Positions 1 through 64,000 of a stretch of DNA of 64,000 nucleotides are shown piece by piece. The translations under genes were made by a program, and so were the position numbers. Each line of letters begins with the position of its first letter. Positions within the stretch are counted from its first letter, which is position 1. The notes under the pieces are model-generated. The model saw only the letters and a list, made by a program, of their open reading frames with translations, did no database searches and had not been told where the DNA came from. Source of the DNA: Cyclobacteriaceae bacterium (GTDB lineage Bacteria > Bacteroidota > Bacteroidia > Cytophagales > Cyclobacteriaceae); assembly GCA_016787725.1 (NCBI GenBank), contig JAEUTZ010000016.1, positions 124,001 to 188,000 of the forward strand. Direction: 5' to 3'.

Positions 1-860
1 GCGTGATCTCAATGAAAAAGCTCAAGATACCTGCCTTTAAACCCTTTGATATTACGATGACCGGGCAAGGTCAATCGGATCAACTTGTCCTTAATTTCTT
101 ACGAAGTTCACCCGAAGCTGACCTTCAGCAAGGACAGTTGGAAATCGATTTAACCAATAAAGTGTGGAACTATCATCTTCAATTTCACACGAAGCAGGCG
201 AACCTGCGCTTCTTTATTGAGAAAGTTTCCACGCGCAACCTGATGGACGGCTACATTGATTATTCGCTTGATTTGAAAGCGCAAGGTTCCACATGGCCAA
301 CGATTCGGCAGAGCCTGGTAGGTTCGATTGAATTGGATGGTAAAGACCTGCATTTGTATGGTGTCGATATCGATGATGTACTTAGAAAATATGAGAAGAG
401 TCAGAATTTTAACTTAACAGATCTGGGAGCGGTGGTAGTAGCAGGGCCGGTCGGATTAGCCGTTACCAAGGGATCAGACTTTGTATCACTGGCCCAGGTA
501 AATCTGGATTCAACACAACAGACAATCATCAAGACCTTGTATGCAGGGTGGAAATTTAAAAACGACCAATTCATAACACAAGATGTTGCCTTTGCAACAC
601 CCTTGAACCGGATTGCCTTTGATGGACGGATCGATTTTGCGAGTGATTCAATTCCAGGTCTTACCATTGCGGTGGTCGATAAAAATGGATGCAGCCTGAT
701 GGATCAGAAGTTATATGGCAACCTTAATAATCTTCAGCATGGCAAACTCAACATCACAAAAACCCTGTTCGGCTCTGTCATTAATTTTGTCAATGCGGTG
801 GTGGGCAGGGACTGCAAACCGGTGTATAAAGGAAAGGTTCCGGCTCCGGTAGGGAAGTGA
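1..860 (+). CDS. AsmA-family protein, C-terminal part (5' end outside window)
   Basis: The reading frame is open to the window edge, so this is the C-terminal ~285 residues of a longer protein. The sequence alternates short beta strands with amphipathic segments. It contains a stretch typical of AsmA-like C-terminal regions (MDGYIDYSLDLKAQG, then a GSIELDGKDLHLYGVDID motif and a LYGNLNNLQHGKLN motif near the end). AsmA-family proteins are large, inner-membrane-anchored periplasmic proteins that span toward the outer membrane and are linked to outer-membrane lipid homeostasis. No membrane segment is visible in the part present; the anchor would lie upstream. A GTG and an ATG near the left edge are probably internal codons. 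The family call rests on pattern recognition of the C-terminal domain only. Confidence 0.7.
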   Translation, partial: VISMKKLKIPAFKPFDITMTGQGQSDQLVLNFLRSSPEADLQQGQLEIDLTNKVWNYHLQFHTKQANLRFFIEKVSTRNLMDGYIDYSLDLKAQGSTWPTIRQSLVGSIELDGKDLHLYGVDIDDVLRKYEKSQNFNLTDLGAVVVAGPVGLAVTKGSDFVSLAQVNLDSTQQTIIKTLYAGWKFKNDQFITQDVAFATPLNRIAFDGRIDFASDSIPGLTIAVVDKNGCSLMDQKLYGNLNNLQHGKLNITKTLFGSVINFVNAVVGRDCKPVYKGKVPAPVGK

Positions 861-937
861 TCGTTTAGGCAAACTGCCGTGATGCAATTTGCATGCTGAG
901 TTGATCAAAACCCGTTCAACCCTTACCTTACGAAACT

Positions 938-2182
938 ATGATCGATTCAATTCAGCATTTCTTTGAGGGCGCCTCCGATTTAGTACGGTTTGCCGTAGTT
1001 ACAGCATTGATACTCCTGACACCCAAAATTTTTGAACGGATGCGGTTACCGGGGGTATTGGCTTTGATCCTGGTGGGAGTATCGTTTGGCCCGCGAGGCC
1101 TGCATTTATTCAAGCAGAATGGGGAGGTCCTTATGTTCTTTGCCGTGCTGGGAAAGCTGTTGCTGCTGTTCTTTTCGGGTCTGGATATTGAGGTGGATGA
1201 ATTGCGAAAAAATGCCGGTAAGGCATTGCGGCTGGCGGCCCTGTGTTTTGGACTTCCAACCGTGGCAGGGGTGTTGATCGGGTATTTCTTTGACTATTCG
1301 ATGTTGTCATCGCTTATGATCGGAGTCTTGTTTTCCTCGCACTCCATCATTGCCTATCCGATTTTAACCCGACTGGGATTGACCAAAATTGAACCGGTAG
1401 CCGTGACGGTAGGCGCTACTGCGATGACCGACATCGCCTCTTTGATCCTGTTTGCCATCTGTTTGCCCATCCACACAACAGGATTCCTCCTTGGCCAATT
1501 TACGCTTCAGGTGGTATACATCGTGATTTTCATACCCGTCATCATCTACAGCTTCCGGTGGCTCGGGCATCAGGTGTTCAGACATTTAGGTACCGATCCG
1601 GCCCAGCAATTGATTTTCCTGCTGTCGGTCGTAGCCATTGCCGCCCAAGGCGCTGAGTGGGTAAACATCGATCCGATTGTGGGTGCATTTCTTGCCGGGT
1701 TGGCCGTCAGTTCAACCCTGCCCGACAAGGGAATCCGGACTCAGCTCGACACACTGGGTAATACGTTGTTCATCCCCGCATTCTTTATTTCGTTAGGTGT
1801 ACTCATTGACCCGGCTGCGATCTTGACGACCATCCGGCAACATGCAGGGCTTGTCGTGGCGGTGATTGCCTCGTTAGCGGCTACCAAGATGCTGGCAGCC
1901 TGGCTGGCCGGAAAACAGTATCACTATTCGCCCACGACCCGCATCCTGATTGGCTCTCTGACGATTCCACAGGTTTCATCAACGCTGGCCGTGGCCCTGG
2001 TGGCCTACGAAAGTATGAATGCAGCCGGTGAACGATTGCTTGACGAAAAATTTCTCAACAGCATTTTGGTACTGATGGTGGTCAGTGCGGTGGGTGGAAC
2101 GGTGTTAACCCAATGGGCAGCGAAAGCTTTAGTAGCACAAGAGGATAAGCCTAACTTGGGCAGTGAAAGGAATGGACCCTAG
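938..2182 (+). CDS. CPA2-type monovalent cation:proton antiporter
   Basis: The 414-residue protein is almost wholly hydrophobic, with about 12-13 predicted membrane segments, and fits the Na+/H+ exchanger domain of the CPA2 (KefB/NapA-like) superfamily. Family-like segments are an N-terminal LTPKIFERMRLPGVLALILVG, the FFSGLDIEVDELRKNAGKAL region and a mid-protein VGATAMTDIASLILFAI segment. There the ion-binding position carries Thr-Asp rather than the Asp-Asp or Gln-Asp seen in some relatives. There is no C-terminal TrkA-N or universal-stress domain, so it resembles the membrane-only exchangers, not Kef channels. It starts 77 bp after the AsmA-like gene on the same strand. The transported ion (Na+ or K+) cannot be read from sequence. 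Confidence 0.88.
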   Translation: MIDSIQHFFEGASDLVRFAVVTALILLTPKIFERMRLPGVLALILVGVSFGPRGLHLFKQNGEVLMFFAVLGKLLLLFFSGLDIEVDELRKNAGKALRLAALCFGLPTVAGVLIGYFFDYSMLSSLMIGVLFSSHSIIAYPILTRLGLTKIEPVAVTVGATAMTDIASLILFAICLPIHTTGFLLGQFTLQVVYIVIFIPVIIYSFRWLGHQVFRHLGTDPAQQLIFLLSVVAIAAQGAEWVNIDPIVGAFLAGLAVSSTLPDKGIRTQLDTLGNTLFIPAFFISLGVLIDPAAILTTIRQHAGLVVAVIASLAATKMLAAWLAGKQYHYSPTTRILIGSLTIPQVSSTLAVALVAYESMNAAGERLLDEKFLNSILVLMVVSAVGGTVLTQWAAKALVAQEDKPNLGSERNGP

Positions 2183-2216
2183 GGCTTCGGAGTGGGGCGC
2201 TCAGCATCGGTAGTTT

Positions 2217-2960
2217 TTAGTTTCCCGTTCCGGTTTCTTTTGCAGGGTTCGCCTTATTCAGATACTGTTTAATCCGAAACCGGAAGATGTTGTCAGTCGT
2301 TTGAAAATCAGCTTCGAGTGCGTTCCTTGAGCGTTGTAAGGTATAGACAAACTCCAGTCGCAATCCATAATTGATCCGATAGCCAATTCCCGTTCGAATC
2401 CGTAATCGGTTGGCAAAGCGTTCCTCCGCATCCTGATCCATCACTACAAACGCTTCGGCATCCAGAATAGCGTACCATAGGTTGTCACCGGAAAACATCG
2501 TTGGTTTGTTCAGGGGAATAACTGACTCAGCCCGAAACCGTAACCGGTTGCTGCTTCCCCATTCATCTGCCTCTCGGTTTTGAATGTTGCGGTTTTCAAA
2601 GCGAACCAAGAGTCGGGTAAGTATTCTCCGGTTCGGAGTAAAGTGAAAACGAGCTCCGATCATTTCCCGCACTTCGAACGTGGTAAGTGATTCTTCCTGA
2701 AAAGTTCTGCTGACCAGCAAAGCGCCCATAACATCAACATGTTGGGTGATGGAATATTCGGGGGTTACTTGAAGGTCGAGGGCTCGCCATCGTGAATCTC
2801 CCAAAATAGTGCTGTAGGTACCTGCGAGTTCTACGTTCCAGGAGTTGGCAAACGGGTAGTTGAGCATATATTCAAACCAAATTTGCTCATTGCTCGATTG
2901 GGCGAGGAGAACTAGCGGAGGCTGGAGGAAAACAAAAGTTAACGCGATCCACTTCTTCAT
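2217..2960 (-). CDS. DUF2490 family outer-membrane protein
   Basis: This is a 247-residue protein beginning MKKWIALTFVF, a clear Sec signal peptide ending near LLAQSS. An in-frame ATG 18 bp upstream exists, but the signal peptide is cleanest from the later Met. The mature part is rich in alternating aromatic/polar strands (WFEYMLNYPFANSWNVEL, LDLQVTPEYSITQHVDVM, FRFRIKQYLNK at the C-terminus), as in DUF2490 proteins of Bacteroidota, which are thought to be outer-membrane beta barrels. The function is unknown. It is convergent with the antiporter gene, with 34 bp between the two stops and no obvious terminator hairpin there. Confidence 0.75.
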   Translation of the reverse strand: MKKWIALTFVFLQPPLVLLAQSSNEQIWFEYMLNYPFANSWNVELAGTYSTILGDSRWRALDLQVTPEYSITQHVDVMGALLVSRTFQEESLTTFEVREMIGARFHFTPNRRILTRLLVRFENRNIQNREADEWGSSNRLRFRAESVIPLNKPTMFSGDNLWYAILDAEAFVVMDQDAEERFANRLRIRTGIGYRINYGLRLEFVYTLQRSRNALEADFQTTDNIFRFRIKQYLNKANPAKETGTGN

Positions 2961-3045
2961 AACGATGTAGATAGGCAAGTATAGTGCTGGCCGGTAATTG
3001 TTGTCGTTAGGAGGTGATTTCCTTCCGGAGATTCAAAAACACCCG

Positions 3046-3059
3046 TTGGCCATGGCCAA
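3046..3059. repeat. 14-bp perfect palindrome in intergenic space
   Basis: TTGGCCATGGCCAA reads identically on both strands. It lies in the 246-bp gap between two minus-strand genes. A second small hairpin (GTCTAC, 5-base loop, GTAGAC) lies at 3167-3183, just beyond the stop of the next gene, without a T-run. The palindrome could be an operator or chance; no regulator can be assigned. Confidence 0.3.
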
Positions 3060-3206
3060 TTGAGCTACGACTACAGGCCAATGTCCAATTCCGGAAGACT
3101 TAAACTTGTGTTGCATGTACAAATACTAAAATTAGACCCACATTAGACGCAAGCATGGCAACCTTTGTCTACCACAAGTAGACTGTAAAGTGTAGGACCT
3201 TATACC

Positions 3207-3878
3207 TTATTTCACCCGTTGTGAATAATCCTGATTCTTCGCATCAATTTTCATTTTCTGTGCAGGCATGTTCAATACCGTTATTGAGCCGTGATTTACG
3301 CCAGAACTGAATTTCTCATACTTAATTTCTCCATCGATGGGATCTTTCCCCAACAGGCTTGAGAATTTTTTATCGAGGTAGAGATTGGTCTTCTTATCGA
3401 TATGGAGGGTTAGTTTATCACCTTGCACATATATATTTTCACCGGTTGCTTCAATGATCCCATCCTTTTCCGTGACAGTTGCCTTTGAAAAGAAATCCAG
3501 TAGCTGGCCCTTAGTCATGTAGGTGTAGGCGAGTGAAAGCTCAAGTGCTTTGCCAACATAATCGGCCTTATCTTCAACGGCACTCTGTTGTGCGCGGCCA
3601 CGAAGACCCGGTTTTTGCTTCACGGTACTTTCCGCATCCACTAGTTTTGCCTGAAGCTTTCCCTGGTCATCAAAACTAAACTCGGTGATGGTGGTCAGTT
3701 TCAGCTGACCATCCACCAATACGTCTGACTTTCGCTTCCAGATAAATTCCTTTAGCTTTTCGGTATTCGCATCATCGGCTTTGCTGATGGCGAGGGCCAG
3801 TTGTTCTTTGTCGATTTGAGCAAAACCAATGTTGGCGAATACAACAGCGAATAGCAAGAAGTTGAATATTTTTTTCAT
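3207..3878 (-). CDS. Secreted protein of unknown function
   Basis: This is a 223-residue protein starting MKKIFNFLLFAVVFANIGFAQ, a classic signal peptide cleaved after FAQ. The frame is open further upstream, but that stretch would hide the signal peptide. The mature protein is charged (many Lys/Asp), with a predicted mixed alpha/beta composition and a region TVTEKDGIIEATGENIYVQGDKLTLHIDKKTNLYL suggesting beta hairpins. I do not recognise a family. It ends GVNHGSITVLNMPAQKMKIDAKNQDYSQRVK. It lies downstream of the arylsulfatase gene but is separated from it by a strong terminator, so it is probably transcribed on its own. Likely periplasmic or surface-exposed. Confidence 0.65.
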   Translation of the reverse strand: MKKIFNFLLFAVVFANIGFAQIDKEQLALAISKADDANTEKLKEFIWKRKSDVLVDGQLKLTTITEFSFDDQGKLQAKLVDAESTVKQKPGLRGRAQQSAVEDKADYVGKALELSLAYTYMTKGQLLDFFSKATVTEKDGIIEATGENIYVQGDKLTLHIDKKTNLYLDKKFSSLLGKDPIDGEIKYEKFSSGVNHGSITVLNMPAQKMKIDAKNQDYSQRVK

Positions 3879-3959
3879 TTCATTAAAATTTAAAATCCAT
3901 ATTGTATTAAAAGAGAACCGTCCTATAAAAATACGGAGGGTTAAGACCAGCAAGATTAA

Positions 3960-3993
3960 AGAAGTCACCTCCAACTTGGTGGAGGTGACTTTT
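3960..3993 (-). terminator. Intrinsic terminator of the arylsulfatase gene
   Basis: There is a 12-bp perfect stem (AAGTCACCTCCA / TGGAGGTGACTT, 6-base loop), extended by two weaker pairs. On the minus strand it is followed by a short U-rich stretch. It sits between the sulfatase stop (4015) and the next minus-strand start (3878). Confidence 0.75.
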
Positions 3994-4014
3994 AACTTCT
4001 TACCGTGGCCCCCC

Positions 4015-6384
4015 CTAATTCTTACCGGGAAATGTCTCTACCGTTACTTTATTAATTTTTCCGGTAAACTTTTCTTTCCTTGCGTATCCCAGAAATACCG
4101 GTGTATTTTCATCTGTTCCTACATCCGCGGATTCATCGATTCCGAACGTGTTGCTGTTGGTCTTGTCAATCTTTCCTTCCCCGATTTTATTTCCATCCAG
4201 TGAAAGCGTTCCGGTTCCTCCGGCTCCGCGCCCACCTTCATAGGCAAAGTCAAAGGTAAGTGTATGCTTGCCGGGCGTCACTTTTTGCGTAGCGGCAATA
4301 GAATATAATTCAAGTCCGACCCAATTATAGGTGTAGAAGAGTTTGCCGTCAAGCATATAAAAGCTCCACCCTCCGAAATCGCCACCCTGGCATAAAATAA
4401 CTCCACTTGCATTGGCGGGCACATCAACTTCTGCTGTGATGGAGAGCGAAGTATTCTTGATGTTAATGAAGGCATTTTCAGGAATTCCCGTGGCGCCTTC
4501 ATAAAGTGTGAGCTTCGTCTTCCCATTCATCAAGTCCGGTCGGCCGGCAATGGCTGGATCCAGGCGTTCAATGCTGCGGTCGTCAATGGGTAACACATTG
4601 TATCTCACGGCCTCCTCCATAAATTTCCTTTTCAGTTCATCCAGTTTTTCCGGGTTTTTATCCGCAAGGTTATTCGCCTGGCTAAAGTCTTCATTGATAT
4701 TGTACAGCTCCCATACATCTTCCGCTAATGGTCTTCGCGGCTGCATTTCCCACGGTGCCTTGTGCACGGTTCCGGCAAACCAACCCTCGTGATAAATCGC
4801 GCGGTTGCCAATCATTTCAAAGTATTGTGTTTTACGGGCATCCAGAGCTGTGGCATTGTCGAATGAATACTTCATGCTCACACCTTCCATTGGCCGTTGT
4901 TCAATGCCATTCACTACGTTCGGTGCAGGAATGGTGGCCGCTTCATAAATCGTGGGGGCTACATCAATCACATGATGAAACTGTGAGCGAACTTCATTCT
5001 TCGATTGGATTCCGGCCGGCCAGTGCATCACCATGCCGTTGCGGGTACCGCCAAAGTTGGAGGCTACTTGCTTCGTCCATGTAAACGGTGCATTCCCAGC
5101 CACGGCCCATCCTGCAGCAAAATGATTGTAGGTGTGTTCGGTTCCCAACTGCTCAATCCGGCTCAATTGCATATCCAACGTTTCCTGCACCGCATTGAAA
5201 TACGTATTTTCATTAAACATTCCAATCATACCGCCTTCGGCACTTGAACCGTTATCGCCCACGATATAGATGAATAGGGTATTATCCAATTCTCCTCGCT
5301 CTTCCAGAGCTGCTACCAACCTTCCAATTTGCGCATCGGTATGTTCGGCAAAGCCGGCAAAGATTTCCATTTGTCGTTCAAACAATCTTTTTTCATCTGC
5401 TGAGAGGTTATCCCAATCTTTGATGTCTGCGGGCTTGGGAGCCAGCACCGTGGATTCAGGAACCACACCCAATGCTTTTTGGCGGGCCAGGGTTTCTTCC
5501 CGAACCTTATCCCAACCTTGTGCGAATTTACCTTTATACTTATCTGAATATTCTTTTGGTGCATGGTGCGGGGCATGGGTGGCTCCGGTAGCGAAGTACA
5601 TGTAAAAGGGTTTGTCGGGTGTAAGCGACTGTTGGGTATTCATCCAGGCGAGTGCCTGGTCGGTCATGTCATTGGTAAAATGATAGTTTGGATCATCTAT
5701 GTTTGGATATACACGGGTGACACCATCGTACACCATCGGGTGCCATTGGTTCGTTTCACCGCCAATGAAGCCATAAAATTTATCGAAGCCGGAGCCGGTA
5801 GGCCACCGATTATACGGACCCGACACCGAAGCTTCCCAGGGCGGAGTTTCATGATACTTGCCAAAGGCGGCTGTGCTATATCCGTTCAGTCGCAGTACTT
5901 CGGCAATCGGGGTTATGGTTTGCGGACGAATCCCCGTATTGCCCGGGAAGGCCGTAGCCACTTCCATGATCGCACCGGCATTGTTGGAATGATGGTTATA
6001 GCCGGTGAGTAAGGCCGTGCGGGTGGGTGAACATAACGAGGTGGTGTGGAATCGGTTGTATTTTAATCCGTTCGCGGCCAGCTTCTCCAGTGTGGGCATT
6101 TGAATGGGTCCGCCAAAGGCACTGGAGTGACCAAAGCCGATGTCATCTACCAAGACGATTACTACGTTGGGAGCTTTATCGGGAGCCTTCACTTCAAAAC
6201 GTGGAGGCGGAGTTGAATTTCTCGCATCCAGTTCGGTGATGGGTGGATAGGATGGCTCCTTAATAGGAAGTATGCTTCTGTCCACTTCCCCGGCTGGTGT
6301 CTTGGCATCTGGTTTGGGAGATTCACAAGCGGCAAACCACAACAGAGTCAGAAATAGGGAAATCTTGATGCGGGAAACTTTCAT
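4015..6384 (-). CDS. Type I arylsulfatase, lipoprotein
   Basis: This 789-residue sulfatase hydrolyses sulfate esters. The N-terminus has a lipoprotein signal (LLWFAAC, Cys20). The alkaline-phosphatase-fold core starts near residue 72 (APNVVIVLVDD, with the metal-binding Asp80/Asp81). The formylglycine motif C-S-P-T-R lies at 118-122, so the active residue would be made from Cys118 by a maturase that is not encoded in this window. Further conserved pieces are GKYHETP, DNGSSAEGG and GGTRNGMVMHWP. Residues ~640-789 form a beta-rich C-terminal domain found in long arylsulfatases. Neighbours include no SusC/SusD pair or glycosidase, so this is not an obvious polysaccharide utilisation locus. The substrate is unknown. 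A terminator follows. Confidence 0.93.
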   Translation of the reverse strand: MKVSRIKISLFLTLLWFAACESPKPDAKTPAGEVDRSILPIKEPSYPPITELDARNSTPPPRFEVKAPDKAPNVVIVLVDDIGFGHSSAFGGPIQMPTLEKLAANGLKYNRFHTTSLCSPTRTALLTGYNHHSNNAGAIMEVATAFPGNTGIRPQTITPIAEVLRLNGYSTAAFGKYHETPPWEASVSGPYNRWPTGSGFDKFYGFIGGETNQWHPMVYDGVTRVYPNIDDPNYHFTNDMTDQALAWMNTQQSLTPDKPFYMYFATGATHAPHHAPKEYSDKYKGKFAQGWDKVREETLARQKALGVVPESTVLAPKPADIKDWDNLSADEKRLFERQMEIFAGFAEHTDAQIGRLVAALEERGELDNTLFIYIVGDNGSSAEGGMIGMFNENTYFNAVQETLDMQLSRIEQLGTEHTYNHFAAGWAVAGNAPFTWTKQVASNFGGTRNGMVMHWPAGIQSKNEVRSQFHHVIDVAPTIYEAATIPAPNVVNGIEQRPMEGVSMKYSFDNATALDARKTQYFEMIGNRAIYHEGWFAGTVHKAPWEMQPRRPLAEDVWELYNINEDFSQANNLADKNPEKLDELKRKFMEEAVRYNVLPIDDRSIERLDPAIAGRPDLMNGKTKLTLYEGATGIPENAFINIKNTSLSITAEVDVPANASGVILCQGGDFGGWSFYMLDGKLFYTYNWVGLELYSIAATQKVTPGKHTLTFDFAYEGGRGAGGTGTLSLDGNKIGEGKIDKTNSNTFGIDESADVGTDENTPVFLGYARKEKFTGKINKVTVETFPGKN

Positions 6385-6495
6385 AGCGTAAGGATTTTGA
6401 AGGGTTTGAATGGGATGAGAACGTGTGAGGTAAAAGTAGCAATAGTTATTTACCTGAAAAATTGAACGCGACCGTCTATTTTTATAATGACGGCA

Positions 6496-7065
6496 TCATT
6501 CCGGATTTTTTGTTCCTGCGCCATCCTGATTCAATTCAAGGACGATGGTACGGGCTTCACGTGCCAGGTTGTGTAAATACTCGTAGTTCAACATGGTCGA
6601 TGTGATCCGGGAAAAAAACATGTCCCGGACGATCTCAAAGTACCGCAACGCAAGATCAGGATTGTTGGTAATGCCAATATGGGTAACCCACAAGGGCAGC
6701 AATGCCTGATCGATTTTGTGCGTGACCTGCCGGAAGGTTTCAGTAAAAAGGGGCACATTTCGGTTTCTCACCAACTGCATGGTAGCCAGGATGATGATTG
6801 ATTGGTTAACCATCACATTCAAAAAGCCCGGGTCAAATTCGTTGGCTTTTCTGGTTTCAGTCACAACTATGTCCGCTTGTTTGGTCAGGTGGCGCATCAG
6901 GGCCCCGATGTAGTTTTCCATTGTTCCGAAGTAATGATAAAATCCGGATTTGTTACGATTGAGGATGCGTGCAAGGCGTTCCACCTGCAAGCCTTCATGA
7001 CCCTCGTGGGCAAACAGTTCAAATCCCGTTTCTACCCACTGATTTCTGGTCTTACCTTGGCTCAT
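6496..7065 (-). CDS. TetR/AcrR-family transcriptional regulator
   Basis: This is a 189-residue protein with an N-terminal TetR helix-turn-helix: ETGFELFAHEGHEGLQVERLARILNRNKSGFYHYFG, roughly residues 12-47. A helical ligand-binding domain follows, without a recognisable ligand signature. TetR proteins usually repress a neighbouring gene and are released by a small ligand. The nearest candidates are the arylsulfatase gene downstream (110 bp away, same strand) and the carbonic anhydrase gene upstream. No inverted-repeat operator stood out. The C-terminus (ELNQDGAGTKNPE) is short and polar. Confidence 0.85.
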   Translation of the reverse strand: MSQGKTRNQWVETGFELFAHEGHEGLQVERLARILNRNKSGFYHYFGTMENYIGALMRHLTKQADIVVTETRKANEFDPGFLNVMVNQSIIILATMQLVRNRNVPLFTETFRQVTHKIDQALLPLWVTHIGITNNPDLALRYFEIVRDMFFSRITSTMLNYEYLHNLAREARTIVLELNQDGAGTKNPE

Positions 7066-7228
7066 GAAAAGAAAACAACCTTCAAGTTATTAAAAGATTA
7101 TTGGAACTTAAATCAATTAGAAAATTAACCTCAAGCGGATAGGGATCGTGACCGAAAACATAAAATTGTATTCTACATAACTGACTGAACCCATATTATC
7201 CCGTCATGAGGACCCAGTCCTGAAAAGG

Positions 7229-8041
7229 TTATTTTGTGGTTACAGTACGACCATACAGGGCTTGTACGTGCCTTGCGTTATTACCTTCAATCTTATTGAT
7301 AGCTTCTATTTGCTCGGCCGAAGCCTCGAAAATATGTTTGGTAATGTACCAGCGCACCGACTCTGTATAAGGTGGTGTGGTTAAAGAACCGCGATAATTG
7401 TAATAATTACCCCTAATTTCCTTAGGAATAGTACCGAATAAATCGGACAATTTCACCGCGCCCGGTTTTACATCAGTTGCCTGATGCTCTTCTTTCGGGA
7501 TGGCATTTAAGAAATCGTTAATAAATCTATTTTCAGTGCCTTCTTTAAACAGGACACCAATCACCAGATACTGGGGTGTCGCATTTTTATCGGATGAAGG
7601 CAGAAGATTAACAATATGCATTTCCATGGGGTATGTCATGCCATCAATTAAATGTTCAGAGGGCGTGTGAAAATGACATTGCTTAAAGTGAAAGGTAGTG
7701 TCATCCTGGGTAATGGTACTTCCTTCTGCAAAGTCCAGCTGTACGGTGTGCCCCAGATTCTCAATCTTATTCACTTCATCTTGGAAGAAGAGCGTGATGG
7801 CGTGTTTCCCGGCTTCATTTTTTGTGGAGACAATATTGATGGGCGATTGTTCAAAGCCATGGTCCAGGCCCGGAAGAATGTATCCTTGTTCTTTTGTCGT
7901 CTCTGCATCCGGAGCCGTGGCATTTACAATCGTTAATGAATCATCACGATCGCCAGATGTTTCTTGTGGTTTTTCTGCCTGTCGACATCCCGCGAATGCG
8001 ATGACAAATAATGGAAGTAAGGCTTTCCTGTTGAATTGCAT
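7229..8041 (-). CDS. Alpha-class carbonic anhydrase, lipoprotein
   Basis: This 270-residue zinc enzyme interconverts CO2 and bicarbonate outside the cytoplasm. The lipobox FAGC places the lipidated Cys at residue 19. Family motifs are QSPINI (65-70), the zinc ligands His123 and His125 in QCHFHTPSEH, His142 in PMEMHIVN, and YRGSLTTPPYTESVRWYI. The usual N-terminal tryptophan-rich segment before QSPINI is shortened. The gene starts 18 bp after the end of the upstream porin gene, so the two are probably co-transcribed. The protein would act in the periplasm or at the cell surface, for example in CO2/bicarbonate supply or pH control. Confidence 0.93.
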   Translation of the reverse strand: MQFNRKALLPLFVIAFAGCRQAEKPQETSGDRDDSLTIVNATAPDAETTKEQGYILPGLDHGFEQSPINIVSTKNEAGKHAITLFFQDEVNKIENLGHTVQLDFAEGSTITQDDTTFHFKQCHFHTPSEHLIDGMTYPMEMHIVNLLPSSDKNATPQYLVIGVLFKEGTENRFINDFLNAIPKEEHQATDVKPGAVKLSDLFGTIPKEIRGNYYNYRGSLTTPPYTESVRWYITKHIFEASAEQIEAINKIEGNNARHVQALYGRTVTTK

Positions 8042-8059
8042 AAAGTTGATGATTTTGTT

Positions 8060-9184
8060 TTACTGAATTGAATGGTTGAATTTATACGTAGCATTCATCT
8101 GAAGCCGCACGGCCCCGCCTTTATCTTCGCTAACATTTACCCGTTCGCCAAGTAGCGCCTCCCATCCAAACGTTAGATTTTTAATCGGATCCCAAAATAA
8201 ATTCAGTGAGCCATAATACCCCGATTGATATCCGGTGGCAGCCAGGTTGGTGTTCTCTTCTGCTTTCAGCCACCCCGCTGTGATGGAGGAATGCATATGA
8301 TCCTTCCAGAAATGTTGATAGGAAATGTTTGAGCCCCACATTCGTAATGTCTGCAACTCAGTGGTTCCATCGTAAATCGCATCATAATTTAAACCGCTCG
8401 CGCCCTGAATGTATCGGGCTACTCCTGTTCCCATCACTCCCTGAAATCTTAATTTGTCCTTATTCCCTGTCTTCACGGAAGTCATAACGGTTAAACCATA
8501 TCCCGGCAAACTTCTGGCTTTATCACTTTGATACCGAATTTCTCGAAACAGCGCTGCTGTTTTTATAAAGCCAAAGTTACCCTCGAAACGATACGCAGCA
8601 ATTACGTCAGGAAAGCGCTCCGGTAATACGGCAACGGCTCCACCCACCGTTACATTCTCGATCGGATTCTCCAGGGAGAGCGAGAGAACATGACCGGATT
8701 TGTTGGTGGAGAAACGAATCTGCGGAGTGCGTGAAAGGGTTGAACTGTTCGGGCCTTCAAAATCAACGGCTATTGGGTTAACTCCTTCATCAAAGAAGTT
8801 ACTCCAGGTCATGCCCACAAGTACAAATCGATAGCGCGCATATGCGTGCCGCATCCTGAAAAGACCGATTGCATCGGAGGCATCGTTGTGAAAATCACCT
8901 TCCAATTTAATGGTAAGTGTTTCGCTCCCAATCACATGATTAACATCAAAGCCAATACGGGTTTGTTTTGCTCCAATAAAGAAGGTGGGGTTTTTTGTTG
9001 CCCCTACAAGAATGTTGGCAGGCACAAATAAATCACTTCGGCCCAGGTTCTGATCGTCCCACACGATGCTGGTCCGTCCAAATCCGTAAAGAGTTGCGCT
9101 GGTTTTTTCTTCGGCAGTTGTTTGAGCCCGGGTTATCGTAGCTCCCAATAACAAGCCAATCAGGAAAGTAATCGTTACGTTCAT
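8060..9184 (-). CDS. Outer-membrane porin, DcaP-like
   Basis: This is a 374-residue protein beginning MNVTITFLIGLLLGATITRAQ, a signal peptide; an ATG 60 bp upstream is in frame but would bury it. The mature part has repeated beta strands, with YGFGRTSIVWDDQN and FIGAKQTRIGFDVNH near the N-terminus and IKLEGDFHNDASDAIGLFRMRHAYARYRF following. This is the arrangement of DcaP-type trimeric porins and related porins of phosphate or dicarboxylate uptake. The C-terminus ends NATYKFNHSIQ. It is likely in one operon with the carbonic anhydrase downstream. The transported solute is unknown. Confidence 0.72.
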   Translation of the reverse strand: MNVTITFLIGLLLGATITRAQTTAEEKTSATLYGFGRTSIVWDDQNLGRSDLFVPANILVGATKNPTFFIGAKQTRIGFDVNHVIGSETLTIKLEGDFHNDASDAIGLFRMRHAYARYRFVLVGMTWSNFFDEGVNPIAVDFEGPNSSTLSRTPQIRFSTNKSGHVLSLSLENPIENVTVGGAVAVLPERFPDVIAAYRFEGNFGFIKTAALFREIRYQSDKARSLPGYGLTVMTSVKTGNKDKLRFQGVMGTGVARYIQGASGLNYDAIYDGTTELQTLRMWGSNISYQHFWKDHMHSSITAGWLKAEENTNLAATGYQSGYYGSLNLFWDPIKNLTFGWEALLGERVNVSEDKGGAVRLQMNATYKFNHSIQ

Positions 9185-9310
9185 CCGTTGGTTTATTTTT
9201 CCAGGCTGGAAGAATTGGGAGGAATGGTTGAATATCAATGCCAAGGGTCAGCTATTAAAATACGAGTATAAAATAAAAGCATCAGGATGTAAAGCTTTTC
9301 ACAGCCGTTT

Positions 9311-11524
9311 TTACAAACTCTTAAACAATTTTTGGTACTCCGGATTGCTAGGCTGTAACCTGCGAAGCACGTCAGCATGCTTCATGGCTTTCTGAGGAAC
9401 ATTCTGACCTATGTAAAAGAGGGCCAGCGCGTAATTGATATTCAATGCAAGCGGATCCAATGAATATCCTCTTAATAAAATTTGTTCAGCCTCATTTAGT
9501 TTTCCCTGTTGCTGCAATAACAGTCCGTAGTTGTAGTAGAGATTTGAATTTTGAGAACCCAAACGAATGGCTTTTGTAAAATTTTCTGTCGAGGCTGCCA
9601 TGTTCCCCAACTCATACTGGAGCAACGCCAGGTTGTAAAAGATGCGATCGTTCTTCGGATCGATTGCGGCTGCCTCCATCAAGGTAGCAAGGGCCTCATC
9701 ATTTTTTCCAACACTGTTATAAGCCGCGGAGAGATTGAGGCGGGCATAATTCATCAGGCTGTCTTTCTCCAGGCCGCGAATGTAACTCACGATAGCCGAG
9801 AGATGATCATTTTCCTGCAGCTGATAATCGGCAAGCATGACATTGCCCACAGCGAAATCGGTTTGATATTGCAGGTATCTTTTATTTTCAAGATCCGCAG
9901 CCTGGTAAGCGGCACGGGCGGCAGACGGAATAGCTTCTGTAGGCAACCCATGGAATAGATCGGCAGCCGCAATCCGCACGGCCCGTACCGGATCACGGAA
10001 GCTGGGTATCGCCTGCTGAATCCAGAATTCCGGGGAAAAATTTTCCAATCCCCGCAACGCATGATAACGTACCAGCGGTTTATTATCCTGCAAGGATGCG
10101 AGCAATCCCTTCAAACTACCTTGTGACTGGATGCTGCTCATATAGTAGACGGCTGTGGCGCGGGCAATTTCCGGTTGCGTTGTGTCAGCCAACAATTTCA
10201 AGAGATGCGATTCACTTTTATCAGTCAACTGACTGCCGGGAAGTAAATCATCTGAAAAATGATATCCTCGTTTCGGGCCATACCATTTTTCGATAGCCTT
10301 GGCCGCCCACTCATTGGATTTTTTCTGATGACAGCTTGCACAGGTATTGGGTGTTCCGAATGTGACCGATTGATCCGGCCTCGGAATCCGGAAGCTATGA
10401 TCCCTGCGCTGGTCGTTGCCCATGTAGGTTCGCTCGGGCATATGACAACTGATGCATTGGGATCCTGCTGTGTTAACCTTGTGAAAGTGATGCTGTTCTG
10501 TATCGTACTTGGGTTCATGACAACTCATGCACAAGGCATTGCCTTGAAGCTTCAATTCGCCCGAGTGGGGGCTATGGCAACTGCTGCATCGAACCTGATG
10601 ATGAAACATTTTACTTTGTGTGAAGGAACTGTATTCATAATCTTCTTCACGGATTTGTCCATCTGCATAATAGTATTCGTGACTAATGATTTGCGGGATC
10701 AGATCGTCCAGGATTTCAGAAGTATTCATAAATTTTTGAGCAATGTCCGACTTGCGGGCATGGCAAGGAGCACAGGTATTGAGTTGAAGTTGGGGATTCA
10801 CACTTTTACCGTAGTATAAAGCAGCATTCTCAACCCGCATGCCCCCATCATATTTATCCGAATTGATAAAATCGATGTGTTTGCTGCCGGCACCGTGGCA
10901 GGCTTCGCAACCTGTGTTTACCTCGGTCCAGGTAGTGGCATAGGTATCGGAGCTGAATTGATAATTCTTTTGAAGGTTCGTGGAATGACACGAAGCACAC
11001 ATGGTATTCCAGTTTTGTGCGTTGCCCGTCCAGTGCAGCCAATCGCGATAATGAATATTATCACCGGCATATTGATGAAACCATTTCTGTTCGCGTGAAT
11101 CCCAGCTAACCCGGGTTGCTTGCAAACGCCCACCCGGAAAGGCAATCAGATATTGCTGCAAGGGATAATAACCAAACGTATACACCACTTCGTAGTCCTG
11201 GTTCTGGCCGTCATCACCTTGCGTGTTGATGATGAATTTGCCTTCGCGCTTAAAAAATTTTGAAGTAACACCATCGGCCGTAAAGGTGGTGTTGTTGAAA
11301 TTACCCAACACGGTAGAGTCGTGAGCATGCTGCATGGCACGGAAATGATCCGAACGTTGCCAGTCGGAAAATTCTTTTTGATGACAGGACTGGCACGCGG
11401 CACTTCCCACATAGGCAGGCTCAGCAACGGGAGTTACTACACGATCATTCTTATTGTCAACGCTACAACCAAAGAGGGTCAACCAAATGAATCCAATGAA
11501 TCCTATCGTGCCTGAGTTTTGCAT
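9311..11524 (-). CDS. Octaheme c-type cytochrome lipoprotein with C-terminal TPRs
   Basis: This is a 737-residue protein with a lipobox-like LTLFGC (Cys20) and eight CxxCH heme-binding motifs: CQSCH, CASCH, CEACH, CAPCH, CSSCH, CMSCH, CISCH and CASCH. All lie in the first ~400 residues. A HEAT-like stretch around 480-540 (KPLVRYHALRGLENF, DPVRAVRIAAADLF) comes next. Three or more TPR units fill the C-terminus (NARLNLSAAYNSVGKNDEALATL, IFYNLALLQYELGNMAAST, LYYNYGLLLQQQGKLNEAE). The heme domain resembles the cytochrome c554/octaheme group, involved in extracytoplasmic electron transfer or nitrogen/sulfur oxyanion chemistry. The TPR part suggests docking to partners. The electron donor and acceptor are not evident from neighbours. 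Confidence 0.88.
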   Translation of the reverse strand: MQNSGTIGFIGFIWLTLFGCSVDNKNDRVVTPVAEPAYVGSAACQSCHQKEFSDWQRSDHFRAMQHAHDSTVLGNFNNTTFTADGVTSKFFKREGKFIINTQGDDGQNQDYEVVYTFGYYPLQQYLIAFPGGRLQATRVSWDSREQKWFHQYAGDNIHYRDWLHWTGNAQNWNTMCASCHSTNLQKNYQFSSDTYATTWTEVNTGCEACHGAGSKHIDFINSDKYDGGMRVENAALYYGKSVNPQLQLNTCAPCHARKSDIAQKFMNTSEILDDLIPQIISHEYYYADGQIREEDYEYSSFTQSKMFHHQVRCSSCHSPHSGELKLQGNALCMSCHEPKYDTEQHHFHKVNTAGSQCISCHMPERTYMGNDQRRDHSFRIPRPDQSVTFGTPNTCASCHQKKSNEWAAKAIEKWYGPKRGYHFSDDLLPGSQLTDKSESHLLKLLADTTQPEIARATAVYYMSSIQSQGSLKGLLASLQDNKPLVRYHALRGLENFSPEFWIQQAIPSFRDPVRAVRIAAADLFHGLPTEAIPSAARAAYQAADLENKRYLQYQTDFAVGNVMLADYQLQENDHLSAIVSYIRGLEKDSLMNYARLNLSAAYNSVGKNDEALATLMEAAAIDPKNDRIFYNLALLQYELGNMAASTENFTKAIRLGSQNSNLYYNYGLLLQQQGKLNEAEQILLRGYSLDPLALNINYALALFYIGQNVPQKAMKHADVLRRLQPSNPEYQKLFKSL

Positions 11525-11778
11525 GCATTAAAATGGTTAACCAATGTTTGGGGTACCCCAATCAACTGTTGTTGTGCCCGCAGTCGCAGGCGAATAACTT
11601 TATCCCAGTTTATGGTAAGGGTGCCGGCATCATCCGTTTTGTAGTCGAGCACGCCAAACTCCATTTTTTTGATTTCCCGGGTAATCACATTCCCATTTCG
11701 GAAATAAAGCAGGAAGGTTCGTAGTACCCAGGCCGCAAGGGTATTTCCGATCAAGCATACGAAGAGCCACGGCTTCAT
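11503..11778 (-). pseudogene. Truncated remnant of a DUF481-type outer-membrane protein gene
   Basis: A 91-codon frame begins with a hydrophobic leader (MKPWLFVCLIGNTLAAW). It then carries the segment FRNGNVITREIKKMEFG and KTDDAGTLTINWDKVIRL. That segment is the usual start of DUF481 beta-barrel proteins of Bacteroidota, which normally continue for over 200 more residues. Here the similarity stops at DKVIRL and the frame runs into unrelated sequence, overlapping the cytochrome gene start by 22 bp. I read it as a 5' fragment left by a deletion; a functional small protein is possible. It begins 6 bp after the DUF4239 stop. Confidence 0.55.
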
Positions 11779-11784
11779 TGAAGA

Positions 11785-12570
11785 TTAGTTAAAGTGGTCG
11801 CGAAGGTCAATGATTCGTTGATTGGGTTTATCCATATCAATCAAGCCACTCCGGGGCCGATCCAGGTCAATGATCGTAAATACAGTAGTCGAAAGCATCA
11901 GGGCAAAGCCAATCACCACCACCCAGTCAAACTTATTTTTTCGATCGTAGCCCAATAAAAAAGAGGAGGTTAAGCACAGCACAAAGAGAAAATACATGAT
12001 GGAATCAGGAATCGTGGCTTCACCGGCAGCCCTGCGGGTGGTCGTGATATCCATCATCGCATTTAAGGCAGGAATCAGTTCTGAGGTTTTGGTCAGGATG
12101 GGCTCTTTGCGGGCAAAGTCGGTACTCATTGCCCATAAGTGGGCGCTGATTTCATTTCCGCGAACCATCGCGGCATACGCTTTTTCCAAATCCATATCGG
12201 CTTTATAGAATTCAATGCGAGCTTCGACATATTCCTTCAAATAACTCCGCATTCGTTGACGAACACTATCCGGAAAAAAATCAGTGCGAAGAATGACGGT
12301 TCCAATATCATTTGCTTCTTCAATAATCAATTCTCTACGGGTATCGTACCGCGAATTCGACATACCAAACGAAAAAGCCAATAACAGGGCTAATAATCCG
12401 AGCAGGGTTCCATTGATGGCGCCCAGGTCTTCCAGCGTTTGATTTTCGCGATGACGGATAACCCGCAATCGTAGTCGATATCCTAAAATGTAGCATGTGA
12501 TTAATAGAATAAAGAGTACAACGGCCACCAGCAAAGTAGAGGTCGTTTGAAGAAAAGTTAGTTCAGGCAT
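11785..12570 (-). CDS. DUF4239 (bestrophin-like) membrane protein
   Basis: This is a 261-residue integral membrane protein with two N-terminal hydrophobic segments (STLLVAVVLFILLITCYILGY; TLLGLLALLLAFSFGMS) and two C-terminal ones (SIMYFLFVLCLTSSFLLGY; WVVVIGFALMLSTTVF). A helical soluble middle (~70-180) lies between them. This topology and the motifs GAINGTLLGLLALLLAFSFGMS and SRYDTRRELIIEEANDIGT are those of the DUF4239 family, described as bestrophin-like. A channel role is possible but not shown. An A-rich tract and terminator of the upstream gene lie just before it. Confidence 0.8.
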   Translation of the reverse strand: MPELTFLQTTSTLLVAVVLFILLITCYILGYRLRLRVIRHRENQTLEDLGAINGTLLGLLALLLAFSFGMSNSRYDTRRELIIEEANDIGTVILRTDFFPDSVRQRMRSYLKEYVEARIEFYKADMDLEKAYAAMVRGNEISAHLWAMSTDFARKEPILTKTSELIPALNAMMDITTTRRAAGEATIPDSIMYFLFVLCLTSSFLLGYDRKNKFDWVVVIGFALMLSTTVFTIIDLDRPRSGLIDMDKPNQRIIDLRDHFN

Positions 12571-12632
12571 TTTTATACATTCCTATACATTTCAAGATAG
12601 CCATCTTTACCGAGAGCATATCGTTCAACTCG

Positions 12633-12661
12633 CAAAAAAAAAGCCCGATCACCGGGCTTTT
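12633..12661 (-). terminator. Intrinsic terminator after the DUF4136 lipoprotein gene
   Basis: A strong hairpin (AAGCCCG / CGGGCTT, small loop) is followed on the minus strand by eight or more T residues. It lies 19 bp beyond the stop of the 12680-13219 gene. Confidence 0.88.
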
Positions 12662-12679
12662 CAGGTAACCATACTGCCT

Positions 12680-13219
12680 TTATTTAGGCGGGTACTTCAG
12701 GAAGATTTGCTGCACGGCATAGTTGATATTCTTTTCACGCTTATCAGCATTGGCATCTTCATCAATTGTTTTGGTAGCCCGGCCCTGCCACACAATTTTT
12801 TCAGTCGTCATGTCTACCAGGTTAATGAACAATGTTCCATCGATGTATTCGTTATAGTTCACCTGGGTAGTTGAAAACCCACCGCCATACCGGTAGCGGC
12901 CATAGTATCCGTACCCACCCGGTCCGGTGGTAGTAGCGGTAGCTTCGGTACGTTTTTCTGCCTTCACATGAATGTCGATTAGGACATCCGGATTTTCGGA
13001 TTTTGTGAAACCTTTCTTTGCCATTTCGGTATCCACGGCATTCAACACCCGTGTTCTGTTTAAATCACCCACGGGTAACTTTTGGGCATCTTCGCTATAC
13101 GCATACGTCTTATACTTGGAAAAATCGCCTTGCTTGTCATAATCGTACGATACTTTTAGCGAACTGCAAGAGGCCAACAGAAAGGGCACGGCAAGAAGTA
13201 TATACCTTTTCATACTCAT
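12680..13219 (-). CDS. DUF4136 lipoprotein
   Basis: This is a 179-residue protein with a lipoprotein signal (MKRYILLAVPFLLASC, lipidated Cys about residue 18). Either of two Met codons six bases apart could start it. The mature sequence SYDYDKQGDFSKYKTYAY, followed by NPDVLIDIHVKAEKRTE and GTLFINLVDMTTEKIVWQGRA, is the DUF4136 pattern. A Gly/Tyr-rich linker (GPGGYGYYGRYRYGGG) sits in the middle. The function is unknown. A second DUF4136 lipoprotein lies at 14788, on the far side of a beta-barrel gene. Confidence 0.88.
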   Translation of the reverse strand: MSMKRYILLAVPFLLASCSSLKVSYDYDKQGDFSKYKTYAYSEDAQKLPVGDLNRTRVLNAVDTEMAKKGFTKSENPDVLIDIHVKAEKRTEATATTTGPGGYGYYGRYRYGGGFSTTQVNYNEYIDGTLFINLVDMTTEKIVWQGRATKTIDEDANADKREKNINYAVQQIFLKYPPK

Positions 13220-13409
13220 TTTTGAAATGTTTGATACGCAAGGTAGGTATTGGCGGATAAATTAAAAATGAGATCCTCATAGTATTTAGACGGGCAAGTC
13301 TATTCCACGGCAACCAAATAATTATTGTTTGGCCAGGTTGGATAAATGATTCATGAATTAAAGCCAGGGAACAACAATCCGATTCGTTAATTTAAGATAT
13401 TTACAAACT

Positions 13410-14702
13410 GTGTCTGGTACTACCTTGAGATCGCATACATTGTTTCTCTTACTGGTTTTCATGATTCCGGTGGGCCTGGCGGCTCAAGAACCGGAGGCCC
13501 TTGAAACTGATACTGCCTGTGTTCAACAGGACCTTTCTGACGTAGTGCGGGACTTATTAAATAAGCCCCCAAAAGTTAAAGCGAACAATGCTGGTTCTTT
13601 GTTACTGCTTCCCATTATTGGTGCCAACCCGGCTACTGGATTTATGGTTGGGGTTGGCGGTCAGTATGCCTTCAAAATGCCGGAGAGTACACTCTACTCA
13701 TTTTTGTCGGGTAGCGTTCAATACACCACCAAGAACCAGTTTATCTTCATGTTAAAGAATAATATTTATTCACGCCATAATAGAATCTTTTACAGTGGCG
13801 ATTGGCGGTACCTGATTTTTTCCCAATCTACCTATGGACTCGGTACCACCGCTCCGGAGGGTGGCATTCTGGATGTACAGTATAACCTGGGCGGTCTTGA
13901 AACAGAAAATGATTCGTTAGCTCAACCCATGGAGTTCAATTTTGCTCGGCTGCATCAATCCATGGGCTTCAAGGTAATGCCCGGCATGTATTTGGGTTTT
14001 GGGTATCAATTTGATTCCTACCTTAAAATTGTTGATGAGAAACTGAAGCTTACCCCCGGTGATACGCTCCTCACCAGTCATTATGCTTACAATACGTATT
14101 ATGGGTTTGAAACCGATAAGTACTTCAGCTCTGCGATCCATGCCAGGGTTGTAATGGATACCCGCGACAACATGATTAATGCCTACAAAGGATACTATTT
14201 TTCATTGAGTTGGCGGGGTGCTTTCGAATTTATGGGCAACCGGGTAAACTCCAACATGGTTCAGGTAGAGTGGCGGAGTTTTCATGGGGTGTCCAGGAAG
14301 AATCCGGCACACCTGATTTCGTTTTGGTTTTTGGGTGATTTTTCTGGTCCGGGAGATTTACCCTACATGATTTTGCCAGCCACAGCCTACGACCAGCGAG
14401 GCCGCAGTGCCCGGGGCTATACACAGGGCCGCTTCCGCGGAAATAACCTGGCCTATGGCGAAGCGGAATATCGGTTTCCGATTTCACCGTGTAGTGGCAT
14501 ACTTGGCGGAGTTTTATTTGTGAATGCCACTACGGCCAGTAACCCGCTGCTCTCGTTGAAACTGTTCGAATCCGTTAAGCCCAGTTATGGTGTTGGCCTG
14601 CGGGTAATGGTCGACAAGCAGTCGCGCACCAACCTGGCCATCGACTTTGGGTTTGGCGACAAATCAAATGGCTTTTATCTGGCGGCTTCAGAGACATTTT
14701 GA
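13410..14702 (+). CDS. BamA/TamA-like (D15) outer-membrane barrel protein
   Basis: This is a 430-residue protein whose frame starts at GTG; the next ATG would cut into the signal peptide (LFLLLVFMIPVGLAAQ). After ~55 residues comes LLPIIGANPATGFMVGVGGQYAF, then continuous beta strands and a C-terminal region with DQRGRSARGYTQGRFRGNNLAYGEAEYRF. The RG-F/Y-G and GEAEYRF signatures are typical of the surface-antigen (D15) barrel shared by BamA/TamA and patatin-linked barrels. There are no POTRA repeats, so it is not BamA itself. The protein ends in Phe, as expected for barrel insertion. It is probably an outer-membrane protein of unknown cargo. Confidence 0.8.
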   Translation: MSGTTLRSHTLFLLLVFMIPVGLAAQEPEALETDTACVQQDLSDVVRDLLNKPPKVKANNAGSLLLLPIIGANPATGFMVGVGGQYAFKMPESTLYSFLSGSVQYTTKNQFIFMLKNNIYSRHNRIFYSGDWRYLIFSQSTYGLGTTAPEGGILDVQYNLGGLETENDSLAQPMEFNFARLHQSMGFKVMPGMYLGFGYQFDSYLKIVDEKLKLTPGDTLLTSHYAYNTYYGFETDKYFSSAIHARVVMDTRDNMINAYKGYYFSLSWRGAFEFMGNRVNSNMVQVEWRSFHGVSRKNPAHLISFWFLGDFSGPGDLPYMILPATAYDQRGRSARGYTQGRFRGNNLAYGEAEYRFPISPCSGILGGVLFVNATTASNPLLSLKLFESVKPSYGVGLRVMVDKQSRTNLAIDFGFGDKSNGFYLAASETF

Positions 14703-14787
14703 AACTTCCCCAGTAAAAAGGGTGTGGCGCTGTAGGAGTATTTGTGCAATTTTGTGTACCATCAAGTGTTGAATAAATTAATCCTCT

Positions 14788-15324
14788 ATGAAAAAGTTAA
14801 GTGTACTCATTATTCTGATCGCGCTCGGTTGTAGTTCTGTAAACATCAAAGGCGTTGATAAAGCCGAGAGCTTCTCCATTTCAAAGTATAAGACCTTTAG
14901 TTTTTATGAAGTAAATACCGGGGGGGATGCCATCGGACCCAATCATCAGGAAAACCTGAAGTTGATCAAAGAAGCCATTGTGAAAGAGATGGGTGTGAAA
15001 GGACTGACCTTAACAGGTGATAATCCAGATCTGTTGGTGAACATTGGCATTGTCGTGACGTCCGAGGTTCAGACCCGTGAGACCAGTTTTGCCAACCCGG
15101 CCGATCGCCAGGTATATATGGGCCAACGAAGCTATTCCTGGCAATCGCAGGAAGTGGAAGTGGGCACGTATCGGCAGGGGACGGTAACGGTGCACCTGGT
15201 TGACCGGGCTGCCAACGAGTTGGTATGGATGGGTTCGGCCGATAGTGTGCTACCCGAAAAGCAAAAAAATATTCCGGCTTTGATTACAGAGGGGATGCAG
15301 AAGTTGTTTGAGAAGGTGAATTAA
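14788..15324 (+). CDS. DUF4136 lipoprotein (second copy in window)
   Basis: This is a 178-residue lipoprotein: MKKLSVLIILIALGC gives lipidated Cys15. DUF4136 features include SISKYKTFSFYEV, NPDLLVNIGIVVTSEV and GTVTVHLVDRAANELVWMGSADSVL, matching in order those of the lipoprotein at 12680-13219 though the two are clearly diverged. It lies 85 bp downstream of the D15-type barrel gene on the same strand. The paired lipoproteins and barrel might act together in the outer membrane, but this is only inference from position. Confidence 0.87.
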   Translation: MKKLSVLIILIALGCSSVNIKGVDKAESFSISKYKTFSFYEVNTGGDAIGPNHQENLKLIKEAIVKEMGVKGLTLTGDNPDLLVNIGIVVTSEVQTRETSFANPADRQVYMGQRSYSWQSQEVEVGTYRQGTVTVHLVDRAANELVWMGSADSVLPEKQKNIPALITEGMQKLFEKVN

Positions 15325-15453
15325 GTAATCTCAATTCGGAAAGGCCTGTACCGGGAGCTCGAACCTGTGTCCGCCAACTGGCGGATAAGAGCCCAACAAG
15401 CACCAACTTCTAAAACAAAAAAGGCTTCCATTTCTGAAAGCCTTTCATCTAAG

Positions 15454-15521
15454 TAGCGGGGACAGGACTCGAACCTGTGTCCGCCAACTGGCGGATAAGA
15501 GCCCAACAAGAACCAACTTCT
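15454..15521 (-). pseudogene. Initiator-tRNA relic with palindrome in the anticodon arm
   Basis: On the minus strand this copy keeps AGTTGGT (D loop), TTGGGCTC (5' side of anticodon arm), and an intact T arm and acceptor 3' strand. The anticodon region reads CTCTTAT instead of CTCATAA and runs into TCCGCCAGTTGGCGGA, and the 5' acceptor strand is gone. It cannot fold as a standard tRNA. A similar, more eroded copy lies at about 15351-15411. Confidence 0.65.
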
Positions 15522-15523
15522 AA

Positions 15524-15555
15524 AATAAAAAAGGCTTCCATTTCTGAAAGCCTTT
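15524..15555 (-). terminator. Terminator of the initiator tRNA gene
   Basis: An 8-bp stem (AAAGCCTT / AAAGGCTT sense depending on strand, 10-base loop) is followed by six T residues on the minus strand, starting 9 bp after the tRNA 3' end. An almost identical copy lies 110 bp further on (15411-15445). Confidence 0.8.
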
Positions 15556-15563
15556 CATCTAAG

Positions 15564-15636
<73 letters not shown>

Positions 15637-15740
15637 ATTTGGGTCACAAAAGTAGACCCATCTTGGTTAAAAACCAAATACCCCATCCTGAATCTGACGA
15701 AACTCCGCCTTTTTGTATCTTGAATTTTTTACAAAAAACA

Positions 15741-16781
15741 ATGATTGTTGATTTACGAAGCGACACCGTAACAAAACCTACTTCGGGTATGCACCAGGCA
15801 ATCCTGGCGGCAGAGGTGGGGGATGATGTATTTGGGGAGGATCCCAGTGTAAAAATGCTGGAAGAAAAATCCGCTGCTATCCTGGGTATGGAGGCGGGCA
15901 TCTTTTGCCCATCCGGCACCATGACCAACCAGATTGGCATAAAAGTTCTAACTCAGCCCTATCAGGAAGTAATCTGTTACAAAGGATCGCATATCTATAA
16001 ATATGAAGGGGGTGGGTTGGCAGGGAATAGTCTTGTGAGTGTGCGATTGCTGGAGGGCGATCGGGGGCGGATTTCGGTACCGGAGATTGAACTCAATATT
16101 AATAATGGGCAAGATGCACATCAACCAATTTCATCGGTAGTGGCAGTAGAAAACACCGTGGTACGGGAGGCTGGAAGTTTTTATCGTCTGGACCAAATTC
16201 AAGCGATCAGTGGCTTTGCCCGAAGCAAGGGATTAAAAATGCACCTGGATGGGGCCCGGCTCTTCAATGCGCTGACCGAGACCGGAGACAAATCAACCGA
16301 CTATGGGAAGTACTTCGATACGATTTCTATCTGTTTGTCAAAAGGACTTGGTGCTCCGGTAGGTTCGGTATTGGTGTGCAAAAAAGAGTATGAGTCCAGT
16401 GCCCGAAGAATGCGCAAAGCATTTGGCGGAGGCATGCGACAAGCGGGTTTTTTAGCAGCTGCCGGAATCTACGCTTTGGATCACCACATTACCCGGCTAA
16501 AGGAGGATCATGTTCGAGCGCGGGTATTGGGAAAAACACTCGCCACACTCCCATGGGTTAAGTCAGTCATGCCGGTGGATACCAACATTGTGATCTTTAC
16601 AGTAGGGGATGCAATCACACCCGAACAAGTTTTAGCGAAGTGGGCCGAGCACCAGATTAAAGCGATAAAGTTTGGTCCGAAAGAAATTCGATTGGTAACC
16701 CACCTCGACTTTGATGATCGCATGCTGGAGAAAACGATAGAGGTCTTTAAAAATTTTCTTTTTAACACATGGATGAGTTAG
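15741..16781 (+). CDS. ltaE: Low-specificity L-threonine aldolase
   Basis: This is a 346-residue PLP enzyme of the beta-eliminating lyase group, which cleaves threonine or allo-threonine to glycine and acetaldehyde. The start MIVDLRSDTVTKPT is the canonical N-terminus; longer upstream frames run through the tRNA gene and are rejected. Visible motifs are GDDVFGEDPSV, CPSGTMTNQ, LDGARLFNA (Asp holding the pyridine nitrogen) and LSKGLGAPVGS, with the PLP lysine at 201. The stop overlaps the start of the next gene by 13 bp, so the two are translationally linked. It is cytosolic, in glycine/threonine metabolism. Confidence 0.95.
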   Translation: MIVDLRSDTVTKPTSGMHQAILAAEVGDDVFGEDPSVKMLEEKSAAILGMEAGIFCPSGTMTNQIGIKVLTQPYQEVICYKGSHIYKYEGGGLAGNSLVSVRLLEGDRGRISVPEIELNINNGQDAHQPISSVVAVENTVVREAGSFYRLDQIQAISGFARSKGLKMHLDGARLFNALTETGDKSTDYGKYFDTISICLSKGLGAPVGSVLVCKKEYESSARRMRKAFGGGMRQAGFLAAAGIYALDHHITRLKEDHVRARVLGKTLATLPWVKSVMPVDTNIVIFTVGDAITPEQVLAKWAEHQIKAIKFGPKEIRLVTHLDFDDRMLEKTIEVFKNFLFNTWMS

Positions 16782-17899
16782 GTAAATCGTTTCCGGCTGC
16801 GGAGGGCATGATCGATGCAGAACAGGGCACGAAGAAAACCCACGTCAATGAGTTTTGCCTGAATTGCGGCACTCCGTTGCTGGATCAATACTGTCATCAT
16901 TGCGGTCAAAAAGATATTCCGCGCAGGCAAACCATGCGCGAGCTGATTGAAAATTTCATCGGTTCCTTTTACAGCTTTGAATCCAAGTTCTTTCGCACCG
17001 TTCGCTATCTCCTTTTCAAACCTGGCTTTTTACCGAAAGAATACACAACTGGCAAGCGCGAAAGTTATTACCACCCAGCGCGGGCTTATGTTTTTATCAG
17101 CTTCGTATTTTTTCTACTTCTGTTTTCCTTACCGGATGGCGAGAAAGAAACAAATCAGACCATGACGGAGCAAGATAAAGTAGAATTTAAGCAGGGGATG
17201 CGTGGCATGCGCGAAGGTCTCTTGAAGTCGGGGCTGGATACCGCCATAGTAGACTCTATCTATCGGGCGTCAACACTACCGGAAACAGCAAATCAACAAA
17301 TTACACAGGATGGAAATTGGGTTAAAAAGAAGAAGGGTAATATGGGATTTAGTTTGACGGAGACTGAATATGCGTCTGTTGCCCAGTACGACTCCATACA
17401 AAGCACCCTGCCTGAATCAGAGCGCGATGGCTGGTTTTTGCGAAGATTAAACATCCGCAGCATTGAGTTAAACCAAAAGTACAGTGGCGATGATGCCAGG
17501 AAACGCTTTGGCGCTGATTTCGGGCAGGCCTTTCTCGACAATTTTTCAAAGGTTTTGTTTTATTTGCTACCCATCTTCGCCTTACTGTTGAAGATGCTCT
17601 ACTTCCGCAGAGATTTTTTTTATTCCGAGCACCTGGTGTTTACCATTTACTACTATAACTTCTTTTACCTGGCAGCTACTCTTTATTTGCTGGTTGATTA
17701 CATACCGTGGATCGGTGGCCTGCTTACGACAGTCATTATTATCTGGATGTTGATTTACCTGCCGTTAGCCATGAAGCGCATGTATGAGCAAAGCTGGCGA
17801 AAGACCATTTTCAAGTATTTCCTGTTTGCTTTTACTTTTTCATTTTGTTTGTTGTTAGGCGTAACAACCAATATTCTGATTATTCTGTTTTACCTGTGA
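16769..17899 (+). CDS. DUF3667 membrane protein with N-terminal zinc ribbon
   Basis: This is a 376-residue protein. Residues ~30-48 hold two CxxC pairs (CLNCGTPLLDQYCHHCG), a zinc-ribbon-like knuckle. Then comes IENFIGSFYSFESKFFRTVRYLLFKPGFLPKEYTTGKRESYYHPARAYVFISFVFFLLL, the signature of DUF3667. A first membrane segment lies near residue 115 and several more in the last 120 residues (about five in total), with a charged central loop. The function is unknown. It overlaps ltaE by 13 bp and is followed after 2 bp by rarA, so all three look like one transcription unit. Confidence 0.87.
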   Translation: MDELGKSFPAAEGMIDAEQGTKKTHVNEFCLNCGTPLLDQYCHHCGQKDIPRRQTMRELIENFIGSFYSFESKFFRTVRYLLFKPGFLPKEYTTGKRESYYHPARAYVFISFVFFLLLFSLPDGEKETNQTMTEQDKVEFKQGMRGMREGLLKSGLDTAIVDSIYRASTLPETANQQITQDGNWVKKKKGNMGFSLTETEYASVAQYDSIQSTLPESERDGWFLRRLNIRSIELNQKYSGDDARKRFGADFGQAFLDNFSKVLFYLLPIFALLLKMLYFRRDFFYSEHLVFTIYYYNFFYLAATLYLLVDYIPWIGGLLTTVIIIWMLIYLPLAMKRMYEQSWRKTIFKYFLFAFTFSFCLLLGVTTNILIILFYL

Positions 17900-17901
17900 T
17901 C

Positions 17902-19167
17902 ATGTTCGACACAAAAGCTCCATTAGCAGAACGCATGCGGCCTTCGAAGCTCGAAGACCTGATTGGGCAGGAGCATCTGGTGGGACCGGAAGGGATAATT
18001 CGCAAAGCCATTGTTACCGGAAATGTTCCCTCCATGATTTTGTGGGGTCCACCCGGTGTTGGAAAAACTACCATTGCGAACATCATCGCCAATGAAGTGA
18101 AGCGTCCCTTTCATATGCTCAGCGCAGTAAGTGCGGGGGTGAAGGATGTGCGCGAGGTAATCGACCATGCCAAACGGGCCAGCCGGGTGATTTTGTTTAT
18201 TGATGAAATTCATCGATTTAATAAGTCGCAACAGGATGCTCTTTTAGGGGCCGTTGAGAAGGGAACAATTACATTGATTGGTGCCACTACGGAGAATCCC
18301 TCCTTTGAAGTGAACTCGGCATTATTATCCCGATGCCAGGTGTATACCCTGAAGGCATTGAATGAAACCGATCTGATCAAGCTTGTACAACAGGCCCTGG
18401 TGAAAGACACGGAACTAAAAAGTCGCACCATTCGAATAAAGGAGCATCAAGCCTTAATCAATATCAGCGGGGGCGATGCCCGCAAATTATTAAACCTGGT
18501 AGATCTGATCAGCGAATCGGTAACGGGTGATATTGAAATTACGGATGACCTGGTGATGCAGGTGGCACAGAAGCATATAGCCCTTTATGATAAAAGTGGG
18601 GAACAGCATTATGACATCATTTCGGCATTTATAAAATCCATCCGCGGAAGCGATCCGAATGCGGCCGTTTATTACCTCGCCCGTATGATTGAGGGAGGTG
18701 AGGATGTAAAATTCATTGCCCGAAGACTGGTAATTCTGGCATCGGAGGATATTGGCAATGCCAACCCCACTGCCTTGGTGATGGCCACCACTGCGTTTCA
18801 GGCGGTCAATGTGATTGGTTATCCGGAAGCCAGGATCATCCTTTCTCAATGCGCCATTTATCTGGCCACTTCACCCAAGAGCAATTCCAGTTACATGGCT
18901 ATTGAAAGCGCCTTGGGTGCGGTGAAGCAATGGGGCGATCTCTCCGTACCGTTGGCCATACGCAATGCACCAACCAAATTGATGAAAGACCTGGAGTATG
19001 GAAAGGGGTATCAATATGCCCACGACTTTCGTAACAACTTTGTACCGATGGAATTTTTACCGGACGAAATCAAAAACACAAAGTTTTATGAACCTGGAAA
19101 AAATCCACGCGAAGAGGAGCTGCGAAATTATTTGAAGAAATTGTGGGATAAGAAGTATAATTATTAA
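17902..19167 (+). CDS. rarA: Replication-associated recombination protein A (RarA/MgsA AAA+ ATPase)
   Basis: This is a 421-residue clamp-loader-like AAA+ ATPase acting at stalled replication forks. Features are [18 protein letters not shown], Walker A GPPGVGKT (49-56), Walker [11 protein letters not shown], and sensor 1 [12 protein letters not shown]. The RarA-specific C-terminal tetramerisation domain is also present ([33 protein letters not shown], then [10 protein letters not shown]). The frame is open 57 bp further upstream from a TTG, but [14 protein letters not shown] matches the usual N-terminus and lies just after the DUF3667 stop. Length is normal for the family. Confidence 0.96.
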
Positions 19168-19226
19168 CAGAGAATTTAGTTTTAAAGGCGCTGGCCGTAC
19201 CAGTAGCCAATTACCAATAGCCCGTT

Positions 19227-21305
19227 ATGCAGCGTTTGTTATTTGAATCCTCATCCTATTTCATTTTTCTGTGTGCAGCGGTGGCCTTTGGGTATGCTTT
19301 TATTTTATACCGCGCGCGCCACACCTGGAGTAAGCAAGTTAATCGTTTACTCTTCGGGTTGCGGGCCCTCCTTGTTTTCCTGCTGGCCATGTTGTTGCTG
19401 GGGCCTATTATTAAATTAATCACCAATCAATATGAAAAGCCGACCTGGGTGTTTTTGATGGATTCATCCTCTTCTGTGGCGCAGGGAGTCGATTCCGTGG
19501 GGATCACCCGGATCGAGAGCGAATTACAAGAAGCCCGCATGGCACTTCAGGATAATGGCTATGAAGTAGCGTGGACCGACCTTGGGGGCGAGTCGTTGGA
19601 ACAGCTTGAATTTAAAATGCCCACCTCCGATCTCCACCGTGGAATTCAAAACATCATTCATCAATATGAAGGTCGTAACCTCGCAGGTGTGGTGTTGCTG
19701 TCGGATGGAATCTATAATTCGGGTGCCTCTCCGTTGTATTCACCGGTGCGTGTACCGGTGTCCGTAATTGGCGTTGGCGACACGATTGCACGCACGGACC
19801 TGGTGTTGAAGAATGTTGCTTACAATAAAGTGGCGTATGAAGGAAATAAATTTCCCGTGCGGGCGCAGGTGTTGTTGCAAGGGGTCGGGAATCAGGATGT
19901 CGCGGTAACCATTTCCAAGGCTGGAAAGGTACTCTTCACCCAACAAAAACCAGCTGCCGGCAAATCGTTGCTCGATTTTGATTTTCAACTGGAGGCTACC
20001 GAGAAGGGGATGCAACGGTATGATCTTTCCGTGCGGCCAGTGGTAGCCGAACGCAATCTCCGAAACAATACAGCCAGTATTTTTATTGAGATCGTGGAGG
20101 GGAAGAAGAAGATTGTCATGATTGCCCCGGCCCCACACCCGGATATCAAGGCACTGAAAACCGTGGTCGAAAAAAATTCCAACTATGAATTTGTGGTGCA
20201 CATCCCGGGGGTGGAAGAGGCGGATGCGGCTTTGTTAAAGCCGGGTGCTGCGGAACTCTTTATTTTCCATCAGGTGGCTGATGTATTGGGGAAAACAACA
20301 ACGTTATTCCAATCCCTATACAAAAGTAATTCCTCAGTGTTGTTGATGATCGGAAGTGGTACCAACCTTCGGCAGCTGCCGGCCTACGAGGTGCCTATTC
20401 AATTTGAATCCTACGGAGGGCAGTGGGACGATGTTACTCCCGTGGTCAACAGTAACTTTAGAGACTTTAGCTTTTCAGAAAATAGCAACGGAGTTTTTGC
20501 TCGCTACCCACCGGCCGATGTACCCTTCGGAAAATTTTCCTGGCCCGCTTCAGCCAATGTATTGTTGTACCAACGAATCGGGAGTGTGAATACGGACCGG
20601 CCCCTGTTGATGGTGTGGCCGGACAACAACCGGAAAATTGCGGTTTTGATGGGCGAAGGAATCTGGCGGTGGCGACTTAATGAATTTGCTGATACCGGAA
20701 ACACCCTGGTATTTGATGAACTTTTTTCAAAGCTGGTGCAATACCTCAGCACCCTGGAAGACAAGCGGAAGTTCCGGTGCTATCCGCTTCAAAATGAATT
20801 TTCTGATGCCGAACCAGTCGTTTTTGAAAGTCAGGTGTATAACGATTTGTTTGAGCTTGTGTATGGAAACACGATCACACTGGAGGTGCGGAACGAGCAG
20901 GGGGAAGTACTCAAGTATAATTATGTAACGAGCCCGGGCGGTGCGCGCTATCGCATAGGCGGCTTGAAGGAGGGAGTCTATCGCTATAAAGCCTCGACTT
21001 TGATCAACAATAAAACGGAGGAAGTTACGGGTCAGTTTTTAGTGAAGGCTCAAAATCTCGAAACACAAAACCTGACGGCCGACTTCGGCTTGCTGCGCGA
21101 CCTGGCCCGGCAAACGGGTGGGAAGTTTTATACGGCCAATCAAATCGGCACCCTTACCTCGGAGTTGCAGCAAGCGAAAGCAGCGAGTTTAATTCATTCC
21201 GAAGAAACCTTCAATCAACTCATCAACCTGAAGTGGGTGTTCTTTCTGCTCGTGATGTTGATCAGCATGGAATGGTTTATGAGGAAGTACCTGGGGAGTT
21301 ATTGA
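19227..21305 (+). CDS. VWA-domain membrane protein
   Basis: This is a 692-residue protein. Two N-terminal membrane helices (about 8-29 and 42-66) are followed by a von Willebrand factor A-like domain with a MIDAS-type stretch MDSSSSVAQ near residue 78 and VVLLSDGIYNSG. A periplasmic beta-rich middle comes next, and a single C-terminal helix (WVFFLLVMLISMEWF) ends in a short tail. This architecture (anchor, VWA, Ig-like regions, C-terminal helix) is seen in a Bacteroidota family annotated only as VWA domain-containing. A role in extracytoplasmic assembly or signalling is inference. No MoxR-like ATPase gene is adjacent, unlike Bat/aerotolerance operons. Confidence 0.78.
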   Translation: MQRLLFESSSYFIFLCAAVAFGYAFILYRARHTWSKQVNRLLFGLRALLVFLLAMLLLGPIIKLITNQYEKPTWVFLMDSSSSVAQGVDSVGITRIESELQEARMALQDNGYEVAWTDLGGESLEQLEFKMPTSDLHRGIQNIIHQYEGRNLAGVVLLSDGIYNSGASPLYSPVRVPVSVIGVGDTIARTDLVLKNVAYNKVAYEGNKFPVRAQVLLQGVGNQDVAVTISKAGKVLFTQQKPAAGKSLLDFDFQLEATEKGMQRYDLSVRPVVAERNLRNNTASIFIEIVEGKKKIVMIAPAPHPDIKALKTVVEKNSNYEFVVHIPGVEEADAALLKPGAAELFIFHQVADVLGKTTTLFQSLYKSNSSVLLMIGSGTNLRQLPAYEVPIQFESYGGQWDDVTPVVNSNFRDFSFSENSNGVFARYPPADVPFGKFSWPASANVLLYQRIGSVNTDRPLLMVWPDNNRKIAVLMGEGIWRWRLNEFADTGNTLVFDELFSKLVQYLSTLEDKRKFRCYPLQNEFSDAEPVVFESQVYNDLFELVYGNTITLEVRNEQGEVLKYNYVTSPGGARYRIGGLKEGVYRYKASTLINNKTEEVTGQFLVKAQNLETQNLTADFGLLRDLARQTGGKFYTANQIGTLTSELQQAKAASLIHSEETFNQLINLKWVFFLLVMLISMEWFMRKYLGSY

Positions 21306-21373
21306 TTAAAGCGCTCATTTGTAATTCATCCTTGGATAACTTAACTTTAGTTTGTTATGAAGGTAACAATGAA

Positions 21374-22075
21374 GTGAAATCAATAATAACATTTTTATTG
21401 ATTGTTCTATCGTGCAGCTTTTCATTTGGGCAGCGTGTGCCGAAATTCTTTTTGGGCCTGGAGGTTGGCACCAACGTATCGAGTCTCAATAATTCTTCAG
21501 GGCAGGCAAGTGTTAGGTTAGGATTTTTAACTGGAGTAAGGGTGAATTATTTTCTACCTGGTAAGATAGGCTTAAGCGGAGGCTTGCTTTTTGCTCATGA
21601 GAGGACGTTTACTTCGAATCATCTTTTACTGACTGATTCCGCAAGTCTCTCTGCTGGTAAACTTGAAATCATGAATCGATTTTCGTGGTTAGAAATGCCC
21701 TTGTCTTTCGAATATTTTATTGTTGAAAAGGAAACATTCTCAATTTTTGTTGGTGCAGGCCTCTCCGTAGCCCGGCTAATTGATTCAGAAATGACCTTAA
21801 CTGCTCAGACTTCGACAGTTAATTCAATCACGTTATCTGACTATGACCAAGTAAGTCCTTGGAATATTTTTCCAGGAATTCAAGTTGGCATGTCAATGCA
21901 TCAGAAAAGCAGGTTAATCACCTGGGTTATTTTTATCCAATCATCTGTTCATGAGATTTATAAGGAGACGGTGCTAAATCCCAACCTCTCTTATGATGTA
22001 ATCAATAATACAGCTAAGTTAGGTGTGTTGGGAACTTCGCTTCGGTATTCGTTTCGAGTTTCAAAAATGAAATGA
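21374..22075 (+). CDS. Outer-membrane beta-barrel protein (PorT-like fold)
   Basis: This is a 233-residue protein read from a GTG start. The frame is open upstream into the VWA gene, but the signal peptide KSIITFLLIVLSCSFSFGQ begins exactly at this GTG, and no in-frame ATG gives a better one. The mature region FLGLEVGTNVSSLNN, VRLGFLTGVRVNYFLPGKIGLSGGLLFAHE and a C-terminal LGVLGTSLRYSFRV pattern match small 8-strand barrels (OMP_b-brl_2 type). The role is unknown. It is convergent with clpC, sharing a bidirectional terminator. Confidence 0.7.
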   Translation: MKSIITFLLIVLSCSFSFGQRVPKFFLGLEVGTNVSSLNNSSGQASVRLGFLTGVRVNYFLPGKIGLSGGLLFAHERTFTSNHLLLTDSASLSAGKLEIMNRFSWLEMPLSFEYFIVEKETFSIFVGAGLSVARLIDSEMTLTAQTSTVNSITLSDYDQVSPWNIFPGIQVGMSMHQKSRLITWVIFIQSSVHEIYKETVLNPNLSYDVINNTAKLGVLGTSLRYSFRVSKMK

Positions 22076-22094
22076 AACCCCTTATTAAAAGAAA

Positions 22095-22122
22095 AGGCTC
22101 ACTAAATTTAATTAGTGAGCCT
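22095..22122. terminator. Bidirectional terminator between barrel gene and clpC
   Basis: An 11-bp perfect stem (AGGCTCACTAA / TTAGTGAGCCT) has A-rich sequence on its left and T-rich sequence on its right, so it can terminate both convergent genes. Confidence 0.85.
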
Positions 22123-22141
22123 CTTATTCTAATTAATAATC

Positions 22142-24685
22142 TTATTCACTCTTCTTCTCCTTCGAAGAGGCTTTGGGTTTTTTGGCTTTGATTGTTAGCA
22201 CCTCACCGGTGCCTTCATAGTCTGCCAGAATGGTGCCGCCTTCCGGCACTTCGCCTTTCAGAATCTCTTCTGCCACCGGGTCTTCCAGGTACTTTTGAAT
22301 GGCTCGGTTTAACGGCCGCGCACCAAACTGCGGATCATATCCCTTCTCGGCCAAGAAGTCCTTGGCTTTTTCAGTAAGCTCCACATGGTAGCCCAGTGTA
22401 ATTATCCGGGCAAACAATTTGCCCAGGGTAATGTCAATAATCTTATGAATATGTTCGCGTTGCAGTGAGTTAAATACAATCACATCATCCAACCGGTTTA
22501 GAAATTCCGGGCTGAAGGCACGCTTCAAGGCGCTCTGAATGGTGGACTTCATGTGTTCCTCCTCGTTCTCACGCTTGGCGGATGTCGTAAATCCAATGCC
22601 CGCTCCAAAATCTTTCAGATCGCGTACCCCGATGTTGGAAGTCATAATGATGATGGTATTCCGGAAGTCAACCCTGCGGCCTAACCCATCTGTAAGAATT
22701 CCATCATCTAGCACCTGCAACAGAATATTAAATACATCCGGGTGTGCTTTCTCAATTTCATCCAGCAGCACCACGGAGTAGGGCTTTCTCCGAACTTTTT
22801 CAGTGAGCTGGCCTCCTTCTTCATATCCTACGTAACCGGGAGGTGCTCCTACCAGACGCGATACAGAAAATTTCTCCATGTACTCACTCATGTCAATGCG
22901 CACCAACGCATCATCCTTGTCGAACAAGTAGGTTGCCAACACCTTGGCTAATTCCGTTTTTCCTACTCCGGTTGGTCCCAGGAATATGAAGGAACCGATT
23001 GGCTTGCGGGGATCCTTTAGTCCTACACGGGTGCGTTGAATGGCTTTGGTCAATTTCTTGATCGCTTCCTCCTGGCCAATGACCCTACCGCTCAACTGAT
23101 CGCCCATGCCCAACAGCTTGTTACTTTCCTTTTGAGCAATGCGGTTGGCCGGAATACCCGTCATCATGCCGATTACGTCAGCAACATTATCCTCGGTAAC
23201 GGTATACTTTTCCGTGCGGGTTTTTTCTTCCCACCGGGCCTTCGCCAGGTCCAATTGTTCAATCAGTTTTTTCTCTTTGTCGCGCAGTTGAGCTGCCTCT
23301 TCATACTTCTGGCTTTTCACTACGCGATTTTTTTCTTTCTTCACGTCCTCAATCGCTTCTTCAAATTTCACGATCTCTTCCGGTACATGAATGTTATTGA
23401 TGTGAACACGCGCTCCGGCTTCGTCCATTACATCAATGGCCTTGTCGGGAAGGAACCGGTCGCTGATGTACCGGTCTGATAACTTCACACAGGCTTCCAG
23501 GGCTTCCTTGGTATAGCTTACGTGATGATGATCTTCGTATTTCTCTTTAATGTTTTCAAGAATCTGAATGGTTTCATCCACCGAAGTTGAATCGACCATT
23601 ACCATTTGAAACCTGCGTGCCAACGCACCGTCTTTTTCAATGTATTGACGATACTCATCCAGCGTGGTGGCTCCAATGCATTGAATTTCACCCCGCGCCA
23701 GTGCTGGTTTAAACATGTTGGATGCATCCAGTGAACCGGAAGCACCACCGGCACCCACAATCGTATGTAACTCATCAATGAACAGAATCACATCGGCCGA
23801 TTTTTCAAGTTCGTTCATCACAGCCTTCATCCGCTCTTCAAACTGACCGCGGTATTTCGTGCCGGCAACGAGTGAAGCCAGATCCAAGGTAACCACGCGT
23901 TTGCCAAACAGCACCCGCGATACTTTCTTTTGAATGATGCGCAAGGCAAGTCCTTCGGCAATAGCCGTTTTACCCACTCCGGGTTCCCCGATCAGAATCG
24001 GATTATTTTTCTTTCTGCGGCTCAGGATCTGAGCAACCCGCTCAATTTCTTTTTCACGCCCAACGATCGGGTCGAGTTTGTTCTCTTCAGCAAGTTTGGT
24101 CAGATCGCGCCCGAAATTATCAAGCACCGGAGTGCGCGACTTTTCGGTTCCTTTTTTCTCTTTGCCGCTACCCGGGTTGGCGGCACTTCCAAACATTTTG
24201 GAAGAATCATCATCCGGATCATCAGTGTCCGATGCGGATGTCGGTTGATCGTTTTGGTATTCCAGCATTTCTTTCACCACATCATAAGCTACGTCAAACT
24301 TATTCAGGATTTGCGTGCCCAGATTGTCGGGATCGCGCAGGATGGAAAGGAGCAGGTGCTCAGTGCCGATCAGTTGCGCTTTAAATATCTTGGCTTCCAG
24401 ATAGGTGATTTTCAACACTTTTTCAGAAGCTCTTGTTAACGGAATATTGGCCAGGTTTTTTATTTCATGCGTGGCTGTGCCCTTGGAAACTTTCTCTATC
24501 TCATTCCGCAATTCTTCCAGCGGCACCCCCAACTTCTTCAGCACTCCAACAGCAACCCCTTCCCCTTCGCGTATCATTCCCAACAGCAGGTGTTCCGTAC
24601 CGATGTAGTCATGACCCAGACGCAATGCTTCTTCCCGGCTTAAGGAGATGACCTCTTTCACACGGTTAGAAAATTTAGCTTCCAT
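22142..24685 (-). CDS. clpC: Clp protease ATP-binding subunit ClpC
   Basis: This is a ~847-residue class I Hsp100 unfoldase that feeds ClpP. Domains in order are: two Clp N repeats (about 1-145), a charged linker, AAA-1 with Walker A GEPGVGKT (about 233-240), a UVR-like middle region ([18 protein letters not shown]), AAA-2 with [12 protein letters not shown], and a C-terminal D2-small domain ([17 protein letters not shown]). I place the start at [12 protein letters not shown], the usual ClpC N-terminus. An ATG three codons upstream would leave almost no leader after the predicted promoter. No mcsA/mcsB/ctsR genes adjoin it. Confidence 0.96.
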
Positions 24686-24705
24686 ATTTGGCATATCTAA
24701 TATTG

Positions 24706-24737
24706 TAAATGTAAAGTTTTAACGGTGATTAATCAAA
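24706..24737 (-). promoter_or_regulatory. Promoter of clpC
   Basis: On the minus strand TTTG (24737-24734), 20 bp, then TACATTTA (24713-24706) fits the Bacteroidota pattern TTTG-N19/20-TAnnTTTG with one mismatch. Transcription would begin near 24700, giving a leader of about 15 nt to the chosen start. Confidence 0.65.
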
Positions 24738-24813
24738 AAAGCCGGTACCGCCAGACCGGACAAATATCTCACCGAAACCGTTGGATACTTAACGCAGTGG
24801 CGATTTTATTTGT

Positions 24814-25446
24814 TCAATCTTTATTCTGTGACGCTAACAGTAGGGAACCGGCCCGCGGTCCCTCACAAAACAAAAGGTCAAGCAGGCTGAGATTGGCTAC
24901 AAATTGGTTGCCAAAAACCTGATAATAAGGTTTCGGCTGATAGTAAGTACGGTTGGAAAATGGAATTTTGGCCAGAATCGTTGAGCGTAAGTCAATTAGG
25001 CCGGGGTCAGGTATTTTTTTGAAGGCCTCGCTTTCTGTAATCATCGGCTGGTGACGGATACATTTCAGACAGAATGACAGCAGTTCTTTGTTCAGGTCAA
25101 ACAGGAACTTGTGGCCGGTGTAAATGATTTTGTTTAATTCATCTGCGTAGTGCTCATAATAAGGGGCCTTGCCATAAGCAGACTCCAGCGTGCGCCAATG
25201 GTTGTTTTGCCATTTTATTGAATAGTCAATGCGAACGTCTTTGATGGTTACCTTGCCGTGTTTATCCGTGAGGGGGATCACCAACATTTCAACACCCTGG
25301 GCGGTGTGAATGTAACACCGGTTTCGGTAGCTCTGCTTAACATAGTGTTCGTGCTTCTCCAGTTGGATGCGATCGTATTGTTGCAGGAGGGTAAAGTACT
25401 CCAGACAGGGAAGGTAGTGCAAGTCAATGAGCAGGGTTTTACGCAT
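24814..25446 (-). CDS. WbqC-like family protein
   Basis: This is a 210-residue cytosolic protein. Characteristic pieces are the N-terminal LIDLHYLPCLEYFTLL (family pattern: an early hydrophobic strand followed by P-x-x-x-Y-F), YRNRCYIHTAQGVEMLVIPL, and NNHWRTLESAYGKAPYYEHYADEL. These identify the WbqC family, whose members often sit near glycan genes but lack a proven activity. It begins 8 bp after the Sua5/YrdC gene, so the two are probably co-transcribed. The last residues GSLLLASQNKD are variable. Confidence 0.82.
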   Translation of the reverse strand: MRKTLLIDLHYLPCLEYFTLLQQYDRIQLEKHEHYVKQSYRNRCYIHTAQGVEMLVIPLTDKHGKVTIKDVRIDYSIKWQNNHWRTLESAYGKAPYYEHYADELNKIIYTGHKFLFDLNKELLSFCLKCIRHQPMITESEAFKKIPDPGLIDLRSTILAKIPFSNRTYYQPKPYYQVFGNQFVANLSLLDLLFCEGPRAGSLLLASQNKD

Positions 25447-25454
25447 GGCTTAAT

Positions 25455-26078
25455 CTACCAATCAAAAACACCGAGGCCCTGGCGTGTTACCTCGGGCTGC
25501 CCCAGAGTAAAGTCAACAATGGTGGAGGGGATGTTCCCGCCAGTTCCGCCATCAACGACCAGGTCCACCCGGTGTTTGAAATCTTCATGGATTTCTTCCG
25601 GATCGGTGGTATATTCCTTTATCTCATCATCATCTTTAATGGAAGAGGTAATGAGCGGATTATTCAACAGATGGACAATCGCGAGTGGAATTGGGTGGGC
25701 AGGTATTCTTATCCCAACGGTCTTTTTATTAACATCCAGAATTTTAGGCACCTGACTGCTTGATTCAAAGAGGAAGGTGAAAGGCCCCGGTAAAAGTTTT
25801 TTTAATATTTTGAACTCAGGTGTGTCAAGCCGTTTCACGTATTTTGAAATGTGACTCAGGTCGTTGCAGATAAATGACAGATTTAATTTTTGAGGCTTCA
25901 CTCCGGTGATGTGGCACAAGCGTTCTACCGCCCTGCGGTTCATCAGGTCGCATCCAATTCCGTAAATGGTATCGGTAGGATAAACAATCACTCCCCCTGC
26001 TTTCAGGAGGTCCACGACCCGGGATATTTTTCTGGGTTCAGGATTGACCGGATGAATGGACAACAGTTCAGCAGCCAT
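25455..26078 (-). CDS. L-threonylcarbamoyladenylate synthase (Sua5/YrdC/YciO)
   Basis: This is a 207-residue enzyme making threonylcarbamoyl-AMP, the precursor of the t6A modification at position 37 of ANN-decoding tRNAs. YrdC-domain motifs are [58 protein letters not shown] and [10 protein letters not shown]. The length corresponds to the single-domain YrdC/YciO form without the Sua5 C-terminal extension. The K-x-R nucleotide motif of TsaC is not strictly kept (KPQKLNLSF), so it may be the YciO-like paralogue; the tRNA role is then less certain. Confidence 0.85.
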
Positions 26079-26132
26079 AACCCGTGCAAGTTAAACCAAA
26101 TCTGTGGTGTGTCGCATCTACCGTCATTTTAC

Positions 26133-26140
26133 TAACTTTG
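26133..26140 (+). promoter_or_regulatory. Promoter -7 element of mltG
   Basis: TAACTTTG is an exact TAnnTTTG match 18 bp before the mltG ATG. No TTTG lies at the expected -33 distance, so the upstream half is weak. The predicted leader is about 10 nt. Confidence 0.5.
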
Positions 26141-26157
26141 AAACTCGAATTTTCTTT

Positions 26158-27213
26158 ATGGCCGATATTTCAAGAACGAAGCTGGCGTTTTTTCTCATTT
26201 CCTCTACGCTGCTGATCACGTTTGTCTTCTATGCGTATCAGATCGTATACACCCCGAACATTCTGGTTGACCGTGATGATCGCACCTTTATCATACGAAG
26301 TGGGTATACCTTCAGAAAGGTTCAGGAAGAGTTAGGAAAGGGTGGCTTTGTAAACGATATGGTTTCGTTTAGCTTTTTAGCACGACTGAAAGACTACGAT
26401 CGGCACATTATGCCGGGCCGGTATCAACTCAGGCGCAACATGACGAATCTTGAAGCGCTGGCGGTTTTGAATTCAGGCCAGCGACAGGCGGTGAAAGTGA
26501 CTTTTACAAATGTGCGCCTGATCGATGAACTGGGGGAGAAGATTACCAAAAATCTTGGAGTAACACCCACTGAATTTGACAGGGCGCTTGATAAATTTCT
26601 GGAAACCAATACAGAGGGGTTCACTAAGGAAAACGTCATCAGTTTGTTTTTGCCCAACACCTATGAGGTGTATTATAATGTCTTGCCGGAGGAACTTATC
26701 GATCGGATGCACGAGGAGTATAATCGGTTTTGGGACGAAGAGCGCCAGAGCCAAGCGAAGGCCATCGGGTTAACTCCTTTGGAAATCTCGACTCTCGCTT
26801 CCATCGTTCAGGCTGAAAGTGTGAAGCAAGAAGAGGCACCGATAATTGCTGGACTTTATATTAATCGATTGAAAAAGGGAATTCCGTTACAAGCGGACCC
26901 TACACTTGTTTTTGCAGCCAAAGATTTTACCATCAAACGCGTGCTAAACGAACACAAGGAAATTGATTCACCTTATAATACGTATAAAAATGCAGGCTTG
27001 CCACCGGGCCCCATCAACATGCCACAGATTGCTACCCTGGAAGCGGTCTTGAATTACCAACAGCATGACTATATCTATATGTGTGCGCGCGAAGATTTTT
27101 CAGGATTTCACAATTTTGCGACAACCCTTACTGAGCACAATAGAAATGCAAGACGATACCAGCAGGCGCTGACCATTGAGATTCAGAAAGGAAGAGCCGC
27201 AGCCCGTAAATAA
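26158..27213 (+). CDS. mltG: Endolytic peptidoglycan transglycosylase MltG
   Basis: This is a 351-residue single-pass inner-membrane enzyme that cleaves nascent glycan strands and helps set their length. A membrane anchor lies at ~9-30, then a LysM-like stretch (FIIRSGYTFRKVQEELGKGGF) and the YceG domain. LFLPNTYEVYYN and ASIVQAESVKQEE carry the catalytic Glu220; NRLKKGIPLQADPTLVFA and SPYNTYKNAGLPPGPINMP follow. The start MADISRTK is preferred over an upstream frame start because a -7 promoter element lies in between. The stop codon overlaps the next ATG by one base. Confidence 0.95.
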   Translation: MADISRTKLAFFLISSTLLITFVFYAYQIVYTPNILVDRDDRTFIIRSGYTFRKVQEELGKGGFVNDMVSFSFLARLKDYDRHIMPGRYQLRRNMTNLEALAVLNSGQRQAVKVTFTNVRLIDELGEKITKNLGVTPTEFDRALDKFLETNTEGFTKENVISLFLPNTYEVYYNVLPEELIDRMHEEYNRFWDEERQSQAKAIGLTPLEISTLASIVQAESVKQEEAPIIAGLYINRLKKGIPLQADPTLVFAAKDFTIKRVLNEHKEIDSPYNTYKNAGLPPGPINMPQIATLEAVLNYQQHDYIYMCAREDFSGFHNFATTLTEHNRNARRYQQALTIEIQKGRAAARK

Positions 27214-27620
27214 TGTATACTTCTGAAACCTACATCCGCGTTCGATACGGTGAGACCGACCAGATGGGGTATGTCTACTATGGTAATTATGCAATGTATT
27301 ATGAAGTGGGTAGGGTGGAGGCCCTGCGAAAGTTGGGATTAACTTATAAAGAACTGGAAGAGATGGGGGTGATGATGCCGGTACTTGAAAACCGATCTAA
27401 ATTTATATCGGCTGCCTTGTATGACGACAATTTAAAGGTGGTTACGACCATTCGTGAGAAACCCGGTGTGCGAATAAAGTTTGAGTACGATATTTTCAAT
27501 GGCGAAGGTGTATTGATCCATCAGGGTGAAACCATGCTCGCGTTTGTTGACAAAAAGACGGGAAGACCTTGTCGGCCCCCGCAAGTTTTTATGAACGTAT
27601 TGAAGCCTTACTTTTCATGA
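27213..27620 (+). CDS. YbgC-type acyl-CoA thioesterase (4HBT hotdog)
   Basis: This is a 135-residue single hotdog domain. RYGETDQMGYVYYGNYAMYYEVGRVEAL carries the catalytic Asp16 of the YbgC/FadM 4-hydroxybenzoyl-CoA thioesterase type. The rest (ENRSKFISAALYDDNLKVVTTI and GETMLAFVDKKTGRPCRPP) follows the family. It probably hydrolyses short or medium acyl-CoA or acyl-ACP in the cytosol. It overlaps mltG by one base and the next gene by four (ATGA), so the three genes form a tightly coupled unit. Confidence 0.92.
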   Translation: MYTSETYIRVRYGETDQMGYVYYGNYAMYYEVGRVEALRKLGLTYKELEEMGVMMPVLENRSKFISAALYDDNLKVVTTIREKPGVRIKFEYDIFNGEGVLIHQGETMLAFVDKKTGRPCRPPQVFMNVLKPYFS

Positions 27621-28612
27621 AGTATGTAACCCGGAAGCGGATCCTGGAGTTTTCAACTGCCCGCACCAGCAGACGGTGGTTAAAGAAAATCAAGTTTAGG
27701 CGATTTGGAAATCTATCACTTTACAAGTTCTTAAAGATTTTTCTGCACAACATTGATGAAGATGAGATCCTGGACCGTTCCAATGGAGTCGCATTCAATT
27801 TCATCATGGCCATTTTCCCGGCCGTTATTTTTATGTTTACGTTAATTCCCTACATCACCAGTTTTTTTCCATCCATCACCAATGAAACGATCCTTGTGTT
27901 TTTGGGAAATTATCTTCCGCCCAGCATGAATGAAGTAATCTCTTCAACAGTGCTTGATATCGTTAACAATCAGCGAGGCGGCCTGTTGACCCTCGGCTTC
28001 TTCTTTGCCTTGTATCTGGCCACCAACGGAATGCAGGCGTTGATGCGCGCATTCAATGCCTGCTATCGTACGGTGGAAAGACGAAATCCCTTCAAAATGA
28101 GGTTAACGGCAACTGGCCTTACACTCATGCTTGCCTTCGTGTTGCTGTTGGCGGTAGCGTTGTTGATTGTGGGTCAACTGGTGCTCGAATATATGATTGA
28201 GAATATTTCCCAATTTAGTGCACTTAACCTGGATGATTATACCATCCAGTTCATCTTCGTGTTGCGTTTTATTGTGATCTTTATTGTATTCTTTATAGCG
28301 ATTTCGTTCATCTATTATTTCGGTCCGGCAGTACACTACAACTGGAATTTCTTTTCGGTTGGTTCGTTGATTGCCACGCTGGCCACACTGGCGATATCGT
28401 ACGGGTTTTCCTTTTATATCACCAATTTTGGAAGTTACAATAAGGTGTATGGGTCCATTGGCGCATTAATTGCGCTGATGATCTGGATACAACTGGTAAC
28501 CCTTGTTCTTCTTTTTGGATACGAGATTAATGCCAGTTTGCACTACGGCCAAAAGCTGGAAGCCGTGAATGAAAACCTGAAAAAAAACCGCCTGATAAAA
28601 GCCATGCGGTAA
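27617..28612 (+). CDS. YihY/BrkB family inner-membrane protein
   Basis: This is a 331-residue protein with about six membrane segments. The N-terminal cytosolic ~55 residues are basic, then NGVAFNFIMAIFPAVIFMFTLIPYI. Next come a long loop LSSTVLDIVNNQRGGLLTLGFFFALYLATNGMQALMRAFNACY and the C-terminal GSIGALIALMIWIQLVTLVLLFGYEINA. These are the signatures of the YihY/virulence factor BrkB family (formerly mis-called RNase BN). The function is unclear; a role in lipid transport has been suggested for family members. ATG overlaps the thioesterase stop (ATGA); longer in-frame starts lie inside that gene. Confidence 0.92.
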   Translation: MKYVTRKRILEFSTARTSRRWLKKIKFRRFGNLSLYKFLKIFLHNIDEDEILDRSNGVAFNFIMAIFPAVIFMFTLIPYITSFFPSITNETILVFLGNYLPPSMNEVISSTVLDIVNNQRGGLLTLGFFFALYLATNGMQALMRAFNACYRTVERRNPFKMRLTATGLTLMLAFVLLLAVALLIVGQLVLEYMIENISQFSALNLDDYTIQFIFVLRFIVIFIVFFIAISFIYYFGPAVHYNWNFFSVGSLIATLATLAISYGFSFYITNFGSYNKVYGSIGALIALMIWIQLVTLVLLFGYEINASLHYGQKLEAVNENLKKNRLIKAMR

Positions 28613-28659
28613 ACGCTGATGACATAGGGTTGTCAGGAACGCTCGCTTAATTTGCCTCC

Positions 28660-29085
28660 ATGACTCGCTCGGCATTGAAGAAATCAGTAGAAGAAATTAT
28701 TCTTGGACTTCCGAAGCCGGAACAACTTCTTGTAAAGCGACTTCGTCAATTAATTCAGGAATGCCTGCCCAAAGCCGAGGAGCAGAATTCCTACGGAGTG
28801 CCGTTTTACAGACGTTACCGAATGATTTGTTTTATCTGGCCACCCTCGATCCGATGGGGACCGAAAACCGATAATGAAGACCGAGTTGTACTCGGGTTTT
28901 GCCAAGGAAATAAAATGGCAAATGAAGATGGGATATTACTGAGCGAGGGGAGGAAACAAGTTTATTGTATGTACGTAAAATCAATTCACCAGCTGGATGA
29001 AAGGAGGATCCGGGCGCTGTTATTTGAAGCCGGTATGATTGATGATCAGTTTGGGAACTCCGTAAAACGAAAGCGATCTGTATGA
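28660..29085 (+). CDS. DUF1801 domain protein
   Basis: This is a 141-residue protein with the YdhG/DUF1801 fold: LPKPEQLLVKRLRQLIQECLPKAEEQNSYGVPFYRR at the N-terminus, then RMICFIWPPSIRWG and VVLGFCQGNKMAN. DUF1801 proteins are small alpha/beta proteins of unknown activity, related in fold to frataxin-like proteins. It has its own short upstream gap (47 bp) with a near-consensus TTAATTTG, so it may be transcribed separately. Its basic tail is KRKRSV. Confidence 0.8.
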   Translation: MTRSALKKSVEEIILGLPKPEQLLVKRLRQLIQECLPKAEEQNSYGVPFYRRYRMICFIWPPSIRWGPKTDNEDRVVLGFCQGNKMANEDGILLSEGRKQVYCMYVKSIHQLDERRIRALLFEAGMIDDQFGNSVKRKRSV

Positions 29086-29182
29086 ATTTTGTGATCAATC
29101 TATCCAATCAAAGGAGATAAGCTGTCGAGTCTAATTTCTGCGATTTCATTATTCATTTTTTTTTGATGAATATTAAACCTGA

Positions 29183-30460
29183 ATGAAACCGCAGAGTAAA
29201 GTTACCAGTGTCATTCTTTGGTCGGTAATCTCCGCGGCCTTTATTGGACCCGGAACGATTACCACTGCGTTCACAGCAGGATCGCAATTTGATATTCAAT
29301 TGTTGTGGACGGTTGTATTCGCCACAGTGGCATGCATTGTGTTGCAGGAGCTTTCTGCACGCATCACCATCGTTAGTGGTCAAACCTTTGGACAGGCGAT
29401 CGTTCATAAATATGGTACGAAAGCAGGCGGTAAGCTTCAATGGCTGGTGACCATTCCGGTGCTGCTCGGATGCGCAGCGTATGAGGCCGGGAATATTCTC
29501 GGGGCCGTTTCAGGGATCACCCTTTTGTTGCCGCAATCGGGGAAAGTAGCTACCATCGTTGTTACTTTGATAGCCGGAATAATTCTCTGGAAAGGAGGAA
29601 GCCGTTTAATCTCGATGGTAATGACTGTACTGGTGGGTCTGATGGGAATTGCATTTTTAGTACTGGCCATACAGACTGACTATACGCTCACTGAACTTTT
29701 CAAGGCTATTATAACACCGGTTATTCCCAACGAAGGTGAGTGGTTGGTGCTGGCATTGGTGGGCACTACCATAGTACCCTATAATATTTTCATCGGCTCT
29801 GCCATCAGTAAAGGGAGTACGGTTCCACTCATGCGCTTAGGACTGACGATCTCTGTCATCATTGGGGGACTGATTACCGCCTGGATATTGATTGCTGGAT
29901 CAATAACCGGGAATTTTTCTTCATTTCCTGAATTAGCCAATCGCCTTCATGCGCAAATGGGTCCGGTTGGTGCTTGGGCATTAGGTGTTGGGCTATTTGC
30001 AGCCGGGTTCTCTTCTGCCATAACGTCTCCCTATGCTGCCTCTCTGATTGCAGCCACTGTACTCGGTTCGGAAAGCAAGCGAACAATTAATGGAGTTTGG
30101 TTAACTGTGCTGTTGATTGGCTTTCTTTTTGGGATCAGTGGGGTGCGGCCCATTCCCGTAATCCTTACTGTACAGGCCTTGAATGGATTTGTATTGCCCT
30201 TATTGGTGTATTATCTGATCTTAATGGTCAACGATAACCGGCTTATTCCGCGCCATTTTCGTCATAAGAGCTGGTATGACTTAGTGTTGCTGGTCATCTT
30301 CGGAGCCACCACGTTGATGGGGCTGAGCAATGTTGACAAAGCAATCACCAACGGGTTTAAACTTGAGTCAAGTCATTTTGAAGTTGTAATAATAATTTCT
30401 GTTGCCCTTCTTATGGGGCTGGGCTTACAACTCTACAACTTGAGAAATCGATCAGTTTAA
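29183..30460 (+). CDS. Nramp-family-like transporter with altered metal-binding motifs
   Basis: This is a 425-residue protein with about 11 membrane helices and the Nramp (SLC11, LeuT-fold) layout. The first helix has GPGTITTAFTAGSQF where Mn/Fe Nramps carry D-P-G-N. The sixth has GTTIVPYNIFIGSA (residues 194-207) where they carry A-x-x-M-P-H-N. So the usual Asp, Asn and Met ligands become Gly22, Thr25 and Val198. Other family stretches (QELSARITIVSGQTFGQAI, AAGFSSAITSPYAA) are kept. It is probably a divalent-cation or other solute transporter with changed selectivity; divergent Nramp relatives that move Mg2+ or Al3+ are known. Confidence 0.82.
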   Translation: MKPQSKVTSVILWSVISAAFIGPGTITTAFTAGSQFDIQLLWTVVFATVACIVLQELSARITIVSGQTFGQAIVHKYGTKAGGKLQWLVTIPVLLGCAAYEAGNILGAVSGITLLLPQSGKVATIVVTLIAGIILWKGGSRLISMVMTVLVGLMGIAFLVLAIQTDYTLTELFKAIITPVIPNEGEWLVLALVGTTIVPYNIFIGSAISKGSTVPLMRLGLTISVIIGGLITAWILIAGSITGNFSSFPELANRLHAQMGPVGAWALGVGLFAAGFSSAITSPYAASLIAATVLGSESKRTINGVWLTVLLIGFLFGISGVRPIPVILTVQALNGFVLPLLVYYLILMVNDNRLIPRHFRHKSWYDLVLLVIFGATTLMGLSNVDKAITNGFKLESSHFEVVIIISVALLMGLGLQLYNLRNRSV

Positions 30461-30513
30461 TTTATTGAAGTTTGAATTACAACAGGGTTATCGTCACCCA
30501 CTATTATCAAGGG

Positions 30514-31674
30514 TCAGATAAGTTTGGCCAACGTACTGATGTACCGCTCCGGCACGTCACCTTTGGTTGCGGTTTGATAATCAGTGTAGCTGCAGGGGAT
30601 GATGCTGTTACGGGCATAGCGGGCGCCTGGTTGGTGATAGGCAACTTCCATCCACCATTTTTCTGTCAGTTTACTTTTGTAAAAAGCAATCGTTTCGGGT
30701 TCCGAACGCATCGACACCACATACTTTAGAAAATCATTGCTCTTAAATGAGTGCTCGTTCTTGCGATGGTAAAATCCTTCAATAAAATACCAAATCATGG
30801 TGGCAATAACGGAGGCAGTCTTTTTGGAGCCGTCATCAAAGTCGGGGTTGTATTCGTAGAAACCGGCCGAGCTAAGTTTTTCGTTCATTCCGGCATACCA
30901 ACAGAGTTGGCAAGCTTCTTCTCCGGTGAGGCCAAAAGGTTGCGCATGAGCATTGCCGGGGGCATCAGAGGAACGGATGGCCGTTACATCAAAGGAGAGC
31001 AAATCCGCATTACGGATAGCGGGTTCCATTTCCGCCAGGTTGGTGCGCATCTGCCCAATACGGAAGGCTTCAAAATAGAGTTTTTCCAGGATGGTGACGG
31101 ATGTGGGGTCAATCAGATAAAGCTGATGGGCCAAGTGCGTATAGCTTAACAGGTAATTAGGTTCGTGCAATAAGATCTTATGGATGTGTTGGCTGGCTGC
31201 TGCTGCTTCTTTGTTGTCTTCTAAATCCAGAAAAGCATCAATGTTAAGGAGGCTGATCAGTTTTTCCATCTCCTCGTACCCGCGGTATTGACCGTAATCA
31301 AGATCGTGCGTTCCGCCCAGGATTAATGGTAAGACATTGTTCTCCAGCAACATCCTGCACACTTCACTGATACGCACATAGGTTTCATCAAGATCAATGC
31401 CCGGGTTCAGATTGCCCAGATCCACAATCCGATACGCTCCGTTTCCCTTTTTCAGGTTGTAAAGTTTTTTGCGAATTTCGTCCGGGCCCTTTGCGCAGCC
31501 CTTGTTCACCTTGGTGCCGCGTTCTTCTTCAACCCCTACAATGGCAATGTGTGCCCCTTTGTAGTCAGGCATTTTATCACCATATACTTTAATGTTTTTA
31601 AAGACAGAATTTAAAGCATAGTTCTGCTGATAAATAGATTCGTCAAGGGGAGAGAAAAGAATGGTAAGGTCCAT
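30514..31674 (-). CDS. Arginase/formimidoylglutamase-fold protein with incomplete metal site
   Basis: This is a 386-residue ureohydrolase-fold protein. Landmarks are VGVEEERGTKVNKGCAKGPDEIRKKLY, LILGGTHDLDYGQY (metal ligand His123), NIDAFLDLEDN (Asp146, Asp150) and LSFDVTAIRSSDAPG (Asp229). In active arginases the second motif reads D-A-H-x-D and the third D-x-D; here Phe148 and Thr231 replace the His and second Asp. A C-terminal extension (~300-386) contains YHRKNEHSFKSNDFLKYVV. It is usually annotated as formimidoylglutamase, but no hut genes are near, so a histidine-degradation role is doubtful. A one-metal or non-catalytic function is possible. Confidence 0.78.
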   Translation of the reverse strand: MDLTILFSPLDESIYQQNYALNSVFKNIKVYGDKMPDYKGAHIAIVGVEEERGTKVNKGCAKGPDEIRKKLYNLKKGNGAYRIVDLGNLNPGIDLDETYVRISEVCRMLLENNVLPLILGGTHDLDYGQYRGYEEMEKLISLLNIDAFLDLEDNKEAAAASQHIHKILLHEPNYLLSYTHLAHQLYLIDPTSVTILEKLYFEAFRIGQMRTNLAEMEPAIRNADLLSFDVTAIRSSDAPGNAHAQPFGLTGEEACQLCWYAGMNEKLSSAGFYEYNPDFDDGSKKTASVIATMIWYFIEGFYHRKNEHSFKSNDFLKYVVSMRSEPETIAFYKSKLTEKWWMEVAYHQPGARYARNSIIPCSYTDYQTATKGDVPERYISTLAKLI

Positions 31675-31690
31675 GGAGGCTGAGGTTGAA

Positions 31691-31698
31691 CAAAGCTA
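31691..31698 (-). promoter_or_regulatory. Promoter -7 element of the arginase-fold gene
   Basis: On the minus strand TAGCTTTG matches TAnnTTTG exactly, 16 bp before the ATG at 31674. No clear TTTG at -33. Confidence 0.5.
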
Positions 31699-31728
31699 AA
31701 AAAATGAAGTCAGATCGCCTATAAAAAG

Positions 31729-31752
31729 AAAGGAGAGCGTGTGCTCTCCTTT
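31729..31752 (-). terminator. Intrinsic terminator of nqrF
   Basis: A 10-bp perfect stem (AAAGGAGAGC / GCTCTCCTTT) with a 4-base loop is followed on the minus strand by TCTTTTTAT. It lies 20 bp beyond the nqrF stop. Confidence 0.88.
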
Positions 31753-31772
31753 TCATTTGAGTCGGGGATAAT

Positions 31773-33065
31773 CTAACCGCCAAAGTCGTCAAACCGGATG
31801 TTTTCCTTCGGAGTCCCCATGTCGTCCAACATCTTCAGGACAGCCGCATTCATCATGGGCGGGCCGCAAAGATAAAATTCAACATCTTCCGGGGCTGGAT
31901 GCTTCGAGAGGTAATTATCGTACAAGCACTTGTGAATAAAGCCAACGTATCCATCGGCTTGCCGATCATCCAAACTCTGCTTCACTTTCCAGTTGTCTTC
32001 CGGCAGCGGTTCTGATAATCCAATGTGAAACTGGAAGTTGGGAAACTCCTGTTCAATTTTTCTGAAGTGCTCCACATAGAAGAGTTCCTTTTTGGAACGG
32101 CCACCATACCAATACGACACTTTGCGATTGGTTTTCTCGGTGTGAAATAAATGAAAGATTTGCGCGCGTAATGGAGCCATGCCGGCACCGCCACCAATGT
32201 AAATCATCTCGCGCTGGGTCTTATTGATGTGGAATTCGCCATACGGACCTGAGATGGTTACTTTGTCTCCGGGTTTGCGCGAGAACACGTAGGAGGAACA
32301 AATTCCAGGATTTACATCCATCCATTTATTGTTGGCCCGATCCCAGGGTGGGGTAGCAACCCGTATGTTCAACATCACAATATTTCCTTCGGCCGGGTGG
32401 TTCGCCATTGAGTACGCCCGGAAAATAGGCTCCTCATTCTTCATCTTTAAATCCCACAACTTGAACTTATCCCAATCCGATTGGAACACATCCTGCTTGT
32501 GGCCTAAGTCGGGGTGCGGGGTTATGTCAATGGTTTTAAAATCTACCGTAAGCGGTGGAACATCAATCTGAATATAACCGCCCGCCTCGAACTTCAGCGT
32601 TTCACCGGGGGGTAGTTTAACGACAAACTCTTTAATGAAAGTGGATACATTGTAATTACTAACGACTTCACATTCCCATTTCTTAATTCCAAAAATTTCA
32701 TCCGGGATGCGGATATTCAGATCTTGTTTCACTTTTACCTGACAACCCAGCCGCACATGATCTTTTTGTTCCTTGCGTGTCAGGTGCCCCACTTCGGTAG
32801 GCAACACATCGCCACCCCCTGCCTCCACCACGCATTTGCACATGGCACAGGTACCACCACCACCACAGGCAGAGGGTAAGAAGATTTTCTCGTTTGCCAG
32901 GGTACTCAATAAAGAACTGCCGGCAGAAACGGTAATCGTCTTTTCGCCATTGATTACAATTTTAACCGGTCCGGATTGGACTAATCTTTTTTGAGCAAAA
33001 ATCAACAACCCCACCAGCAGCAGAATAACTACGGTAAAGGCAACAATAGAAGTGAAGATTATCAT
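31773..33065 (-). CDS. nqrF: Na+-translocating NADH:quinone reductase subunit F
   Basis: This is a 430-residue subunit that takes electrons from NADH through FAD and a 2Fe-2S cluster into the Na+ pump. A single N-terminal membrane helix (~5-25) is followed by the ferredoxin domain with Cys67, Cys73, Cys76 and Cys108. The flavodoxin-reductase domain has RAYSMANHP (FAD), and the NADH domain has [17 protein letters not shown] and [13 protein letters not shown]. Length is normal. Subunits A-E are not beside it: the upstream gene is homoserine dehydrogenase and the downstream gene is the arginase-fold gene. It has its own predicted promoter element and terminator. Confidence 0.96.
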
Positions 33066-33091
33066 GGACTGAATCGATTTACCTTGAGGTA

Positions 33092-33099
33092 CAAATATA
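33092..33099 (-). promoter_or_regulatory. Promoter -7 element of nqrF
   Basis: On the minus strand TATATTTG is an exact TAnnTTTG match, 26 bp before the nqrF ATG. It supports separate transcription of nqrF from the upstream methionine genes. Confidence 0.5.
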
Positions 33100-33212
33100 G
33101 GAATCGAATGTAAAACACCCCATGATCTGAGATACGAAAAGTTACACCGAGTGCTAACTTACAAAACGGGCAACTCCATGATTGCCAGTAGGTTGTTTAA
33201 CCTCAGAAGGGA

Positions 33213-34439
33213 TCAGGCCGACAAGCGTTCCACAGCGGCCGGCTGGCTGGCTGGAGTCAGATTGATTTGTGGTGCCAGGATAACGCTTACCTCATCCCAT
33301 TCTGCCCATTCTTTCAGTTTTTGTAGTTGAACACTGCCCTGCAGGTATTGATATCCTTTCCCTTGGTAGCCACCTTTGAAGGTTTCAAAATCACGATGCG
33401 ATATCAAGGTGCCTTCCGGGAAGCTGATCAGCACATCCACCGTTGCCTCATTGCAAAATGGAAGCCCATCGTCCTGCGTAAACTTTTTGTATTCATACCG
33501 GTAATCGAAGGTGAGGGCTGAAATGTCGGAGAGTACCGCAGACCCGGTTGGGTAACTTCCGGCACCTTTTCCAATGAAAACCTGTTTTTCCGCAAATGCG
33601 CCTTCCACCAGCACCGCATTGTACTCATTTCGCACCGCAGCCAGGATGTGATCGGAAGGGATGTATTGAGGGGCTACAAATCCAACAATGCTGCCATTGA
33701 TTTTGTATGCTCGCGCTACCAGTTTAATGGTGAGGTTGTTTTCACGGGCATATTTCAAATCAACCGCTGAAATATTTTGGATACCAACATGGATGATGTT
33801 CTCAGGCCGGATGAAAACACCAAAGGTATGGGCGATGGCGATGGTTAACTTAAACTTAGGATCGAATCCTTTTACGTCCAGAGAAGGATCACTCTCGGCA
33901 AATCCCAGATCCTGGGCTGCCTTTAGGGCTTCGAGGTAACTTTTCTTTTCCTCAAATACTTTCGTGAGAATGTAATTGGTGGACCCGTTGAAAATTCCTT
34001 CAATACTCGTGATCAGATCGTTGTCATAATATTCTTCCAGGTTCCGGAGGATCGGAATGCTTCCACAAACAGCGCCTTCGTACAGAATAGAGCGGTTGTA
34101 GGTTTGTTGCAACTGGTAAATCTCCTGCAGATTTTCGGCTAACATTTTTTTATTGGCCGTAACCACATGTTTTCCATTTTCGATGGCCTTTTTTACAATG
34201 GTGAAGGCGGCCTCGGCATCATCAATTAATTCCACCACCACATCAATTTCCGGGTCGTTGAGGATGTCGGCAGCTTCGTAGGTAAAATAAGAAGCTTCGA
34301 TGACGCGTGCCTTGTTTTTATTCTTGACACAGATCTTTTTGATTTCCGCTTTAACACCATGTGTTTCGGTAAGTACATGGTACAACCCCTGACCAACACA
34401 TCCAAAGCCAAACAGACCTAACTTCAATTTCTTCTTCAT
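33213..34439 (-). CDS. hom: Homoserine dehydrogenase
   Basis: This is a 408-residue enzyme reducing aspartate semialdehyde to homoserine. The Rossmann motif GLFGFGCVGQGL lies at 8-19; VVTANKKMLAEN, EGAVCGSIPILRNL, GIFNGSTNYILTK and FAESDPSLDVKGFDPKFKL follow. It is monofunctional, with no aspartokinase part, and the C-terminal ~80 residues lack a clear ACT domain. It overlaps metX by 4 bp (ATGA) and is the last gene of the SAM-riboswitch-led unit osmC-metY-metX-hom, which commits homoserine to methionine. The isolated placement suggests methionine-specific use. Confidence 0.95.
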   Translation of the reverse strand: MKKKLKLGLFGFGCVGQGLYHVLTETHGVKAEIKKICVKNKNKARVIEASYFTYEAADILNDPEIDVVVELIDDAEAAFTIVKKAIENGKHVVTANKKMLAENLQEIYQLQQTYNRSILYEGAVCGSIPILRNLEEYYDNDLITSIEGIFNGSTNYILTKVFEEKKSYLEALKAAQDLGFAESDPSLDVKGFDPKFKLTIAIAHTFGVFIRPENIIHVGIQNISAVDLKYARENNLTIKLVARAYKINGSIVGFVAPQYIPSDHILAAVRNEYNAVLVEGAFAEKQVFIGKGAGSYPTGSAVLSDISALTFDYRYEYKKFTQDDGLPFCNEATVDVLISFPEGTLISHRDFETFKGGYQGKGYQYLQGSVQLQKLKEWAEWDEVSVILAPQINLTPASQPAAVERLSA

Positions 34440-35482
34440 ACGAAGGTACTTTTCTTGATTTCTGTTTTAAAAAATTTTCTGACGCTTTCTTTAAACTGGT
34501 CAAACTCCACCAGAAACCCGTCATGACCATGCAGCGAGGTAAGGATGTCCAGTCTTGCGTTGGGAATGTGATTCACTAAAAACTCCTGTTCGCGTACCGG
34601 GAACAGCAAGTCGCTGTCAATACCAATCACCCAGGTTTTCGCCTGGATTAGTTTAAGAGCGGCTTCTGCACTTTTCCGCCCCCGGCCTACCTGGTGGCTG
34701 TCCATCACTTTTGTGAGAATCCAATACGAAAACGCATTGAAGCGGTTAGCCAGCTTTTGGCCTTGATAACGTTGATAGGAAGCGGCCCGAAAGTCATCCG
34801 TTTTGTCGGTTGTTTTTTCACTTTGGGTCTGCAAAAAGGTATCGTAAGTTCTGAATGAGATCATGCCGATAGCACGGGCTGCTTTCATCCCGTCTACACC
34901 GGCCCGCACATCATTTTCTTTCCAGGTAGCATCGGCCGCAATGGCCATCCGTTGAGCTTCATTAAAAGCAATGCCCCAGGGCGAGTGAAAGGCATTAGTG
35001 GCGATGGGGATGATTCGTTCAATAATGCCAGGTTGAAGTAGGGCCCATTCCAAAACCTGTTGCCCGCCTAATGAACCTCCCAGCAAGGTGTGAATTGCAG
35101 AAATGCCCAAATGTTGCCTCAGCAAATCAAAGCTTCGAACAATGTCGCGATTGGTTAATTCCGGAAAGGAATGAAAGAAGGGGGAACCGGTGGTTGGGTT
35201 GATCGATAACGGCCCGGTGGATCCATAACATCCGCCCAGTGTATTGGCACAAATAATGAAATAGTTCCGTGGATCAAATGGACTGCCTTCGGTGAAGAGA
35301 TCCTTCCACCAATCTGTAAAGTCCGAACTTCCGGTAAGCGCATGACAAATCCAGATCACATTGTTACGCTCTTTGTTGAGCTGCCCCAAGGTGGTGTATT
35401 TAAGTTGGAAGCCCGGGAGAATCCCCCCGGTTTCCAACTCGAACTCACTGGCAAAGTGAAATAACTGATCCGTTTTTAACAC
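34436..35482 (-). CDS. metX: Homoserine O-acetyltransferase
   Basis: This is a 348-residue alpha/beta-hydrolase that activates homoserine with acetyl-CoA (possibly succinyl-CoA; specificity is not readable here). The nucleophile elbow is GGSLGG (Ser137). NVIWICHALTGSSDFTDWW and CANTLGGCYGSTGPLS form the active-site entrance. VIGIDSDLLFPVREQ gives the Asp and LHGHDGFLVEF the His. Length is typical. It lies between metY (47 bp) and hom (4-bp overlap). Acetylhomoserine would be used by the MetY encoded upstream. Confidence 0.95.
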   Translation of the reverse strand: MLKTDQLFHFASEFELETGGILPGFQLKYTTLGQLNKERNNVIWICHALTGSSDFTDWWKDLFTEGSPFDPRNYFIICANTLGGCYGSTGPLSINPTTGSPFFHSFPELTNRDIVRSFDLLRQHLGISAIHTLLGGSLGGQQVLEWALLQPGIIERIIPIATNAFHSPWGIAFNEAQRMAIAADATWKENDVRAGVDGMKAARAIGMISFRTYDTFLQTQSEKTTDKTDDFRAASYQRYQGQKLANRFNAFSYWILTKVMDSHQVGRGRKSAEAALKLIQAKTWVIGIDSDLLFPVREQEFLVNHIPNARLDILTSLHGHDGFLVEFDQFKESVRKFFKTEIKKSTFV

Positions 35483-35529
35483 AGAAATGAGATTCAGACT
35501 TTAGCTACAGGCTACCAATGCAGCACACT

Positions 35530-36873
<1,344 letters not shown>

Positions 36874-36882
36874 TTAAATAGT

Positions 36883-37320
36883 TTAGTTCAGAGAAAAGTT
36901 GACGGGCGTTACATTGCGCAGGTTGTCATTGACCGGGCACCGGCTTTCAATCTCCTCCAGCCAACGGGTTTTTAAAGACTCGTCAATCCGATTGGTGGTC
37001 TTGAGCGATACGGTGAGATACTGGTAGCCAGCCCGTTCCTCATGCGAAGTGCCAAACAACCGTGCCGGATTTAAGTCGCCTTCGATATTGATTTGCAAAT
37101 CCTGCACATCAATATTGAGTTCTTTGGCAGTAAGGTGAGCCACCACATTAATACAGCCGGCATACCCAGCGAGAATGTACTCTACGGGGTTTGGTGCCAG
37201 GTTGGTGCCACCCAGCTCTGCAGGTTCATCCACAATTAATTTGAATCCCCGCGTTTCAATTTCAGTGCGAGCAGGCGTTTCACTTTTAGACTGTATCGAG
37301 AATTTAAGTAAGTTAGACAT
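36883..37320 (-). CDS. OsmC-family protein, first gene of the methionine unit
   Basis: This is a 145-residue OsmC-fold protein starting MSNLLKFSIQSKSETPAR; an upstream frame exists but the shorter start is the family-like one. Key parts are LIVDEPAELGGTNLAPNPVEYILAGYAGCINVVAHLTAKEL (the conserved active-site Cys is in GYAGCINV) and a C-terminal IESRCPVNDNL with the second Cys. OsmC/Ohr proteins reduce organic peroxides with paired cysteines. This subgroup, repeatedly found with methionine genes, may instead handle a sulfur compound; that is inference. It is the first gene after the riboswitch leader. Confidence 0.88.
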   Translation of the reverse strand: MSNLLKFSIQSKSETPARTEIETRGFKLIVDEPAELGGTNLAPNPVEYILAGYAGCINVVAHLTAKELNIDVQDLQINIEGDLNPARLFGTSHEERAGYQYLTVSLKTTNRIDESLKTRWLEEIESRCPVNDNLRNVTPVNFSLN

Positions 37321-37385
37321 GATATATTTTGTTTTTGTTGGTTGAAAAATGGTGTAACGAAGAATGGACATAACCGTAACCAAAA

Positions 37386-37403
37386 CTGCCTGTCACCTGG
37401 CAG
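37386..37403 (-). terminator. Weak hairpin with T-run before the OsmC-family gene
   Basis: On the minus strand CTGCC, an 8-base loop, GGCAG is followed immediately by TTTTGG, 66 nt before the OsmC-family start. It is weak as a constitutive terminator, which would suit an attenuator whose use depends on upstream pairing. Confidence 0.4.
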
Positions 37404-37417
37404 GGCCATAGGTTAGT

Positions 37418-37455
37418 TTGTTGCCGGAAGCGCTACGCTAGCCTGATGACAACAA
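37418..37455 (-). promoter_or_regulatory. Candidate attenuator stem following the Cys-rich leader ORF
   Basis: On the minus strand TTGTTGTC (37455-37448), directly after the leader stop codon, pairs with GGCAACAA (37425-37418) over 8 bp with one G-U. The CAACAA strand can also pair with the Cys codons TGTTGTTGTTGG (37470-37459) just upstream. These competing pairings are what a translation-coupled attenuator needs. Pairing is seen in the sequence; regulatory use is inference. Confidence 0.4.
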
Positions 37456-37590
37456 TTACCAACAACAACACATACAACCCGGTAGAGCAGGGCTGCAAAT
37501 GAGATTGAAATGATTTTGATTTTGGAAGAGTCGGCTGACCTTGACCTTAAGGTCTGATCGCTTTGTGCGGATGGAAAGTTGTGTTTTCAT
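37456..37590 (-). CDS. 44-residue Cys-rich leader peptide ORF
   Basis: ATG at 37590 opens a 44-codon frame that begins MKTQLSIRTKRSDLKVKV. It is basic in its first half and ends G-C-M-C-C-C-W (38-44) before TAA. The cysteine codons are TGT ATG TGT TGT TGT. It lies 12 nt downstream of the riboswitch 3' side and 135 nt before the OsmC-family gene. It has no signal peptide or known domain. A cluster of Cys and Met codons at the end of a tiny ORF in front of sulfur-amino-acid genes is the classic form of an attenuator leader. Polycysteine leader ORFs that sense cysteine are known in mycobacteria; whether this one is translated is untested. Confidence 0.55.
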   Translation of the reverse strand: MKTQLSIRTKRSDLKVKVSRLFQNQNHFNLICSPALPGCMCCCW

Positions 37591-37601
37591 TTTACTTTAC
37601 C

Positions 37602-37720
37602 GGTTTATAGTTCTCCTCGGCACCTTGCCGGAAGCAGGATTTAGCACCGTTTTCCTCGTATTATGAAGCTGGTTGCTAGCGTTTCAAAGAGCCTGTACTC
37701 TCCACGCTTCTTTATAAATC
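37602..37720 (-). promoter_or_regulatory. SAM-I (S-box) type riboswitch
   Basis: On the minus strand the closing stem pairs TTTATA (near 37717) with TATAAA (near 37604). Inside are AGAAGCGTGGAGAG, then GAAACGCTAGCAACCAG (the conserved A-G-C-A-A-C-C of the SAM-I core), and later GGTGCTAAATCCTGC, the conserved G-G-T-G-C-T-A-A-A-T-C-C segment, followed by a GGCAAGGTGCC hairpin. These elements and their order match SAM-I aptamers. The genes downstream (OsmC family, metY, metX, hom) are the expected targets. Boundaries are approximate. No strong terminator follows directly, so the expression platform may lie further down. Confidence 0.88.
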
Positions 37721-37752
37721 GGTTGGCAAATGCCCTACCGACTATGATGATA

Positions 37753-37784
37753 CAAACGTATACCGGTTTAGTAGAGTTTCCAAA
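37753..37784 (-). promoter_or_regulatory. Promoter of the SAM riboswitch / methionine unit
   Basis: On the minus strand TTTG (37784-37781), exactly 20 bp, then TACGTTTG (37760-37753). Both halves match the Bacteroidota consensus TTTG-N19/20-TAnnTTTG. Transcription would start near 37747, about 27 nt before the riboswitch. Confidence 0.8.
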
Positions 37785-37913
37785 TTATGATTGAATAAAT
37801 TGTTAAAATATTTTTTTACTGACGGATGTTAGTTAATCAGGGATCACGAAAAAAGCGTGAGACAAGTATTCGCACTTTTGTAAAAAAATGAAATCAAACG
37901 ATAGCGGAAATAG

Positions 37914-38660
37914 TTATGTCAACATGCCTCCGTCCACTTGAATTACCTGACCGGTTATGTAAGACGAAAGATCGGAGCCCAGGAATACGCACGCATCGGC
38001 AACGTCTTCGGGTTTGCCGCCTCGTTTTAGGGGAATGGCATCGCGCCAACTTTGTACCGTCTTCTCATCCAACTTACCTGTCATTTCGGTTTCAATAAAA
38101 CCGGGTGCAATGGCGTTGGAGCGGATGCCCCGTGAACCCAACTCCAGGGCAATGGATTTTGTAAAGCCGATGATGCCCGCTTTGGAAGCTGCATAGTTGG
38201 CCTGGCCTGCATTTCCTTTCAAACCCACTACCGAAGTCATATTAATGATCGAGCCTCCCTTTTGTTTCATCATGGGTTTGGCTACTGCCTTCACCGTGTT
38301 GAAGCAGGATTTCAAATTCACATTCATAATTTTATCCCACATCTCTTCAGTCATGCGCAGCAACAGGTTGTCCATCGTGATGCCAGCATTATTTACCAGT
38401 ATGTCAAGCGAACCAAACTCGGCTACTACATCATTAATCAACTTGTCGGCTTGTGCAAAATCAGAAGCATCGGACCGATAGCCTTTTGCCTTAACACCTT
38501 TGGAAGCAAGCTCAGCTTCCAGGGCTTGCCCTTGTTCCACACTGGATAAATAGGTGAATGCGACATTCGCGCCATGTTCCGCATACCGCAAGGCAATGGC
38601 CCTGCCAATTCCTTTAGAAGCTCCTGTGACAAGAGCATTTTTACCCTGAAGTAGTTTCAT
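37914..38660 (-). CDS. fabG: 3-oxoacyl-ACP reductase
   Basis: This is a 248-residue short-chain dehydrogenase doing the NADPH-dependent keto reduction in fatty acid elongation. The cofactor motif TGASKGIG is at 12-19, NNAG at 90-93, and the catalytic triad is Ser143, Tyr156, Lys160 (YAASK). The C-terminus LGSDLSSYITGQVIQVDGGM is typical of FabG. The start MKLLQGKNALVTG fits the family; an open frame 90 bp further upstream is rejected. It is not next to other fab genes here, so a general SDR role remains possible but less likely. Confidence 0.93.
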   Translation of the reverse strand: MKLLQGKNALVTGASKGIGRAIALRYAEHGANVAFTYLSSVEQGQALEAELASKGVKAKGYRSDASDFAQADKLINDVVAEFGSLDILVNNAGITMDNLLLRMTEEMWDKIMNVNLKSCFNTVKAVAKPMMKQKGGSIINMTSVVGLKGNAGQANYAASKAGIIGFTKSIALELGSRGIRSNAIAPGFIETEMTGKLDEKTVQSWRDAIPLKRGGKPEDVADACVFLGSDLSSYITGQVIQVDGGMLT

Positions 38661-38881
38661 TTTTGTTCCTGATTTAAAGTAGGTAGTGTTGTATAAAATA
38701 AGACTAGTAAAGATTCGAATAATTTCTTTTACGGAAACGGCCAAACGCAATACAGCGTTCTTTCAAATTCACGGTCGAGACAAATAAAATTCAGTGCGAA
38801 ACTAACCTTTTTTTGGCATCAATATTTTGGGTTAATTTGGCACTTTATTTAGTGAGAATAAACGCTAACAGACGATAATTT

Positions 38882-40273
38882 ATGGCAAACTATGATCTGA
38901 TCGTAATTGGTTCAGGGCCCGGTGGCTACGTGGCTGCTATCCGCGCCTCCCAGGTAGGTATGAAGGTGGGTGTGGTGGAGAAAGCTGAACTGGGTGGCAT
39001 CTGCCTGAACTGGGGTTGTATTCCTACCAAAGCTTTGTTGAAGAGCGCCAATGTGTTTGAATACATTCAACATGCGAATGATTATGGCATCCAAGTAAAA
39101 GAGGCGGCACCCGATCATACCAGCATTATAAAACGAAGCAGAGATGTTGCTGCAGGCATGAGCAAAGGTGTTCAGTTTCTATTCAAAAAAAATAAGATTG
39201 ACCAGATTGCCGGGCATGGCAAATTGAAGAAGGGCAATAAGGTGGAAGTGACCGATGCTGCCGGAAAGAAAACAGACTACGAGGCGAAGCATATTATTCT
39301 TGCTACAGGGGGTCGCTCGCGCGAGTTGCCTTCCCTGCCGATTGATGGCAAGAAAATAATAGGGTATCGTGAAGCCATGGTTCTACCCGATCGACCACAG
39401 AAAATGCTGGTGGTCGGATCGGGGGCGATTGGTGTGGAGTTCGCATACTTCTACAAGACCATGGGCACGGAAGTAACGATCGTTGAATTCCTGCCCCGCA
39501 TTGTACCTGTTGAAGACGAAGAAGTTTCAAAGCAATTGGAGAAGTCATTCAAGAAAGCAGGCATGACCATCTACACCAACTCGGAAGTGACGAAGGTGGA
39601 CACCAAAGGAAAAGGTTGTGTGGCTACAGTAAAAACTCCAACGGGAGAGATTAAAATAGAGACCGATGTTGTGCTGTCGGCAGTGGGCGTTACAACCAAC
39701 CTAGAAAACCTGGGCCTTGAAGAAGTAGGTGTAAAAACCGACAAAGGGAAAGTGGTTGTGGATGATTTTTATAAAACAAACATTCCCAATGTGTATGCCA
39801 TTGGCGACATTACCAAAGGTCAGGCACTTGCTCACGTGGCTTCGGCCGAAGGAATTATATGTGTTGAAAAAATAGCCGGGCACAACCCTCAACCGCTGGA
39901 TTACAATAACATTCCGGGTTGTACGTATTGTTCACCGGAAATTGCTTCTGTTGGCTTCACGGAAGAGGCAGCGAAAAAGGCGGGGTATCAGATTAAAGTA
40001 GGCAAGTTTCCGTTCACTGCTTCCGGTAAGGCCAAGGCCGCTGGAGCCCCGGATGGCTTCGTTAAAGTAATCTTCGATGCCAAGTATGGCGAATTTTTAG
40101 GAGCTCATATGATTGGCGCCAATGTAACAGAGATGATTGCCGAAGTGGTTGCAGCCCGCAAGTTGGAGACTACCGGTCATGAGATAATCAAATCGGTGCA
40201 CCCGCATCCAACCATGAGTGAAGCCATAATGGAAGCTGCCGCTGCGGCCTATGGCGAGGTGATACACTTGTAA
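38882..40273 (+). CDS. lpdA: Dihydrolipoyl dehydrogenase
   Basis: This is a 463-residue flavoenzyme (E3) that reoxidises dihydrolipoamide in 2-oxoacid dehydrogenase complexes. FAD motif GSGPGG is at 10-15, and the redox disulfide Cys41/Cys46 is in GGICLNWGCIPTK. The NAD motif is VVGSGAIGVEF and the second FAD motif is VYAIGDI. The C-terminal dimerisation domain with HPHPTMSEA supplies the catalytic His-Glu of the partner subunit. Length is standard. It is a single-gene unit with a strong terminator after it; E1 and E2 genes are not in the window. Confidence 0.96.
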   Translation: MANYDLIVIGSGPGGYVAAIRASQVGMKVGVVEKAELGGICLNWGCIPTKALLKSANVFEYIQHANDYGIQVKEAAPDHTSIIKRSRDVAAGMSKGVQFLFKKNKIDQIAGHGKLKKGNKVEVTDAAGKKTDYEAKHIILATGGRSRELPSLPIDGKKIIGYREAMVLPDRPQKMLVVGSGAIGVEFAYFYKTMGTEVTIVEFLPRIVPVEDEEVSKQLEKSFKKAGMTIYTNSEVTKVDTKGKGCVATVKTPTGEIKIETDVVLSAVGVTTNLENLGLEEVGVKTDKGKVVVDDFYKTNIPNVYAIGDITKGQALAHVASAEGIICVEKIAGHNPQPLDYNNIPGCTYCSPEIASVGFTEEAAKKAGYQIKVGKFPFTASGKAKAAGAPDGFVKVIFDAKYGEFLGAHMIGANVTEMIAEVVAARKLETTGHEIIKSVHPHPTMSEAIMEAAAAAYGEVIHL

Positions 40274-40295
40274 AAGCTTCCATCCCAATACGGAG

Positions 40296-40325
40296 ATCCC
40301 CTGGCGATGCCGGGGGATTTTTTTT
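40296..40325 (+). terminator. Intrinsic terminator of lpdA
   Basis: A 10-bp stem (ATCCCCTGGC / GCCGGGGGAT with one T-G pair, 3-base loop) is followed directly by eight T residues, 22 bp after the lpdA stop. Confidence 0.93.
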
Positions 40326-40447
40326 GATACATCTGCCTGGCCAATTTAAATGTCAATTTAACTGGCATTCAGGCCGTTAGTGGCGGGCCTAGTTATTTCA
40401 AGTTTATTTTGCTACATTTAGATTAAATAGATAAAAATCAGAGAGTT

Positions 40448-40558
40448 ATGAAAATGCTACCAGTTAAGTTTTATCATCAGCGGGCGCGCATCCTGTTTAC
40501 GTTGATGGTCATCTGCCTGGCGGCTTACTTTATTACACGATTTATTGTCGAGTTTTAA
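40448..40558 (+). CDS. 36-residue single-pass membrane peptide
   Basis: ATG-to-TAA frame encoding MKMLPVKFYHQRARIL followed by one hydrophobic helix (LFTLMVICLAAYFITRFIV) and a short tail. The positive-inside distribution (Lys/Arg before the helix) suggests the N-terminus is cytosolic. It lies in the 500-bp gap between the lpdA terminator and the next long gene, immediately before a second tiny membrane ORF. There is no known family. The hydrophobic segment and position argue for a real small gene, but comparison with relatives would be needed to confirm it. Confidence 0.4.
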   Translation: MKMLPVKFYHQRARILFTLMVICLAAYFITRFIVEF

Positions 40559-40559
40559 A

Positions 40560-40697
40560 TTGAAAGGCCGCCACCGGAATCGGACCATTATCCCCGTTAA
40601 AGGGTACTTCCAACGAGCTAAAATGTTCGGGTACCTTATATTAATTGTGGCAATTATTACCGGCCTGTATTATCTCTACCAGCTACTTGCCGGGTAG
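40560..40697 (+). CDS. Second small membrane ORF (TTG start, 45 residues)
   Basis: This frame starts at a TTG 2 bp after the preceding tiny ORF, or at an internal ATG at 40623 (24 residues). The longer form has a basic start (KGRHRNRTIIPVKGYFQRAK) and one hydrophobic helix (FGYLILIVAIITGLYYLYQ). Basic head plus single helix is the same plan as the neighbouring 36-residue ORF. The start codon is uncertain and no family is recognised. Confidence 0.35.
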   Translation: MKGRHRNRTIIPVKGYFQRAKMFGYLILIVAIITGLYYLYQLLAG

Positions 40698-40778
40698 CCT
40701 GGTATCTAAACAACCACTTCCGCCTTCTACCCCACGAAAAGGAAAATAATTTCTTGGGCTGTTCGTTTTAGGGTGGCT

Positions 40779-41144
40779 ATGCAAAAATCAATTCCGTACC
40801 TGTTTTGTCTATGGGTTGGCAGTCTTCCGTTGCTATCGCACGCACAAACTACCCTGGGCGATAGAAACTCTGATGAATCAGAGATACGCGCTTCCAAATC
40901 TGCGCGTACTCATCAGGCATCCAAAAGGCAAAAGATTCTGCTTAAGAAGGCCAAGGTTAAACATACTGCTCAATATGAGTTCTATGCCCGCGTGGAAGAA
41001 GTGGCCCGTGAAAAGCAACGCATACTGAAAAAGATGGCAGCACCACAATATGCCAACCCATTGTATTTCGGCCATAAACGACCCCCTAAAAGAAATCCGG
41101 TTTATAAAATGAAATATTGCAAGGAATGCGGGATCCGTCATTGA
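40779..41144 (+). CDS. Small secreted basic protein of unknown function
   Basis: This is a 121-residue protein read from ATG at 40779 (a GTG six bases earlier is in frame). The signal peptide QKSIPYLFCLWVGSLPLLSHAQ is clear. The mature chain is strongly basic (KSARTHQASKRQKILLKKAKVKH), has a predicted helix YEFYARVEEVAREKQRILKKM, and ends in PVYKMKYCKECGIRH with a CxxC pair. It has no recognised domain. The basic composition could mean binding to nucleic acid or envelope anions, which is speculation. It lies 62 bp before deoC on the same strand. Confidence 0.6.
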   Translation: MQKSIPYLFCLWVGSLPLLSHAQTTLGDRNSDESEIRASKSARTHQASKRQKILLKKAKVKHTAQYEFYARVEEVAREKQRILKKMAAPQYANPLYFGHKRPPKRNPVYKMKYCKECGIRH

Positions 41145-41206
41145 TTGCCGCCAGCCTTATAAAATGTGAATCCTAAAAAGTAATTTCGTTTTTCAAACGG
41201 AATTCA

Positions 41207-41857
41207 GTGGAATTAGCCCGGTACATCGAGCATACCAATCTCAGCCCCACGTTAACGATTGCATCGATTGACAAACTGGTTGATGAGGCCAGGCAGCATA
41301 ACTTTCTCGGCATTTGTGTTCCACCATTTTGGGTAAAGCGAGCCAAACGCGAAATAGGTGAGGAAAAAATTACGTTGGTAACCGTTGCAGGATTTCCTCT
41401 AGGATATAACCTCACGGAAACGAAGCTGGATGAAATCAAACGCGCCATCGACAACGGGGCCGATGAGATTGACGTAGTATGGAATGTTTCTTCTTTCAAA
41501 ACGGGCCTGCCGTGGACAAAGATTGAAATCGCCAAGTGCAGTAAACTTGTTCACGATCATCAGAAAATTCTCAAAGTCATTATTGAAACCGCCTACCTGT
41601 CGGATGCGGAAATTGTAGAAGGCAGCAAACTCTGCGCTGATGCCGGTGCGGATTTTGTCAAAACCTCAACAGGCTTTGCTCCGAGTGGAGCAACGGTTGA
41701 TCATATTCGTTTGATGCGCCAGGCGGTGCCAGCCGAAGTTGGAATCAAAGCTTCCGGAGGAGTAAAATCGCGGGAGCAGGCAATTCAACTAATCGAAGCC
41801 GGTGCTGATCGCCTGGGTACTTCCTCTGGTATTTTGTTTGTCACCCCCACTTCCTAA
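41207..41857 (+). CDS. deoC: Deoxyribose-phosphate aldolase
   Basis: This is a 216-residue class I aldolase splitting deoxyribose 5-phosphate into glyceraldehyde 3-phosphate and acetaldehyde. It starts at GTG (MELARYIEHTNLSPT); no ATG lies near. DEIDVVWNVSSFKTG and VKVIIET-type strands of the TIM barrel are present, and VKTSTGF carries the Schiff-base lysine (Lys152). GIKASGGVKSREQA gives the second active-site lysine. It is followed after 10 bp by a glyceraldehyde-3-phosphate dehydrogenase-like gene, which could consume the aldolase product. Confidence 0.95.
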   Translation: MELARYIEHTNLSPTLTIASIDKLVDEARQHNFLGICVPPFWVKRAKREIGEEKITLVTVAGFPLGYNLTETKLDEIKRAIDNGADEIDVVWNVSSFKTGLPWTKIEIAKCSKLVHDHQKILKVIIETAYLSDAEIVEGSKLCADAGADFVKTSTGFAPSGATVDHIRLMRQAVPAEVGIKASGGVKSREQAIQLIEAGADRLGTSSGILFVTPTS

Positions 41858-41867
41858 TTATAATACA

Positions 41868-43484
41868 ATGAGTTCTTTAGACAATTTGTTTCCCGAGCAT
41901 ACCTCCGTTCCTGCATTAGTTCAACTTCCCGGGTTTCTGGAGCAGCGCGAATATTTGTTAAATGGCAAAATGGTAACCTGGCAAGGCGACATGAGTCCCG
42001 TGGCAAGCCCTGTATTTCTCAGGGAAGGCGGTGCGTTGAAGCAACAGATCATCGGAAGCACCCCGCTACTGACGTCCAGGGAAGCATTAGAAGCATTGGA
42101 TGCTGCCGTTAACGCATACGATCAGGGGCATGGAGTTTGGCCTTTAATGTCGGTGGCTGAGCGGATTGAACACGTTGAAAAATTTCTGGAACAGATGCGG
42201 GGGAAACGCCAGGAGGTGGTAAACCTCTTAATGTGGGAGATCGGCAAATCGCAAAAGGATTCTGAAAAGGAATTTGACCGCACCTGTGACTACATTCTTG
42301 ATACGATCAATTCCCTGAAAGAATTGGATCGCAAGTCTTCAGGTTTTGTCTATGAGCAGGGTATTCTGGCACAAATCAGACGCGTGCCTTTAGGTGTTGC
42401 TCTTTGCATGGGTCCGTACAATTATCCGTTGAACGAGACGTTCAGTACGCTTTTCCCGGCATTGATCATGGGTAATACCGTTGTCTTTAAGCCAGCCAAA
42501 TATGGGGTTCTGCTAATCAGACCTTTATTAAAAGCGTTTCAACAATGTTTCCCACCAGGCGTCATCAATGTCATATACGGACGTGGCCGGGAAACCGTGG
42601 GTGCGTTGATGGAAACCGGGAAGTTGGACGTATTTGCATTTATTGGAACTAACAAGGGAGCAAATGAATTAAAAAAACTTCACCCCAAACCACATCGTTT
42701 AAAATCCATCCTGGGACTGGATGCTAAAAACCCGGCCATCATCTTACCGGACGCGGATTTAGCAAATACTGTCAGCGAGTGTGTATTAGGAGCGTTGTCT
42801 TTCAACGGCCAGCGTTGTACCGCATTGAAAATTCTGTTTGTTCACAAATCCATTGTTGATGAGTTTATTGAAAAACTAAACGTGGAAATAGCAACGCTAA
42901 AGCCAGGAATGCCCTGGGATGCGGGGGTTGGCCTTACACCGTTGCCGGAGCCCGGTAAAACGGATTATCTATCCCGGTTGGTTGAGGATGCCAAGCAACA
43001 TGGTGCCCGGGTGGTTAACGAAGGGGGTGCCACCACGCACCACACATTTTTTTATCCAGCCGTGTTGTATCCTGTCAACAGCAAAATGAAAGTGTATTAT
43101 GAAGAACAATTCGGTCCGGTCATTCCGATTGTTCCCTTTGATAAGGAAGATGAGGCCATTCACTATGTGCTCAATTCAAATTTCGGGCAACAATTGAGTT
43201 TGTTTGGCAATGATTCGAAGACCATCGCCAGAATGATTGATGCCTTCTCCAGCCAAGTGGGGCGCATCAATTTAAATACCCAATGCCAGCGGGGGCCCGA
43301 TACCTTTCCGTTCAATGGACGGAAGGACTCCGCGGAGGGCACCTTGTCGGTAGCAGATGCTTTACGCGTGTTCTCGATTCGTACGCTGGTAGCCACTAAG
43401 AGTAACGATGCCAATAAAAAAATAATCAGCACCATCATTCATAACCGTGAATCGGCCTTTTTAAGTACGGATTATATTTTTTAA
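41868..43484 (+). CDS. GapN-like aldehyde dehydrogenase lacking the usual catalytic Glu
   Basis: This is a 538-residue aldehyde dehydrogenase of the NADP-dependent, non-phosphorylating glyceraldehyde-3-phosphate dehydrogenase type. MGPYNYPLNETF (cofactor/oxyanion region) and SFNGQRCTALK hold the nucleophile Cys317. The family motif L-E-L-G-G-K is replaced by LGLDAKNP (282-289), so the general-base Glu that releases the acid is Gly283. The rest of the fold looks intact, including YEEQFGPVIPIVPF. It lies 10 bp after deoC. Acyl transfer or slow hydrolysis instead of normal GapN turnover is possible. Confidence 0.85.
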   Translation: MSSLDNLFPEHTSVPALVQLPGFLEQREYLLNGKMVTWQGDMSPVASPVFLREGGALKQQIIGSTPLLTSREALEALDAAVNAYDQGHGVWPLMSVAERIEHVEKFLEQMRGKRQEVVNLLMWEIGKSQKDSEKEFDRTCDYILDTINSLKELDRKSSGFVYEQGILAQIRRVPLGVALCMGPYNYPLNETFSTLFPALIMGNTVVFKPAKYGVLLIRPLLKAFQQCFPPGVINVIYGRGRETVGALMETGKLDVFAFIGTNKGANELKKLHPKPHRLKSILGLDAKNPAIILPDADLANTVSECVLGALSFNGQRCTALKILFVHKSIVDEFIEKLNVEIATLKPGMPWDAGVGLTPLPEPGKTDYLSRLVEDAKQHGARVVNEGGATTHHTFFYPAVLYPVNSKMKVYYEEQFGPVIPIVPFDKEDEAIHYVLNSNFGQQLSLFGNDSKTIARMIDAFSSQVGRINLNTQCQRGPDTFPFNGRKDSAEGTLSVADALRVFSIRTLVATKSNDANKKIISTIIHNRESAFLSTDYIF

Positions 43485-43508
43485 TGTAGCTGTGTAATTG
43501 ATCCTGAA

Positions 43509-43784
43509 GTGGAAATACAGCATCTTAAAATTACAATTTCGGGTAAGGTTCAAGGAGTTTTCTATCGCGCCTCTGCGAAAGCAAAAGCGGATGAGTTGGG
43601 CGTACGCGGTTTTGTAAGAAATGAGCGCAATGGCGATGTTTATATTGAAGCCGAAGCTCCGGAAGATGTACTATATAAGTTTGTCAAGTGGTGTAATCTC
43701 GGACCTGCACGGGCCCAGGTTGAAAAAATTGACGCTGTGCCGGGCGCTTTTGTGGGATTTACAAATTTTGAAGTAAGGCGATAG
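43509..43784 (+). CDS. Acylphosphatase
   Basis: This is a 91-residue ferredoxin-like-fold enzyme hydrolysing acyl phosphates. GKVQGVFYRASAKAKA holds the phosphate-binding loop with Arg20, and GFVRNERNGDV the catalytic Asn38. The start is GTG (43509). Length is normal. The gene ends 2 bp before the convergent GGGPS gene's stop, so transcripts meet end to end. Confidence 0.93.
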   Translation: MEIQHLKITISGKVQGVFYRASAKAKADELGVRGFVRNERNGDVYIEAEAPEDVLYKFVKWCNLGPARAQVEKIDAVPGAFVGFTNFEVRR

Positions 43785-43785
43785 G

Positions 43786-44550
43786 TTATTTTCTGGCCTC
43801 CACACTTTGATTCCAATCGTATACCCGGTCGCTGATTTCAATTAACAAATTAGGATCTTTCTCCAACGCGTTTCCAATGACGATCAGATCCGCGCCTGCC
43901 TCCAGCGCGGCAAAAGCTTTCTGAGAAGTATTAATACCACCGCCAACGATTAAGGGTGTATTCACGGATTTCCGCACGGTGTTTATCATTCTGGAATTGA
44001 TTTCCCGTTCGGCACCGCTGCCGGCATCCAGGTAAATCAGTTTCAGGCCCAGCATTTCACCCGCCATAGCCGTGCAAGCGGCCAGCGAATACTTGTCTTC
44101 CGGGATTGGGGTAGTGTTGCTGATGTAAGCTACCGAAGTTGTTTTTCCGGAGTTAATCAACAGGTATCCGGTAGGCATTACTTCCAACCGGTTGTTTTTC
44201 AAGATGGGAGCAGCAATAACATGCTGACCGATCAGCAGATCAGGATTGCGGCCGGAAATCAACGACAAAAACAGGATTGCATCAGCCGAAGGCTCGATTT
44301 GAAGCGAACTTCCTGGAAACAGAACCACCGGAATCGAACTGTTTTCTTTGATCTGTTTCACCACCTCCGAGAGATTGGGTGTAGTTACCAGACTTCCTCC
44401 TACGAAAAAGAAGTCTACACAATTCTCGGCAGCCAACCGGATTAAGGTATCAAGTCGGTGATTGTCTTCAATCTTATCTGGATCAATCAGCACGGCAATC
44501 GATTTCTTCCCGATTCGATTGCGTTCCTGAAGCGTGTCGAGAATTTTCAT
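43786..44550 (-). CDS. Geranylgeranylglyceryl/heptaprenylglyceryl phosphate synthase
   Basis: This is a 254-residue TIM-barrel prenyltransferase joining a polyprenyl diphosphate to glycerol 1-phosphate, the first step of archaeal-type ether lipids. Motifs are AVLIDPDK (Asp23), DFFFVGGSLVT, MPTGYLLINSGK, YLDAGSGA and IVGGGINTSQKA. Bacteroidota carry such group II enzymes. The downstream fate of the product in bacteria is poorly known. No glycerol-1-phosphate dehydrogenase is in the window. It is transcribed toward acyP and downstream of the holin-like pair. Confidence 0.92.
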   Translation of the reverse strand: MKILDTLQERNRIGKKSIAVLIDPDKIEDNHRLDTLIRLAAENCVDFFFVGGSLVTTPNLSEVVKQIKENSSIPVVLFPGSSLQIEPSADAILFLSLISGRNPDLLIGQHVIAAPILKNNRLEVMPTGYLLINSGKTTSVAYISNTTPIPEDKYSLAACTAMAGEMLGLKLIYLDAGSGAEREINSRMINTVRKSVNTPLIVGGGINTSQKAFAALEAGADLIVIGNALEKDPNLLIEISDRVYDWNQSVEARK

Positions 44551-44609
44551 CGGTTATGAATTTATCAGATAAGATCGGATGGAGACTAATATCATGACGG
44601 AGGCAGCCT

Positions 44610-45002
44610 TTATACTTTTGTTTTTCGATTGCTGAGGTACTCGGCCAGTTTATCCTTGGCAATATCCAGGAGGATGACGGTAGCGGAGCTCACGAAACGT
44701 TCGCCCAGTTTCGACATGAAGGAGGGGGGCGTAGCCGGTTGAATATTTTCAATTGCCTCAGGATCTTCTTCAGCGACTTTCGATTTTGACTTATTATTTT
44801 TCTTTTTGGATGAGCCCAATTGACTGATCAATAAATAGGTAATCGCTAAGGTCCCGCCAATAATCAATGCGTTCTTCACTACCTGTTCGGTTTTATCCGA
44901 TAGGGCTTGGACTTCCTTTTGAATTTCGTGCTTATGGCGATCGGAGGTTTCGATCAAGCGCTTTTTTTCAGGATCCTGGGTTTCCAACAACTCCATAATC
45001 AC
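44610..45002 (-). CDS. Small membrane-anchored protein paired with the holin-like gene
   Basis: This is a 130-residue protein: an N-terminal coiled-coil-prone region (EKKRLIETSDRHKHEIQKEVQALSDKTEQVVKNA), one membrane helix (LIIGGTLAITYLLISQLG), a Lys/Ser-rich stretch (SSKKKNNKSKSKV), and an acidic/proline-rich linker leading to SKLGERFVSSATVILLDIAKDKLAEYL. This layout resembles YqjD/ElaB-like membrane proteins, but I cannot assign a family. Its start overlaps the stop of the holin-like gene by 4 bp, so the two are co-translated. Confidence 0.6.
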   Translation of the reverse strand: MIMELLETQDPEKKRLIETSDRHKHEIQKEVQALSDKTEQVVKNALIIGGTLAITYLLISQLGSSKKKNNKSKSKVAEEDPEAIENIQPATPPSFMSKLGERFVSSATVILLDIAKDKLAEYLSNRKTKV

Positions 45003-45364
45003 TTAACTTTGTGTTTGATGATGTTCATCATCCGATGTTCGATCGAATGTCCGATTTGCTTGCGGAAGATAATGACGATCAGGCACGGAATTCCGTAGAT
45101 ACCCGCTACAATCCAATACCCACTATATGGTTGGGCCAAGAAAGAATTTAGGAAATGAGCCAACCCAACACTGAAGAACAATAAAAACAACACGGCCAGC
45201 AAGACGATAATCAGGACCATCAGGGCGCGGGCCAGTACCTTGGCAACATCCTCGCGAATTTCAATTTTCAGAAGTTCAATCCGCGCTTCTACGTAACCCG
45301 AGATATTTTCAATCAGGTTATCCAGACGCAAAAATTTGAAGATGGTGTCTTTGATGCCCTCCAT
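44999..45364 (-). CDS. Phage-holin-superfamily-like (PF07332 type) membrane protein
   Basis: This is a 121-residue protein with a helical N-terminus (LRLDNLIENISGYVEARIELLKIEIREDVAKVLARAL). Two membrane helices follow (VLIIVLLAVLFLLFFSVGLAHF and YWIVAGIYGIPCLIVIIF). This is the common bacterial Holin-X/PF07332 arrangement, usually not phage-borne; it sits among housekeeping genes. It is possibly involved in membrane organisation, with no activity known. It is coupled to the next gene by a 4-bp overlap. Confidence 0.78.
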   Translation of the reverse strand: MEGIKDTIFKFLRLDNLIENISGYVEARIELLKIEIREDVAKVLARALMVLIIVLLAVLFLLFFSVGLAHFLNSFLAQPYSGYWIVAGIYGIPCLIVIIFRKQIGHSIEHRMMNIIKHKVK

Positions 45365-45417
45365 AAAGTTGACTCCGCGAATATACTTAATTTAGGGGTT
45401 AGGCAGGTTGAAAAGCC

Positions 45418-47028
45418 TTATTTCTTTACTAATTCGAAGAGTTCTTCCGTGGCAAGAATCTGATTTTTAAGGTTCACTTTTTCTTTCCTCACCATCAGAT
45501 TGAGGGTGGCACTGATATAAAGGCGATCGAACGTAGAGTCGGTTCTTACCGGATTTTCCCAGTGTTTTTCAAACACAAAAACGGAATCGGCCGAAAGGGA
45601 GGGGGTAAGGCCCAGCGTAGGGATAACCTGCATGATGCAGTTTTGATATTTTCCAAACGCATCTTCACCATCGCGACAGAACCCCGGCTTATTAAATTCA
45701 AAGAGCTCCTTGTTGATTAAAAGAACATTTTCCTTCCGATAGACAGAAAGAATTTTACTGGGTTCAGTGGGGGCAGTTGCCCGATCATAAATCATCCAAT
45801 TGCTGATCGGTTGATTTTTGTATTTTTTCACCACCAGAGTATACGTTGATTCCTGAGCCGTTATATGATTTTTGTTTCGGTAACCCAGTTCCTGTACCTG
45901 CACTGCGTTTTTGTTAAAGTAGATCAGCGAAAAAGGAATGAAGAAAAATGTCAACAGAACATATAGAAATCCGGCCAAGCGGTATTTTAAAGTTAACCGA
46001 CCCAAGCCATCGGCAAGCATCATTGGAATTTCTTTCAAAAAGGGTATCGGGAAAAACAAGAATACACCAATCGCATTGAACAGGAAATGCGCAATGGCGA
46101 TGCTGATCGCAGCATTCGAATTGAACATGGCGGCAATAAATGCAGTAATCGTTGTGCCGATGTTGGCTCCCAAAACAAAGGGCATGGCAGCCCTTAACTT
46201 TACAATTTTTTTTGCAACCAGGGGAACTACCAGGGAAGTAGTTACGGTGCTGGATCGAATGGCGGCCGTAGTCAACAATCCCCAGGCGAATGACTTTAAC
46301 TCATTCTTGAAAAAGAACTGCTGGAAGCGCTCCTGTGATCCAAACCCCAACGTTTGAGACAACACTTTCCGAAAAAAGAGAATGGACCCAAAGAGCAAAG
46401 CGATCGACAGGATAGCCAGGATAAACCCGTTATCAATCAGATTAACGATGAATTCAATAATGGGATGAAAACCCGGCCCCAATAAAGTAAAACTTCCCTT
46501 CCAGGCAACAGGTTGATCAAAGAGATCGGTTGCGATGGCATGGGCTAGGCCAGACAAAAATCCGAAGTAATACTCTAACGGAAACAGGATTACCACGGTG
46601 AGGATATTGAAAAAGTCGTGATAGGTTCCAATCGTCACGGCCCTTCTGAATTCTTTCTTTTTTGTGATGAAGCCAAGCGATACGATCGTACTGGTAATGG
46701 TTGTACCCACATTGGCCCCCATGATGATGGGTATAGCGCCTTCCATCGAAATGGATCCTGACGCCACCAACGCTACCACCATGGAAGTGGTAGCCGAACT
46801 GCTTTGAATCAGAGCGGTGACGAGTAACCCAATGAACAACCCGGTGAAAGGATTGGAGGTAGCCAGAATAATTACATCCGCAGCATCTTTGCCCAGATGC
46901 TGTAGCGAGGCGATCATCAGATCGAGTGTGAAGAGAAAAATGATCAGAGCCGCTAAAATGTAAACGGTGTTTTTGGTAACAATCTTCCAGCGATTGGTGG
47001 AATTCAGCTCAGCGGGTTGCTCCATCAC
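45418..47028 (-). CDS. Na/Pi cotransporter family protein
   Basis: This is a 536-residue transporter with two inverted NaPi repeats. The first holds QSSSATTSMVVALVASGSISMEGAIPIIMGANVGTTITS, the second AIRSSTVTTSLVVPLVAKKIVKLRAAMPFVLGANIGTTITAF. Each has the QSSS/RSST and GANxGT motifs of SLC34-type carriers. Where many bacterial relatives have a PhoU-like tail, residues ~400-536 form a soluble beta-rich region (TLVVKKYKNQPISNWMIYDR ... LYISATLNLMVR) of unknown fold. It probably imports phosphate with Na+. Confidence 0.9.
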   Translation of the reverse strand: MMEQPAELNSTNRWKIVTKNTVYILAALIIFLFTLDLMIASLQHLGKDAADVIILATSNPFTGLFIGLLVTALIQSSSATTSMVVALVASGSISMEGAIPIIMGANVGTTITSTIVSLGFITKKKEFRRAVTIGTYHDFFNILTVVILFPLEYYFGFLSGLAHAIATDLFDQPVAWKGSFTLLGPGFHPIIEFIVNLIDNGFILAILSIALLFGSILFFRKVLSQTLGFGSQERFQQFFFKNELKSFAWGLLTTAAIRSSTVTTSLVVPLVAKKIVKLRAAMPFVLGANIGTTITAFIAAMFNSNAAISIAIAHFLFNAIGVFLFFPIPFLKEIPMMLADGLGRLTLKYRLAGFLYVLLTFFFIPFSLIYFNKNAVQVQELGYRNKNHITAQESTYTLVVKKYKNQPISNWMIYDRATAPTEPSKILSVYRKENVLLINKELFEFNKPGFCRDGEDAFGKYQNCIMQVIPTLGLTPSLSADSVFVFEKHWENPVRTDSTFDRLYISATLNLMVRKEKVNLKNQILATEELFELVKK

Positions 47029-47081
47029 GGTACCTGTAAATATACGGAGGTACGTTCAAGATGAAAGGCAGTAACAATTAC

Positions 47082-48272
47082 TTAATTTGCCGCCAACTCG
47101 GTAATGGCCATCCAGGCCATCAGGCCAGCACTTAGCTTCAGCGCGTCCTCATCAATGTCAAAGGTAGCGGAATGTACATACGAGATCAGGCCTTTGGCTT
47201 CATTGCGGGTTCCCAGCCGGTAGAACGATGCCGGAATAACATGTGAATAGTAGGCGAAATCTTCGGAGCCAAGGGTGAGATCGATGTCCACCACATTTTC
47301 TTTTCCCACGTACTCTTCTGCTGCTTTTCTGATTCTGCGCGTTAATTCGGGATTGTTTTCCAGGTACGGGTATCCATGCGAAATCGTGACTTCACACGTT
47401 CCACCCATGCCGGTGGCGATGGATTCGGCCATTTTTTTGATTTTCTCCAGGCCTTCTTTCCGCCAGCTTTCATTCAGCGCACGAAAGGTTCCAGCTATGT
47501 TCACTTCGTTTGGAATGATGTTCGTAGCACCATCACCAATAATACGACCAAAGGTTAATACGGTGGGCTGTTTAGGACTTGCGTTGCGGCTGATGATTTG
47601 CTGCAAGGCAATGATAATATGAGAGGCGATAACCACCGGATCAATCGCCAACTCAGGGGCTGCTCCATGGCCGCCCTTCCCAATCACTTTCAGGTAAATC
47701 TCATCGCTGCTGGCCATGTACATCCCTTCCCGAAAACCTACTTTGCCAACCGGTACCAGAGGCATCACATGCTGACCGATGATGGATGCAGGAGCCGGAT
47801 TGGTCAGCGCGCCTTCCTTAATCATGAAGGAGGCACCGCCCGGATTTTTTTCTTCCCCCGGTTGAAAGATCAGCTTTACAGTTCCTTCAAATTGATCGGC
47901 TATTTCCTGTAAGATTTTTGCGGTGCCCAGTAATGAAGACGTGTGCACATCATGACCACACGCATGCATAACACCTTTCCGGGTTGATTTGTAGGCGACT
48001 TCGTTTTTTTCCGCGATGGGCAGCGCATCCATGTCGGCTCGCAAGGCAACCGTTTTGCGGGTTGGATTTTTGCCTTTAATCAAAGCAACAATTCCGGTCG
48101 TGGCCAATTCCGTAAACGAAATACCCCAGGCTGATAAATGCGATTTTACAAAAGCTGAGGTTTCAAATTCTTCATACGAAAGTTCCGGATGAGCATGCAA
48201 ATGCCTGCGCCAATCCACCACCAATGGATGATAATTTTCAGAAAGTGACTTGATTTTCTTGAGTACGTCCAT
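47082..48272 (-). CDS. M20-family amidohydrolase (N-acyl amino acid hydrolase type)
   Basis: This is a ~396-residue metallopeptidase-fold hydrolase of the IAA/hippurate hydrolase group. Features are WRRHLHAHPELSYEEFETSAFV, ALRADMDALPI, MHACGHDVHTSSLLG (metal-binding His/Asp), FQPGEEKNPGG and LGSEDFAYYSHVIP. A dimerisation domain is inserted (GKGGHGAAPELAIDPV). An ATG six codons upstream is possible, but MDVLKKIKSL is the more usual N-terminus. Substrates are probably N-acyl amino acids or similar amides. It lies between the GHMP kinase and Na/Pi genes. Confidence 0.92.
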   Translation of the reverse strand: MDVLKKIKSLSENYHPLVVDWRRHLHAHPELSYEEFETSAFVKSHLSAWGISFTELATTGIVALIKGKNPTRKTVALRADMDALPIAEKNEVAYKSTRKGVMHACGHDVHTSSLLGTAKILQEIADQFEGTVKLIFQPGEEKNPGGASFMIKEGALTNPAPASIIGQHVMPLVPVGKVGFREGMYMASSDEIYLKVIGKGGHGAAPELAIDPVVIASHIIIALQQIISRNASPKQPTVLTFGRIIGDGATNIIPNEVNIAGTFRALNESWRKEGLEKIKKMAESIATGMGGTCEVTISHGYPYLENNPELTRRIRKAAEEYVGKENVVDIDLTLGSEDFAYYSHVIPASFYRLGTRNEAKGLISYVHSATFDIDEDALKLSAGLMAWMAITELAAN

Positions 48273-48323
48273 CGAAACAAAGGTACCCATGTTTATGCGT
48301 ATAAAAAATCAGTAACGTAATCA

Positions 48324-49631
48324 CTACGGATTGAATAGAACAAACGATTGTTGATACTTGTTGCAAAGAAACTTATGGAGGGCGAACACTGATTCCATAC
48401 CCTGATTATCCACCAACAAGCACACCGTGCCACCATTACCACCCCCGGTAATTTTAGCGCCATAGATTCCGGGCGATTTCTTGGCAAGTGCAACAATTTC
48501 ATTGGTCCGGTCCGATCCAAGTCCGCAGGCAGAATAACTTTCGTGCGATTCGTACATCAGCGATCCCATCTTTGTTAGTGTGGCGATTTTCTGTTCTTGA
48601 TTTGATTCACGTTGCAGGTTAATTAGCAATTGTTGGAATTGATGCACGCGTTCATTTTCATACACCGGATGACTCGTACAGGCTTTAATAAAATATTTTT
48701 TGGTTGGCTCAATAGGGGTGTATGGATCAATGGAAAGCAGATAATGCTCTAAAAATTCTTCACCGGATAAGGATTCTGGCAGACTTGCCTGGAGGGAGGC
48801 ATGAAATGTACCTACCGGAATATTGCATAGGTATCCTTCGTAGGGTAGCAGTTCCCAATTACCAGATTGACTGAATGATTCCAATTCCAGAAAAGTGGCC
48901 CCTTTTTTAATGGCGATCATCGTATACCCCATAAAAGCGGCACAGCGCACATCGCTGTAGGATGCGCCAGCCACGGAATGACGGATGCCACTGTCTATTC
49001 CTATGAATGAAATTCCAGCCGGTATGGATATGGGATCCTGCACGAGATCCGGTTGGCATACAATAGGAAGTAATTTGTTCGGTTCGCCCAGGTAGCAGGC
49101 CAGTTGATCCATTAATCCACACGGGGCGCCAACAATGGCATTTTCAACCTGCTGTGCTAACCGAGGTAGTTCGGTCTGGCTAAAATCCAGATGAAAGGCC
49201 TGCTGAAGTGCTTTCATGGTCGCTACTTCAATAGAAGCCGAAGAGGAAACACCTTTGCCCAATGGCACCTCTGAGGTAATGGTGAAGTTACCGCCTGTAA
49301 ATGAAATCCCTTTTTCTTTCATGAGCACCAATACGCACCCGATCAGATAGGCACTCCAGGCATTATCCGGTTGTTCTTTGAATTTTTCTTTTGCATACGA
49401 ATAGTTGACCGTACCGGTTTTCAAAAAATGACGGAAGTCAAACGATGCGCGAAGGATCTCTCCGGAACTGAGTTGACTGGTCAGCGCGCACCCATAATCG
49501 TTTCGCAAGGTGAGTTGAACGTGCGTTTTATTGGCGAGTGGCATTTGCAACACCAACGAACCGGAGTAGTCGGCAATGCCACCCATCACATCCAACCGGC
49601 CGGGCGCGGAACCTTCAAAGAACTGAATCAT
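48324..49631 (-). CDS. GHMP sugar kinase (galactokinase / L-arabinokinase-like)
   Basis: This is a 435-residue GHMP kinase. The N-terminus SAPGRLDVMGGIADYSGSLVLQMPL closely resembles the galactokinase-like domain of plant L-arabinokinase rather than the R-x-N-L-I-G-E-H-x-D-Y motif of standard GalK. The ATP loop is PLGKGVSSSASIEVA, and GAKITGGGNGGTVCLLV is the third motif. APCGLMDQLACYLG carries the catalytic Asp. It lies 5 bp downstream of galT, so it likely feeds sugar 1-phosphate to it. Whether it accepts galactose, arabinose or another sugar is open. Confidence 0.88.
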   Translation of the reverse strand: MIQFFEGSAPGRLDVMGGIADYSGSLVLQMPLANKTHVQLTLRNDYGCALTSQLSSGEILRASFDFRHFLKTGTVNYSYAKEKFKEQPDNAWSAYLIGCVLVLMKEKGISFTGGNFTITSEVPLGKGVSSSASIEVATMKALQQAFHLDFSQTELPRLAQQVENAIVGAPCGLMDQLACYLGEPNKLLPIVCQPDLVQDPISIPAGISFIGIDSGIRHSVAGASYSDVRCAAFMGYTMIAIKKGATFLELESFSQSGNWELLPYEGYLCNIPVGTFHASLQASLPESLSGEEFLEHYLLSIDPYTPIEPTKKYFIKACTSHPVYENERVHQFQQLLINLQRESNQEQKIATLTKMGSLMYESHESYSACGLGSDRTNEIVALAKKSPGIYGAKITGGGNGGTVCLLVDNQGMESVFALHKFLCNKYQQSFVLFNP

Positions 49632-49636
49632 CCGGA

Positions 49637-50680
49637 TTAACGTTCGAGTGCATACTCATTCAGATTAATACTTTGTAGTTCTGCTGCTTTGTCTTCCGGC
49701 AAGGTATCGGCCATAAAATTGCCCGCTCCAATCTCGGGGCCGGCCAGGTATTTTATTAGCCCGGGTTGCCGGTAGGGTGGTTGAAGCCAGAGATGCATTC
49801 TGAAATTAGGATAGGTATTTCCATTTACAGGAGCTTGCATAATGGACATCACATAGGGAAAGTCTATCTGAAAGTTCATGTCCAATCTCCGGATCACCTC
49901 ATGAAAGGCAGCCGTCAGATTTTTAAGTTCTTCCTTTCTGAGTGTAATTAGAGTTTGGTGATTTCCTTTCGGGAAAATCATGACCTCGTAGGCATAGCGG
50001 GCGAAAAATGGGATAAAGGCAATGGCATGTTCATTTTCTGCAAGAATGCGGGTCCCGGCAGACTTCTCCCGGGTTATAATCTCATCGTAGATGTTTTTAT
50101 GGTGGGTAGTCTGATAAGCATCTGCAATTTGCAGTTGCTGGCTTACGAGTTTAAACGGAAAATCGGTGGCATAAATCTGGCAATGCGGATGCGGGTTGCT
50201 GACGCCAACGGCCTCCCCTTTATTTTCAAAGATGAGCACCGAGGCGATGACTGGATTTTTTTCGAAATCAATCATTTCGGTCTGAAAGGCTTCAAATACT
50301 TTTTCGACCTGCTCTCTTTTCATTTGTGATAAGGTGATGTTGTGACGCGGGTCGTAACAAACCACTTTTGCGATGCCTTTCGCACTGGCTTTTTGATACA
50401 GGTCTTGTCCTGAGGGGGATACGGTAGGTGCATTCATTCCCACTACCGGGTGATCATTGTCGAAAATAAAAACATCGCGATAGGCGGGGTTTTTCTTTCC
50501 GTGTACCCGCGCATTGCCTGGGCACAAGTAGCAGGTGGGTTCGTATTCAGAAGATTGTTTTGGCTTGATTAGACCAGCTCCTTGCCACGGTCGGCTGTTC
50601 CGGTGAGCCGAATAGACAACCCATTCTTCCCGTAACGGGTGCCAGCGTTTTTCCCATTTGTCATGCAAAGGAATGCTCAT
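49637..50680 (-). CDS. galT: Galactose-1-phosphate uridylyltransferase
   Basis: This is a 347-residue HIT-superfamily transferase exchanging UMP between UDP-glucose and a hexose 1-phosphate. The active His is in SNPHPHCQIY (H164-P-H166). Cys50/Cys53 (PTCYLCPGN) and His115-region residues form the zinc site. Other motifs are EWVVYSAHRNSRPW, VVCYDPRHN and FPKGNHQTLITL. Length is standard. A near-consensus TATCTTTA lies upstream on the minus strand. It probably begins the galT-kinase unit with the M20 and Na/Pi genes following at short spacing. Confidence 0.94.
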   Translation of the reverse strand: MSIPLHDKWEKRWHPLREEWVVYSAHRNSRPWQGAGLIKPKQSSEYEPTCYLCPGNARVHGKKNPAYRDVFIFDNDHPVVGMNAPTVSPSGQDLYQKASAKGIAKVVCYDPRHNITLSQMKREQVEKVFEAFQTEMIDFEKNPVIASVLIFENKGEAVGVSNPHPHCQIYATDFPFKLVSQQLQIADAYQTTHHKNIYDEIITREKSAGTRILAENEHAIAFIPFFARYAYEVMIFPKGNHQTLITLRKEELKNLTAAFHEVIRRLDMNFQIDFPYVMSIMQAPVNGNTYPNFRMHLWLQPPYRQPGLIKYLAGPEIGAGNFMADTLPEDKAAELQSINLNEYALER

Positions 50681-50791
50681 TGGATCATTCCTCTAAAGAT
50701 AGAAATCTTAATTAATTCGAAACGAGCAAAAGTGATTCCAAGCCTAAGAAGATACAGCCTCAAAATGAAGTTTGGAATAATAGCGGAATCG

Positions 50792-51286
50792 TTACTTAAT
50801 CTGAATTTTTTCAGGAACTAAAATGGCGGACGAAAAGCTGTTCCTTAATTTAACCAGGTCAGGATGTGCTTCCAGCTTTGTAAAGTAGCGACCAATAGTA
50901 ACTCTGAATTTGGGTTGTTGATATTGAAGTGTGGCGGTCAATTCCGGAATCGCCTCTGACAATTTCTTTTTTGTATTCATGGCCTCTTCCCGGTTTTGGC
51001 CGGAGTAGATTTGAATGGTGTAGCCGTCAACAAACTTGCGCACGAGGTTATACCGATCAATGCTATCCAGCACGGCATCTACCTTTTGATTAACTGTGTA
51101 CTGCGGTGTAACCGAAGCAACCACCTTATGCTGCTGAACGTTATTTTTAGCAGGCGTATCTATAGGCACCGTCACTTTTGGACGCAACGCTGATAGATCT
51201 TCATAATACGTTTTATCAGAAGTCTTTTGAGCTGCGCACCCAAACAGAAAATGCAGAAACAAACCAATACAAAGATTGCGCTTCAT
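50792..51286 (-). CDS. SPOR-domain lipoprotein
   Basis: This is a 164-residue protein starting MKRNLCIGLFLHFLFGC, a lipoprotein signal with Cys17. The linker ~20-85 is polar. The C-terminal domain (about 90-160) has GYTIQIYSGQNREEAMNTKKKLSEAIPEL and PKFRVTIGRYFTKLEAHPDLVKLR, the SPOR fold that binds denuded glycan at division sites. A longer upstream frame start is rejected because it hides the lipobox and precedes the promoter element. It is probably an outer-membrane lipoprotein that locates to septal peptidoglycan. Confidence 0.82.
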   Translation of the reverse strand: MKRNLCIGLFLHFLFGCAAQKTSDKTYYEDLSALRPKVTVPIDTPAKNNVQQHKVVASVTPQYTVNQKVDAVLDSIDRYNLVRKFVDGYTIQIYSGQNREEAMNTKKKLSEAIPELTATLQYQQPKFRVTIGRYFTKLEAHPDLVKLRNSFSSAILVPEKIQIK

Positions 51287-51307
51287 TGTAAATACTCGTT
51301 GAAGATA

Positions 51308-51315
51308 CAAAACTA
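51308..51315 (-). promoter_or_regulatory. Promoter -7 element of the SPOR lipoprotein gene
   Basis: On the minus strand TAGTTTTG matches TAnnTTTG exactly, 21 bp before the chosen ATG, and lies inside the longer alternative frame, supporting the shorter start. Confidence 0.5.
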
Positions 51316-51380
51316 TTCCAATAGCTGATTTTTTCACGATCATTTACCTGATACGTCAATGCTCTCGATTTTTTGTCGTT

Positions 51381-54300
51381 TTAGCCTTCGATAACAATAC
51401 ACCTTCCGGCTTTTACGTCATCCTCCACCTTCTTAAACTTAACGTCTTTTAATACCCGGCCATCCGGATATTGAACGGACACTTTATCGTTTCTGCCAGC
51501 CACTTTTTCTGACTTTACTGGCATCACTTTTTCTTCAACTTGCCGCTGCGGGGCTTGTGGTTGTCCACCTCCCTGCAACAACGAACGAGACTCCTCTTTC
51601 TTTTCACTTAATTTCTGTCGTTTAGCCTGACGGGCTTCCTGTACCTGATCGGCTTCGCGAATTGGAATGTCTGCTTTCATCAGGAAGGAGATGGTCTCCT
51701 CATTTACTTTGGAGATAAAGCGTTTAAAGGCTTCAAAGCCCTCAAACTTATAAATCAGAAGCGGGTCTTTTTGTTCGTACACCGCATTTTGAACAGATTG
51801 CTTTAAGTCATCCATGTCCCGCAAGTGTTCTTTCCATTGTTGATCAATGATGGCCAGGGTAATCATCTTTTCCATGGATTTGATCAACTCAGTGTTCTTG
51901 GTCTCCATACACTTTTTCAGATTGGCAGAAACGCCAATCTGCTTAACGCCATCGGTAAAGGGGACCAGAATATTTTCGATGGTAGCTCCGCGCGTTTTAT
52001 AGATATCCATTACAATCGGATACGCCTTTTCAGCCGCTACATGATTTTTATGGTCATAGTGTTTCAAAGATTGCTCATAGAGGCGTTCACTGATAATGGC
52101 CTGGTCAGCTTTTGCAAATTCATCAGCTGAAATTTCAAAATCAAAGCCAAGTACACTGACGACATTCAGTTTGAAATTCTCCAGATTTTCTCCGGCTTTG
52201 CCATTCGCCACCAGATCATCGCAGGTGTCAAATAACATGGTAAGAATATCCAACTGCAATCGCTCGCCATGCAAGGCATTCCTCCTCCGCTTGTAGATAA
52301 CTTCCCGCTGCGAGTTCATGACGTTATCATACTCCAGCAAACGCTTGCGAATTCCGAAGTTATTCTCTTCCACTTTTTTCTGCGCTCGTTCAATGGAGCT
52401 GGTAACCATGGAGTGCGAGATCACTTCTCCTTCTTTCAATCCCAACCGGTCCATAATCCGGGCAATACGCTCGGGCATAAACAACCGCATCAGGTTATCC
52501 TCCAGTGAAACAAAAAACTGGGAGGAACCCGGATCACCCTGGCGACCAGAGCGACCACGCAGCTGGCGGTCAACCCTGCGCGATTCATGACGTTCTGTAC
52601 CAATGATGGCCAACCCACCGGCTGCCCGCGATTCCGGAGTAAGTTTAATATCCGTTCCCCGACCCGCCATGTTGGTAGCGATGGTGACAGTACCGGGCTT
52701 TCCGGCCTCGGCTACAATTTCCGCTTCCCGTTGGTGTTGCTTGGCATTCAATACCTGGTGTTTGATTTTGCGAATCTGCAACATGCGGCTTACCAACTCT
52801 GAAATTTCCACCGAAGTGGTACCCACCAGCACGGGTCTGCCTTCCTGCGTTAACCTGACAATTTCTTCTACCACGGCATTGAACTTCTCGCGCATGGTTT
52901 TATACACCAGGTCATCCTTGTCTTGCCGGATCATGGCTTTATTGGTGGGGATGGTAACCACATCCAACTTATAAATATCCCACAACTCACCCGCTTCCGT
53001 TACGGCCGTTCCGGTCATCCCCGCCAACTTATGGTACATGCGGAAATAATTCTGCAACGTGATGGTGGCATAGGTTTGCGTGGCATCTTCCACTTTCACA
53101 TTTTCTTTTGCTTCGATGGCCTGATGCAATCCGTCTGAATACCTGCGGCCATCCAACACACGGCCTGTTTGTTCATCAACGATTTTTACTTTTCCATCAA
53201 CGATGATGTATTCCGTGTCTTTCTCGAATAGGGTATAGGCCTTGAGCAGTTGATTTACGCTGTGAATGCGTTGAGACTTCGTTGTGTATTCGCGGATCAG
53301 ATCTTCCTTTTTCTTCAACCGATCTTCCGTAGCAAGCGTTGTATCCTTCTCCAGTTTATTAAGCTCAATTCCAATCTCCGGAAGAATGAAGAACCGTGCA
53401 TCTTCTCCTTCACCGGTAATCAAATCGATTCCCTTTTCAGTTAGGTCAACGCTGTTATCCTTTTCTTCAATAATAAAATAAAGGGGCTTATCAGCCTCCG
53501 GCATCATTTTCTTATTGTCTTGCAGGTAAAAGTTTTCTGTTTTCTGCAGAATATTCTTCATCCCTGATTCACTCAGCATTTTTATGAGTGGCTTATACTT
53601 GGGCATGCCCCGGTGGGCCCGGAACAAAGCGAGGCCACCATCTTTTTCTTGCCCTTCTGCCAATAACTTCTTCGCGTCATTCAGATATTGATTCACCAAC
53701 TTCTTCTGGGCTTCTACCAGTTTGGAAATGCGGGGTTTCAGATCATAAAATTCATGTTCATCACCCCGCGGTACCGGTCCGGAAATAATCAAGGGTGTGC
53801 GGGCTTCATCAATCAACACACTGTCCACTTCGTCCACCATGGCATAATGATGTCCGCGCTGGACCAGTTCTTCCGGTTCGCGAGCCATGTTATCGCGCAG
53901 GTAATCGAAACCAAATTCATTGTTCGTGCCATACGTAATATCAGCCCGATAGGCGTTTCTGCGTTCTACCGAGTTTGGTTCATGTTTGTCAATGCAGTCA
54001 ATCGTTAACCCGTGGAACTGAAATAAGGGAGCCATCCATTCGCTATCACGTTTGGCCAGGTAATCATTCACCGTTACCACATGTACACCACGTTTAGCAA
54101 GGGCATTCAAAAAGGCCGGAAATGTCGCTACCAACGTTTTCCCTTCACCGGTGGCCATTTCAGAAACTTTTCCTTCGTGCAAGGCAATACCCCCAATGAT
54201 CTGCACATCGTAATGCACCATGTCCCAGGTAACCAGGTTGCCTGCCGCTATCCATTGCCGATGCCAGTGCGCTTGATCACCAACAATTTTTATATTCTCA

Positions 54301-54728
54301 TGCTTTGCTGCAAGGGTGCGATCGTGTTCTGTTGCTGTAACTTCGAGGTATTCATTTTCCTTAAACCGTCTGGCGGTTTCCCGTACAATCGCAAATGCCC
54401 GGGGCAGTACCTCCATCAGAACTATTTCAAGTTCCTTGCTCCGGTCTGTTTCCAGTTTATCAATCTCGCCAAATACAGATTCTTTTTCACTTAAATCCAT
54501 TTGGGGTTGATCTGTAATTTTCGCGTGTAATGCGGCAATCTGATCGTCAATGGATTTTAACCGGGCGTTTATATCGCTTTGGATTTCGACTGTTTTATTT
54601 CGAAGCGCATCGTTGCTGATAGAAAGAAGCTTCTCGCCTTCGCGCTTGGTTTGTTCCACCAGCGGCATCATGCGTTTAATATCTTTCTGCGACTTATCGC
54701 CAAAAATTTTTGCAAGGAGTTTTAACAT
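51381..54728 (-). CDS. secA: Protein translocase ATPase SecA
   Basis: This is a 1115-residue motor of Sec export. Walker A MATGEGKT is at 191-198, far later than in E. coli SecA. Residues ~45-130, predicted coiled coil, form an insertion typical of Bacteroidota SecA. DEVDSVLIDEARTPLII (Walker B), the preprotein cross-linking region, VLVGTTSVEISE and GRSGRQGDPGSSQF of NBD2, and the scaffold/wing domains follow. The C-terminus ends without the zinc-binding SecB tail. It stands alone, 94 bp from the SPOR gene and 120 bp from dapF. Confidence 0.97.
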   Translation of the reverse strand: MLKLLAKIFGDKSQKDIKRMMPLVEQTKREGEKLLSISNDALRNKTVEIQSDINARLKSIDDQIAALHAKITDQPQMDLSEKESVFGEIDKLETDRSKELEIVLMEVLPRAFAIVRETARRFKENEYLEVTATEHDRTLAAKHENIKIVGDQAHWHRQWIAAGNLVTWDMVHYDVQIIGGIALHEGKVSEMATGEGKTLVATFPAFLNALAKRGVHVVTVNDYLAKRDSEWMAPLFQFHGLTIDCIDKHEPNSVERRNAYRADITYGTNNEFGFDYLRDNMAREPEELVQRGHHYAMVDEVDSVLIDEARTPLIISGPVPRGDEHEFYDLKPRISKLVEAQKKLVNQYLNDAKKLLAEGQEKDGGLALFRAHRGMPKYKPLIKMLSESGMKNILQKTENFYLQDNKKMMPEADKPLYFIIEEKDNSVDLTEKGIDLITGEGEDARFFILPEIGIELNKLEKDTTLATEDRLKKKEDLIREYTTKSQRIHSVNQLLKAYTLFEKDTEYIIVDGKVKIVDEQTGRVLDGRRYSDGLHQAIEAKENVKVEDATQTYATITLQNYFRMYHKLAGMTGTAVTEAGELWDIYKLDVVTIPTNKAMIRQDKDDLVYKTMREKFNAVVEEIVRLTQEGRPVLVGTTSVEISELVSRMLQIRKIKHQVLNAKQHQREAEIVAEAGKPGTVTIATNMAGRGTDIKLTPESRAAGGLAIIGTERHESRRVDRQLRGRSGRQGDPGSSQFFVSLEDNLMRLFMPERIARIMDRLGLKEGEVISHSMVTSSIERAQKKVEENNFGIRKRLLEYDNVMNSQREVIYKRRRNALHGERLQLDILTMLFDTCDDLVANGKAGENLENFKLNVVSVLGFDFEISADEFAKADQAIISERLYEQSLKHYDHKNHVAAEKAYPIVMDIYKTRGATIENILVPFTDGVKQIGVSANLKKCMETKNTELIKSMEKMITLAIIDQQWKEHLRDMDDLKQSVQNAVYEQKDPLLIYKFEGFEAFKRFISKVNEETISFLMKADIPIREADQVQEARQAKRQKLSEKKEESRSLLQGGGQPQAPQRQVEEKVMPVKSEKVAGRNDKVSVQYPDGRVLKDVKFKKVEDDVKAGRCIVIEG

Positions 54729-54848
54729 GGGCAGTAATTTGTCAAATGGCGGCTTTTGATGCTCGGCTACGATTCAAGACAACGTCTGGATCAGCACAAA
54801 ATCAAACCGGCCAAATGGGCCGTAAATTTAATGGATTTCGGGGTGCAA

Positions 54849-55622
54849 TTATAGTTCCAGAGTGCCCTCAAACACCATTTTGGCAGGACCGATCAGAAAA
54901 ATCTCATGAAATGTGCCTGCCTGACCGGTTTTAAATTCAACGGCAAGTTCTCCACCCTTCACAAGAACCTTAACAGGAGAAGCATATCCACGAAACGAAG
55001 CGGCCAATGCAGCTGCGGTAACTCCGGTACCGCATGAGTAGGTTTCATCTTCCACACCCCGCTCGTAGGTGCGTACAAAAATGGTATTGTTTCCCAGCAG
55101 TTCGATGAAATTCACATTGGTACCCCCGGGTTTAAATGAATCGCTGTCGCGGATTTTGCGACCTTCGGTTACCACCGGATAGTTTTTAACATCAGCTACA
55201 AATTGCAGAAAGTGAGGCGAACCGGTGTTCATGAACCACTGGTCCCCCATTTTTTTTACGGTTTCCACCGGATTCATTTTTAACCGTACGATTCCTGACG
55301 GAAGAAGTTCGGCATCATGCGCACCATCGTAGGCATTGAAGGCAGTTTTGTTTTTTAGTAACCCAAGTGTGGCCGCCATCATCACAGCCGCGCGACTTCC
55401 GTTACCGCATAAACTTTGCGAACCATCGCTGTTGTAATAAACGAGATTGAAATCCAATGTGGGGTGTTTTTCAATCAACATCAGCCCATCCGCACCCACA
55501 CCAAACCTGCGATCGCAGATTTTTTCAATTTGCGGTTTGCTAAAAGCATATTGATTGGATCGGTTATCGATCATGACAAAATCATTGCCGGTTGCCTGAT
55601 ATTTCTGGAAGGGGATTTTCAC
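54849..55622 (-). CDS. dapF: Diaminopimelate epimerase
   Basis: This is a 257-residue cofactor-free racemase turning LL-DAP into meso-DAP for lysine and peptidoglycan. The two catalytic cysteines are Cys72 (SLCGNGSRAA) and Cys197 (YSCGTGVTAAAL). The N-terminal KYQATGNDFVMIDN and mid-protein NTGSPHFLQFV, GTNVNFIE match the family. It starts 9 bp after the caspase-TPR gene, so it is probably co-transcribed with it, which ties that gene to a cell-wall context. Confidence 0.96.
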   Translation of the reverse strand: MKIPFQKYQATGNDFVMIDNRSNQYAFSKPQIEKICDRRFGVGADGLMLIEKHPTLDFNLVYYNSDGSQSLCGNGSRAAVMMAATLGLLKNKTAFNAYDGAHDAELLPSGIVRLKMNPVETVKKMGDQWFMNTGSPHFLQFVADVKNYPVVTEGRKIRDSDSFKPGGTNVNFIELLGNNTIFVRTYERGVEDETYSCGTGVTAAALAASFRGYASPVKVLVKGGELAVEFKTGQAGTFHEIFLIGPAKMVFEGTLEL

Positions 55623-55631
55623 GTTAGATAG

Positions 55632-57338
55632 TTACTTGAAGTTAGCGGCCTTGAAACTCAAATAGGTTTCATTTTTTGGATCCAACGAGATTGCCTGCTC
55701 AACATCCCGCTTTGCCTCGCTTTTCTTTCCCAGGATCAAATAAACGTTTCCACGCCAATAAAGTGCTTCAGCATAATCAGGTTTGCTGGTGATTGACCGA
55801 GAGTAGTATTGAATGGCCTGCTCGTAGTTTTTTAGCATATAGTGACAATGAGCAGTCATAAGAAGCGAATAGGAATCATTGGGATCTTTCACCAAATACT
55901 CTATAAAATCATCAAGGGCTTCACTGTATACACCTGAATAGTAACTGGCGATACCCCGCCAGTATGTATAGTCAGCTGCTTCATTGGGCAGCAGCTCAAT
56001 GGCTTTGGTATAGTCGATTCTCGCTTCTTTATACTTGGCGAGCATGTAGTAACTGTTGCCCCTGCCACCATATGAATAACCATCGTTTTTATTCAGTTGC
56101 AGGGATTTTGAAAAGTCAAGTATGGCATCCTCGTATCGAGCTAATTTGTACTTGGATTGACCGCGCCAATAATACATGGTTGCTACGTCCGGATTTAGTT
56201 CAATAGCTTTATCATAATCGATAAGGGCTTCTTGAAACGCCTCTAAATTATGATTAGCCATAGCCCGATAATAATAGGCTTCTTCCTTGTTTGGGTTAAT
56301 TTCCGTAGCCTGATTGTAATCCATTATCGCATCGGTATAGTTCGCTTGCGCAAATTTTGAGCTGCCTCGCCAGTAATAGGCATCATCACTGAATGGATTG
56401 ATGGTTAGAGCGTTGGTGTAATACTCGATTGCCTTTGAGTAGTTTTTTTCACTGTAGGCGTCATGTCCCTGGTCAATTATAGCAATCGCCTTTTTTCTGG
56501 TTTCTTCATTAACACTTCGCGTTGAAACCGACTTACTCGGTTTCTCAGTTGCTGGTAAAGTACTCGTAACCAAGGTGCCTTGCTTTAGATCGGTCATCGC
56601 AAAGTAAAAGTCATCTCCTGTTAAGGAGGTTGTCTCCCAGGGCACCTGAGCGCCTTGCGATTTTTCTGTTACTTCGGTCCGTACTTTCTTAAAGACTTGT
56701 TCAATCGTTAGTTTGGGGTCATTCAGATATTTTAACAAGGCACTCGTATATAACCCGTTTGAACCTGCTCCATCCGAAGCCACTCTGCCGGGCGCTGTTG
56801 CATAGGCGATTAAGGTACCCGTAGGAGCGTTCATTATTGCCAGCCCATTTCCATTCGCGCTCCGATGCCAACTCCTTTCAAACGGATTATTCCGGCAAGC
56901 ATCCATAATGATGACGTTCACCTTGATTTGGGCAACATCCATGTAGGCCAGTACCCGGTCAGCCGCAACACAATCAAATTCCACCTGTTCTTCCGTTTGT
57001 AAGTCTGCTTCCACAGGAATCATGTAATTCATGCCCTTGCTCTGAATGCCGTGACCAGCATAGTAGAAAACGCCCACTTCATACCCTTTCAGTTTCTGGC
57101 CGAAGGAATTGATGGCTATTTTCATTTCTTTTTGGGTGAGGTCCTGGTATTTCATCACTTCAAACCCTACGGATTGAAGCGCAACCGCAATGGCATTGGC
57201 ATCATTAACTGGATTAGGAAGGGAACCTCCATGTTCATACGTTGAATTACCAATAACGAGAGCGAGGCGTTTTTGATAAATCTGTGCCTGTGTCATGGCA
57301 GGCATGACAAGCAATAGTATGATTGCCCAGACTTTCAT
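55632..57338 (-). CDS. Secreted caspase-fold peptidase with eight TPRs
   Basis: This is a 568-residue protein. The signal peptide MKVWAIILLLVMPAMTQAQ starts at the chosen Met; the longer frame start is rejected. The caspase (C14) domain spans ~24-260: RLALVIGNSTY, NPVNDANAIAVAL, the catalytic His96 in YYAGHG and Cys148 in IIMDACRNNPF. Both dyad residues are present, so it may be active. Residues ~300-560 hold about eight TPR units with repeated YYWRG motifs, probably a protein-binding scaffold. The order is carB, DUF4834, this gene, dapF. The target is unknown. Confidence 0.88.
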   Translation of the reverse strand: MKVWAIILLLVMPAMTQAQIYQKRLALVIGNSTYEHGGSLPNPVNDANAIAVALQSVGFEVMKYQDLTQKEMKIAINSFGQKLKGYEVGVFYYAGHGIQSKGMNYMIPVEADLQTEEQVEFDCVAADRVLAYMDVAQIKVNVIIMDACRNNPFERSWHRSANGNGLAIMNAPTGTLIAYATAPGRVASDGAGSNGLYTSALLKYLNDPKLTIEQVFKKVRTEVTEKSQGAQVPWETTSLTGDDFYFAMTDLKQGTLVTSTLPATEKPSKSVSTRSVNEETRKKAIAIIDQGHDAYSEKNYSKAIEYYTNALTINPFSDDAYYWRGSSKFAQANYTDAIMDYNQATEINPNKEEAYYYRAMANHNLEAFQEALIDYDKAIELNPDVATMYYWRGQSKYKLARYEDAILDFSKSLQLNKNDGYSYGGRGNSYYMLAKYKEARIDYTKAIELLPNEAADYTYWRGIASYYSGVYSEALDDFIEYLVKDPNDSYSLLMTAHCHYMLKNYEQAIQYYSRSITSKPDYAEALYWRGNVYLILGKKSEAKRDVEQAISLDPKNETYLSFKAANFK

Positions 57339-57369
57339 AAAAGATGAAACGAAATGATATTTAAAGAGC

Positions 57370-57582
57370 CTATTTGACTTCTTCGTAATCCACATATTCT
57401 CCGCCCTTCACCTGGCCGGCCCGCTTGGGTTTATCAGGAGAAGAATCCATGGTGTTGGCTGCGTCCTGAGGCCTGCGCTGTTTAAACCGAGCCTGCTGGG
57501 AGGCTGCACCGGCCTGAAAGAACAGGCCGCCCACTTTATACAATACGTAGCCCACCAGGGCCAGGATGATTAAAATCCTCAT
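57370..57582 (-). CDS. DUF4834 small membrane protein
   Basis: This is a 70-residue protein: one N-terminal membrane helix (MRILIILALVGYVLYKVGGLFF) then a polar tail (RRPQDAANTMDSSPDKPKRAG) ending GEYVDYEEVK. This is the DUF4834 family of Bacteroidota, in which the acidic Y-V-D-Y-E-E end is conserved. The function is unknown. It lies between carB (55 bp) and the caspase-TPR gene (31 bp). Confidence 0.8.
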   Translation of the reverse strand: MRILIILALVGYVLYKVGGLFFQAGAASQQARFKQRRPQDAANTMDSSPDKPKRAGQVKGGEYVDYEEVK

Positions 57583-57637
57583 AATTACGTTTTTCTGATA
57601 AACGTTACTTCAAAGATATTAGTTTACCACAAAGCTT

Positions 57638-60451
57638 TTAGCGACTTAAATACAAATTCCGTTCTGCGTAGATATTCATGAAATAATCGTCCATGAGGTC
57701 ATCTATAAAATAGATGGCTTCACCGGTAGACTTCATTTCAGGCCCCAGTTCCTTATTGACATCCGGAAATTTATTGAATGAGAACACAGGAACCTTGATG
57801 GCGTACCCATGCTTCTTGGGGCTGAAGGTAAAGTCTTTTACTTTGTTGGCTCCCAACATCACCTTGGTAGCATAATTGACGTAAGGCTCATCATAGGCCT
57901 TACAAATGAACGGTACCGTGCGGGAAGCGCGTGGGTTAGCTTCAATGATATAAACCTTGTCGTTTTTGATGGCGAACTGGATATTAATTAACCCAACGGT
58001 TCGCAAGGCAACAGCAATTCGCTTGGTATAGCTTTCAATTTGTTTAATAACAAGGTCGCCTAAATTATAGGGTGGTAAAACCGCGTACGAGTCTCCGCTA
58101 TGAATACCAGCCGGTTCAATGTGTTGCATAATACCAATGATGTACACATCTTCGCCATCGCAAATTGCATCGGCCTCTGCTTCAATGGCACCATCCAGAA
58201 AATGATCGAGCAGCACTTTATTGTCGGGTAGATGTTTCCAGATGTCGACAATGTGATTTTCCAGTTCTTTCTCGTTGATCACAATTTTCATGCTTTGCCC
58301 ACCCAACACGTAGGAAGGACGGACCAACAGTGGAAAGCCAATGGATTTGGAGACTTCGATCGCCTCATCGGCATCGCGGGCCACACCAAATTCCGGATAA
58401 GGAATATTTAATTCTTTGAGCAGCGTGGAGAAACTGCCACGGTCCTCAGCCAGATCAAGAGCTTCGAAAGAGGTACCTAAAATTTTGATTCCATACTTGT
58501 GAAGTTTTTCTGCAAGCTTTAAGGCCGTTTGCCCACCCAATTGTACGATAACGCCTTCTGGTTTTTCATGTTGAATAATATCCCACAGATGTTCCCAGAA
58601 CACCGGCTCGAAATAGAGTTTGTCGGCAATATCAAAGTCGGTAGAAACTGTTTCCGGATTGCAATTGATCATGATGGCTTCGTATCCGGCTTCCTTGGTC
58701 GCCAGAATACCATGCACACAAGAATAATCAAACTCGATGCCCTGACCAATCCGGTTCGGGCCCGATCCTAACACAATAACCTTTTTTTTATTGGATACCA
58801 CCGACTCGTTTTCCTTATCAAAAGTGGAGTAGTAATAAGGAGTCTTCGCTTCAAACTCGGCTGCGCAGGTATCCACTAACTTATAGACGCGGTTAATACC
58901 CATTTCCCTGCGCTTCTTATGCACTTCGCTCTCCAGGCAATCCACCAAATGCGCAATCTGCCGGTCGGCATAGCCCTTTTCCTTGGCTCTCCGCATTAAG
59001 TCAGCGGGAATGGTTTCGAGTTTATACTGTTCAATTTCTTTTTCGAGTTCAATCAGTTCCCAGATCTGTTCCAAAAACCATTTGTCAATCCGGGTGAGAT
59101 TGTGAATAGTTTTCATAGAAATGCCCAATTTCATGGCATCATACACATGAAACAGACGGTTCCAGCTGGGGTGTTGCAGGCTATGTAATAGATCTTCTTG
59201 CTTGGTCAACTCTTTGCCATCGGCACCCAATCCGTTTCTCCGGATCTCCAGACTCTGACAAGCTTTTTGAAGCGCTTCCTGAAAGTTTCTGCCAATGCCC
59301 ATCACTTCACCAACGGATTTCATCTGCAAGCCCAGTTTGCGGTCGGCACCTTGAAACTTATCGAAGTTCCAGCGTGGAATTTTTACAATCACATAATCCA
59401 GGGCAGGTTCGAAGTAAGCGGTGGTAGAGCCAGTGATGGCGTTGGTGAGTTCATCCAGGTTGTAACCGATGGACAGTTTGGCGGCTATCTTGGCGATCGG
59501 ATACCCTGTTGCTTTTGATGCCAATGCGGAGGATCGTGACACTCGCGGATTGATTTCAATTCCTATGATATCATCCGTATCCGGATTCACGGCAAACTGC
59601 ACATTGCACCCTCCCGCAAACTTCCCAATTCCATTCATCATCCGGATGGCCAGATCGCGCATGTGCTGATAAACCGTATCGGGTAAGGTCATGGCCGGGG
59701 CTACGGTAATGGAGTCTCCGGTGTGAATGCCCATTGGGTCAAAATTTTCGATGGAGCAAATAATGATCACATTTCCCAGACCATCGCGCAGCAGTTCAAG
59801 TTCGTATTCCTTCCAACCCATGATGCTCCGTTCCACCAATACTTCATGAATGGGGGAAGCATGTAAGCCCCGGTTGAGGGCGGCATCAAAATCTTCCGGT
59901 TTTTCAACAAACCCGCCTCCGGTTCCGCCCAGGGTAAAGGACGGCCGAATGACGAGGGGGAATCCAATTTCCTGAGCAATTTCTTTTCCTTGCAAAAAGG
60001 AAGTAGCCGTTGAACCCTGACACACCCCAACACCCAACTCCAACATTTTTAACCGGAATTTTTCGCGGTCTTCGGTGGTCTCAATGGCTTTTATATCAAC
60101 ACCGATGATTTTCACGCCATAGTTTTCCCAGATTCCGGCTTTCTCACATTCAATGCAGAGATTCAATGCAGTTTGACCGCCCATGGTAGGCAATACCGCA
60201 TCAACATGGTGTTTCTCGAGAATTTCCCGGATCGACTTTTTTTCAAGGGGCTTCAGATACACGTGATCGGCTGTTACCTTATCGGTCATGATGGTGGCCG
60301 GGTTCGAGTTGATCAGGATCACCTCGATGCCTTCTTCCCGAAGGGAGCGGGCGGCCTGCGAGCCGGCATAGTCAAATTCACAAGCTTGTCCGATGATGAT
60401 GGGTCCGCTTCCGATGATGAGCACGGATCGAATACTGCGATCTCTTGGCAT
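57638..60451 (-). CDS. carB: Carbamoyl-phosphate synthase large subunit without allosteric domain
   Basis: This is a 937-residue synthetase making carbamoyl phosphate from bicarbonate, ammonia and two ATP. Two homologous ATP-grasp halves are visible (IIGQACEFDYAGSQAARSL and GQGIEFDYSCVHGILATK; GLGTGGGF-type and LVRPSYVLGGQSM loops), and the oligomerisation region lies between them. The sequence ends after FPDVNKELGPEMKSTGEAIYFID plus ~25 residues. The usual ~130-residue C-terminal MGS-like domain, which binds UMP and ornithine in E. coli, is therefore absent. Catalytic halves look complete. carA is not adjacent. Confidence 0.95.
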   Translation of the reverse strand: MPRDRSIRSVLIIGSGPIIIGQACEFDYAGSQAARSLREEGIEVILINSNPATIMTDKVTADHVYLKPLEKKSIREILEKHHVDAVLPTMGGQTALNLCIECEKAGIWENYGVKIIGVDIKAIETTEDREKFRLKMLELGVGVCQGSTATSFLQGKEIAQEIGFPLVIRPSFTLGGTGGGFVEKPEDFDAALNRGLHASPIHEVLVERSIMGWKEYELELLRDGLGNVIIICSIENFDPMGIHTGDSITVAPAMTLPDTVYQHMRDLAIRMMNGIGKFAGGCNVQFAVNPDTDDIIGIEINPRVSRSSALASKATGYPIAKIAAKLSIGYNLDELTNAITGSTTAYFEPALDYVIVKIPRWNFDKFQGADRKLGLQMKSVGEVMGIGRNFQEALQKACQSLEIRRNGLGADGKELTKQEDLLHSLQHPSWNRLFHVYDAMKLGISMKTIHNLTRIDKWFLEQIWELIELEKEIEQYKLETIPADLMRRAKEKGYADRQIAHLVDCLESEVHKKRREMGINRVYKLVDTCAAEFEAKTPYYYSTFDKENESVVSNKKKVIVLGSGPNRIGQGIEFDYSCVHGILATKEAGYEAIMINCNPETVSTDFDIADKLYFEPVFWEHLWDIIQHEKPEGVIVQLGGQTALKLAEKLHKYGIKILGTSFEALDLAEDRGSFSTLLKELNIPYPEFGVARDADEAIEVSKSIGFPLLVRPSYVLGGQSMKIVINEKELENHIVDIWKHLPDNKVLLDHFLDGAIEAEADAICDGEDVYIIGIMQHIEPAGIHSGDSYAVLPPYNLGDLVIKQIESYTKRIAVALRTVGLINIQFAIKNDKVYIIEANPRASRTVPFICKAYDEPYVNYATKVMLGANKVKDFTFSPKKHGYAIKVPVFSFNKFPDVNKELGPEMKSTGEAIYFIDDLMDDYFMNIYAERNLYLSR

Positions 60452-60480
60452 TTTACGTGGTTGTGGTTGGATAAATCGGG

Positions 60481-60488
60481 CAAAAATA
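60481..60488 (-). promoter_or_regulatory. Promoter -7 element of carB
   Basis: On the minus strand TATTTTTG matches TAnnTTTG exactly, 30 bp before the carB ATG. No TTTG lies at the usual upstream distance. Confidence 0.45.
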
Positions 60489-60592
60489 AGGACTATTTCA
60501 GGAAATCGATGGTGATTACTCTACATTTATTCAAGAGGTATGTGTGCCCGGATTTTTTTTCAGAAATTATAATTTCAAAAATGAATTAGCAT

Positions 60593-62287
60593 ATGAACTT
60601 GAATCTGAAAGCAGAGGCGGAAAATACTTATGATGCAATCGTAGTCGGGTCTGGAATCAGCGGGGGTTGGGCAGCCAAGGAACTTTGCGAGGGAGGATTA
60701 AAAGTGCTTTTATTGGAGCGCGGAAAAAATGTGGAGCATCCCAATTACCCCAGCGCAATGGCTACACCTTGGCAACTGGAACATGCAGGCAGATTAACCC
60801 AGGAAGATCGCACACGCTGTCCGGTTCAAACCCGGCACTTCTCGTATAGTGGAGATAACAAGCACTTCTATATCAATGACCTCGAAAATCCGTATACAGA
60901 AACCAAGCGCTTCGATTGGATCCGGGGGGACATAGTGGGTGGCCGTTCCGTGCTGTGGGGCCGCCACTGCTACCGGTGGAGTGATTTGGATTTTACGGCC
61001 AACCTGCGCGATGGCATTGCGGTGGATTGGCCGATCCGGTATAAAGACATTGAACCCTGGTATGATTATGTTGAGCAGTTTATCGGTGTGTGCGGTCAAT
61101 CAGAAGGAATTCCCCACCTGCCAGATGGAAAGTTTCTTCCCCCCATGACCATGAATTGTGTGGAAGAAGATTTCAAGCGCAAAGCGTTGGAGATATTTCC
61201 GGATCGGAAAATTACCATTGGTCGGGTGGCTAACCTAACTGCTCCGGTAAAAGGTCGGGGTGTGTGCCAGTACCGAAACTTGTGTCATCGTGGCTGTCCT
61301 TATGGCGCATATTTCAGTACAAATGCGAGCACTATGCCCGCGGCCTTCGCCACTGGCAACCTAACCCTTCGACCGAATTCGTTGGTAAACCGGGTGCTCT
61401 ACGATGAGCAAAAAGGAAAGGCCACCGGAGTAGAGATTATCGATATTGAAACCAACGAAGTATCGGAATTCCATTCGAAGATTATTTTTCTAAATGGAGC
61501 AACGCTGGCGACTGCTTTCATTTTGCTCAATTCCACTTCCAACCGATTCCCGAATGGATTGGGCAACGACAGCGACCAGGTAGGGAGGAATATTATGGAT
61601 CATCACAAAGGTGCAGGTGCCGAAGCCGAAGTAGACGGGTTTGAAGATCAATACTACTTTGGCCGAAGACCCAATAGCGTCTACATTCCCCGCTTTCGCA
61701 ACCTATCTGAAAAAAGAACAGACTACATCCGCGGATTTGGTTACCAGGGGGGTGCCAGCCGCACCGGCTGGAATCGTGGTCATAATGATTTGGAAATTGG
61801 TGCTTCTTTAAAAGAAAATTTACAAGCACCGGGTGGATGGCGAATTGGGTTTGGGGGATTTGGCGAGTGCTTGCCGTATGAAGAAAACCGGGTGACTTTG
61901 AATACGGATCAGAAAGATAAATGGGGCCGGAATACGCTGACCACCGATGTGGAGTTTAAAGCCAATGAGCGGTCCATGCAACAAGATATGGCCACGGCCA
62001 TGGCTGAAATGCTCGATGCGGCCGGGTATAAAAATGTTCGCCCCTACGCCAACATTTCATTTCCTGGCAATGCCAACCACGAGATGGGCGGGGCCCGCAT
62101 GGGCCGGGATCCAAAAACTTCGGTATTGAATAGCTTCAATCAGATGCATGCCGTAAAAAATGTTTTTATAACGGATGGCTCCTTCATGACCTCCGCTTCG
62201 TGCGTGAATCCATCATTAACGTATATGGCCATGACTGCGCGGGCATGCGCTTACGTGTTGAGTGAGCTGAAAAAACAAAATCTCTAA
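60593..62287 (+). CDS. GMC-family oxidoreductase
   Basis: This is a 564-residue FAD enzyme of the glucose-methanol-choline group. The dinucleotide motif GSGISGGWAAKEL is at 19-31, LLLERG follows, and IVGGRSVLWGRHCYRW is the FAD loop. NHEMGGARMG and a C-terminal DGSFMTSASCVNPSLTYMAMTARA form the catalytic region. Cys-rich RCPVQTRHFS and CQYRNLCHRGCPYGAY segments lie in the substrate domain, as in the gluconate/2-keto-gluconate dehydrogenase-like subgroup. No gluconate dehydrogenase small subunit or cytochrome is adjacent and there is no signal peptide. It probably oxidises a sugar or alcohol in the cytosol. Confidence 0.88.
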   Translation: MNLNLKAEAENTYDAIVVGSGISGGWAAKELCEGGLKVLLLERGKNVEHPNYPSAMATPWQLEHAGRLTQEDRTRCPVQTRHFSYSGDNKHFYINDLENPYTETKRFDWIRGDIVGGRSVLWGRHCYRWSDLDFTANLRDGIAVDWPIRYKDIEPWYDYVEQFIGVCGQSEGIPHLPDGKFLPPMTMNCVEEDFKRKALEIFPDRKITIGRVANLTAPVKGRGVCQYRNLCHRGCPYGAYFSTNASTMPAAFATGNLTLRPNSLVNRVLYDEQKGKATGVEIIDIETNEVSEFHSKIIFLNGATLATAFILLNSTSNRFPNGLGNDSDQVGRNIMDHHKGAGAEAEVDGFEDQYYFGRRPNSVYIPRFRNLSEKRTDYIRGFGYQGGASRTGWNRGHNDLEIGASLKENLQAPGGWRIGFGGFGECLPYEENRVTLNTDQKDKWGRNTLTTDVEFKANERSMQQDMATAMAEMLDAAGYKNVRPYANISFPGNANHEMGGARMGRDPKTSVLNSFNQMHAVKNVFITDGSFMTSASCVNPSLTYMAMTARACAYVLSELKKQNL

Positions 62288-62292
62288 TCAGC

Positions 62293-62502
62293 CTATTCCG
62301 ATAACTCCCGGATTTCAAAATCTTTACCCTTCCCAAACTTAATTACCTCCTTCAGCCGGAATCGTTCCAGGGTGTGCACATCTTTTACGTTGAAATCGCC
62401 ATTGGCCAGGATACGCTCAATTTCAAACTCGTAGGTATCACCAAAATTTTGGAGCCGGTATTTTTTACCAACCCGCAATACGTCAAAGGAAAGGCCGGCC
62501 AT
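62293..62502 (-). CDS. Small conserved protein after the GroES-like gene
   Basis: This is a 69-residue protein, probably a small beta barrel: SFDVLRVGKKYRLQNFGDTYEFEIERIL then NGDFNVKDVHTLERFRLKEVIKFGKGKDFEIREL. The pattern of alternating strands suggests an SH3/KOW-like fold, possibly nucleic-acid or protein binding. It follows the GroES-like stop without a gap, so it is translated from the same message. The function is unknown. Confidence 0.7.
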   Translation of the reverse strand: MAGLSFDVLRVGKKYRLQNFGDTYEFEIERILANGDFNVKDVHTLERFRLKEVIKFGKGKDFEIRELSE

Positions 62503-62883
62503 CTATAATTCTTCTTCGCGTTCCAACATAAGAATCGAAACCTGTGGAACGATAAAATACTTTTGGCTTTCATACATGACTTCAATCGCGCCTTTCTGAA
62601 GAAAGATAGCCAGGTCGCCTTCCTGCGCTTGAAGGGGCAAATACTTTACCTGATCTTCCTTGCCTTTCCAAACGTCTTCCTCATCGGCAGGAAGGGGCAG
62701 CGGATAACCGGGGCCCACTTTAATAATATACCCTTTCTGGATTTTTTCTTTTTCCTGTACGCCTGGTGGTAAATACAAGCCGCTTTCGGTTTTTTCGGAA
62801 TCTTTCACCGGTCGAATCAGCACCCGATCGCCAACGACAATTAACTTTTTCAGTTTATTGTCTGCAGTTATTTTCACCGACAT
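62503..62883 (-). CDS. GroES-like (Cpn10-fold) protein
   Basis: This is a 126-residue Cpn10 fold: VVGDRVLIRPVKDSEKTESGLYLPPG gives the N-terminal strand and mobile-loop region, IQKGYIIKVGPG the roof strand, and EGDLAIFLQKGAIEVMY the end. It is longer than GroES (~95 residues) and has extra acidic residues (PADEEDVWKGKEDQ) in the loop. No groEL adjoins it, so it may be a stand-alone paralogue rather than the main co-chaperonin. It lies 2 bp after the lipoprotein gene. Confidence 0.85.
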   Translation of the reverse strand: MSVKITADNKLKKLIVVGDRVLIRPVKDSEKTESGLYLPPGVQEKEKIQKGYIIKVGPGYPLPLPADEEDVWKGKEDQVKYLPLQAQEGDLAIFLQKGAIEVMYESQKYFIVPQVSILMLEREEEL

Positions 62884-62885
62884 TC

Positions 62886-63257
62886 CTATTTCTTTCGGGT
62901 TGCTTTGAACGGAAAGTTCATTCCACCGGCTGACATGGTTCCATCCATCTGATCGGTGTTCATCACCGCATCAAACATTACGGGAGTTCCGGAATAGTAT
63001 AGCTCGCCCGACATTTTCTTCGTCTCTTTATTATACATGAACTTTTCGATGGGTAACTCATTGCCGTTGCTTACCAGTTTGGCGGACAGTGCTTTATCCA
63101 CTTCAGAAATGGTCATGACTCCGTTAAAGTCTCCTTCCGGAGTTCCGGTAATGGTATAATCCCAATTACCCGTGGGTGAGGGGGCCTTGACCATTTTTGT
63201 GGAGGCACACGAAGTGATGAATAGGGAGACAAGCGCGAAGTAAAACAGATTTTTCAT
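62886..63257 (-). CDS. Lipoprotein of unknown function
   Basis: This is a 123-residue protein. MKNLFYFALVSLFITSC gives a lipobox Cys17. The mature part TGNWDYTITGTPEGDFNGVMTISEVDKALSAKLVS and MSAGGMNFPFKATRKK forms a small beta-barrel-like pattern, similar to lipocalin-like or MORN-like modules, without a firm family match. It lies 16 bp after rmuC and before the GroES-like gene in a four-gene minus-strand group. Confidence 0.65.
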   Translation of the reverse strand: MKNLFYFALVSLFITSCASTKMVKAPSPTGNWDYTITGTPEGDFNGVMTISEVDKALSAKLVSNGNELPIEKFMYNKETKKMSGELYYSGTPVMFDAVMNTDQMDGTMSAGGMNFPFKATRKK

Positions 63258-63273
63258 ATGGGATTGAGATTAA

Positions 63274-64000
63274 TTATTGGTCAAATAAATCGGGTTGATC
63301 TTCGGATCGGCTCAACAATTTGGGGTCAATGCTTTTATCTGCTTTGGCCCCCAGTCGTTTCAGGTTTTGAACTTTGCTTACAAGATTACCGCTTCCCACA
63401 GAAAGTTTATTCATGGATTCGGTATAAAATTTTTTAGAGGCATCCAGGTGCCGGCCCAGCGTTAATAAATCCTCGGTAAATCCAACAAATTTATCGTAAA
63501 GGTCTCCGGCCCGTTTGGCAATTTCAATTACATGGCGATTTTGATATTCCTGGCGCCAGGCGCTCTTGATAAGTTGTAACGAGGGTAAGAGCAAGGTTGG
63601 GCTAACAAAAACAATCCGTTTGTCGAAAGCCTCCTCGTACAAATTGCGGTCGCTTTGAATGGCAAGAAAGTATGCAGGCTCCAGCGGAATAAACATGATG
63701 ACAAAATCGAGCCCGTTTTCTGAGTAATTCTTTTGATAATTCTTCTCAGAAAGCAACCGCATGTGTTGGCGAATGGAAATCAGATGCGCCTTTACAAAGC
63801 CCGCCCGTTGTTCGTCCGTTTCAGCATTCACGTAGCCGTTGTAAGCGGTTAAACTGACTTTCGAATCGATGATGATGTGCTTATTTTCCGGGAGATTTAA
63901 GATTACATCGGGCTGCTGGCGCCTCCCTTCGGCCGTGGTAAATGATTCCTGCACCAGAAACTCGCGGCCCTTCTCTAGCCCTGATTTTTCCAGAATGCTT
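63274..64000 (-). CDS. rmuC: DNA recombination protein RmuC, C-terminal part (5' end outside window)
   Basis: The frame is open to the right edge. RmuC features are EKGREFLVQESF, TAEGRRQQPDVILNLPENKHIIIDSKVSLTAY (nuclease-like core with the Asp-Ser-Lys motif), DFVIMFIPLEPAYFLAI and RHVIEIAKRAGDLYDKFVGF. The C-terminus EDQPDLFDQ is acidic. RmuC limits inversions at short repeats and its core is related to restriction-endonuclease folds. The coiled-coil N-terminus lies beyond the window. The internal GTG near 63954 is not the start. Confidence 0.93.
   Translation of the reverse strand, partial: SILEKSGLEKGREFLVQESFTTAEGRRQQPDVILNLPENKHIIIDSKVSLTAYNGYVNAETDEQRAGFVKAHLISIRQHMRLLSEKNYQKNYSENGLDFVIMFIPLEPAYFLAIQSDRNLYEEAFDKRIVFVSPTLLLPSLQLIKSAWRQEYQNRHVIEIAKRAGDLYDKFVGFTEDLLTLGRHLDASKKFYTESMNKLSVGSGNLVSKVQNLKRLGAKADKSIDPKLLSRSEDQPDLFDQ

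Follow-up and report, generated by a model that had tools for sequence, protein, structure and literature searches.

A leader ORF with a cysteine/methionine codon tail follows the SAM-I aptamer at metY operons in a branch of the Bacteroidota

The window, by which we mean the whole 64,000-nucleotide stretch of Cyclobacteriaceae DNA that was analyzed, carries a SAM-I riboswitch aptamer, a short ORF, and a homocysteine/methionine operon on its minus strand. In the direction of reading, the features are as follows:

37781..37784, minus strand: TTTG box, read from the sequence, 20 nt 5′ of the TACGTTTG box
37753..37760, minus strand: TACGTTTG box, read from the sequence, fitting TAnnTTTG
37602..37720, minus strand: SAM-I riboswitch aptamer (RF00162, full model, 61.3 bits against a gathering score of 44.4)
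37456..37590, minus strand: leader ORF of 44 codons with an ATG start and a Cys/Met tail (MKTQLSIRTKRSDLKVKVSRLFQNQNHFNLICSPALPGCMCCCW-stop)
37456..37479, minus strand: tail Gly-Cys-Met-Cys-Cys-Cys-Trp-stop, putatively regulatory given the Cys/Met codons in the tails of 97 leaders
36883..37320, minus strand: osmC-like gene, gene 1 of the operon (PF02566)
35530..36852, minus strand: metY, O-acetylhomoserine sulfhydrylase (TIGR01326, 668 bits, over the cut-off)
34436..35482, minus strand: metX-like homoserine acetyltransferase (best NCBIfam match TIGR01392, below its cut-off)
33213..34439, minus strand: hom, homoserine dehydrogenase (PF00742, NF004976)

The covariance-model score places the aptamer in RF00162. 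The leader ATG lies 11 nt past the aptamer 3′ end, and family profile matches give the gene order 3′ of the leader as osmC-metY-metX-hom. A sequence-only reading of this DNA had described a 44-codon frame ending GCMCCCW between a SAM-I aptamer and osmC/metY/metX/hom, and both the coordinates and the family matches agree with it. We take the TTTG at 37781..37784 to be the upstream box of a Bacteroidota-type promoter, whose TACGTTTG box ends 32 nt 5′ of the aptamer. TAnnTTTG is given as the sigma-A consensus in Flavobacterium in the available part of PMC9723704. Across relatives, a TAnnTTTG motif stood no more than 70 nt 5′ of the aptamer at 52 of 109 loci, compared with 5 of 110 segments (mostly coding) taken 600–670 nt downstream.

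We searched 58 relatives with RF00162, read all 110 regions among the matches listed (52 genomes, mostly of one genus in the GTDB sense), and grouped these SAM-I loci by downstream gene. A locus was counted as having a Cys-tail leader when an ATG ORF of 18–70 codons began 0–30 nt past the aptamer and held at least three Cys in its last 10 codons. Such a leader was found at 38 of the 41 loci that precede metY (30/33) or osmC-metY (8/8) and at none of the 42 that precede metH. The split held on both sides of the genus boundary: metY and osmC-metY loci had the leader in 31/33 cases within the window’s genus and in 7/8 cases in other genera of the order, and metH loci had it in 0/33 and 0/9, respectively. 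Thirty-two genomes combined a Cys leader at metY with a leaderless metH aptamer; the leaderless metH aptamers of the same genomes are, therefore, a clean internal control of natural origin. The close metY loci that fell short of the leader definition were L061, L090, and L110. One trait of ribosome-mediated attenuators, a conserved short ORF with pathway-related codons near its stop, was found at the same 38 of 41 loci. The tail codons and the frame, on which the sequence-only reading depended, are kept in relatives: the position of the ATG, the frame, and the Cys tail recur, and the peptide body varies.

Among the other downstream genes, the leader was present before ATP-grasp (4/5), YceI (3/4), and SusC (1/2) genes and was not found before metB-like genes (0/8), other Cys/Met PLP genes (0/3), metX (0/2), CysH (0/1; the ORF there has two Cys), or unclassified genes (0/2). 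The names ATP-grasp, YceI, CysH, and SusC/RagA were read from translations. When leaders with at least two Cys in the last 10 codons were included, a SAM-I aptamer and a leader preceded ATP-grasp genes at L034, L052, L065, and L079; YceI genes at L031, L039, L041, and L044; CysH at L046; and SusC/RagA at L071 and L077. The pair of SAM-I aptamer and Cys leader appears to reach genes outside methionine synthesis too.

A MetY search of public genomes gave 80 named loci among the matches listed, a set that shares some organisms with the close relatives, so that the two sets of counts overlap. An aptamer HMM detected SAM-I at 74 of these 80 loci and, under a rule that the leader start no more than 50 nt from the end of the raw aptamer match, 54 of the 74 had a Cys-tail leader (both counts among the matches listed). 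The carriers include Chryseolinea, Chryseosolibacter, Parachryseolinea, Marivirga, Hymenobacter, Fulvivirga, Mucilaginibacter, and Pedobacter. Chryseolinea belongs to the Cytophagales by taxonomy look-up; Chryseosolibacter, Parachryseolinea, Marivirga, Hymenobacter, and Fulvivirga presumably do so as well, and Mucilaginibacter and Pedobacter we take to be Sphingobacteriales. The 20 loci that did not qualify include 14 of Algoriphagus/Belliella and 2 of Aquiflexum/Cognataquiflexum, and these 16 have an ATG ORF 8–12 nt past the aptamer with fewer than three Cys in its last 10 codons. At L258, L260, L277, L283, L285, and their kin (Algoriphagus, Belliella), the ATG ORF is kept and its Cys tail is reduced or missing. 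L263 and L296 were counted among the 20, yet they have Cys-tail ORFs farther downstream, beyond the counted distance; that of L296 lies 345 nt past the SAM-I aptamer. In L125, from another order of the same class, a Cys tail occurs in a TTG-open frame that opens ∼90 nt past the SAM-I aptamer.

A survey by phylum and family covered 120 SAM-I loci among the matches listed, and the six that passed were all from the window’s family; the survey is uneven, as it favors the best-scoring aptamers and many of its loci precede other genes. Six of the named metY loci gave no aptamer HMM hit; they had no SAM riboswitch at the Rfam gathering score either, and none of the five of them that were scanned passed the Cys-tail test. 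At one metY locus without a SAM riboswitch, L300, an upstream ORF has an internal CCMCCC run and is perhaps a Cys leader without an aptamer. In other groups, L163, L165, L174, L195, and L196 have long 5′ regions between SAM-I and metY, the metY frame opening ∼550–790 nt past the aptamer, and no Cys-tail ORF was found in them.

Codon use was analyzed in 97 distinct leaders with at least three Cys in the last 10 codons, out of a parent set of 111 distinct leaders with at least two Cys in the last 12. The 97 leaders are related by descent, and the statistics on tails, Met, and helix H1 that follow overstate their independence. The leaders are 23–55 codons long and start a median of 10 nt past the aptamer (quartiles 8–11). 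Their tails hold 342 TGT and 184 TGC codons, with both used in 82 of the 97 leaders. In 18 leader pairs, pN/pS was lower for the tail (0.35) than for the body (0.52); this is supporting evidence only, as the pairs were picked by in-frame similarity, which biases toward such a result. Among non-Cys residues, Met accounts for 16% in the tails vs. 1.7% in the bodies (odds ratio 11), and 74 of the 97 leaders have a Met within the last 12 codons. Tail ATGs number 102 in frame and 21 in the other two frames combined; because a TGY-rich tail constrains out-of-frame ATG, the body is a better control for Met. Trp is also enriched (odds ratio 9.7) but with only 9 residues, and Ala, Pro, Gly, and Arg are tail-enriched with fewer residues or more weakly than Met. 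Because Met is enriched in the tails alongside Cys, the better reading of the tail is as a putative sensor of Cys plus Met rather than of Cys alone; the sequence-only reading had offered both options. Another possible reason for the tail Met codons is that they provide an internal start before the Cys run. We also considered a branched-chain leader in a Leu/Val/Ile-rich ORF at 37433-37498. It needs a TTG start and was set aside; it is further disfavored by the interruption of the alternative frames, which contain stops within the ORF span in 94 of 97 leaders for the +1 frame and in 64 of 97 for the +2 frame.

In the window’s clade, three further RNA elements lie 3′ of the Cys codons: a strand able to pair with those codons (the anti-Cys strand) and two hairpins, a small one termed B and another termed C. 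Their positions in the window, together with those of the pairing partners, are as follows:

37459..37468, minus strand: 5′ strand of helix H1, on the Cys/Trp codons (TTGTTGTTGG), with 10 pairs to the anti-Cys strand, G-U allowed
37448..37455, minus strand: TTGTTGTC after the stop, a second candidate partner of the anti-Cys strand (minimum-energy fold of locus L002)
37429..37439, minus strand: hairpin B, AGCG-TAG-CGCT (sequence and fold)
37418..37427, minus strand: anti-Cys strand, the 3′ strand of H1 (CCGGCAACAA; pairing test)
37371..37415, minus strand: hairpin C, with a GUGAC loop at 37392-37396 (covariation in 36 sequences; model R1)

In this clade, H1 was 6 bp or longer at 34 of 36 loci and averaged 8.06 bp, vs. 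4.76 bp for segments of the ORF body. Its 5′ strand lies on the last codons and the stop; at L076, L095, L098, and L104, it lies at or just past the stop. A second attenuator trait, tail codons inside a predicted helix strand, was thus found in the window’s clade (34/36) and was weak overall: over all 97 leaders, pairing between the tail and downstream RNA had a mean z of −0.69, with 16 of the 97 below −2, although the pairing was above that of shuffles. We, therefore, rejected pairing between the polycysteine codons and an anti-Cys strand as a feature of all clades and retained it for the window’s clade only. Because the tail pairing is weak over all clades, the Cys/Met leader is broader than the RNA platform of H1 and hairpin C. 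Many loci have the hairpin B sequence AGCG-TAG-CGCT or variants of it, and GATC-type stems occur in others.

The hairpin C set comprised 36 of 39 hits to a loop pattern (GTG, A/G, C, A/G), with L031, L058, and L305 left out as unlike. In these 36 sequences, 89% of cells were paired, and both sides had changed in 8 of 14 pairs, with 50 such cells vs. 13.4 in shuffles; two pairs were poor (18/36 and 12/36 cells unpaired). The covariation score was far lower when the hairpin was slid. The loop was GUGAC in 35 of 36 sequences and GUGGC in 1, a constancy that is partly by construction given the pattern used to gather the set. Model R1 hit the window’s genome once (E up to 1). Within the genus, 41 of 63 genomes likewise had a single copy (34 of 47 among the nearly complete ones), and the other 22 gave no match. 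No known RNA family was found in 37230-37600 in Rfam up to E 10. Ten further genomes were picked by hairpin C alone, and a SAM-I aptamer, a Cys-tail leader, and metY were present in all 10. Their hairpin segment differed from every model member in eight and was identical to one in L318 and L324; L335 and L337 have the same segment as each other, and GUGAC occurs in all 10.

We then considered how a signal from the leader might reach the operon. No conserved intrinsic terminator was found: a fold test gave a terminator-like structure in 1 of 37 loci, and the single weak terminator match in the window lies inside hairpin C (0.6 expected). Masking of the operon gene start was likewise unsupported, with an accessibility of 0.61 vs. 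0.44 upstream; in this test, an in-frame ATG farther upstream served as the gene start at three or more loci (L002, L063, L095), shortening their gaps. The attenuator trait of an alternative terminator or start-masking hairpin was, therefore, not found as a conserved feature of the 37 loci. The distance from the leader stop to the gene start has a median of 127 nt. With no terminator, a gap of this length, and an accessible start, neither classical termination nor direct coupling fits. In the 60 nt before gene 1, the C and G fractions were 0.189 and 0.069 at 38 loci, compared with 0.214 and 0.165 before 37 other ORFs. Such a G-poor 5′ stretch would suit Rho loading and also ribosome entry, and our first guess is that Rho might terminate transcription there.

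Taken together, the comparison reveals a fixed ATG spacing, a conserved frame, a Cys/Met tail retained at the codon level, a link to metY and not metH, and, in the window’s clade, a predicted helix on the Cys codons and a conserved hairpin. On this basis, we consider it likely that the leader is a ribosome-mediated attenuator whose tail Cys/Met codons would report charged tRNA-Cys (and tRNA-Met), with SAM gating the leader start. SAM binding would close P1 and block ribosome entry at the leader AUG ∼10 nt behind it, since the ribosome footprint should clash with the closed helix at this distance. metH starts lie 38–55 nt past the aptamer in 31 of 38 readable cases, and no such clash is, therefore, expected there. 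At low SAM, the leader ORF would be translated; ribosomes stalled on its Cys/Met codons would hold H1 open, and operon expression would rise. Expression would be full only when SAM is scarce and Cys or Met is scarce too. The sequence-only reading had proposed that a second, translation-based Cys/Met input is stacked on the SAM riboswitch, and the conserved ATG, frame, and Cys tail support such an input, its regulatory effect being predicted. We are evenly divided on a more specific form of this idea, in which the leader ORF would itself be the expression platform of the riboswitch: translation of the ORF would be switched by the aptamer, and its effect would be set by the Cys/Met codons, forming a two-input gate to which the clade-specific GUGAC hairpin is an extra. 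If this is true, one RNA reads three points of sulfur metabolism (SAM, charged tRNA-Cys, and charged tRNA-Met).

Other readings share part of this evidence. The ORF could be a mere expression platform for SAM, acting on the operon by polarity, with the identity of the Cys/Met tail irrelevant. The tight spacing of the start past the aptamer is what such a platform calls for, and the 16 Algoriphagus-type loci keep an ORF 8–12 nt past the aptamer without a Cys tail. However, a Cys/Met tail written in mixed synonymous codons recurs in many genera, and we consider this reading unlikely. We give little credence to the idea that the ORF encodes a small functional Cys-rich protein that binds metal or thiols. 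The window peptide has no Pfam or NCBIfam match, the body differs between clades, the length ranges over 23–55 codons, and the ORF is tied to SAM-I and metY, not to metH. In its favor, the pN/pS of the body is 0.52, from pairs that were picked by similarity.

It is also highly improbable that the UGU repeats serve as RNA structure (H1) without being translated and that the frame is incidental. H1 can pair the UGU bases in 34 of 36 loci, but this holds in one clade, and the tail is present in clades with a weak H1. The mixture of TGC and TGT, Met codons that are mostly in frame, and the conservation of the ATG and open frame all argue for translation, as does the pN/pS on 8 ungapped pairs chosen in the same way (0.57 in frame, 0.78 and 0.94 out of frame). 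A chance ORF is refuted by conservation at a fixed place in relatives: 6 of the 482 ATG ORFs of 18–70 codons in the window, the leader included, have at least three Cys in the last 10 codons, but chance accounts neither for 38/41 metY-type vs. 0/42 metH loci nor for 10/10 further genomes picked by hairpin C alone. The ribosome-mediated attenuator, thus, remains the reading that we prefer.

Riboswitches and leader-peptide attenuators are usually described separately, and to our knowledge, RNA regulation in Bacteroidota has been little studied. Here, a SAM-I aptamer and a Cys/Met leader are joined repeatedly in one branch of this phylum, which suggests that two sulfur signals may be read at one control point before methionine synthesis. 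The locus also bears on the way SAM-I aptamers work in Bacteroidota when no terminator is visible. In classical attenuators (trp, his, ilv), the regulatory codons stand at the end of a short ORF and in one strand of a helix. The leader described here likewise has its end-of-ORF codons in a helix strand; unlike the classical cases, it has no conserved intrinsic terminator that we could find, and a metabolite aptamer precedes it. Mycobacterial polycysteine ORFs were reportedly termed leaderless, cysteine-responsive attenuators by Canestrari in 2020. The ORF in the window is not leaderless in this sense, as the 119-nt aptamer precedes it on the same strand (the transcript start is predicted). It further differs from the mycobacterial ORFs in that the SAM-I aptamer comes first, Met is present in the tail, and the operon is one of homocysteine/methionine synthesis.

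In the available part of PMC1262725, it was predicted in 2005 that polycysteine leaders precede the cys operons of Mycobacterium and Propionibacterium as well as cbs in Bifidobacterium; as here, the mycobacterial ORFs are short, precede sulfur genes, and have a run of Cys codons near the stop, and no conserved terminator hairpin is described. A conserved uORF before cysS of Rhodobacterales, uORFC-8-2, for which attenuation was proposed, also has its Cys codons inside a stem; in the available text (PMC8632094), it differs in having two tandem Cys codons and a U-run terminator and in being alphaproteobacterial, and no riboswitch is named. The leader of the window does not belong to this family, its operon being osmC-metY-metX-hom with no conserved terminator. 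In Xanthomonas, the met operon has a SAM-I riboswitch to which uncharged initiator tRNA binds as well, and this resembles our case in combining SAM-I with a tRNA signal at a met operon; there, however, the tRNA binds the RNA directly, and the part of PMC7270179 available names no regulatory-codon leader ORF. For Flavobacterium psychrophilum, the available text of PMC9723704 mentions attenuation by leader peptides upstream of amino-acid operons. The sequence-only reading knew of no earlier description in Bacteroidota of a SAM-I aptamer paired with a polycysteine leader, and in the accessible parts of the open-licence literature, we too found none of a Cys/Met leader behind a SAM riboswitch. The comparison supports an extension of that reading, from Cys to a probable Cys plus Met and from one ORF to a family of putative leaders.

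Cysteine auxotrophy as the cause of a Cys input was unsupported: in the window’s genome, a cysK/M match exceeds its cut-off and is adjoined by a cysE-like match that scores below the cysE cut-off. No Cys-tail ORFs were found around the cysK/M and cysE-like genes (L311, L313); the loci of two weaker relatives (L312, L314) have one Cys-tail ORF each.
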